Of a stretch of DNA of 32,479 bases, positions 1-32,479 are shown one piece after another. The notes under the pieces were generated by a model, which was not told the origin of the DNA, ran no database searches, and saw nothing but the letters and a program-made list of their open reading frames with translations. Each line of letters starts with the position of its first letter. Position 1 is the first letter of the stretch. Made by a program: the position numbers and the translations under genes. The stretch spans positions 1 through 32,479 of the forward strand of contig CALITC010000026.1 of the NCBI GenBank assembly GCA_938041505.1, read 5' to 3'. This stretch comes from an uncultured Patescibacteria group bacterium. Its GTDB lineage: Bacteria > Patescibacteriota > JACMRA01.

Positions 1-3000
1 GAAGCATATGTGAATTTCTATACATTTATTTCTTATGATGTGAAAGTAAAAGACAATGCAGTTGGATATGGTTCACGAGAATATATAACGAATTACGCAT
101 CCTCTCGCCAATACGATACCGACAGTGCTGCAGTAAGTTGGTCTGATGAAACAAGTGGGTCTATCGATCCAGAAAATGTCTCTTTCTCGTTGGAACCTCA
201 ACACTATGACAGGCTTAAAATAGCAAGATCAGGGATATCTTTAGCTAAGTATACTAACCCAGCTGGTATTAAGGTTGTAATTGCAGGTGAGGTAACTGAA
301 TTTTATCTCGAACCACAGATACTCGGTAGATGGAGCGGGACACAAACAGCGACTCTAAGTGATAACTTACCAGCACAAACAGACTATATCGGAGGTTCTG
401 AGATGTTCAGTATTGATGGTGGGAATACCTGGGTAGACCTTGCAACTTTCAATGATAATTTTGCCAATGGTGTGCCTGGTTATGATATAGAAATTACCGA
501 CCCAACCTCAACCCACGGCCCAGATGCTGATCCTTTGAGGTGGACATTCGGCTCTCTGGATTATGATAGTGTTAATGATGTGGCAGATCAACTACCGCTA
601 ATTAAGTATAGTGTGTTGATGGACCCGTCTGTTAGTAGCGGAAACTTTACAAATACTGCAGTACTTAGTTCGCCATTTATTGCAGCGCGAGGAGTTAGGG
701 TTTTAGACGAGCCTGTTGCTACGTCGACAGGGGTATCAGGAATCGTTGATATGCCATATGCCGGATACGATTATACACAGGTAGAGGTAACACTTTTTGA
801 AAAAGTTACTGGAATAGGCGGGTCTACTGACCTTGAATCGGTCTGCCGCACCTTAGATGAGAATACTTTGATTGGTTCTACAAATGCAGACGCGGCGGGT
901 AACTATAGTTTCTCCAATGTTGATTTTCCTGCACTTGTTGACGGGCAAGATTACTGTATTGTTTATTATTTACCTGAAACTAAAACTGCAGCTTATACAC
1001 TCAAAGTTGTCCCAGAATACGGGTTTGAAGTGCTTAAGCAAAATGCTCGTGAAGTGTACTCAACAAACGATGAGTTTACATTTGATCTTACTTATAAAAA
1101 TCTTGGAGAAGAAGCCTTTTCAGGTGGGGAGTTTATTGATATTCTTCCATTTGATGGTGATGCCGCTGTAGGAATTGGAGGCAAAAACTCTTCAAGAACA
1201 CCACCGACAAACTTCAATGGTTACTATTCTTTAACTGAGATCGATACCAATAACGGTGAAAATATATTTGTAACTGACGTCAACCCTGCTAATTTGAATT
1301 TAGATCCGTGTGCGAGTTCGAACGTTCCTGATGGGTATGTTCCTAGCGATCCGGCGGTTTCTGGTCAGTTTATCGACGAGTTATGCTACCAACCATATAT
1401 TAATAACGGAAATCTGTTACCAGATGGACAGCCCGAAGGAACGTTTAGTGCAAATTGGCAATTATGTGCCGGCGGCGCTACCAAAGATGTGGAAAACGAT
1501 TGTCCAATTGATCCTCTTGAAGTAACGGCTATTAAGTTTGACGCTCCAAATGTTTCTACTACAGGTGGTCAAGCAATTTCAATTACTTTAGATCCTGTAG
1601 GTAATATCGGTGGAGAACCGGTGTTTACTACAGATCCTGATGGTAAACAAATTGTAGATTATGATAACAGCCCTGATATCGGTGATATCTATACTAACTC
1701 ATTTGGTGGTCGTATTCCAGAGATTTCTTTAAATGTAATCTCCAACGATGTTTCTGTAACACCTGTCTGGGGAAGTGCAGGGGACCTCGTATGGTTTGAC
1801 TATAACAATGACGGCGTGGTGCAGCTGTCAGATGACCCAGTGGTTGGTGTGGAGTTAGAAATAGTAGACTCTAACGGAGATCCAGTTTGGATTGACCCAC
1901 TTACTGGTATAGTAATCAAAGATGAAGATAGAGCTGATTATGAAGCAAATACTGGTGTGACTTTAGAGCCATACACTACAACTACAAACGCAAATGGTGA
2001 GTATCTATTTAGTAATTTACCAGCGGGTGATTATACCGTGAATTTAGTAAGCCCTGAGCCAGGAATTCCAACCTTTGATCTGGATGACGGTCTGGGTGCA
2101 ACAGATAACTCTGCTTCCTTTAACATCGCTGAAGAGTTTGATGTGCAGGGTAATTTAACAAGTGTACAAGATAGGGACGATGTAGACTTTGGATATAGAC
2201 TACGAGAGTTTGATGTTGAGTTAAGTAAAGAAATTCTTACTGCTGGTCCGTATATATTAGGGCAAACTGTAGATTTCAGGATTACAGTGGAGAATCAAGG
2301 TCCTGATTACGCTCCAAATGTAGAAGTGACTGATACACCAGCGGGGCTTACGTTTGTAAATGCGAGCGAAAATGCATCCACTGGTACCTACGCTGATCCA
2401 GTGTGGACTATTGGAAGAATGGAGCCAGCTGCGCTTGAGACTCTAGAATTAACCTATACCATTACTGCAGCAGACTTAACTGATCCAATCTATAACTTTG
2501 CTGAAGTAAGCGACGACGGTGAAGTTGACGGTGAAGATATTGACTCTGAGCCGGGTGATAACATTTCAGGCGATGAAGCAGATCCTTCTGAGGCCGATAG
2601 TGATTTGGTTTCTGGCACAGATACACATGACGACGAAGATGGTGTTATTCTAGATGTGGTTGCTGATCCCGCAATAGATTTGATTAAGACTGCTGGAGAC
2701 GCGGCTGATGGAGAAATCTATGTTAACGATCCTGAAGGAATGGTTACCTTTACCTATGTAGTAGAGAACACAGGTGGTCCAGATCTAGCGAATATCGTAA
2801 TTACAGATGATGCAGGTACGCCACTTGATGCCACAGATGATGTGATTATAACCAGTGCAGAATGTACAGGTCTAGCTGGCCCTCTAGCAAATGGTGAGAC
2901 GGTTACTTGTACTGCCGACCTTGAAGTGCTAGCTCTGATCAGTCCTTACACAAATACTGCAAGTGTTACGGGAACGCCTGTTGATGTGAATGGCGATGCT

Positions 3001-5856
3001 ATTCCGGGCGCAACTAATCCGACTGACGACGACCCAGCCCAAGCTGTTACTCCACCTGCTATTGAGATAGTTAAGACAGCAGGAACAGCAGCTGACAACG
3101 AGCAGTATGCAATCAATGAGTTTGGAGATGTTGAATTCACTTATACCATTACTAATACCGGTGGAACTTTCCTTTCATTTATAGAATTTACCGATAACCT
3201 AGGTACTTCTGATAATGCTGACGATGTAACAATCACAAGAAACGAATGTGCAGCTCTAGCCTCAGCTCTTACACCTGGCGATAGTGTTCTATGTACGGTT
3301 GAACTTCCTGTTTCTGAATATGATTATACCAATGATGTCGCTGTAGCAGGTACACCTACAGACGAAAACGGAAATAATTTAGAAGACGAAAACGGCGATA
3401 ATTTATTTGAAGATGTGGAAGATTCAGATGATGCTGAAGTCGATGTTCCAAATATTGATATAATCAAAGTGGTTAAAGACGAAGAAGACGGTAGTTTGTT
3501 TGTAAATCAACCGGCTGGTAATGTAACTTTTGAATATCAGGTAACTAATACTGGAGGAACACACCTTATTAATGCGGTTATCGTAGATGACTTCGGTACA
3601 CCAACTGATACTGCTGACGATGTAACTATTACCAGTACAGAATGTCCAGCACTTGCAGGACCAATTGCCCCAGGAGGTGTCATAAATTGTGAGTCTGATT
3701 TTGATATCAATTCTACCAACAGCCCATACACCAACAACGCAACAGTTGAGGGTACACCTTCTAACTCGGCTGGAACACCATATACTGGTTTAGATAATCC
3801 AACCGATAACGATGACGCAAGTGTAGTCGTACCTCCTAGTCTAGAAGTAGTGAAGACTGCCGGTACTGCTGCCAATGATGTTGGCTACGCGATTAATGAG
3901 ACTGGAGATGTAGAATTCACATACGTACTTACCAATACAGGAGGAACTTACCTTACTGACGTTGAGCTTGTAGATGATTCGGGAACTCCTGGAGACACTT
4001 CTGATGATGTTGTGATTACCGATGCAATTTGTACTGATTTAGCTGGTCCAATAGCCCCAGGTAGTGACGTAACCTGTACTCGTACTCTTCCAGTTGATAC
4101 AGTTAGCTATACCAATAATGTCGCTGCTTCTGGAACAGCAACTGATGAAAACGGTGATGAATATGAGGATGGTAATGGAGATCCACTATTTGAAGATCCA
4201 ACTGACGCTGATGACGCAGAAGTTTTAATCCCAGGGATTTCGTTAGTTAAAAGAGTGCAAGGCGAAGATGATGGTAGCTTATATGTAAACGATCCTGCTG
4301 GCCCTGTAACTTTCGAATTTTTGATTACCAACACAGGTGGAACATACTTAAGTGATATTGTAGTCACTGATGATGCTGGTACTCCTGGCGATCTTACAGA
4401 TGATGTAACGGTTACAAGTACAGAATGTTTGTTGCTCGCTAACCCACTAGCTCCAGGAGATGATGTTACCTGTGAATTAACTCTTGATGTTATTGGAATT
4501 GATAGCCCATATACCAACAATGCAGTGGTTACAGGAACTCCATCTGATGCAGCGGGAAATCCTTATCCAGATGTTGACGCTCCTACTGACACCGATGATG
4601 CAGATGTGATAGTGCCTCCAAGTATAGAAATTGTTAAACTGGCAGCAAATGCCCTCGATGGTGACACTCTATTTGTTAACGAATCAGGTGACGTTGAGTT
4701 TACCTACGATGTGACCAATACAGGTGGTGTTAACTTAATCGACTTGGTCATCGTCGATGATGCAGGTACTCCAACCGACACGGCAGATGATGTAACAATT
4801 ACTAGTGCGGAATGTGCTGATCTAGCTGGTCCGGTTGTCCCAGGCGATACAGTAAACTGTACTCAGATGATTGCTGTAACTAACCCTAATTATACCAATA
4901 ACGCAGATGTTACTGGTAGCCCAGTAGATGAAAATGGAGATGAATACCAAGATACCAACGGAGACTCATTGTTTGAAGACCCAACTGACACAGATGATGC
5001 GCAGATTATTTATCCGGATATTGATATAGTCAAAACTGCTGGAAATGCTACCGATGGCGAAGTCTTTGCAATTGAAGAAATCGGCACAGTGACGTTTACC
5101 TTTGTAGTTACAAACACTGGCGGAACCCATCTTACAGATATTGTCATTATCGATGATAATGGTACTAAAGGAGACAATGGAGATGATATAACTCTTACAG
5201 ATCTTGAGTGCCCAGGCTTGGCAGGCCCACTTGCGCCATTAGATACAGTAACGTGTACTCTTGATTTGGAAGTTGACACGATTAATTATACCAACAGTGC
5301 CAGTACTGCAGGCGCGCCTTCAGATTCAACAGGCTCATTGCTCACAAATCCTGATGGTGAACTACTATCTCCGCCTACAGACAATGATGAAGCCGAAGTC
5401 TTTATTTCTGAAGTAGCTCTAAGTATTGTAGATCCGTTTGAGTGTAATACTGGCTCTGGTTCAATCTTTGGTAATGTAGAATACTCAGGTGACTTCAGTA
5501 ACGTAACTGTTGAAGTTCAGTTAAGCGGGGCAGATGGTACCGTGTATTTGCTCAATCCACCACTTAATAGCGATGGTTCGTATTCGGTAGAATTTAGCAA
5601 CACGGGTGCCAATCCAATCCCAGAAGGTGATTATGATATTACCGCTGTTGCAACTGATATATTTGGAAACACTGCGATCTTCGATTATCAAGCATCAGTA
5701 TTCTACGATTGCACCGATGCTTTAGGAGATATGTTGAATATGATTAGAACTGGTGGTCAATTTGTGGATGATAATGGTTATATCCTTGCGTACGCCATCT
5801 TTGGATTGATCTCGATTATTGGTTACTATCTCAAAGCCTTAGAAAGTAGAGCGTAA
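1..5856 (+). CDS. Giant surface protein with SdrD-B-like and DUF11-type repeats (5' end cut by window edge)
   Basis: The frame is open from base 1, so the N-terminus lies outside the window; the GTG at 10 is not a convincing start. About 1951 residues are visible. In order: an unassigned N-terminal region; a first SdrD-B/carboxypeptidase-regulatory-like beta sandwich (about residues 240-335); a DUF11-like region; a second SdrD-B-like domain (about 595-730) with an EF-hand-like loop DYNNDGVVQLSDD; a DUF11 domain (about 740-840); an acidic linker; seven tandem 129-132-residue repeats (about 891-1803); an Ig-like domain; and a C-terminal membrane helix followed by a short charged tail. No LPXTG motif is seen. 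These modules in other bacteria form extended, calcium-stiffened surface stalks, so an adhesin or structural surface protein is inferred. A terminator follows directly. Ligand and exact role are unknown. Confidence 0.85.
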   Translation, partial: EAYVNFYTFISYDVKVKDNAVGYGSREYITNYASSRQYDTDSAAVSWSDETSGSIDPENVSFSLEPQHYDRLKIARSGISLAKYTNPAGIKVVIAGEVTEFYLEPQILGRWSGTQTATLSDNLPAQTDYIGGSEMFSIDGGNTWVDLATFNDNFANGVPGYDIEITDPTSTHGPDADPLRWTFGSLDYDSVNDVADQLPLIKYSVLMDPSVSSGNFTNTAVLSSPFIAARGVRVLDEPVATSTGVSGIVDMPYAGYDYTQVEVTLFEKVTGIGGSTDLESVCRTLDENTLIGSTNADAAGNYSFSNVDFPALVDGQDYCIVYYLPETKTAAYTLKVVPEYGFEVLKQNAREVYSTNDEFTFDLTYKNLGEEAFSGGEFIDILPFDGDAAVGIGGKNSSRTPPTNFNGYYSLTEIDTNNGENIFVTDVNPANLNLDPCASSNVPDGYVPSDPAVSGQFIDELCYQPYINNGNLLPDGQPEGTFSANWQLCAGGATKDVENDCPIDPLEVTAIKFDAPNVSTTGGQAISITLDPVGNIGGEPVFTTDPDGKQIVDYDNSPDIGDIYTNSFGGRIPEISLNVISNDVSVTPVWGSAGDLVWFDYNNDGVVQLSDDPVVGVELEIVDSNGDPVWIDPLTGIVIKDEDRADYEANTGVTLEPYTTTTNANGEYLFSNLPAGDYTVNLVSPEPGIPTFDLDDGLGATDNSASFNIAEEFDVQGNLTSVQDRDDVDFGYRLREFDVELSKEILTAGPYILGQTVDFRITVENQGPDYAPNVEVTDTPAGLTFVNASENASTGTYADPVWTIGRMEPAALETLELTYTITAADLTDPIYNFAEVSDDGEVDGEDIDSEPGDNISGDEADPSEADSDLVSGTDTHDDEDGVILDVVADPAIDLIKTAGDAADGEIYVNDPEGMVTFTYVVENTGGPDLANIVITDDAGTPLDATDDVIITSAECTGLAGPLANGETVTCTADLEVLALISPYTNTASVTGTPVDVNGDAIPGATNPTDDDPAQAVTPPAIEIVKTAGTAADNEQYAINEFGDVEFTYTITNTGGTFLSFIEFTDNLGTSDNADDVTITRNECAALASALTPGDSVLCTVELPVSEYDYTNDVAVAGTPTDENGNNLEDENGDNLFEDVEDSDDAEVDVPNIDIIKVVKDEEDGSLFVNQPAGNVTFEYQVTNTGGTHLINAVIVDDFGTPTDTADDVTITSTECPALAGPIAPGGVINCESDFDINSTNSPYTNNATVEGTPSNSAGTPYTGLDNPTDNDDASVVVPPSLEVVKTAGTAANDVGYAINETGDVEFTYVLTNTGGTYLTDVELVDDSGTPGDTSDDVVITDAICTDLAGPIAPGSDVTCTRTLPVDTVSYTNNVAASGTATDENGDEYEDGNGDPLFEDPTDADDAEVLIPGISLVKRVQGEDDGSLYVNDPAGPVTFEFLITNTGGTYLSDIVVTDDAGTPGDLTDDVTVTSTECLLLANPLAPGDDVTCELTLDVIGIDSPYTNNAVVTGTPSDAAGNPYPDVDAPTDTDDADVIVPPSIEIVKLAANALDGDTLFVNESGDVEFTYDVTNTGGVNLIDLVIVDDAGTPTDTADDVTITSAECADLAGPVVPGDTVNCTQMIAVTNPNYTNNADVTGSPVDENGDEYQDTNGDSLFEDPTDTDDAQIIYPDIDIVKTAGNATDGEVFAIEEIGTVTFTFVVTNTGGTHLTDIVIIDDNGTKGDNGDDITLTDLECPGLAGPLAPLDTVTCTLDLEVDTINYTNSASTAGAPSDSTGSLLTNPDGELLSPPTDNDEAEVFISEVALSIVDPFECNTGSGSIFGNVEYSGDFSNVTVEVQLSGADGTVYLLNPPLNSDGSYSVEFSNTGANPIPEGDYDITAVATDIFGNTAIFDYQASVFYDCTDALGDMLNMIRTGGQFVDDNGYILAYAIFGLISIIGYYLKALESRA
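2671..5409 (+). repeat. Seven tandem DUF11-type (DUF7507-like) units arranged A-B-A-B-A-B-B'
   Basis: Units begin at about 2671, 3058, 3451, 3838, 4234, 4621 and 5017, with lengths 387, 393, 387, 396, 387, 396 and about 393 nt. Odd units 1, 3 and 5 (type A) carry SPYTN and end in a Pro-rich junction; even units 2, 4 and 6 (type B) carry a DENG(D/N) plus NGDxLFED acidic segment. Unit 7 is B-like but has lost the acidic loops. Units two apart start 780-783 nt from each other, so the true period is a dimer of about 261 residues. Every unit has a Cys-X14-Cys pair around the segment LAGPxxPG. Confidence 0.85.
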
Positions 5857-5872
5857 GAAACAAAACAATAAA

Positions 5873-5903
5873 AGCACCTTCATTTTGAGGGTGCTGTCTT
5901 TTT
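5873..5903 (+). terminator. Rho-independent terminator after the giant surface gene
   Basis: AGCACC (5873-5878) pairs with GGTGCT (5890-5895), extendable by two weaker pairs, and is followed by a T-rich tract (5899-5903). It starts 17 bases after the stop codon. Confidence 0.8.
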
Positions 5904-5940
5904 CGGTGGTTCAAAGTTAGAAGTGCCTATTTTGGTTTTC

Positions 5941-5969
5941 TTGATAAAAATTTAAAAATAAACTAGTGT
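5941..5969 (+). promoter_or_regulatory. Weak candidate promoter of the first GH18 gene
   Basis: TTGATA (5941-5946), a 17-bp spacer, then TAGTGT (5964-5969). The -10 is poor (3 of 6), but the second GH18 gene has the same TAGTGT at the same spacing from its -35. Transcription would start at about 5976, right before the GTG at 5977, implying a leaderless message. Confidence 0.35.
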
Positions 5970-5976
5970 GTTTTAT

Positions 5977-7188
5977 GTGAACCTTAGATCTTTCCATAAA
6001 CCTATAACGGTTTCTTTAATCGTGCTCTGCATAATGTGCATTATCTTTGTTACTGCTGCAATATTTGATAATGCATCTGCAAATCAACCATTTGGTTTTA
6101 TTCTAAAAAGGCCTAGTATTGAAAAGGAAGATTTACTCACGTACCGACCCGAACAGCCTCCTGAAGAAATAAGTCTAGACATTCCAGATGTAGATGCAAT
6201 TTTAGGTGTGTTACCTCTTATAGAAGAACCGGCACTAGTGGAGCAAGGCTCTCAGATCACTACGTCATATTGGGTGTATCCAGGTAATCCTGCATGCAGT
6301 ACATTTAACGAACTGAATTCCTTAGGAGAGGTTGACCAAGTAAAGCCAGAATTTGCAACCATTGATGAAAATGGTAATACTATAATTCTAACAGAAGATA
6401 AAGCCGGTTGCAACGCTTTATCGAGCACCAACTTAGATTTTTTTAAAGCGCATAGCCAAAGCCAATTTATTACAGTGAGCGGTAGTGGTGAAGGGTTTTC
6501 TCAGTTGATGAGCAATCAAGAAAAGCGTCAGAACTCTATCGATATCTTAACGTCTTTAGTTAACCAAACCGGCACCGATGGCATCGAAATTGACTTCGAA
6601 GGTTTTAGCTCTTGGACTACAGCTGAGTACCAAAGCTACCTTGATTACCTTGATGGTCTAGGTCAAAGTCTGAACGATGAAGGCAAGCAATTGATGATCG
6701 ATGCACCAGCAATTTACAACGAAGGAATTCAGAATGTTTTTGAGTTTAAGTATAGCGATTTTAATGATTTAGCTGTAGACTTTATAACAATTATGGCCTA
6801 CGACTATCAATTTGATTTTGGTGGCGGAGCTTCAGTGACTCAAGACCAATTTTTGATCGACAGTATTACTAGAGCAAAAGAAGAAATTGAAGATGATTCA
6901 AAAATAATCGTTGGCTTACCTACCTATGGATATTCTGCAACCGAAGGGTCATATAGTGACATAAAAATCCTTACAAAGGCTCAAGTTAAAGACATAGTAG
7001 GTGAAGAAAAAATACAGACCGCAACAAGAATTGAGGACTCTCAAGAGCTCATTGTTGAGCATGAAGGCAAAGTCTACGTCTTCCAAGATAGAGAAAGTAT
7101 AGAGCATAAGATTAATCTAGTAGAATCAGAAGATGTTACACAAATATCCATATGGCATCTCGGAGGTAATCCATTAGTAGAAAACTAA
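5977..7188 (+). CDS. Membrane-anchored GH18-family glycoside hydrolase, copy 1
   Basis: Family 18 hydrolases cleave beta-1,4 bonds of chitin- or peptidoglycan-like glycans. A hydrophobic N-terminal segment (about residues 8-30) serves as signal or anchor, followed by a short linker and the GH18 barrel. The active-site strand DGIEIDFE (residues 201-208) matches the family DGxDxDxE pattern, with Glu in place of the first internal Asp and the catalytic Glu kept; MAYDYQF and the C-terminal SIWHLGGN strand are also family-like. It resembles the spore-coat/YaaH-like branch more than true chitinases. Two Cys bracket the first part of the domain. The start is GTG; 5977 is preferred over an in-frame GTG at 5968 because the candidate -10 overlaps the latter. 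The next gene is a paralog. The substrate (own wall or host glycan) is unknown. Confidence 0.8.
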   Translation: MNLRSFHKPITVSLIVLCIMCIIFVTAAIFDNASANQPFGFILKRPSIEKEDLLTYRPEQPPEEISLDIPDVDAILGVLPLIEEPALVEQGSQITTSYWVYPGNPACSTFNELNSLGEVDQVKPEFATIDENGNTIILTEDKAGCNALSSTNLDFFKAHSQSQFITVSGSGEGFSQLMSNQEKRQNSIDILTSLVNQTGTDGIEIDFEGFSSWTTAEYQSYLDYLDGLGQSLNDEGKQLMIDAPAIYNEGIQNVFEFKYSDFNDLAVDFITIMAYDYQFDFGGGASVTQDQFLIDSITRAKEEIEDDSKIIVGLPTYGYSATEGSYSDIKILTKAQVKDIVGEEKIQTATRIEDSQELIVEHEGKVYVFQDRESIEHKINLVESEDVTQISIWHLGGNPLVEN

Positions 7189-7217
7189 ATTTATCTGATC
7201 TAAATAAGAAAAATACC

Positions 7218-7246
7218 TTGCGTTATTTTCAAAATCGTTGTAGTGT
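7218..7246 (+). promoter_or_regulatory. Weak candidate promoter of the second GH18 gene
   Basis: TTGCGT (7218-7223), 17-bp spacer, TAGTGT (7241-7246); ATG at 7256. Both boxes are poor matches to sigma-70, but spacing and the TAGTGT box repeat those before the first GH18 gene. The predicted leader is 0-3 nt. Confidence 0.3.
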
Positions 7247-7255
7247 TCTCCTAAT

Positions 7256-8797
7256 ATGAAGGATACAGGTAAATTTTCTTCTCATTGGAGAGAAGTATTG
7301 ATAGTAGGGGCGGTGACGATTAGTGTGCTCTCAGTGAGTATGAGTAGTCTTGTATTCAGGCGTTCAGCTGGGCTGAATAAGCAGTATATAGACATTTCAA
7401 CAATAGATCCAGATTTTCAACAAGATGGAGATGGTTCTTTTCCGTCTATTACCGTTGGCAACAACTCCGCCAGAAATAAAACAACCCCTCCGTTTCAAAA
7501 CCCGACTTCAGAGGATTCTAAGCAAGAAGAATTGGAAAAAGACACCTTTCAACAACCAGAAAATCAATTAGACCAATCAGAGGATTCGGAAAAAGAAACA
7601 TCCACCGAATCATCTCCTGAGCCAGCGTCCGAAGAGGTTGTCACAGAAGCTAGCCCTATACAACAAGCGAATCAACAAAGATCAGAACCAGATCAGCCCG
7701 AAAACAGAGCCCAAGAAGATCCAAATGAAGAAGGGGTGCCAGAAGAGTTACCAATCGAAGTTGCCCCAGATCCTCAACCAGAAGTCGAGCCTGAGCCTAT
7801 ACCTGTGGTTACAACTCCAGTAACAGTTACTCCGATAATTGATGAGCCGATTGTAACAAATTCATCAAGCTCACTATCGTACTGGATCTATCCTGGTGAT
7901 CCTGCTTGTAACACTTTTGAAGAGTTGCAGCAATATGGAGAAGTAGAGCAAGTAAAGCCAGAATTTGCAACTGTCACAAATGAGGGAATAATCAAGACTT
8001 TAACAGTTGAAGAAGCTGGCTGCAATGCCATATCAAGTACGAATGTAGAATTCTATAAGTCTATATCTAACACCCAATTTATTACTATAAGTGCAAGTGG
8101 AGAAGGGTTTAAAGCCTTAATGAGGACTCAAGAGAGTAGGCAAGTAGGAATCGACACACTAGTAGCGTTAGTCCTCCAAACTGATATGACGGGAATTGAA
8201 TTAGATTTCGAAGGGTTCGGTGCTTGGAGTGAGGATGATTATAGTGGCTATCTTGATTTTCTTAATGTTCTTGGGAATATCTTACATGCTGAGGATAAAC
8301 AACTGATGATTGATGCGCCTGCCATATATAATAGTCGAATCCAAGATGCTTTTCAATTCAAGTACGAGGACTTAGAGGACTTGCCTGTGGATATTATCAC
8401 AGTCATGGCTTACGATTATCAATATGATTATGGGGGTGGGGCGCCAGTAACAGATGACACTTTTTTGGTTGAGTCCATTAACTACGCCAAAGAAGCTATA
8501 GAAGACGACAACAGACTGGTGATTGGAGTACCAAGCTATGGGTATGGTGCAACTAGAGGATCTTATGACGATATCAAGATCTACACCAAAGCTCAGTTAC
8601 GAAATATATTTGGCAATGACAGGCTCAATCAAGCTACGCGAATACCAAATTCACAAGAGTTAATTATCGAAGAAGGTGATCAAGTATATGTTTTTCAAGA
8701 TGAGATATCAATTAATCATAAAATTAGTCTGGTAGAAGCTCAAGGCATCTTCCAAATATCAATTTGGCATTTGGGAGGTAACCCATTAGTAAGATAA
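7256..8797 (+). CDS. Membrane-anchored GH18-family glycoside hydrolase with long Pro/Glu/Gln linker, copy 2
   Basis: This 513-residue paralog of the preceding gene has an N-terminal membrane anchor (about residues 13-33), a low-complexity linker rich in Pro, Glu, Gln and Ser (about 60-200), and a GH18 domain (about 205-513). The linker could span the cell wall and lift the enzyme outward. The active-site strand reads TGIELDFE (residues 312-319): the first Asp of the usual motif is Thr here, while the DxE pair with the catalytic Glu is intact. MAYDYQYDYGGGAP, GVPSYGYGATRGSYDDIK and SIWHLGGNPLV are nearly identical to copy 1, so this is a tandem duplication with a replaced or expanded linker. 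Activity is likely but could be altered by the Thr. Confidence 0.8.
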   Translation: MKDTGKFSSHWREVLIVGAVTISVLSVSMSSLVFRRSAGLNKQYIDISTIDPDFQQDGDGSFPSITVGNNSARNKTTPPFQNPTSEDSKQEELEKDTFQQPENQLDQSEDSEKETSTESSPEPASEEVVTEASPIQQANQQRSEPDQPENRAQEDPNEEGVPEELPIEVAPDPQPEVEPEPIPVVTTPVTVTPIIDEPIVTNSSSSLSYWIYPGDPACNTFEELQQYGEVEQVKPEFATVTNEGIIKTLTVEEAGCNAISSTNVEFYKSISNTQFITISASGEGFKALMRTQESRQVGIDTLVALVLQTDMTGIELDFEGFGAWSEDDYSGYLDFLNVLGNILHAEDKQLMIDAPAIYNSRIQDAFQFKYEDLEDLPVDIITVMAYDYQYDYGGGAPVTDDTFLVESINYAKEAIEDDNRLVIGVPSYGYGATRGSYDDIKIYTKAQLRNIFGNDRLNQATRIPNSQELIIEEGDQVYVFQDEISINHKISLVEAQGIFQISIWHLGGNPLVR

Positions 8798-8801
8798 GTT
8801 A

Positions 8802-8830
8802 TTGACATAAAATATAAATTATGTAATAAT
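8802..8830 (+). promoter_or_regulatory. Strong sigma-70-like promoter for the 71-codon gene
   Basis: Perfect -35 TTGACA (8802-8807), 17-bp spacer, -10 AATAAT (8825-8830) preceded by TG plus one base (extended -10). The ATG at 8859 would have a leader of about 22 nt. Confidence 0.75.
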
Positions 8831-8858
8831 TTAAAAGATGTGTTTAGAGTAAAATAAA

Positions 8859-9074
8859 ATGGAAGTAAATCTTTTACATAAAAGAGAGTATATTCAAGGA
8901 AAGATAACAAAAAGCAACATCTTATTCTGGAAGGCTTACTTTTTGGTATGCTTTACTGCAATAGTAACACACCTCTTATTGGGAAAAATCGCATTTGTGA
9001 TTGTCTCAAGTAATGGAATATTCATCTGCAAAATATTTGATAGTTATGCTAGTTTCCTAGAAGGAAAAGACTAA
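8859..9074 (+). CDS. Small predicted membrane protein, 71 residues, unknown function
   Basis: No family is recognised. A basic N-terminus is followed by a strongly hydrophobic stretch (about residues 22-60) that could make one or two membrane helices. The ORF is short, but it is framed by a consensus promoter ending 28 bases upstream and a strong terminator 32 bases downstream, forming a stand-alone transcription unit. This supports a real gene (or at least a real short transcript). There is no recognisable Shine-Dalgarno sequence. Confidence 0.5.
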   Translation: MEVNLLHKREYIQGKITKSNILFWKAYFLVCFTAIVTHLLLGKIAFVIVSSNGIFICKIFDSYASFLEGKD

Positions 9075-9106
9075 CAAATTTTCAGAAAATGTGCTAGAAT
9101 TTGAAG

Positions 9107-9135
9107 ACCCTCAAAAATATGAGGGTCAATTTTTT
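9107..9135 (+). terminator. Rho-independent terminator after the 71-codon gene
   Basis: GACCCTC (9107-9113) pairs perfectly with GAGGGTC (9121-9127), followed by six T (9130-9135). It insulates the following regulated operon from upstream transcription. Confidence 0.9.
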
Positions 9136-9148
9136 GCTCTTAAGATAC

Positions 9149-9165
9149 ATACCCCCAGGGGGTAT
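9149..9165 (+). promoter_or_regulatory. CsoR/CstR-type operator palindrome
   Basis: ATACCCCC-A-GGGGGTAT is a perfect 17-bp palindrome whose last base touches the -35 box of the next promoter. G/C tracts flanked by ATA/TAT are the known operator form of the CsoR/RcnR/CstR (DUF156) repressors, which respond to Cu(I), Ni or persulfides. Binding here would be expected to block RNA polymerase. No such regulator gene is in the window, so it must act from elsewhere. Confidence 0.7.
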
Positions 9166-9194
9166 TTGACAATCAAATAAATTTTTTGTACAAT
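9166..9194 (+). promoter_or_regulatory. Consensus sigma-70 promoter of the thioredoxin-CcdA-DUF3179 operon
   Basis: TTGACA (9166-9171, 6 of 6), 17-bp spacer, TACAAT (9189-9194, 5 of 6). Transcription should begin near 9201, giving a leader of about 21 nt to the ATG at 9222. A TTG at 9186 overlaps the -10 and cannot be the start. Confidence 0.8.
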
Positions 9195-9221
9195 GGTAGT
9201 AATAAACTAATTTTACTCATT

Positions 9222-9710
9222 ATGAAAAAAACTATCTTCTTCGTCGTTTTATTTGCAATCGTTATCGGATCAGGGCTATTAATCTCTCGAAGCTCTAATA
9301 GTGACACAAATAATAGCAACTCAAGCTCGGTTGAAACAAATAGTGTAGAGACTGGCGCGGCATCAGTATCAACAACAGATAATCTGATAGCTTCAGAAGG
9401 TGATCAATACGTGGATTACTCAGCCAGCACTCTATCTTCCATAGACAAAGAAAAACGAATCTTATTTTTCAAAGCTGATTGGTGTCCAAGCTGTAACGCT
9501 TTAGATAGGGATATTGAAAGTAATCTTAGTAGTATTCCTGAGAACGTCGCCATCCTCAAGGCTGATTACGATAGCGAAACTGAACTTAAGAAAAAATACA
9601 AAGTAGCCTCTCAGCACACTCTAGTTGTCTTGGATGAGAATGAAGAAGAAGTTGAAAAATGGTCTGGAATTCTTACTCTTGACGATTTACTTACAGCAAC
9701 CAAAAGCTAA
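9222..9710 (+). CDS. Membrane-anchored thioredoxin-like protein (WCPSC)
   Basis: This extracytoplasmic thiol-disulfide protein of 162 residues has an N-terminal hydrophobic helix (about residues 4-22), a Ser/Asn/Thr-rich linker, and a thioredoxin fold (about 60-162) with active site WCPSC (Trp87, Cys88, Cys91) in the context FFKADWCPSC, then a DYD segment and a C-terminal WSG strand typical of thioredoxins. It has no lipobox Cys, so it is held by the helix. It is first in an operon with CcdA, which would supply electrons across the membrane. The ATG at 9222 is chosen because the only longer in-frame start falls in the promoter -10. Likely controlled by the CsoR-type operator upstream. The cis-Pro of most thioredoxins is not evident (SQHTLVV takes that place). 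Confidence 0.85.
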   Translation: MKKTIFFVVLFAIVIGSGLLISRSSNSDTNNSNSSSVETNSVETGAASVSTTDNLIASEGDQYVDYSASTLSSIDKEKRILFFKADWCPSCNALDRDIESNLSSIPENVAILKADYDSETELKKKYKVASQHTLVVLDENEEEVEKWSGILTLDDLLTATKS

Positions 9711-9719
9711 TTACCCCGC

Positions 9720-10451
9720 ATGACTTTATTTATAGCAGCACTACTGGCAGGTTTCCTAACGGTATTGTCCCCATGTGTTTTACCAGTCTTACCAATAATT
9801 CTTGGAGGTTCTGCCACTTCTAAGTCCAAAAAAGACCTATTAGTGATTGTTCTATCTTTAAGTGCATCTATATTTATTTTTACCTTCCTATTACGCACGT
9901 CTATTCAGTTTTTACCAATCCTGTCTGAGCTAGGTAATAGGTTCTGGGTAGTTCTCTCTGGGCTTATAATTAGCATATTCGGTGTGGTGACTATATTTCC
10001 AAAGCTATGGGATACGATTGACCAAAAACTTGGACTCAATAATCAAAGTCACGAACTATTAGAAAAGAGCAAAGAAAACCACAGTAAATGGCAAAAAGTC
10101 TTATTGGGTGCGTCTTTGGGTCCGGTATTTACGAGTTGCTCTCCAACATATTTTGTAATCTTAGGTTTGGTAACAAGTAGTAACTACACACAGGGAATCT
10201 CTCTATTATTGGTGTATTTACTAGGTCTCTCAATTTTCTTATACGTTATTGGACTCGTCGGGTTCAAAGCAACCAAGAAGTTTCGTTTGCTCGCTGACCC
10301 GAAAAGCAAAGTACGCAAAGCTCTCGGAGTGTTATTCTTATTGCTCGGTATCGGAATCATCTTAGGTTGGGATAAGGTGCTTGAAACCTGGCTTTTAGAT
10401 CTTGGGATCTACGACAATTTCTCTACCATCGAAACCAACCTTTTACCATAA
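9720..10451 (+). CDS. ccdA: CcdA/DsbD-family transmembrane thiol-electron carrier
   Basis: The 243-residue multi-pass membrane protein begins 9 bases after the thioredoxin-like gene. The family moves reducing equivalents from cytoplasmic thioredoxin to extracytoplasmic thiol proteins through two membrane Cys. Both signature sites are visible: LSPCVLPVLP (Cys19) in helix 1 and SLGPVFTSCSP (Cys140) in the first helix of the second half. About six hydrophobic helices can be counted, matching the short CcdA form. No cytochrome c maturation gene is nearby, so the partner is probably the adjacent thioredoxin-like protein and perhaps DUF3179. The symbol follows the family; it could equally be called a DsbD transmembrane domain protein. 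Confidence 0.88.
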   Translation: MTLFIAALLAGFLTVLSPCVLPVLPIILGGSATSKSKKDLLVIVLSLSASIFIFTFLLRTSIQFLPILSELGNRFWVVLSGLIISIFGVVTIFPKLWDTIDQKLGLNNQSHELLEKSKENHSKWQKVLLGASLGPVFTSCSPTYFVILGLVTSSNYTQGISLLLVYLLGLSIFLYVIGLVGFKATKKFRLLADPKSKVRKALGVLFLLLGIGIILGWDKVLETWLLDLGIYDNFSTIETNLLP

Positions 10452-10462
10452 AATTCATTATT

Positions 10463-10468
10463 TATAAT
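10463..10468 (+). promoter_or_regulatory. Possible internal -10 element before the DUF3179 gene
   Basis: A perfect TATAAT lies 12 bases before the ATG at 10481 but lacks a clear -35. If used, the leader would be about 6 nt. Read-through from the operon promoter is as likely. Confidence 0.25.
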
Positions 10469-10480
10469 TACCACAAGCTT

Positions 10481-11476
10481 ATGAAAAAATACCTTATATT
10501 GTTAACAGTTTTTACAACTCTAGTTGCTGGTTCAATCTTTGTAATTCGACAACTTCCCAGCGAAGAGTCAAGCAATGGACAGAGCACAATCACTCAAAAT
10601 TTAGAAGACGTTTTTAGTGGTGAGCCCGCACTCAAGGAACCTGGTGATATCAAAGCTTCAGATTTATCCCAAGGTTGTCCAAGGCGCGACTGCATACCAT
10701 CTCTCGATAATCCAAATTTTGAATCACTTGAGGACGCAGATGCCTGGCTAGAAGCTGATGACCTTGTATTTGGAATCGAAGTGAATGGAGAGTCTCGCGC
10801 GTATCCCCAAAGAATTCTCAACTGGCACGAAATTGTTAACGATACCATCCAAGGTGAAGATATCGCAGTAACCTTCTGTCCTCTTTGTGGTAGTGCTATT
10901 GCGTTTGAGCGCCAAGTAGATGGTCAAACCACCACTTTTGGTGTGTCTGGTAAGCTCTATAATTCCAATCTTGTGATGTATGATAGATTAGAAGAAAGCT
11001 ACTGGCAACAAGAGACAGGGGTGGCAATTATTGGTGACGCTGCTGTCCGCGAAGAAAAGCTAAAACCAGTTCCAATGGCCAGTGTTTTCTGGGAAGACTG
11101 GAAAGAATCTCACCCAGAAACCCAAGTGCTATCCCGAGAAACCGGTCATACTAGAGACTATGATAGATACCCTTATGGTAGCTACGAAGAAGACGGAGAT
11201 CTCTACTTTGGAATAGAAAATACAGACAACAGGTTACCGCTCAAGGCGCCAGGATTTGGTTTCAATATCGGAGAAAGCAACAAATTCTACCAAACTGAAG
11301 ATATTCCCAAGGATACTCAAATCGATGATGTGATTAATGGTGAGCAGGTAATTATACGAAATCAATCTGGTATAATCACCATGACCACTGCAGCAGGGGA
11401 AGAGTTGGTGCCAATCAGGACATTTTGGTTTGCTTTTGCAGCGTTCCATCCCGATGCTGAAATATATTCCAATTAA
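10481..11476 (+). CDS. DUF3179 domain-containing exported protein
   Basis: Residues 1-25 form a signal or anchor helix; the rest matches the DUF3179 family: GCPRRDC (Cys66, Cys71), RAYP, NWHEIVND, and TFCPLCGSAIAF (Cys133, Cys136), then GVSGKLYNSNLVMYDR and a C-terminal FWFAFAAFHP. The family's biochemistry is not established. Its invariant CPLC pair suggests metal or thiol chemistry outside the membrane. Here it is third in an apparent operon after a thioredoxin-like protein and CcdA, under a CsoR-like operator, which fits a copper- or sulfur-linked redox role (inference). The downstream neighbour on the opposite strand ends only 22 bases away, with no obvious terminator between. Confidence 0.85.
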   Translation: MKKYLILLTVFTTLVAGSIFVIRQLPSEESSNGQSTITQNLEDVFSGEPALKEPGDIKASDLSQGCPRRDCIPSLDNPNFESLEDADAWLEADDLVFGIEVNGESRAYPQRILNWHEIVNDTIQGEDIAVTFCPLCGSAIAFERQVDGQTTTFGVSGKLYNSNLVMYDRLEESYWQQETGVAIIGDAAVREEKLKPVPMASVFWEDWKESHPETQVLSRETGHTRDYDRYPYGSYEEDGDLYFGIENTDNRLPLKAPGFGFNIGESNKFYQTEDIPKDTQIDDVINGEQVIIRNQSGIITMTTAAGEELVPIRTFWFAFAAFHPDAEIYSN

Positions 11477-11498
11477 GAGTAAGCTGACAATTTTAAAT

Positions 11499-14400
11499 TT
11501 ACTTCCTCTCTCGAATCACTTTTTGAACTCCCCAAACCATAACTCCAATCACGACAGCAATCCCAACCAAGACTACATAACCACCCCCACCACTCCGCAC
11601 AGTAGTAATCAACGTAGGTGTTTCTTCTGGGGTATCCTCCTCTGGTTCTTCTACCTGTGTAATCTTCACCGTAGCCACGCCCTCCTTAGGTTCTTGGATC
11701 TCAGTGGACGTCATCAAAGCCCGGTTAGTCAGTGAAGTGAGGTCGGTATCCTTGAGCCTGGTTACAAACGAAACAGTTTGTTCTTCTCCGACACCAAGGG
11801 TTGGATAGTTCCAAGTCAGCTCTGTGGTAGTAGATTGAGCGTGTGCTGCTACTGATCCAAGTACATCACTTAGTAAAGAACTACTTGTTGAGACGACCCC
11901 ATCTCCTTGACTATCTTGTGTTTGAGCACTGGCTACATCCACCGTAGACGTAGTACAGTTGTCTGAACAAGACACAAACTCTAACTCTGGGTTAAGAACG
12001 TCAGTAATGACTACGTTAGTTAGTTCGGTGTTGCTCGTATTCTCAAACGTAATAGTGAAGGTAACTTCTTCTCCTGCTTCTATCTCTGGTTTTGATGGGA
12101 CATTCTCTATCTCAGAGTCGTACACAATGTTGAGTCCTGTAATACTTGTTTGTCCGTCTAATTCGTTGGTGGTTAAAAAGGCAGTGTTGCCAATGTTGGT
12201 GGTGTCTGTTCCAAGACCAGGATCAATCGTAACTTGGAAGGTCTGGGTAAGCGAGCCACCATTGATTGGTAAGACTCCAAGATTCCAGGTGAGCAGGCCT
12301 CCAGTATCTCCATTAGCATCGTTCGGATCTGTGTCTGAGGTGAAAGTACATTGGTTAGTACATGAGTTCTCTATGTAGACTAGATTAGGATCTAGAGTAT
12401 CAGTGAGGACAGCATCAGTTAATTCTACTTCTCCAGTATTCTCGTAACTCACAATGTAGGTAATCGTATCTCCTGGTTGGGCGCCATTTGGTTTATTGTG
12501 TTCTTTAGCAATCGTCACTCCTGGATGATCTATCTCTACTGAGGGAGCGGTGACTTCTCCGGTTACTTGCGCTGTGTTAATGAAGGCGGTGTTGCCTGCA
12601 GTCGTGGTTGCGCCATCAACATCAGTAGCTAGTGTAACTTCAAAAGAGACTGAGTACACGGTTGGATTCTGTGGATCTACATTCACTGGCAAGACTCCTG
12701 CGTTCCAGGTGAGTAAACCTCCCGTGTCTCCAGTAGCGTCTGGGGTGAAGGTGCACACTACTCCATTTGGATTACCAATTGGATCTGTGCCTGGTAAAGC
12801 AGCACTACAAGAGTTCTCTACATACTCAAACGCGGGGTCTAAGGTATCGGTAATGACCGTGTTGGTTAGTTCCACCAAGCCATCATTCTCGTAACTAATC
12901 GTGTACGTGATTACTTCTCCGCTCTGAACTCCTTCGCTCTGTTTATCATGACTCTTACCTATCTCTACACTCGGTACATCGGGAGTTGGGTGCTCAATGG
13001 TGACTGGGACATCACCAGTGCTACCGTTCACCTCACTCGTGTTGATGAAGCCTTCGTTGTTGATGGTGGTGACTGAGTCGTCGGTGTCTTGGTTAACTAT
13101 TACCTGGAAGGACTCTGTATAGACGGTATTCCCAACTGGAAGGGTACCCACGTTCCAAGTTAAGGTACCACTGGTAATATTCCCTGTACGTGGAATGAAG
13201 GTACAACTGTTGGTACATGAATTATCTACATAGGTGAAGTTGTCATCTAAGGCATCAATCACCACTGTGTTCGTGAGTTCTGTGTCTCCTGTGTTCTCGT
13301 AGGTGATGGTGTAGGTGATGATGTCTCCTGGTTGGGGGTTACTATTCACTTGATCATGTTCTTTGGTGATTCCAGTACCAGGATGATCAACGGGAATAGG
13401 GTCACTGGTAGAGTCTCCGTTGATTTCGGAAGTGTTTAAGTAGGCCGTGTTAGCTACACTGGTGGTAGTACTTTCTACGTCTTTGCTGAGAGTTACTTGG
13501 AAACTTACCGTGTAGGTGTCTGTGGAGATTGGGAGTGTGCCCAGGTTCCACTCTACAACACCTCCGGTGTCTCCATTAGTGTCATTCGGATCAGAGTCTG
13601 GAGTGAAAGTGCAGTCTACCTCATTTGGGGCTGCATTCTGAGTACAACTTCCATCTACGTATTCCAAGATAGGATCTAGGGTGTCTGTAAGTACGGAGTT
13701 CGATAATTCTACTGCTCCATTGTTCTCGTACTCTATGGTGTAGGTGATGACTTCACCAATCTGGACTCCTTCTCCTGTTTTATCATGGGTCTTTTCTAGT
13801 TCTAGGGATGGATCGCTTGGTGGTTGTTCGTTGTTGCTGAGTGCACCGCCAAATTGAGAAGTGTTAAAATATGTTCTGTCATCAATAATATTATTAAGTA
13901 CAGAGATACCAAAAGGAGATCCTCCACTATTCTGCACAAACTCCGTAGCTGTAAAAGTGTAAGCACGACCTACATACTCAGGATCAACAACAACACTCCA
14001 AGTCGCATCTCCGTTATTATCAGTGGTAAGGTCAAAGGCGGAGACAAACTCCTCTCCTTCTCTATCCGTTGTGGTATCAAAATCACTTGGATTAGCAAAT
14101 AACTCCAAACGATAGCTCTTATGAGCTTCACTATTAAATGTCCCAGCAACTGTCGTGCCTGTTGTTAAGCTAGTATCAATAACAGGATAGTTTTGAAGAT
14201 TATTTGACCCAGTGTCAACATCAAGGACATCCGTATTTGAGCTACCATTTATACCGCCACTACCATCTAAATTAATGCCTAAAGAAGTGTTATCTTTAGT
14301 TAAATTACCCAAAACTGTATTGTTAATAGTGTTATTTGAAGAGAGTGATAGACCATGATGCCCGTTATCATAAAAATAATTAGTATCTCCGTTCTCTAGA

Positions 14401-17400
14401 CCGCCGACCAGGTTTCCAGAGCCAGTGATTGCCATTCCTATTCTTCGATTTCCGAGTCCATCTGCAAAATTTGTATTTGTCCCAAAATAATTTCCTTTTA
14501 TAACGCTGTCAGACCCTCTCAATATCAATCCAGTACCAAAATCACCACCTGCAAATATATTACCCTCACCATTGTCGCTACCACCAACAATACTGTTATT
14601 TCCAACAATGCTGTTAGTTGCGCAATTGGTATCCAAACATAAACTATAGTTGGGTATTTTTATTGATTCATCAGCACTAAGACCGAAAATATTACCTTGC
14701 AAAACACTATTATCGCCTTCTAAATAAAAACCCTTACCGTTCCCACTTATAACATTATTAGTAAGAGTGTAACTATCGCCATATAGTTGAACTGTTTCTC
14801 TAGGTACAGAAGTTGAATTTGTATTGCGCAATACTGACATTCCTGTAGTATCTACTCCAATGAAGTTATTACTTATGGTGTTATTATTAGAATTGCTGGC
14901 AGAAGTTGGAACTCTTATAGCGCCAAGTAAATTATTACTGATAACATTCCTATCGTTTTCAGATCCCCCAATATTATTGTTACTTGAATCCTCAAGACGT
15001 ATCCCAAATCTATTGCCATTGCCCCCACCGCTTAGATCTAAGCCTATCCAATTACACTTAATAGTATTATTATCACCTTGCAACCTGTACGCAGCTTCTA
15101 GTCTATGGTCTTGGAAAGCAGAGTAATCTGGGTCAAGCTCTATACCGTTTCGAAAAAAGTGCACAGACAAACCAGCAAAAATATTATTTGATGACTCAAC
15201 CAAAAAAGCACCATTATGCAAATTAACTCCCAAAGTTGACCCGCCACCCCCTGCATGCAAAGAGATATTGGGAGAAAAATTCGCGGGACATATTGGGCTA
15301 GTAGAATCATCAATAGCATTGATTATATGAGAATCATACATAGTAATAGGAGAGTTTAGTCCGATGTCACCATTAACATCAAATGTAATTGTATCTACAC
15401 CAGGATTAGCACTTGCTTGGGCTACAGCCTCTCTAAAAGAACCAACCCCACTATTATTAAGGTTCTCCGCCTCAAAAACACTAGTTGGTTCGTAGTGACC
15501 AAATTCCGAAGTATTCATGTAATTCCTACCATTAATCTGCACAGGAGAATTACCGATGTATGTGCTCTCGTCGTAGAGTGTATACTCTGTTGCTGTAATT
15601 GTCAGCGGTCTATCTGCATAAGATAAAGGTATCTCAGTGTTCCAGCCCTTCCAGCCTCCGACATCTAATGTTACATCCATTGCTTTTATAAACTCTAAAC
15701 CTTCCCTATCTATAGTTGTGTCCAAAAGATTATTATTGGCGTAGAGCTCAACATGGAAAGTACGATGCGTAATCTCATCTCCAACTTCATAAGCTGTACC
15801 AGAATTCAGGGTCATTTCAATCTGCAAGGCATCAACTAACGTCTCAATATCGACGATTGTTGGTGAGTTTTGAAAACCATGATAATAAGTCGTTGTATTA
15901 GAACCGCTGGTGATTGTGCCGTCAGTGTAATTATCAGATATTCCAGGATCTGGATCTACCCCATCTGAATCTTCATCGATAAATTCGTCAATTCCTATGA
16001 GACCATTTGAGAAAATAGAGTTTTTTAATACTGCAATTCTTTCTCCAGGTCTTCCTAAACCATGAGTAATATTTGTTCGAACCCCACTTTCATTATTGTA
16101 TGCAATAACATTTGATTCGTTTATATTCAGCCCTCCTATCAACACATCTCTACTTGCCATGATCCCAGAATTCTTGTTACCTAACCCAGAGTCAAAATTT
16201 GCGTTGGTACCTATGAAGTTTCCTTGTATCTTAGAACCACTTGGAACGCCTGAATTTGTCATATCAGCTGTAATACCATGACTATCGTTACCAGCCACAA
16301 TGTTCCCTTCACCTGGGTTGGAACCTCCAAACAAAACACTGTTTACAATTTGCACTGCTGGAAAATCTTGATATTTCGTATTTGGAATAGCCGTAGTTGC
16401 CGTTGGATTAAGCCCAAAAATATTTCCTTGGACCATTACTTCGTAATCGTCGAAACCCCTCGCTCTAAAAGCGCACCCTTCATTTCCACTTACAACATTG
16501 CCCTCTCCAGGATTTGGACCTCCAAATTTATTGCTTGAACCTTGAATACCTATAGCACACCTCCTGGACTCCTGGTTACTTAAGCCTGCAAATGTTTGAG
16601 TTGCTGCATTTGGTTTGGCGAGTGTACCAGTAGAATCCACACCAAAATAGTTTCCATATATATTATTATTGTTACTATTAGTGGTACTCATAATAAGTGC
16701 AAGCTCATTGTACCCAAATAAATTTTTATCATTTGAGTTTGCACCTCCAATTAAGTTGTCGCTACTATGAATTAAGTGTATACCTGTTCCTTTGGGGGTA
16801 GTATTATCACTTATACTATTTTGGTTTAAATTGAGACCTACCCAATTACATTTAACAATATTATTATTTGATTCAATATTTCCAATAAAGTTGCCGAATA
16901 CTAGCGAGCCTTTATAGTTTGCATTACTACTAGCAACATTATCATTAGACGCCACAGCGATACCTGCCACCACGTTATTGCCATCTGTAAACCTTAAAGC
17001 ACCTCCAGGATTATTAAAATCGAACTCTATACCTCTAATGAAAATATCTGGGGTGTGATTTGACGGACAAACTGGATTATCTGTTGTATCTATACCATTA
17101 ATAATAATTGAATCTGTTATCTCAAGTTGTGGGTTTATGTTAATTTCTCCACTAAGCTGATCATCAAATACAATTGTATCCTGCCCAGGATTAGCATTTG
17201 CTAGATCAACCGCTTCACGAAGTGTACCTACACCTGTATTATCAAGACTTGTAACAGTATACACCGTCCCGGCTGCACTGGCCTCTTTGGGTAATTGAGT
17301 TTGTTGGTTATAGGCTAAGATTACTAATCCAAGTACTCCTAAACAAACTAAGAAATACCCACCTTGTAAAAAAGACTTGAAACTCACTATTTTTTTAAGC

Positions 17401-17402
17401 AT
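11499..17402 (-). CDS. Giant surface protein with two beta-helix halves and five DUF11 domains
   Basis: About 1967 residues. A signal peptide (hydrophobic about residues 15-30, then EASAAG) is followed by two parallel beta-helix regions (about 46-630 and 640-1190). Each opens with a CSLREA-like motif (TLREAVDLANANPGQDTI and FREAVAQASANPGVDTI) and carries many short NNTI/SNNN turns, as in pectate-lyase-like folds. Five DUF11 domains follow (from about 1199), and the end is a Gly tract, membrane helix and basic tail (VQKVIRERK). There is no LPXTG. The role is inferred to be surface attachment or glycan contact. The start ATG at 17402 is preferred to one at 17477 because a good promoter lies between them and the signal peptide then sits at the N-terminus. 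It is convergent with the DUF3179 gene. Confidence 0.85.
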   Translation of the reverse strand: MLKKIVSFKSFLQGGYFLVCLGVLGLVILAYNQQTQLPKEASAAGTVYTVTSLDNTGVGTLREAVDLANANPGQDTIVFDDQLSGEININPQLEITDSIIINGIDTTDNPVCPSNHTPDIFIRGIEFDFNNPGGALRFTDGNNVVAGIAVASNDNVASSNANYKGSLVFGNFIGNIESNNNIVKCNWVGLNLNQNSISDNTTPKGTGIHLIHSSDNLIGGANSNDKNLFGYNELALIMSTTNSNNNNIYGNYFGVDSTGTLAKPNAATQTFAGLSNQESRRCAIGIQGSSNKFGGPNPGEGNVVSGNEGCAFRARGFDDYEVMVQGNIFGLNPTATTAIPNTKYQDFPAVQIVNSVLFGGSNPGEGNIVAGNDSHGITADMTNSGVPSGSKIQGNFIGTNANFDSGLGNKNSGIMASRDVLIGGLNINESNVIAYNNESGVRTNITHGLGRPGERIAVLKNSIFSNGLIGIDEFIDEDSDGVDPDPGISDNYTDGTITSGSNTTTYYHGFQNSPTIVDIETLVDALQIEMTLNSGTAYEVGDEITHRTFHVELYANNNLLDTTIDREGLEFIKAMDVTLDVGGWKGWNTEIPLSYADRPLTITATEYTLYDESTYIGNSPVQINGRNYMNTSEFGHYEPTSVFEAENLNNSGVGSFREAVAQASANPGVDTITFDVNGDIGLNSPITMYDSHIINAIDDSTSPICPANFSPNISLHAGGGGSTLGVNLHNGAFLVESSNNIFAGLSVHFFRNGIELDPDYSAFQDHRLEAAYRLQGDNNTIKCNWIGLDLSGGGNGNRFGIRLEDSSNNNIGGSENDRNVISNNLLGAIRVPTSASNSNNNTISNNFIGVDTTGMSVLRNTNSTSVPRETVQLYGDSYTLTNNVISGNGKGFYLEGDNSVLQGNIFGLSADESIKIPNYSLCLDTNCATNSIVGNNSIVGGSDNGEGNIFAGGDFGTGLILRGSDSVIKGNYFGTNTNFADGLGNRRIGMAITGSGNLVGGLENGDTNYFYDNGHHGLSLSSNNTINNTVLGNLTKDNTSLGINLDGSGGINGSSNTDVLDVDTGSNNLQNYPVIDTSLTTGTTVAGTFNSEAHKSYRLELFANPSDFDTTTDREGEEFVSAFDLTTDNNGDATWSVVVDPEYVGRAYTFTATEFVQNSGGSPFGISVLNNIIDDRTYFNTSQFGGALSNNEQPPSDPSLELEKTHDKTGEGVQIGEVITYTIEYENNGAVELSNSVLTDTLDPILEYVDGSCTQNAAPNEVDCTFTPDSDPNDTNGDTGGVVEWNLGTLPISTDTYTVSFQVTLSKDVESTTTSVANTAYLNTSEINGDSTSDPIPVDHPGTGITKEHDQVNSNPQPGDIITYTITYENTGDTELTNTVVIDALDDNFTYVDNSCTNSCTFIPRTGNITSGTLTWNVGTLPVGNTVYTESFQVIVNQDTDDSVTTINNEGFINTSEVNGSTGDVPVTIEHPTPDVPSVEIGKSHDKQSEGVQSGEVITYTISYENDGLVELTNTVITDTLDPAFEYVENSCSAALPGTDPIGNPNGVVCTFTPDATGDTGGLLTWNAGVLPVNVDPQNPTVYSVSFEVTLATDVDGATTTAGNTAFINTAQVTGEVTAPSVEIDHPGVTIAKEHNKPNGAQPGDTITYIVSYENTGEVELTDAVLTDTLDPNLVYIENSCTNQCTFTSDTDPNDANGDTGGLLTWNLGVLPINGGSLTQTFQVTIDPGLGTDTTNIGNTAFLTTNELDGQTSITGLNIVYDSEIENVPSKPEIEAGEEVTFTITFENTSNTELTNVVITDVLNPELEFVSCSDNCTTSTVDVASAQTQDSQGDGVVSTSSSLLSDVLGSVAAHAQSTTTELTWNYPTLGVGEEQTVSFVTRLKDTDLTSLTNRALMTSTEIQEPKEGVATVKITQVEEPEEDTPEETPTLITTVRSGGGGYVVLVGIAVVIGVMVWGVQKVIRERK
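11700..13810 (-). repeat. Five DUF11 units in A-B-A-B order plus one divergent unit
   Basis: Reading on the minus strand, units begin near 13805, 13375, 12968, 12520 and 12135. Units 1 and 3 share K(T/S)HDKxxEGVQxGEVITYTI and have a long segment between their two Cys; units 2 and 4 share KEH(D/N), QPGDxITY and the compact SCTNxCTF. Unit 5 is divergent. Spacing is about 385-450 nt. Confidence 0.8.
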
Positions 17403-17428
17403 ATTTTTGTTTTTGATATACACTAGTA

Positions 17429-17457
17429 AGTATACACTAATTGTTATTAATGTGCAA
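17429..17457 (-). promoter_or_regulatory. Promoter of the beta-helix/DUF11 giant gene
   Basis: On the minus strand: TTGCAC (17452-17457), 17-bp spacer, TATACT (17429-17434). The start site would be near 17422 and the leader about 20 nt to the ATG at 17402. TAGTGTATA occurs twice here, 16 bp apart, once overlapping the -10. Confidence 0.7.
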
Positions 17458-17606
17458 AAATTAGAATTATCTTCCACTCATAAAATGAAAAATAAAACTT
17501 CATGTAGCTTTTCAAACTCTTATTATTTAATATGATAAACAAAGCTCGTAAATAAAAAACTTAAGGTTAATAAGTCCATATAAGGCATATATATGGGAAA
17601 AAATGC

Positions 17607-17635
17607 TTTACAACAGTCTAAAAATAAGCTTTAAT
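17607..17635 (+). promoter_or_regulatory. Candidate promoter inside the gene-poor region
   Basis: TTTACA (17607-17612, 5 of 6), 17-bp spacer, TTTAAT (17630-17635, 5 of 6). The start site would fall near 17642, at the first base of the GGGGTCAGACCC repeat. AT-rich background makes chance matches common. Confidence 0.4.
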
Positions 17636-17641
17636 AATTGT

Positions 17642-17696
17642 GGGGTCAGACCCGATACTAACAAAAACAACGCCCTAGTGGCGTTATCAATTTTTT
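17642..17696 (+). ncRNA. Possible short RNA of about 55 nt
   Basis: From the predicted start near 17642 the transcript would begin with GGGGUCAGACCC and end with the hairpin AACGCC-CUAGU-GGCGUU (17669-17685) and a run of six U (17691-17696). The U run is five bases from the stem, so termination is imperfect. No known RNA family is recognised; this may be only part of a repeat element. Confidence 0.25.
17645..17663 (+). repeat. 19-bp direct repeat, copy 1
   Basis: GTCAGACCCGATACTAACA, preceded by GGG so that GGGTC-A-GACCC forms a short palindrome. An identical copy lies at 17727-17745. Confidence 0.85.
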
Positions 17697-17726
17697 ACTA
17701 AAAAACTTTGAATAAGAAAAAAGGGA

Positions 17727-17745
17727 GTCAGACCCGATACTAACA
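17727..17745 (+). repeat. 19-bp direct repeat, copy 2
   Basis: Identical to 17645-17663, start-to-start distance 82 bp, same orientation, preceded by GGGA rather than GGG. GGGTCAGACCC-type palindromes resemble REP elements mobilised by RAYT/IS200-like transposases (from memory, not checked). Confidence 0.85.
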
Positions 17746-17786
17746 TTGAAATAGGTTGAGCTCCCCTTTGTTAGGTAAATTAAACT

Positions 17787-17828
17787 TCTGTGGCTGTTTG
17801 TAGTTCTACCGTGAGGTAAAGCCACAGA
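17787..17828. repeat. Nested inverted repeat
   Basis: TCTGTGGCT (17787-17795) is complementary to AGCCACAGA (17820-17828); inside it TACC-GTGA-GGTA (17807-17818) makes a small stem with a GNRA-type tetraloop on the plus strand. No T tract follows on either strand, so it is not a terminator. Confidence 0.5.
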
Positions 17829-18186
17829 CAACACGAACATTGTTTGTACCTGAATGAGCGACACCCTCAAGTTCTTCATCCGAATGCAATATTTTTGTAT
17901 AGCGAGTTTTTTTATTTTTGTTAATAAATGTCTAGCATGTCTGAGGCATAGACTTCTCATCATTCAGATGAATAATCTAAGTGGTTTTATATAGAATATA
18001 AGCCAACTAGGTTATTGCAAGGTGTCTTTGTAAAAAATCAACTATCTAAGTTGATACATTAATTATATTACATTAACATACAAACGTCAACAATAAAACA
18101 TTTCAGAATACACAAATCCAGGCAAACCCTGGCTTAAGAGAAAGAGTAGTTATTATGATATAAAAACCAAAGACGGAAAAACTGGT

Positions 18187-18209
18187 TGTGTATAAATAAG
18201 TTATACACA
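18187..18209. repeat. Perfect inverted repeat of two DnaA-box-like 9-mers
   Basis: TGTGTATAA (18187-18195), 5-base spacer, TTATACACA (18201-18209). Each arm matches the relaxed DnaA-box consensus TTWTNCACA in opposite orientation. It also lies just past the end of the minus-strand gene at 18236 and is followed on that strand by ACCAGTTTTT, so it could serve as a weak terminator. Confidence 0.6.
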
Positions 18210-18235
18210 GAAAAATCAAAAAATTTTTCCAAATT

Positions 18236-18877
18236 CTATAAAGCTATCCAGAAAAAAGCAGCTGGTCTTTGTCTTACTTTTGCTGGTAAATCGGCATTTT
18301 CATCAAAATATATATTTTTTGCCGCCTCGATGTCAGTGTCAAACACAATTCTTTCGACATCGGCCACTGCTGGTACAGGTTTGCCGCTTAAATTTTGAGC
18401 GGGCGGTAAAATAGTTGAGAAGTTACCACTTAGTAAATCATTTTCACCTGGGCTTAAGGTCAAAGTACCCATCTTCTCATAGTCAAAATCCAATCCATCG
18501 AAGTTCCGACGAGCCATAAAAATATCTTGCTTAATTGGAATACTTTTAGAGGTTCCACCTTCGCCAGAAGTAGTTATATTGTTGGGTATATCCTTGAGAC
18601 GAACATGAATCTCAGTCCTTTGATCTTCAGTGACGTTGTAATATAGTTGTCCATATGTAGAAAGTCCGCCTCCATCGCCTATTTTTGTAACACCAACGAT
18701 ATCTCTAATATTCATTTGGGACAAAGAGTTTTGAATAGCTTGATTAGGACCTACCACAACTATTGTGTCTTCTTCGCTATTGATTACCATACGATGCTTA
18801 AACAAGTACCCCAATGCAAATATTGAAGCACTTATAAGAATTATGCCTAAAGTTTTGAGAACGGTTTTTCTATTCAT
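18236..18877 (-). CDS. Membrane-anchored protein of unknown function
   Basis: No family is recognised in the 213 residues. A basic N-terminus and a hydrophobic helix (about residues 8-26) indicate an N-terminal anchor or uncleaved signal. The rest looks like an extracytoplasmic beta-rich domain: alternating hydrophobic residues, a Gly-rich turn GDGGG, and a segment GTLTLSPGENDLLSG. No cysteines or catalytic motif stand out. It starts 14 bases after the flavodoxin-like gene and is probably cotranscribed with it. Confidence 0.6.
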   Translation of the reverse strand: MNRKTVLKTLGIILISASIFALGYLFKHRMVINSEEDTIVVVGPNQAIQNSLSQMNIRDIVGVTKIGDGGGLSTYGQLYYNVTEDQRTEIHVRLKDIPNNITTSGEGGTSKSIPIKQDIFMARRNFDGLDFDYEKMGTLTLSPGENDLLSGNFSTILPPAQNLSGKPVPAVADVERIVFDTDIEAAKNIYFDENADLPAKVRQRPAAFFWIAL

Positions 18878-18891
18878 ACATCTATTTTTTG

Positions 18892-19500
18892 TTACACTAA
18901 GTCGAACAAGGAACTAGTGTCATTAATTCTTTCAGCTATCTGTCGTACCCGCTTATGCCATCTATTCACTTGATTGTCATTAACTCCTCGATAGTTACCA
19001 AAGTAAACAATATCTCCTTTTAAACCAGCTACATCAAAAATAATTCTACGCCACATAACCTCTAAATTATTGTTAAAAAAATATTTCATCTTCCAGTTAG
19101 AATATCTTCCAAGAGCTACAACCAAAGAACGCTTGTCGAGCATGCCTTTTTGGACACCTCTTTGCTGATGATAAGCAAAACCTGAGGTCATTACTTTATC
19201 TAAAAACCCTTTCATAATTGCAGGTAATCCGCCCCACCAAACTGGGTGAAAGAATACAACCATATCAGCTTTTCTTAGTCTAATCTGATATTCTATAGTC
19301 TGAGTATCTCTTCGATGAGGGTAATGAACAGGGTTGTAGTCTTCTCGATATAGATCAAGGTAGTCTACTTCGATGTCAGCTTGCCTACACCCTTCGCAGT
19401 ATACTGCTGCTAAGTCGTTCACCAATGAACCTCGCTTGTCTTGAGGGTTTTCCGGGTTAGCTACCACTACGAGAACTTTCTTAACTTCATCGCTGCTCAT
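18892..19500 (-). CDS. Flavodoxin-fold NAD(P)H oxidoreductase (KefF/MdaB-like)
   Basis: The 202-residue cytoplasmic protein fits the Flavodoxin_2 family (quinone reductases and related FMN/FAD enzymes). An N-terminal strand VLVVVANP leads into the phosphate-binding region, and the family signature HPVWWGGLPAIMKGFLDKV (about residues 85-103) is intact. Length matches short KefF/YwrO-type members. The family reduces quinones or other electrophiles with NAD(P)H; the substrate is not determinable. Its promoter places transcription start at or next to the ATG. The next gene, a membrane-anchored unknown, follows closely and may be in the same transcript. Confidence 0.85.
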   Translation of the reverse strand: MSSDEVKKVLVVVANPENPQDKRGSLVNDLAAVYCEGCRQADIEVDYLDLYREDYNPVHYPHRRDTQTIEYQIRLRKADMVVFFHPVWWGGLPAIMKGFLDKVMTSGFAYHQQRGVQKGMLDKRSLVVALGRYSNWKMKYFFNNNLEVMWRRIIFDVAGLKGDIVYFGNYRGVNDNQVNRWHKRVRQIAERINDTSSLFDLV

Positions 19501-19507
19501 TAATTTT

Positions 19508-19536
19508 AGTAAAGTAGATTATGATTTTCTTGGCAA
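19508..19536 (-). promoter_or_regulatory. Candidate promoter of the flavodoxin-fold gene
   Basis: Minus strand TTGCCA (19531-19536), 17-bp spacer, TTTACT (19508-19513). The start site falls at about 19501, next to the ATG at 19500, so the message would be leaderless. Confidence 0.5.
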
Positions 19537-19591
19537 GCTAACGAGAATAAAAATCCAGAGTAAGGTAAGAATCCTTGAAGCGAGTCTTCAC

Positions 19592-20473
19592 TTAAGAATT
19601 ATTGAACTTGTGGAGTCTAAGTAAGTTATAAAACAAGTACAAAACCGTGATACCGCCAACCCCTTTGGGAGTGGTGCATAGGACATTTGTGTCATATATA
19701 TTATCTTTATCTACATCACCAACTAGAGCATTATCTCCTTCGCTTGTCGCTGCATCAATCAGAATAGCATCCGGTTTAACCCAAGTTTTATCAATCAACC
19801 CTCCTTTGCCTGCTGCTGAGATAACTATATCGCAACTACTTGTTAGTTCCTGAGGGTTCACTGTGTCAATATTCACACTCACAACAGTGGCATTTCTTTC
19901 AACCAAATACCGTGCGAGGGGTTTCCCAACAAGCTTACCTTGACCTACAATAGCAACTCGGGTTCCTTCCAGGTTCATCTTCTGTTGAAGTGCTACGCTA
20001 ATGTCAAAAGTGTCTTGCTGAAATATATGTTTGAGGACAAGGTCGATAGCTCCTATAGTCGGTGACAAAATACCCTCATTTTCTAATATCGAATATCCTG
20101 CACCAAGAAGGTCAACATCAAGGTAAGGATTAATACCTTCCACCATACCATCAAAACGGGCAGGGATGGGAATCTGATAAATAAGACCATCGGCGGGATT
20201 AATATTATCAACAACTGCTTGTACGGCAGCTACCTTTGCTTCATCGTCAAATTTCCACCATTTAAGCTCACTACCAATTCTTTTGGCTAGTTTTTGCTTC
20301 ATGGCAACGTATTTATTCGAGACAAAATCCTCCCCAACTTGCACAACATTAAGCATCGGTGTTTGCTCAAGTTCTCCATAAGCTGCCGTTAGGTACTCCT
20401 CAAATAATTCTTTCACAAAAGTATTGGTATAAATCATACTACCATCTTTGACGAAAATTTCTACTTTAATCAA
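19592..20473 (-). CDS. folD: Divergent FolD: methylene-THF dehydrogenase / methenyl-THF cyclohydrolase
   Basis: FolD interconverts 5,10-methylene- and 10-formyl-tetrahydrofolate for one-carbon metabolism. The family YxxxK is present (Tyr55, Lys59 in SNKYVAMKQK), as is QIPIP (100-104) for QLPLP, the catalytic Asp in LDVD (Asp121), and the Rossmann loop GQGKLVGKP (177-185). Departures: the usual GRSxxVGKP has lost its Arg-Ser, PCTPxG is reduced to SPTIG, and the C-terminal GGVGPMT reads KGVGGIT. Lost NADP-contacting residues may mean altered cofactor use. The TTG at 20473 is chosen because it gives 293 residues and places Tyr/Lys where they sit in E. coli FolD (about 288 residues); an ATG at 20437 would cut strand one. 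Divergent from the methyltransferase gene, 15 bases apart. Confidence 0.82.
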   Translation of the reverse strand: MIKVEIFVKDGSMIYTNTFVKELFEEYLTAAYGELEQTPMLNVVQVGEDFVSNKYVAMKQKLAKRIGSELKWWKFDDEAKVAAVQAVVDNINPADGLIYQIPIPARFDGMVEGINPYLDVDLLGAGYSILENEGILSPTIGAIDLVLKHIFQQDTFDISVALQQKMNLEGTRVAIVGQGKLVGKPLARYLVERNATVVSVNIDTVNPQELTSSCDIVISAAGKGGLIDKTWVKPDAILIDAATSEGDNALVGDVDKDNIYDTNVLCTTPKGVGGITVLYLFYNLLRLHKFNNS

Positions 20474-20488
20474 GGTTTAGTAATAATT

Positions 20489-21220
20489 ATGCCCAAGAAA
20501 AAAATAGACCTCTACGAAGGTTATTCAGCCGCAACCGCACTATCGAGTGGCGAAATCAAACACATGTTAGAGTGGGGAAGTATGTATTTTGAGTCGCTTA
20601 TACAGCCTCATTTTGGAAACAAAAGCAAAGATATTGAAATTTTAGAGATTGGGTGCGGGAATGGTAGGTTTCTAAAGTATTTGGACAACCAAGGCTACGC
20701 AAATGTAGAGGGGATTGACGTTAGTCAGGATCAGGTTAGCTTCGGTAAAAAGGAATTCCAGCTTAAAAATATCTCTGTCCAGGATACTATTCCATATCTC
20801 ACCGCGAAGAAAAAGAAATACGATGTAATCTATATGATGGATGTCGCAGAGCATCTCGAATTAGAATATTTGGTAGAATTAGGTCGTATTATTCACCAAA
20901 AACTCAAACCAGGTGGCCGTCTTATTATGCAGGCTCCAAACGGCCTAGCACCGCTCTCCCCAAATCGATTTTCCGACGTCACTCATCTGCGAGCATATAC
21001 GAGCTACTCCTTCACTCAGCTCCAAAAAATGTTCGGCTTTCAAGAGATTAGCAATTACGAACTCCCGCCATTTGTGCACGGCCTTAAGAGTAGAATTCGC
21101 CGCACTATCTGGTCGTTAATTCTCAAGCCTTCTATCAAGCTCTACATGCTACTAGCAAACGGAGACACCATGGACTCGATCTATACCGCCAATATCCTAT
21201 CGGTTGGAATCAAGAACTAA
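20489..21220 (+). CDS. Class I SAM-dependent methyltransferase
   Basis: The 243-residue protein carries SAM motif I EIGCGNG (53-59), an acidic residue ending strand 2 (GIDVSQ), DVAEHL (118-123) of the Methyltransf_11/UbiG-like group, and LKPGGRLIMQAPN. The C-terminal third contains HLRAYTSYSF, common in methyltransferases placed beside glycosyltransferases. The acceptor is unknown; a sugar or lipid-linked glycan is plausible since the converging gene is a GT4 enzyme. Its last 24 bases overlap the end of that gene on the opposite strand. No Shine-Dalgarno sequence precedes the ATG. Confidence 0.82.
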   Translation: MPKKKIDLYEGYSAATALSSGEIKHMLEWGSMYFESLIQPHFGNKSKDIEILEIGCGNGRFLKYLDNQGYANVEGIDVSQDQVSFGKKEFQLKNISVQDTIPYLTAKKKKYDVIYMMDVAEHLELEYLVELGRIIHQKLKPGGRLIMQAPNGLAPLSPNRFSDVTHLRAYTSYSFTQLQKMFGFQEISNYELPPFVHGLKSRIRRTIWSLILKPSIKLYMLLANGDTMDSIYTANILSVGIKN

Positions 21221-22342
21221 TTGCTGGTAAATGGCATCTTCAAACTCCGGAGATAAGAACCCTTCTTTGAGATTCTTCTGATCTTGGTAAACCTGGTTGC
21301 GCTTCTTAGTATCCCAGTGCACGTATTCGTTGAGAAAATCAGAAATCGATTGCGACGTATAACCAAGTGGTATGATCGGCCACAAACTCTCGTCAGAATA
21401 AGTCTTATCAAAAGTCGCTGCCACAATGGCGTTAGAAGCCATAAATGTATTGAAGAGTGATGACCTACGGTGCGAAACTCCATCTCGGAAAGGAAATATC
21501 GCTAATTCAGCCTGCTCCAAAATTTTGGTAAACTTTTCAGAATTAGGGTCTACATCCCCATATATCTTAATGTTATCCTTGAGCCAAGGGTTATTTTCAA
21601 TTTTCTCCTTCAAACCAACTTGATACTGATTCACCTCATCATGAATATTATAATCCAAAATCGGTTCAAATTTCCCAAGCAAGTGGAGGGTATACGGGTG
21701 GTCAAAATTCTCTAGAGCTGCGAGCAAGAACTCCATACCTTTGAGCGGTTGAATAAAACCGTGGAAGGCAATATGCAAATGCTTAGGGTTATGCTTTGGT
21801 TTGCGTGCATACTCCATAAGCTGGCTTTTAACTGAAGGCCCAACCTCGACAACCTCGGACTTGTTTTTAATCAGACCAGCGGTGTAGGGAATGGCGGTCA
21901 CCATTTGCCGCTTATCAGAGAAGAGAATTCGATCGCTAAGGAGCATTGTGGGTACTTGTCGCCACCGACCAAGCTCAGAAAAATGCTCAAACTCATGCAC
22001 GGTTGAAACTACTTTGGTATTCCAATTCGCCAGCTTCACAACAAGCGGATAGAGTACATCAAAATAATTCTGATGGAAGGACTGATACTGTAAGTTAAGA
22101 ATGTCTGGGCGGTGCTTGCGTACAAACCTCCACAAATCCAACCAGCCACCCTTAAGTAGATGTCCAGTCTCTGGAGTAACAGTGAGATCACCACTAGCTT
22201 CATGATAATCACGCTGGTAGTTACTCGTGAGGTACACAACTTCGACTCCACGCTTCTGGAGAATCTTAGTCATCTTCGCCGAGAACTTACCAACCCCGCA
22301 ATAGGTTGGCTCAGCACTCCCACAAACAATCGCGTACTTCAT
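21197..22342 (-). CDS. GT4-like (GT-B fold) glycosyltransferase
   Basis: The 381-residue protein starts MKYAIVCGSAEPTYCGVG, the N-terminal strand and Gly loop of GT-B retaining transferases; an acceptor-side DILNLQYQ segment and the hinge HGFIQPLKGMEFLLAAL mark the start of the nucleotide-sugar domain. The usual E-x7-E donor site is degenerate (FRDGVSHRRSSLFNTFMAS). It would transfer a sugar from an NDP donor, at the cytoplasmic membrane face, in surface polysaccharide or glycolipid synthesis. An in-frame TTG at 22360 would add six residues; the ATG at 22342 matches the family start. Convergent overlap with the methyltransferase gene. Confidence 0.8.
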   Translation of the reverse strand: MKYAIVCGSAEPTYCGVGKFSAKMTKILQKRGVEVVYLTSNYQRDYHEASGDLTVTPETGHLLKGGWLDLWRFVRKHRPDILNLQYQSFHQNYFDVLYPLVVKLANWNTKVVSTVHEFEHFSELGRWRQVPTMLLSDRILFSDKRQMVTAIPYTAGLIKNKSEVVEVGPSVKSQLMEYARKPKHNPKHLHIAFHGFIQPLKGMEFLLAALENFDHPYTLHLLGKFEPILDYNIHDEVNQYQVGLKEKIENNPWLKDNIKIYGDVDPNSEKFTKILEQAELAIFPFRDGVSHRRSSLFNTFMASNAIVAATFDKTYSDESLWPIIPLGYTSQSISDFLNEYVHWDTKKRNQVYQDQKNLKEGFLSPEFEDAIYQQLVLDSNR

Positions 22343-22377
22343 ATGATCAAAATCGTTCAAAAAATATTTGTAGTCAA

Positions 22378-22406
22378 TTGACGAATTTGGGAATAATAGA
22401 TACTAG
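22378..22406 (+). promoter_or_regulatory. Candidate promoter of purB
   Basis: TTGACG (22378-22383), 17-bp spacer, TACTAG (22401-22406). The -35 is good, the -10 weak (3 of 6). The leader to the ATG at 22448 would be about 35 nt. Confidence 0.4.
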
Positions 22407-22434
22407 ATGTGAGTTCAAGAAATTGATCTCTATT

Positions 22435-22438
22435 GAGG
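22435..22438 (+). promoter_or_regulatory. Shine-Dalgarno-like GAGG of purB
   Basis: GAGG nine bases before ATG 22448. It decides against the upstream in-frame TTG at 22433 and is one of very few such motifs in the window. Confidence 0.5.
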
Positions 22439-22447
22439 AAATACAAA

Positions 22448-23824
22448 ATGTCAGATTCAAGGTTCAATTGTTTTGCAGCTATTGATTACAGGTACTGGGA
22501 AGTAGAATTAGCTCCATACTTGAGTGAAAACGCATCAACCAAAGCCAAGCTACTAGTTGAGTTGTCTTTAGTTAACACTCTTAACGACTTCGAGCTTTGT
22601 CCAAAAAATGTAGTTTCAGATATAAAGCAAGCAACTCAACAAGTTACAACAGAAGAAGTTTATGCTGAAGAAAAAATCACTAGGCACGATATCAAAGCTT
22701 TAGTAAACTGTATAAAAAAATACTTAAAACTAAATGATTCAATACCGTTTGTACACAAAGGTCTTACATCTTTTGATACTATTGACTCAGCAAATGCTTA
22801 CAGGTACAAACAGGCAATGAATAATGTAGTAATCCCTGGGTTAAAAGAGCTTCTTCAGTTGTTAATTATTTTGTCAATAAAATACGCTCATTTACCGCAA
22901 GTAGGTCGCACCCACGGTCAACACGCTAGCCCAGTAACATTCGGGAATACAATCGCTGGGTATGTGTCAAGGCTTGGATCTTCTATTCTGCATTTAGAAG
23001 AAAACACATCGAACATAGTTGGAAAAATATCTGGTGCAGTGGGTTGCTACAATGGACTAAGTCTAATTGTGGATAATCCGATAGAACTAGAAAAAAATGT
23101 ACTGTCCCAACTTGATTTACAACCAGCGCAATTCTCTTCTCAAATCGCTCCCCCAGGACCACTCTATAGGATTGCCTCTGAGTTGGTAAATACGTGTGGT
23201 ATTCTTGCAAATATTGCGAGAGATATGCGTAACTTACAACGCACTGAAATCGGAGAGATCGGAGAAAAATTTATAAAAGGGCAGGTAGGTTCATCTACAA
23301 TGCCACACAAAAAGAATCCGATTAATTTTGAGAATGTAGAGAGTGTTTTTAAGATTGTTAAAGGAAAATTTATCACCGTTATGGATGATGTTATATCAGA
23401 ACACCAGCGTGATCTTACGGGGAGTGCAAGCGGGAGAACTTACGGCGAAATAATTGCGTATGCCTTCCACGCAGTCAAAAGACTCAAGCGAACATTAAGT
23501 AAGTTAGAAGTAAATACTGATCGCATAGCAGATAATCTAAATCTTCAAAATGGTGTAATTGGAGCCGAACCGCTATATATACTATTAGCGGAGCAAGGTC
23601 ACCCAAGGGCTCATGAAGCTGCGAAAGAATTTGCTCTAAAATGCTACGAAACAGGGTTTTCTTTTGAGGATATAGTAAAGTCTAATTCTGAAATAGGTAT
23701 GTATCTTGAGAAAATGACAGAATATCAATTATCATGTATTTTCGACCCAACAAACTATACTGGCCTTGCTGAGAAACAAGCTAAAGTGATCGGTCAGCAA
23801 TGGAAAGATATTTTTAATTTATAA
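22448..23824 (+). CDS. purB: Adenylosuccinate lyase
   Basis: PurB performs two beta-eliminations of purine synthesis: SAICAR to AICAR plus fumarate, and adenylosuccinate to AMP plus fumarate. The 458-residue length fits. Superfamily signature GSSTMPHKKNPIN lies at 281-293, with the catalytic Ser loop; THGQHASP (His156) supplies the second catalytic site; EKITRHDIKA corresponds to the family K/THD segment, and RNLQRTEIGE to the middle region. These are diagnostic for PurB over argininosuccinate lyase or fumarase. No other purine gene is adjacent, so it is probably a single-gene unit with its own promoter and terminator. Confidence 0.93.
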   Translation: MSDSRFNCFAAIDYRYWEVELAPYLSENASTKAKLLVELSLVNTLNDFELCPKNVVSDIKQATQQVTTEEVYAEEKITRHDIKALVNCIKKYLKLNDSIPFVHKGLTSFDTIDSANAYRYKQAMNNVVIPGLKELLQLLIILSIKYAHLPQVGRTHGQHASPVTFGNTIAGYVSRLGSSILHLEENTSNIVGKISGAVGCYNGLSLIVDNPIELEKNVLSQLDLQPAQFSSQIAPPGPLYRIASELVNTCGILANIARDMRNLQRTEIGEIGEKFIKGQVGSSTMPHKKNPINFENVESVFKIVKGKFITVMDDVISEHQRDLTGSASGRTYGEIIAYAFHAVKRLKRTLSKLEVNTDRIADNLNLQNGVIGAEPLYILLAEQGHPRAHEAAKEFALKCYETGFSFEDIVKSNSEIGMYLEKMTEYQLSCIFDPTNYTGLAEKQAKVIGQQWKDIFNL

Positions 23825-23854
23825 CTGTTGAATTAATTAACATAACAAAATAAG

Positions 23855-23886
23855 CCCAAGTTAAATCTTAACTTGGGAGTTTCTTT
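23855..23886 (+). terminator. Strong terminator after purB, probably bidirectional
   Basis: CCCAAGTTAA (23855-23864) pairs perfectly with TTAACTTGGG (23868-23877) across a 3-base loop, then AGTTTCTTTT. On the minus strand the same stem is followed by CTTATTTT and would serve the converging gene ending at 23911. Confidence 0.85.
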
Positions 23887-23910
23887 TGATATAGGATACT
23901 GCAAAACAAA

Positions 23911-24378
23911 TCATTTGATGATGCCATATTCTATTGGCGCACTCTGGAGTAGTCGCGATGGACTATGGCTACTAGTGCACGCCTCAAAAATCATTTTCGA
24001 TAAGGTATAATTGCCAGATTTCTTTATTCTAAAGCATGGTTTAAGCGAGAGAAAGGGTGTCCCACGAATTAAGTGTGCAAAGATAGTCTGCGCTACAACG
24101 CAATCTTCGTATACTGTTAGAAAAGAGCATTCCAGTGAAAGCAATTTTAAGTAATCCACCTCTACATCTTCAAGAAAAGTCTCTCTGTTCAAACTGACAA
24201 TTTGCTTTATCGTTTTTTCATTTTTCTTTAAGAATAAGTTAAAAACAGGTATTTCCTCATAAGTCAAAAACCCGTTAGAGCGATGGAATAATAGTAGTTT
24301 GCGAGTGTGAATATTCTCCAACTCGTCCAAAGTAAATGTATCTTGTACAGTATACGTAAGATTCTTTTGCAAGCACAT
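23911..24378 (-). CDS. Unknown protein, second of a coupled paralogous pair
   Basis: No family is recognised in the 155 residues. There is no signal peptide or membrane helix, so it is probably cytoplasmic. Its N-terminus (FTLDELENIHTRKLLLFH, about residues 15-32) aligns with FSYEELSNFHLRSILIIH of the preceding gene, giving a shared motif F-x-x-(D/E)-E-L-x-N-x-H-x-R-x-x-L. A second shared block is LKL, ED, A, I, R and F spread over about 35 residues. Its ATG overlaps the stop of the partner gene (TAATG), so translation is coupled. It ends before the bidirectional purB terminator. Confidence 0.6.
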   Translation of the reverse strand: MCLQKNLTYTVQDTFTLDELENIHTRKLLLFHRSNGFLTYEEIPVFNLFLKKNEKTIKQIVSLNRETFLEDVEVDYLKLLSLECSFLTVYEDCVVAQTIFAHLIRGTPFLSLKPCFRIKKSGNYTLSKMIFEACTSSHSPSRLLQSAPIEYGIIK

Positions 24379-24890
24379 TACTCTTCACCACTTTGATTGT
24401 TCAGGCTCAATATGTGGAATCTGAGATTAGATTTTGCCAGTTCTTTTAATGTTAACTTACATGAAAGACCTGGAGATATCTGCACGCTTGATAACGAAAG
24501 TGGGTAGATTTCTTGACCAGGATTTGGAAAATCAAAAGACAAATTAAACCCAACGCAGCAACGATCATGAGAAACATCTGTATGAGTAGTTTTTATAATT
24601 ATGCTGTGCTGCATGTTCCTGATAAAGCTAGCCCTGGCGTCAAAAATTCCATAGTAAATATTTTTTGCTTCGTAACTATCTTCACAGTCGGAATAAGAAA
24701 ACAATCCATCTTTGCAGAGCTTAAGGTGTGGTTTCCAAAAAGCTGTGGAAGCCATTTTCTTTTCGTCAGCAATTGGCTCTTGTGAGCTATCATGGATAAT
24801 TAATATACTTCGCAGGTGAAAATTACTCAACTCTTCATAACTAAAGTGTTTTTGAAGCTCGAAGTGATCGACTTTAATTTGTTTGTTCAT
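24378..24890 (-). CDS. Unknown protein, first of a coupled paralogous pair
   Basis: No family is recognised in the 170 residues. It is soluble, with mixed alpha/beta composition and several Cys (including CC near residue 112). The N-terminal motif FSYEELSNFHLRSILIIH is homologous to that of the following gene, so the two arose by duplication and may form a heterodimer (inference). A promoter (TTTACT-17-TATACT) precedes it, with a leader of about 20 nt. The strand and gap indicate a two-gene operon separate from clpC, whose terminator overlaps this promoter. Confidence 0.6.
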   Translation of the reverse strand: MNKQIKVDHFELQKHFSYEELSNFHLRSILIIHDSSQEPIADEKKMASTAFWKPHLKLCKDGLFSYSDCEDSYEAKNIYYGIFDARASFIRNMQHSIIIKTTHTDVSHDRCCVGFNLSFDFPNPGQEIYPLSLSSVQISPGLSCKLTLKELAKSNLRFHILSLNNQSGEE

Positions 24891-24916
24891 GGATAATTTC
24901 CAATATCAGCTAGCCC

Positions 24917-24945
24917 AGTATAAACCAAAAAACACAAAAAGTAAA
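24917..24945 (-). promoter_or_regulatory. Promoter of the paralogous pair
   Basis: Minus strand TTTACT (24940-24945), 17-bp spacer, TATACT (24917-24922). The -35 shares bases with the 3' arm of the clpC terminator hairpin, so the two elements are compacted together. Confidence 0.55.
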
Positions 24946-24959
24946 CCCCCAGAGGGGTT
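24933..24959 (-). terminator. Terminator of clpC
   Basis: On the minus strand AACCCC (24954-24959) pairs with GGGGTT (24944-24949) around a 4-base loop, followed by TACTTTTTG. It begins about 20 bases after the clpC stop. Confidence 0.8.
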
Positions 24960-24979
24960 AGGATTGTAGATATGGTAAG

Positions 24980-27559
24980 TTACTTCACATTTTTTTCAGC
25001 TTTGGGTTCTTTGCTTTTCACTTTCTTATTTTCACGGACGGCTTTATTATACATGATTTTGCCATTTTCAACCCGAACATCAATATTACGAACTCGCGGG
25101 TTATCAAGTAAGAATTCCGCCAGTCCATCTTGCAGGTGTTCTGCGATTAGGGCTTTTACTTCACGAGCGCCGTATTCCATTTTATCTTTGCCTTTATCCC
25201 CAAGTGCGTGAATCACTTCATCGCTAATCTGAATAGTCTTACCTTGCTTTAAGATATGATTCTGCAAGATTGCAAGTTCTTTGCGTACGATTTGCTCCAG
25301 GATCTTTTTGGAGATAGGGCGGAAAACAATCTTACCCGTTACTCTTCCAAGTATCTCAGGCTTAATAGTTCTTTCAACCTCATCCATGACCTGCTTTTTG
25401 ATTGATTGGTAATCTTGCTCATCTTTGTCATCAGGTTGTACAAAACCAAGCTTGGAAGCAAAGCGGTTCAGTTGGCTCTTACCTAGATTGGAAGTCATGA
25501 AGATAAGCGCGTGTTCGCAGCTTACCACACTACCTTTGGAGTCAGTAATCTTACCTTCTTCGAGCATCTGTAGCAAGATATTCATATTCTCAGGGTGACC
25601 CTTTTCAATCTCATCGAAGAGAATAACTGAGTATGGCTTCTTCCGTAAGAATTCAGTAAGTTGCGGAGCGTCATCATATCCAACATATCCAGCTGGAGCA
25701 CCAAGCAAACGACTCATTTGATGCTTCTCGCTAAACTCAGACATATCAAGTTTGAGCAAATACTTATTTGGATCTCCGTACAATTCTTTAGTGAGTACCT
25801 TAACTAGCTCAGTCTTACCGACTCCAGTTGGGCCAAGTAGTAAGAAGCTACCAATAGGGCCCTTGTTTGGGTTGACGCCTGCATAAGCTCGCTTCAGGGC
25901 TCGTGTGATTTCGGAAGTGGCTTCTTTTTGACCAAAGATTTGACTATCTAAGCCTCCTTCTAGATTTTTAATCTGCGTGAAGATGTTGGAACTAATTCTC
26001 ACAACCGGAACCGCGCTCATCTCTGAGACAACTTTCTCCAGCAAAGACTCAGTTACAATAGAGCGTTTCTGAGCTTCTTTGTTCTTGGCGTTAAGGTCGG
26101 CAAGTTTCTTCTCAAGAGCTTTTTGATCTAGTTCCAGCTTTTGACTTACCTCGTAGTTCTCGCTCAAGATTGCTTCGTTCTTCTGTTGGATTAGCTTCAG
26201 TATCTGCTTTTCAATATCCGCCCAACTCGCTCGTTCGCTCTTAGAATGGTTTTTCATTCGAGCATTCAATCGTGCCCGCACCAAAGATTCATCGAGAAGA
26301 TCTATTGCCTTGTCAGGGAAGTTGCGATCGGTCATGAACCTACCAGCAAGTGACACCATTTTTGGAATCAAGTCATCCGGGAAAGTAGAGTTGTGGTAAT
26401 TCTCATAGAGTGGCTTAATACCCTTAACTATGTGCATTGTCTGGGATTCATCAGGCTCTTCTAAGCGGATCTTCTGGAATCTTCTCTCGAAGGCTTTGTC
26501 TTTCTTAATTACAGAGCGGTACTCATCCTCAGTGGTGGCACCGATAACAGAGATCTCTCCACGTGCAAGTGCAGGCTTCAAGATATTGCTTAGATCTGGG
26601 CCTCCGCCACCGCCTCCTCCGCCAGCACCAACAGAAGTATGGAGTTCGTCGATAAACAGGAGAATATTCTTCTTTTCTACGATTTCGTCTAAGATGGCTT
26701 TGATGCGCTGCTCGAACTCGCCGCGGAACACAGAGCCAGCAATCAAATTACCGACATCAAGCGCAAGAATCTGCTTATCTTGCAGCCAGTCTGGTACTTT
26801 ACCCTCGACAATCCTCTTTGCCAAACCTTCTACCAAAGCTGTCTTACCGACTCCAGGCTCTCCAATTAGAATTGGGTTGTTCTTGTTCTTACGAGTGAGG
26901 ATTTGGATTATGCGATCTATTTCTTTTTCTCGTTCTATAAGGTGAAAATTAGCTTCGTTTTTAACTTTCAAATTGAGGTTTGTTGTGAAGAATTCTAATG
27001 CTGAATCCTTATTCTTACGCCCGCCACCATTTTTTTGTTTTTTGGAATAATTTGGAGTTCCTTTGTCTCCAAAAGTTGGTTTCTCGTCTCCCTTGTTGTA
27101 CGAAGTGAATAGGGAGGAGAGAAGCTCTCGCAATTTCCCGGTACTCTCGTCATTAAGGTTCATAAGGCCTTGTCCGTGGGAGTGCTCAGTATCGAGAATT
27201 CCGTATATAAGATGCTCAATACCAATGTAATTATAGTGGTGAACTTCTGCAATACGAATCGCACTGTCTAAGCAGTTCTGTAATTCCTCGGTAATCTCTG
27301 GAAGGAGACTTGTCTTGGAGTTGGCCTTTTTGTTGCCGCCTCTATCAAAACCTTGCTTCTTAATCATCTCCAGGAGTTCCTGATTGGACAAGTTGTCCAT
27401 AAAAGTTACCTGAAATGGCAAGCCTTCTTGGGGTTGTGACAGAATACCAAACAACAAATGCTCGCTACCAATATAATTATGTCCGAGTTGAATTGCGATC
27501 TGCTGAGCCACCGCAAGGGCGTTCTTAGCTCGACTATCAAATTTAGGTAATGCTGACAT
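24980..27559 (-). CDS. clpC: ClpC-type AAA+ unfoldase of the ClpP protease
   Basis: The 859-residue protein unfolds proteins and feeds them to ClpP. Two Clp-N repeats (about residues 5-60 and 85-145); a charged linker; AAA-1 with GEPGVGKT (about 232-239) and Walker B LLFIDELH (about 297-304); a short middle domain with a UVR-like helix (NEAILSENYEVSQKL, about 455-485), which marks ClpC rather than ClpB; AAA-2 with GPTGVGKT (about 575-582) and VILFDEIEK (about 640-648); and the ClpP-docking tripeptide LGF (about 702). Odd: a run of eight Gly (about 310-318) where ClpC proteins usually have GAGGAEGA. No clpP, mcsB or ctsR is nearby, and no CIRCE or CtsR site was seen. The predicted leader is about 8 nt. 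Confidence 0.93.
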   Translation of the reverse strand: MSALPKFDSRAKNALAVAQQIAIQLGHNYIGSEHLLFGILSQPQEGLPFQVTFMDNLSNQELLEMIKKQGFDRGGNKKANSKTSLLPEITEELQNCLDSAIRIAEVHHYNYIGIEHLIYGILDTEHSHGQGLMNLNDESTGKLRELLSSLFTSYNKGDEKPTFGDKGTPNYSKKQKNGGGRKNKDSALEFFTTNLNLKVKNEANFHLIEREKEIDRIIQILTRKNKNNPILIGEPGVGKTALVEGLAKRIVEGKVPDWLQDKQILALDVGNLIAGSVFRGEFEQRIKAILDEIVEKKNILLFIDELHTSVGAGGGGGGGGPDLSNILKPALARGEISVIGATTEDEYRSVIKKDKAFERRFQKIRLEEPDESQTMHIVKGIKPLYENYHNSTFPDDLIPKMVSLAGRFMTDRNFPDKAIDLLDESLVRARLNARMKNHSKSERASWADIEKQILKLIQQKNEAILSENYEVSQKLELDQKALEKKLADLNAKNKEAQKRSIVTESLLEKVVSEMSAVPVVRISSNIFTQIKNLEGGLDSQIFGQKEATSEITRALKRAYAGVNPNKGPIGSFLLLGPTGVGKTELVKVLTKELYGDPNKYLLKLDMSEFSEKHQMSRLLGAPAGYVGYDDAPQLTEFLRKKPYSVILFDEIEKGHPENMNILLQMLEEGKITDSKGSVVSCEHALIFMTSNLGKSQLNRFASKLGFVQPDDKDEQDYQSIKKQVMDEVERTIKPEILGRVTGKIVFRPISKKILEQIVRKELAILQNHILKQGKTIQISDEVIHALGDKGKDKMEYGAREVKALIAEHLQDGLAEFLLDNPRVRNIDVRVENGKIMYNKAVRENKKVKSKEPKAEKNVK

Positions 27560-27573
27560 AAATGTTACTGTAT

Positions 27574-27602
27574 AGTATAGATTAGTTAATTAGTTTTGTC
27601 GA
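27574..27602 (-). promoter_or_regulatory. Promoter of clpC
   Basis: Minus strand TCGACA (27597-27602, 5 of 6), 17-bp spacer, TATACT (27574-27579, 5 of 6). The start site near 27567 leaves about 8 nt before the ATG at 27559, too short for a Shine-Dalgarno sequence. Confidence 0.65.
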
Positions 27603-27721
27603 AATATGTTAGTTGAGTGTTTCGTTATCAGAATTTACTATTGAAATATTTCTATAAGTTCCATTATACAAAAATAAATAAATATTGGCAAGCTCTTTTT
27701 TACTTTGCTAACATTCTGGGG

Positions 27722-27751
27722 TAAAAAATTGACTACATAAAATTTGTAGCC
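27722..27751 (-). terminator. Terminator of the small membrane protein gene
   Basis: Minus strand GGCTACA (27745-27751) pairs with TGTAGTC (27731-27737, one G-T pair), 7-base loop, followed by AATTTTTTAC. Confidence 0.8.
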
Positions 27752-27790
27752 AAATGAATTACATTGATTATTCCCAAAAGATCTAAGTTC

Positions 27791-28219
27791 TTAGTATTGA
27801 TATTCAATGCCAGAGCTTTCTGGTAGCACCGGGATGCCATAATAAGGCTTATACCGAATCTGTTTCCAATGAATTTTTTCTAAAATCCCAGCCTTAAAAA
27901 GACTATTAGCGCTAGTTTCACAAGTTTTTCTTATTTGAGAATCTTCCAATTCAAAACCGGGACTTCTTAAAGAGTTACATGTAGCAGTATTGTATAATCG
28001 CCATTCCTTCCAGATAGAAGAATGTTTGTTGTACTGTTCCAAGATTCTTGAGTGAAACACGGTTTCGTACTTATATCCAGTTTTGTCGTCCGGTTTAGGT
28101 GGGGCTTCTCCATAAGCCGCCTCGGCTACATACAAGAATGCAAAAATCAGTCCAATAGTACCAAAGATAGTATAGATTGTTCTACGATAACCCCATTCTT
28201 CGGGGTGAGGAATTTTCAT
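27791..28219 (-). CDS. Small single-pass membrane protein, unknown
   Basis: No family is recognised. From ATG 28219 the protein has 142 residues: a short cytoplasmic start (KIPHPEEWGYRR), a membrane helix (about residues 14-33, TIYTIFGTIGLIFAFLYVAE), then about 105 extracytoplasmic residues with two Cys (in TCNSL and KTCET) that could pair. An in-frame TTG at 28267 would add 16 residues; ATG is preferred because it starts just before the helix, but this is uncertain. It follows the methyltransferase gene on the same strand and has a clear terminator. Confidence 0.6.
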   Translation of the reverse strand: MKIPHPEEWGYRRTIYTIFGTIGLIFAFLYVAEAAYGEAPPKPDDKTGYKYETVFHSRILEQYNKHSSIWKEWRLYNTATCNSLRSPGFELEDSQIRKTCETSANSLFKAGILEKIHWKQIRYKPYYGIPVLPESSGIEYQY

Positions 28220-28294
28220 TATTTTATGATGTCCTATCTCTACAGCATTTATCTTGTGGTCTATCAAGATAAAAAGGTCAACAGTTTTAATGAA

Positions 28295-28975
28295 TTAACC
28301 TTTTTTAACACGAGCTCGCACGGCAAATTGTAAGTAGGTAGTATCGGTCATACCGCCAAAAGATGCGAGGCTAATGATTGTTGCCTTAGCCTTGTTGATC
28401 TGGCTTATACCTTTGATTTCCTCGACTTCATAGCCAGTTTCTTCAAACATGCGAACAATGCTTTTCTTGGTAAAAAACCTCAGATGAGTTGTATCGAGAA
28501 TTCCACCTTCCTCGCGGTATTCCCAATCTTTTTGGAACAGAACGTGAGCTAAGTTTCTAATATACCGAACATTTGGAATCGAGGCTACAATTACACCATC
28601 TGGAGAAAGTTTAACTTTGAGCTTTGACAGCAATTCATAAGGGTCAACTAAATGCTCCAGCACGTCGTTGAAAGAGATAACATCAAACATATTCTTAGGA
28701 ATTTTCTTCATATTATCTTCGATCTTACCCACGAACACTTTATCAAGGCGGCTACTGGCAACTTTAGCTTCTTTTGGGTTGTATTCTACACCCCAAGTCT
28801 CGCAATCAAAAACTTCTTTGGCAGCAACAGCAAAATTTCCTTGGCCACACCCCACATCGAGGAGTGTATCTACTTTTTTAGGTAGAATCTGTATAATATC
28901 ATCTCTCTGAGCGGTATAATACTCGGTATCTTTGTCCGCGTAGTCCATAATATACTTCTCTTGTTTGTTAACCAT
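28295..28975 (-). CDS. Class I SAM-dependent methyltransferase
   Basis: The 226-residue protein has motif I LDVGCGQG (39-46), an acidic residue after strand 2 (GVEYNP), NDVLEHL (103-109) and LSPDGVIVASIPN, followed by RYIRNLAHVLF and THLRFFTKKSI. This Methyltransf_23-like arrangement is frequent in O-antigen and surface-glycan loci. It is divergent from a flippase and a glycosyltransferase, which supports a sugar or lipid-linked glycan acceptor (inference). A candidate promoter is seen just upstream. Confidence 0.85.
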   Translation of the reverse strand: MVNKQEKYIMDYADKDTEYYTAQRDDIIQILPKKVDTLLDVGCGQGNFAVAAKEVFDCETWGVEYNPKEAKVASSRLDKVFVGKIEDNMKKIPKNMFDVISFNDVLEHLVDPYELLSKLKVKLSPDGVIVASIPNVRYIRNLAHVLFQKDWEYREEGGILDTTHLRFFTKKSIVRMFEETGYEVEEIKGISQINKAKATIISLASFGGMTDTTYLQFAVRARVKKG

Positions 28976-28988
28976 AATTACAAGCTAG

Positions 28989-29015
28989 AGTATAAGTCTA
29001 GGAGGAATTTGTCAA
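28989..29015 (-). promoter_or_regulatory. Candidate promoter of the methyltransferase gene
   Basis: Minus strand TTGACA (29010-29015, 6 of 6), a short 15-bp spacer, TATACT (28989-28994). The start site would be near 28982, about 7 nt before the ATG. Confidence 0.45.
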
Positions 29016-29087
29016 TATCTTATAACTTGACTTGCTTGATATTTTCTAGCACTCTTACAACTAATATTTACTTAGCGCCTGCGCTCC

Positions 29088-30368
29088 ATGATTATCTCAA
29101 AACTCAAGCAAGAGTCTGGCTTTATTATCAAAAATGGCTGGAGTGTCTTCCTTAAACTTTTCTCGGTTGCTCTTAGTTTCCTAGCTTTTCGCTGGATAAA
29201 CGCCAACTTAGAACCTCAGGTCTTAGAGCAGGTGAATGTATCTTTGGCAGTAAATGGCTTCGTGATTGGTTTTATTGCATTTGGTGTACCAACTCTCGCC
29301 CAGAAAGTTTTTACGAATCACTATGAAGACCAAGGATACTTAGCCACTGCGTGGACATCATTATTATTCATAAGAGTGATAAGTTTTTTTGTAGGTTTAT
29401 TAATTATTTGGCTGGTGAGTTTGAGCGGGTTGCTGGGATTTGATATTTTGTTTGCAATATATATTTCCCAATTTTTGTTTTTGGCGGATACGATTTTTCG
29501 AGCGATTGTGGATTCTGATAACCGCTCTTGGCAATATTCATTCTCAGATTTAATTGCAAAAACCGTACTAATTGTCGTGTTATTTCAAGTTAGTATGAAA
29601 TTGCCATTTTTCAATGACTGGTCTGATCTGCACTTATATATCCTAGCCTTAACAGTATCCGCGCTGACAGCAATATCAGTGGATACCTGGATGCAGCGCA
29701 AAAGTATAAAACTATCCAAGATAAGTTGGAATTTCTTGAAGGAAAATAGAAAAACCATACTGTTTCTATCCCTGAGCAGTATTATTGTAGGTTCGTATCT
29801 GACAACTGATAAAGTGTTTCTCAAAGTATTTAATTTTGATGAGTTTGCTATCAATGGATATTCCAACGCATATAAGCTCTACGAAACAGCAAGTATCATC
29901 CCGGGAATTACCATGCCGGTGCTCGCCAGCTCGATTCGCAAGAGAATACTCAGTATCCAAGATGAATCACAAAAAAGAAGCGTAATACTGCGATATGCCA
30001 GGTTGACAATTATTGCTGGACTCGTTGTGACTACAGCCATTGCAGTATTTGGACCGTTCGCACTTTCGCTTATTGATCCGAAGAGACTCTATTACGATAT
30101 CTCACTCCAAACCTTGTGGATCTTGGCAGGGGCGGTGACTTTGACATTCCCAGCGCTATTCTTTGCATTCCAGAATATTTTCAACGGAAATGAAAAACTA
30201 GAACTCAAAATCCAATTTGCAAATATGGTGGCCGCACTCATCTTGTATACCATTCTGATCTCACAGTTTTCATATATCGGAGCAGCCATCAGCACATTGC
30301 TCGTGAATGTAAATGATCTATTAATTCGCTTCGTCCTCCTCAAAAAAAACAAAATGCTTAAATTCTAA
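29088..30368 (+). CDS. Wzx-type polysaccharide flippase (MOP superfamily)
   Basis: The 426-residue multi-pass membrane protein has about 12 hydrophobic helices spread evenly along its length and a basic N-terminus before helix 1, as in the polysaccharide-biosynthesis (PF01943/PF13440) branch of MOP transporters. It would flip lipid-linked oligosaccharides to the outer face for surface glycan assembly. The GT2 gene begins 6 bases after its stop, so the two are one operon. MurJ is less likely given the glycosyltransferase context, but the sequence does not exclude it. Confidence 0.8.
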   Translation: MIISKLKQESGFIIKNGWSVFLKLFSVALSFLAFRWINANLEPQVLEQVNVSLAVNGFVIGFIAFGVPTLAQKVFTNHYEDQGYLATAWTSLLFIRVISFFVGLLIIWLVSLSGLLGFDILFAIYISQFLFLADTIFRAIVDSDNRSWQYSFSDLIAKTVLIVVLFQVSMKLPFFNDWSDLHLYILALTVSALTAISVDTWMQRKSIKLSKISWNFLKENRKTILFLSLSSIIVGSYLTTDKVFLKVFNFDEFAINGYSNAYKLYETASIIPGITMPVLASSIRKRILSIQDESQKRSVILRYARLTIIAGLVVTTAIAVFGPFALSLIDPKRLYYDISLQTLWILAGAVTLTFPALFFAFQNIFNGNEKLELKIQFANMVAALILYTILISQFSYIGAAISTLLVNVNDLLIRFVLLKKNKMLKF

Positions 30369-30374
30369 TCTGTT

Positions 30375-31268
30375 ATGCGCGATATATTTTTCACAATAAT
30401 CACTCCAAACTATAATACTGAACACTTCCTCGAAGAATGTCTTCAGAGTATCAAAAACCAAACCTTTGAGAATTACGAACACCTAGTAATCGATGACAAA
30501 AGCCCGCACACCAAAGGAGGTCCAAAATTTGAACAAGTAATCAAAAAAGTGAAGAATAATAAGATCAAAGTCTTCAAAAATAAATCCAACGAAGGGGTAA
30601 GTATCTCGCGCAACAAGTGTCTTGATCAAGCAGCAGGGAAGTTCATTATTTTTTTAGATGCAGATGACTACGCGGGTGTAGATTTGCTTCAAAATATTCA
30701 CAATGAGCTTATGCGATATCAAGATCAATGGGAGCAAACTATATTCAGCCTCTCTAACATTCAAAGGTTCGATTCTGAAACCGGTGGTCTATCTGAGCAA
30801 CCCTTGGTTGCACACAAACCCAAGCACCCAAGCTTCACCAAGGAGCTAGTTTTCTTCAGTCTAACTAACCCGAGTCTGGTCCTGAACCGTGATTTGCTGG
30901 GAGATTTTCGCTACACACCAGGCTTACAATTCGGCGAAGAACCCGACCTATATTTCAGGTTATACGAACACTACTACACTCAAAATACAGCCCAAAAACT
31001 AAAAATCAAGTACCTCCAGGCATCAGGACTATATTATCGAGAACACGCCGGCCAATATTCCTCCGCTCAAAGTGAAAAAGAATTCTCCAACTACCAAAAA
31101 CTATACGAAAGGCTATTAAAGTTGAATTCTTTAAATGTGTTCCAAAAATTTTTAATCAGAATAACACAAATAAGGTATGGATTATACTCAAACCAAAATA
31201 AGGCTGTGAGGGTTTTAGCAAAACCACTTACTCTATTTAGTAAAGTGATTACAGGGTGGTACGTATAA
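30375..31268 (+). CDS. Family 2 glycosyltransferase
   Basis: The 297-residue protein has a GT-A fold: N-terminal FTIITPNYN strand, LVIDDKS for nucleotide binding, the DxD-containing IIFLDADD (91-98) that binds metal and NDP-sugar, and an acceptor/catalytic region FGEEPDLYFRL, with Glu-Asp replaced by Glu-Glu-Pro-Asp. It lacks transmembrane segments, so it acts at the inner face of the membrane. It adds sugars to a lipid-linked glycan or another acceptor; the specificity is unknown. It is cotranscribed with the flippase. Confidence 0.88.
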   Translation: MRDIFFTIITPNYNTEHFLEECLQSIKNQTFENYEHLVIDDKSPHTKGGPKFEQVIKKVKNNKIKVFKNKSNEGVSISRNKCLDQAAGKFIIFLDADDYAGVDLLQNIHNELMRYQDQWEQTIFSLSNIQRFDSETGGLSEQPLVAHKPKHPSFTKELVFFSLTNPSLVLNRDLLGDFRYTPGLQFGEEPDLYFRLYEHYYTQNTAQKLKIKYLQASGLYYREHAGQYSSAQSEKEFSNYQKLYERLLKLNSLNVFQKFLIRITQIRYGLYSNQNKAVRVLAKPLTLFSKVITGWYV

Positions 31269-31300
31269 AAAATATCGCCCAATAATAAATATTGAGCGAT
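31266..31300 (-). terminator. Terminator of the M23 peptidase gene
   Basis: Minus strand ATCGCTCAATA (31290-31300) pairs with TATTGGGCGAT (31274-31284), one T-G pair, followed by ATTTTTTA. On the plus strand the same place is a C-A mismatch and no T run follows, so it acts on the minus strand. It abuts the stop of the converging GT2 gene. Confidence 0.75.
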
Positions 31301-31321
31301 CTCTCCGACTAAATATTATTG

Positions 31322-32479
31322 CTAGTCAGCATAAAAAGTGGTATTTTGAGTAACGTGAGTAATTCCAACAGCCGCAGGTGTTAAATTATTCTCATGCTCT
31401 TTGACTGGTGTAGAAAAACCTAGGCTGTGGCTTGAACTGGACTGATAGTAAATATGTCCAGCTTTACCAACATGCGCTAGCCTCAAAAGATTATCCTGCA
31501 CTCCTAAAGAAACTGGAAGATAAGTACTTAACCCTGGAACCTGTTTAGGATTTGACCAATTTCTACCATTTAAGGATCTGTTTTGGTATACATTAGTATT
31601 GTCACCAACATGTATCATAATAAAGTAATTATTATATGTTGAGAGAGCAATAGATTTACTTGTTCTCAACCCTTCAATTTCATAAGGCCCAGATAAATTG
31701 CTAGATTTGGTTCCTAAATATGAATAAATGTGATTATTTATTCCAGTAATTGCAAGGAGTATCTGATTTCCTCTGACTGTAACTGCAGGTTGCAGCTCAC
31801 TTTGCCAATCAATTACTTTTCGGGCCTGCCCAAAACTCTCGTTATCTCCAGAAGACATAGAAAATATATTATTATCTAAATCTTTGAAAAAGATATTGAG
31901 GAAGTTTTCATGCAAAACCACTGAAACAGGTTTGTCAGTAAAATATCCAAGTCCTCTAGTACTCCAAGTACCATCATCACGAAGTATCATTTGGTAAATT
32001 TCGCCTGAAATACCAACGTGGAATAGTTGAATTCTTCCAAATTTATCTCTAATTACAGTAGGGGAATAGTTAGTAGTAATTGGTCCATATGGTCCTATGA
32101 CTTTAACGGCAGGGCTTTTCCAGCCTCCATTCTCCCAGTTAATATAAACCTCTCCATTTCCACCTCTGTGAGTAGATATAAGACCAGTTATATTCGAGAG
32201 TTGAGAAGATTTACCTGTGTTTTGAGATGTGTATGCTTTTTCAGCACGAATTATTTCGTTGGGATATTCTTTGAATGTTGGGATATATGCAGTTGCTCTA
32301 TTAAAATTAGAGGAGGCATGCTGTTCATAGTGTAAGTGAGTGCTAGTACTATTACCAGTATTACCAATTTCTCCAATTATGGCTCCTTGACTAACGCGAT
32401 CACCAACCTCTAAGGGTGACTTTCTTGCCAGGTGAGCATATATAACCCGAATCATGAAATACAACACAACCCCGTTAGG
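31322..32479 (-). CDS. M23 (LytM) endopeptidase with beta-propeller-like C-terminal domain (5' end cut by window edge)
   Basis: The frame stays open to base 32479, so the N-terminal part is missing; the GTG at 32467 is not the real start. The visible first 50 residues are the end of an M23 metallopeptidase: NGVV then IYAHL, VGDRVSQGAIIGEIGNTGNS and the zinc-site THLHYE. M23 enzymes cut peptide bridges in peptidoglycan. After a linker (about residues 75-95) come about 290 residues of repeated short blades, each with a hydrophobic strand, an HVG or similar turn and an aromatic IYxxxx strand, resembling PLL-like or sialidase-type beta propellers that bind sugars. The tail could direct the enzyme to a surface glycan (inference). 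Confidence 0.8.
   Translation of the reverse strand, partial: PNGVVLYFMIRVIYAHLARKSPLEVGDRVSQGAIIGEIGNTGNSTSTHLHYEQHASSNFNRATAYIPTFKEYPNEIIRAEKAYTSQNTGKSSQLSNITGLISTHRGGNGEVYINWENGGWKSPAVKVIGPYGPITTNYSPTVIRDKFGRIQLFHVGISGEIYQMILRDDGTWSTRGLGYFTDKPVSVVLHENFLNIFFKDLDNNIFSMSSGDNESFGQARKVIDWQSELQPAVTVRGNQILLAITGINNHIYSYLGTKSSNLSGPYEIEGLRTSKSIALSTYNNYFIMIHVGDNTNVYQNRSLNGRNWSNPKQVPGLSTYLPVSLGVQDNLLRLAHVGKAGHIYYQSSSSHSLGFSTPVKEHENNLTPAAVGITHVTQNTTFYAD

Follow-up and report, generated by a model that had tools for sequence, protein, structure and literature searches.

A predicted DUF156-type operator at a thioredoxin-CcdA-DUF3179 operon of a patescibacterial genome, and a thiol-redox gene set that may share its repressor

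The window studied here, meaning the whole analysed stretch of 32,479 nucleotides, is contig 26 of a patescibacterial genome (G000; 1.12 Mb in 26 contigs, approximately 69% estimated completeness). It carries a compact operon of three genes, separated by gaps of 9 bp and 29 bp, whose products are assigned by Pfam to Thioredoxin, DsbD_2 (CcdA-like) and DUF3179 (Table 1), which confirms the identities given in a preliminary description of this DNA. The DUF3179 match reaches 296 bits at a cut-off of 27 (PF11376). Exported-looking repeat proteins of 1948 and 1992 aa are encoded on either side of the region (10-5856 and 11499-17477, minus), and a tandem pair of exported GH18-domain proteins is found at 5968-7188 and 7256-8797.

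Table 1. Features of the operon region (positions in the window) and promoter dyads in the genome (C, contig; the window is C26).
Feature	Position	Strand	Description
Terminator-like hairpin, then T-run	9106..9127	+	Rho-independent-like; pattern scan
Predicted operator	9149..9165	.	perfect palindrome ATACCCCC-A-GGGGGTAT, DUF156 (CsoR/CstR) kind
Putative sigma-70-type promoter	9166..9194	+	TTGACA-17-TACAAT; 11/12 consensus positions; assigned by consensus match alone
Thioredoxin, exported or membrane-anchored	9222..9710	+	WCPSC; Pfam PF00085, E 9e-11
CcdA/DsbD-type transmembrane thiol-electron carrier	9720..10451	+	Pfam PF13386 (DsbD_2), E 1.3e-7
DUF3179 protein, N-terminal membrane anchor	10481..11476	+	CPLC 133-136; Pfam PF11376, E 3e-88
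Dyad, thioredoxin-CcdA-DUF3179 operon	C26:9149		touches -35
Dyad, cytoplasmic thioredoxin (WCGPC)	C4:56425		few bases upstream of -35; gene start 75 bp downstream
Dyad, NADP-specific glutamate dehydrogenase (GDH)	C2:42024		fills 17-nt spacer, TTGACA-17-TATACT
Dyad, VTT-domain membrane protein	C6:18594		fills 17-nt spacer, TTTACA-17-TATACT
Weaker sixth site, FAD disulfide oxidoreductase (MerA/lipoamide-dehydrogenase group)	C4:5596		abuts TTGACA

The palindrome ATACCCCCAGGGGGTAT occupies exactly 9149-9165, with perfect arms of 8 bp around a centre of 1 nt, and it directly abuts the -35 element TTGACA (9166-9171), which is followed by a spacer of 17 and the -10 element TACAAT (9189-9194). The order in the window is TTAAGATAC, then ATACCCCCAGGGGGTAT, then TTGACA-17-TACAAT, and the coordinates of the perfect palindrome against a consensus promoter, as described before, are confirmed. 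Since a terminator-like hairpin (9106-9127) precedes the dyad and the ATG of the thioredoxin gene (9222) lies 3' of the promoter (9166-9194), the dyad is located near the beginning of a new unit. Operators of DUF156 regulators are described as pseudo-palindromes with a G/C run of at least four, usually bounded by TAC/GTA (PMC10318464), and a G/C-run pseudo-palindrome of this form, placed in a promoter, is what is seen at 9149-9165. With up to three mismatches allowed, the palindrome is found at one place in the window, compared with 0.02 expected from shuffled windows.

Alternatively, with no regulator involved, the palindrome might have arisen by chance or serve as a structural element such as a leader hairpin or a piece of the terminator region: the window contains two further perfect 8-bp inverted repeats with a loop of 0-3, both AT-rich, which makes three in all, and the terminator-like hairpin lies 22 bp upstream of the palindrome. 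However, the palindrome is located upstream of the -35 element and is not transcribed from its promoter; moreover, promoters of genes with related functions carry the dyad approximately 40 times as often as expected, and it accompanies DUF156 genes in other genomes. We consider this explanation highly improbable.

Further copies of the palindrome, for which a search had been suggested, do exist in the genome. Based on pattern searches, as are all genome-wide motif counts given here, ATACCC-N4-6-GGGTAT occurs five times and the reversed pattern not at all (0), while approximately 0.14 occurrences are expected from base composition and 0.10 from the reversed control (P ~6e-8). Four of the five dyads are located in promoters, those of the thioredoxin-CcdA-DUF3179 operon, a cytoplasmic thioredoxin, GDH and a VTT-domain protein, and a weaker sixth site precedes a disulfide oxidoreductase gene (Table 1). 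The fifth dyad (C3:47220, ATACCC-N6-GGGTAT) lies between gene ends with no sensible target and was taken as a chance occurrence; several matches with two mismatches are located inside genes and were likewise set aside.

The presence of a DUF156 regulator, on which the operator reading depends, is established: the genome contains two DUF156 genes, C13:45860 and C22:24864. The product of C13:45860 (87 aa) matches Pfam PF02583 with an E-value of 6.5e-12 and 46 bits at a cut-off of 22.8. An alignment with reference sequences of CsoR, CstR, FrmR and RcnR places Cys-Gly-Cys at the copper-ligand positions of C13 and Ser-His-Ser at those of C22, a protein with no cysteine at all (L002/L075). The two cysteines of C13 are 29 residues apart at the positions of C31 and C60 of CstR, and Gly replaces the His of copper sensors; the ligand set of C13 is, as read from this alignment, the CstR arrangement. 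The C13 gene adjoins none of its predicted targets, and since no perfect dyad was found near either of the two DUF156 genes, linkage does not decide between C13 and C22.

A survey of 128 distinct DUF156 proteins from the phylum related the ligand residues to the neighbouring genes. Proteins with C-x-C and no His (n = 17) have thioredoxin or TrxB downstream in 12 cases, distributed over 9 families, and CopA in 0/17, whereas those with C-H-C/H (n = 96) have CopA nearby in 76 cases and thioredoxin or thioredoxin reductase downstream in only 2; the Fisher p is ~1e-10 for each contrast, with counts that are not independent of descent. Among the 15 proteins lacking one or both cysteines, CopA is found in 0 and thioredoxin in 5 cases. 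Two operons illustrate the association: in G050 a dyad, a C-E-C DUF156 gene, Trx, TrxB and GDH form a single operon, uniting thioredoxin and GDH, which stand under separate dyads in the genome of the window, and in G017 a dyad is followed by a C-N-C DUF156 gene, Trx and a gene whose 408-aa product has a TGCPHC motif and no Pfam match. In a phylogenetic tree, 36 proteins including the C13 group are split from the CopA-linked body with support of 100/99, and C13 and its relatives from G001, G003 and G004 fall inside a thioredoxin-linked clade (94/96). C13 lies in the thioredoxin-linked part of a large clade with BsCsoR, SaCstR, FrmR and RcnR, in which the fork to S. aureus CstR lacks resolution, and C22 sits on a long branch within the CopA-linked clade; with only 87 aligned columns and long branches in places, the tree is uncertain in its details. 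In family f16 (L155, L156, L159, L178) the DUF156 gene has TrxB downstream, and GDH too in two cases; this family arises within the CopA clade, with Tyr for the copper His in 2/4 members, and it is possibly a second recruitment to thioredoxin genes.

The dyad itself is shared across these groups. Strict CCCC-GGGG dyads lie in DUF156-bearing genomes in 21 of 24 cases (p 0.001), a dyad-like sequence was found by a loose pattern within 300 bp of 42/96 C-H-C/H genes, and the CsoR-CopA operons of the phylum carry an identical ATACCCC-GGGGTAT dyad. The operator sequence therefore identifies the family and not the ligand, copper versus thiol. At other thioredoxin-linked DUF156 genes, the dyad is often located between TTGACA and the start codon and is of several types. 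The sites upstream of the thioredoxin-linked DUF156 genes of L184, L207 and L157 are TACT-G(6/7)-AGTA-like (TACT-G7-AGTA in L184), unlike the TACCCC type, and we take them to resemble RcnR-type operators. The occurrence of DUF156 genes in the genome of the window and of the same dyad beside DUF156 genes across the phylum supports the assignment of 9149-9165 as a predicted DUF156-type operator, as first proposed.

Because the same dyad precedes CsoR-CopA operons, the site could be the operator of a copper-sensing CsoR, in which case the thioredoxin-CcdA-DUF3179 set would, under Cu(I) stress, repair or deliver thiols or copper sites outside the cytoplasm. The assembly of copper proteins often involves CcdA and TlpA-like proteins, and a CsoR gene could be missing from the incomplete genome. 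However, neither C13 nor C22 has Cys-His-Cys, and thioredoxin genes are seldom found next to genes for C-H-C/H proteins; the genes behind the other dyads encode thioredoxin, GDH, an oxidoreductase and a VTT protein, and copA is not among them. Moreover, the approximately 69% complete assembly contains no CPC-type copper ATPase, its sole match to a heavy-metal P-type ATPase model being below the cut-off and devoid of CPC. We regard the copper-sensing CsoR operator as an unlikely explanation. In the preliminary description Cu(I), Ni and persulfides had been left as equal candidates for the signal, which was too open: ligand pattern, the neighbours of C-x-C proteins and the missing CPC-type ATPase speak against copper, an unlikely signal judged from these features, and a thiol oxidant or persulfide appears likelier.

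Genomes of the same family were inspected for conservation of the site. In G001, a perfect dyad abuts the TTGACA of the counterpart of the oxidoreductase gene at C4:5596, and a second dyad precedes a glutaredoxin gene. Relatives of the CcdA of the window were found only in G003 and G004 (40-41% identity), and both genomes have a DUF156 gene divergent from a fasciclin-CcdA/thioredoxin-like operon. The expected palindrome before orthologous operons was thus borne out in part: both relatives that keep CcdA have the divergent DUF156 gene, and in G003 ATACCCCTAGGGG abuts the TTGACA of the CcdA operon, but the site in G004 is degenerate. In G002, no DUF156 match was found and the thioredoxin gene has no dyad. 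Conservation of the dyad at the cytoplasmic thioredoxin was considered for the other same-family genomes and rejected, the dyad being absent or degenerate, and this indicates that the regulon is labile. Two side observations were made in these comparisons. In L121, a dyad is located between a second VTT-type membrane protein gene (756-1460) and a divergent disulfide oxidoreductase gene (1557-2936) and could serve both. The DUF156 orthologues L087:6087-6359 and L088:6404-6667, which have lost both cysteines of the sensor positions, share another Cys in a VCK motif and are still divergent from the CcdA operon.

In the DUF156 orthologues of C13 in G003 and G004, both cysteines are lost, and since G003 keeps the operator, the signal there cannot be sensed by that pair. 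This is in line with the idea that the cysteine-less C22 protein, alone or together with C13, binds the sites and that regulation responds, independently of cysteines, to another ligand, e.g., an aldehyde or a metal bound via other residues; the genome of the window does encode such a DUF156 protein, with Ser-His-Ser as its ligand set. However, the long branch of C22 in the CopA-linked clade sets it apart from C13, which clusters with thioredoxin-linked proteins and the G003 and G004 proteins adjoining the CcdA operon, and we consider binding by C22 quite unlikely. From residues and tree position, C13:45860 is the probable repressor acting on the 9149-9165 dyad.

DUF3179 has been published as a selenoprotein family with a UxxC/T motif (PMC9312934). 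The protein of the window contains the corresponding CxxC/UxxC motif as CPLC (133-136), whose two cysteines are kept by at least 90% of 45 relatives, and in three DUF3179 genes from Chloroflexi (L236:3280, L238:5229, L264:5229) an in-frame TGA stands precisely at the Cys133 position, ahead of PLCG, so that their products are apparently selenoproteins with UPLC. Thioredoxin-, TlpA- or CcdA-type genes were found by simple BLAST within 5 kb of approximately one third of 80 DUF3179 relatives. The closest relative found (47%) is encoded in L244 (Levyibacteriota), in an operon (4122-6538) of genes for an ArsR-type regulator, an exported thioredoxin, DUF3179, a Zn-finger-like and a glutaredoxin-like protein. 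However, neither a DUF156 gene nor a GC-rich dyad was found close to any of the 80 other DUF3179 loci of the genome collection; a dyad before DUF3179 operons in general was accordingly rejected (0/80), the wiring belongs to the lineage of the window, and how far the operator can inform on the role of DUF3179 in general had been overstated. A thiol-redox role of DUF3179 is supported apart from the operator, being better founded on the CxxC motif and on selenocysteine in some members, and is predicted from these features. The structure of the protein was predicted with a pLDDT of 90, and a Foldseek comparison of the model with the PDB gave no significant match. A second comparison with residues 102-204 returned mostly Rieske-fold domains with Z of 4-7, a level that perhaps reflects just a common arrangement; membership in the Rieske family finds no sequence support from Pfam or from a small hand-made Rieske profile and is not claimed.

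As a whole, the interpretation given in the preliminary description is partly supported. We think it likely, on the genomic evidence, that a CstR-like cysteine-pair DUF156 repressor of a thiol-redox gene set, probably C13, uses the palindrome as its operator. In the mechanism that we propose, the tetrameric C13 repressor in its reduced form would occupy the dyad next to the -35 element and deny RNA polymerase access to the thioredoxin-CcdA-DUF3179 operon, and it would hold the genes for the cytoplasmic thioredoxin, NADP-GDH, which may supply NADPH or glutamate, the VTT protein and the disulfide oxidoreductase via their promoter dyads. S. aureus CstR works via an inter-subunit disulfide between C31 and C60' (PMC5480029). 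Oxidised or persulfide-bearing thiols would similarly cross-link the C13 cysteines between subunits, so that the DNA would be freed and the set switched on. In the exported branch, CcdA and the thioredoxin would relay electrons to thiols outside the cytoplasm, and DUF3179 may be a partner or substrate of this branch through its CPLC motif. Since thioredoxins of S. aureus can reduce protein persulfides (PMC6196236), induction would restore the reduced state.

The predicted regulator resembles CstR of S. aureus and E. faecalis in its DUF156 fold by Pfam, in a Cys pair 29 residues apart with no ligand His, and in a GC-centred dyad near the promoter. Known CstR targets are rhodaneses, sulfite exporters and a sulfide:quinone oxidoreductase beside the cstR gene (PMC10318464), and S. 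aureus CstR probably controls a single operon (PMC5480029), whereas the predicted set here comprises thioredoxin, thioredoxin reductase, CcdA, disulfide oxidoreductase, glutaredoxin and GDH, with targets that are unlinked to the regulator gene in the genome of the window. Control of sulfur-oxidising or sulfurtransferase genes, as expected of CstR, was not found for C13: the 5-6 kb stretches holding the genome's two rhodanese-domain genes contain no dyad, and there is no rhodanese among the predicted targets. With the Cu(I)-sensing CsoR, C13 shares the operator form, which is identical at C-H-C/H members of the phylum, but it differs by the missing ligand His and by the absence of CopA from the predicted regulon and the assembly. 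TTHA1953 of Thermus thermophilus is a CsoR-family regulator in which disulfide formation lowers DNA binding and whose regulon is scattered from its gene (PMC10318464). It is comparable as a thiol-responsive regulator with targets away from its gene, but its operator TACNNTACNNNNGTANNGTA has no G/C tract and it acts on sox genes, not thioredoxins. The L244 operon resembles that of the window in combining a thioredoxin-DUF3179 pair with a small repressor-type gene, but its regulator belongs to the ArsR family (PF01022), it has no CcdA gene, and it continues with a CPYC glutaredoxin-like gene.

DUF156 repressors and CstR are already known; a thioredoxin-linked C-x-C branch with such a regulon was not found in a literature search of partial coverage, which likewise returned no link of CsoR to thioredoxin in Patescibacteria and no operons of DUF156 and thioredoxin reductase genes. 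We tentatively suggest, as a possibility that may well prove wrong, that the C-x-C branch of this phylum is a dedicated thiol-redox repressor of the thioredoxin system, comprising Trx, TrxB, NADPH-linked GDH, a CcdA-linked exported thioredoxin and, here, DUF3179, and it may go back to repeated recruitment. Transcriptional control in such small genomes is largely uncharted, and little is known of how oxidant or sulfur stress is sensed there. The comparison offers a readable residue rule for the type of regulator, in which the His is lost, the Cys pair is kept and thioredoxin genes stand in place of CopA, as well as a set of operators that is open to in vitro work without growing the organism. 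Moreover, DUF3179, an uncharacterised family in which some members contain selenocysteine, is placed in a thiol-redox operon in the lineage of the window, and part of its other relatives stand beside CcdA- or thioredoxin-type genes. If the suggestion is true, a CsoR-fold protein would fill in reduced genomes the role of OxyR, Spx or RsrA.
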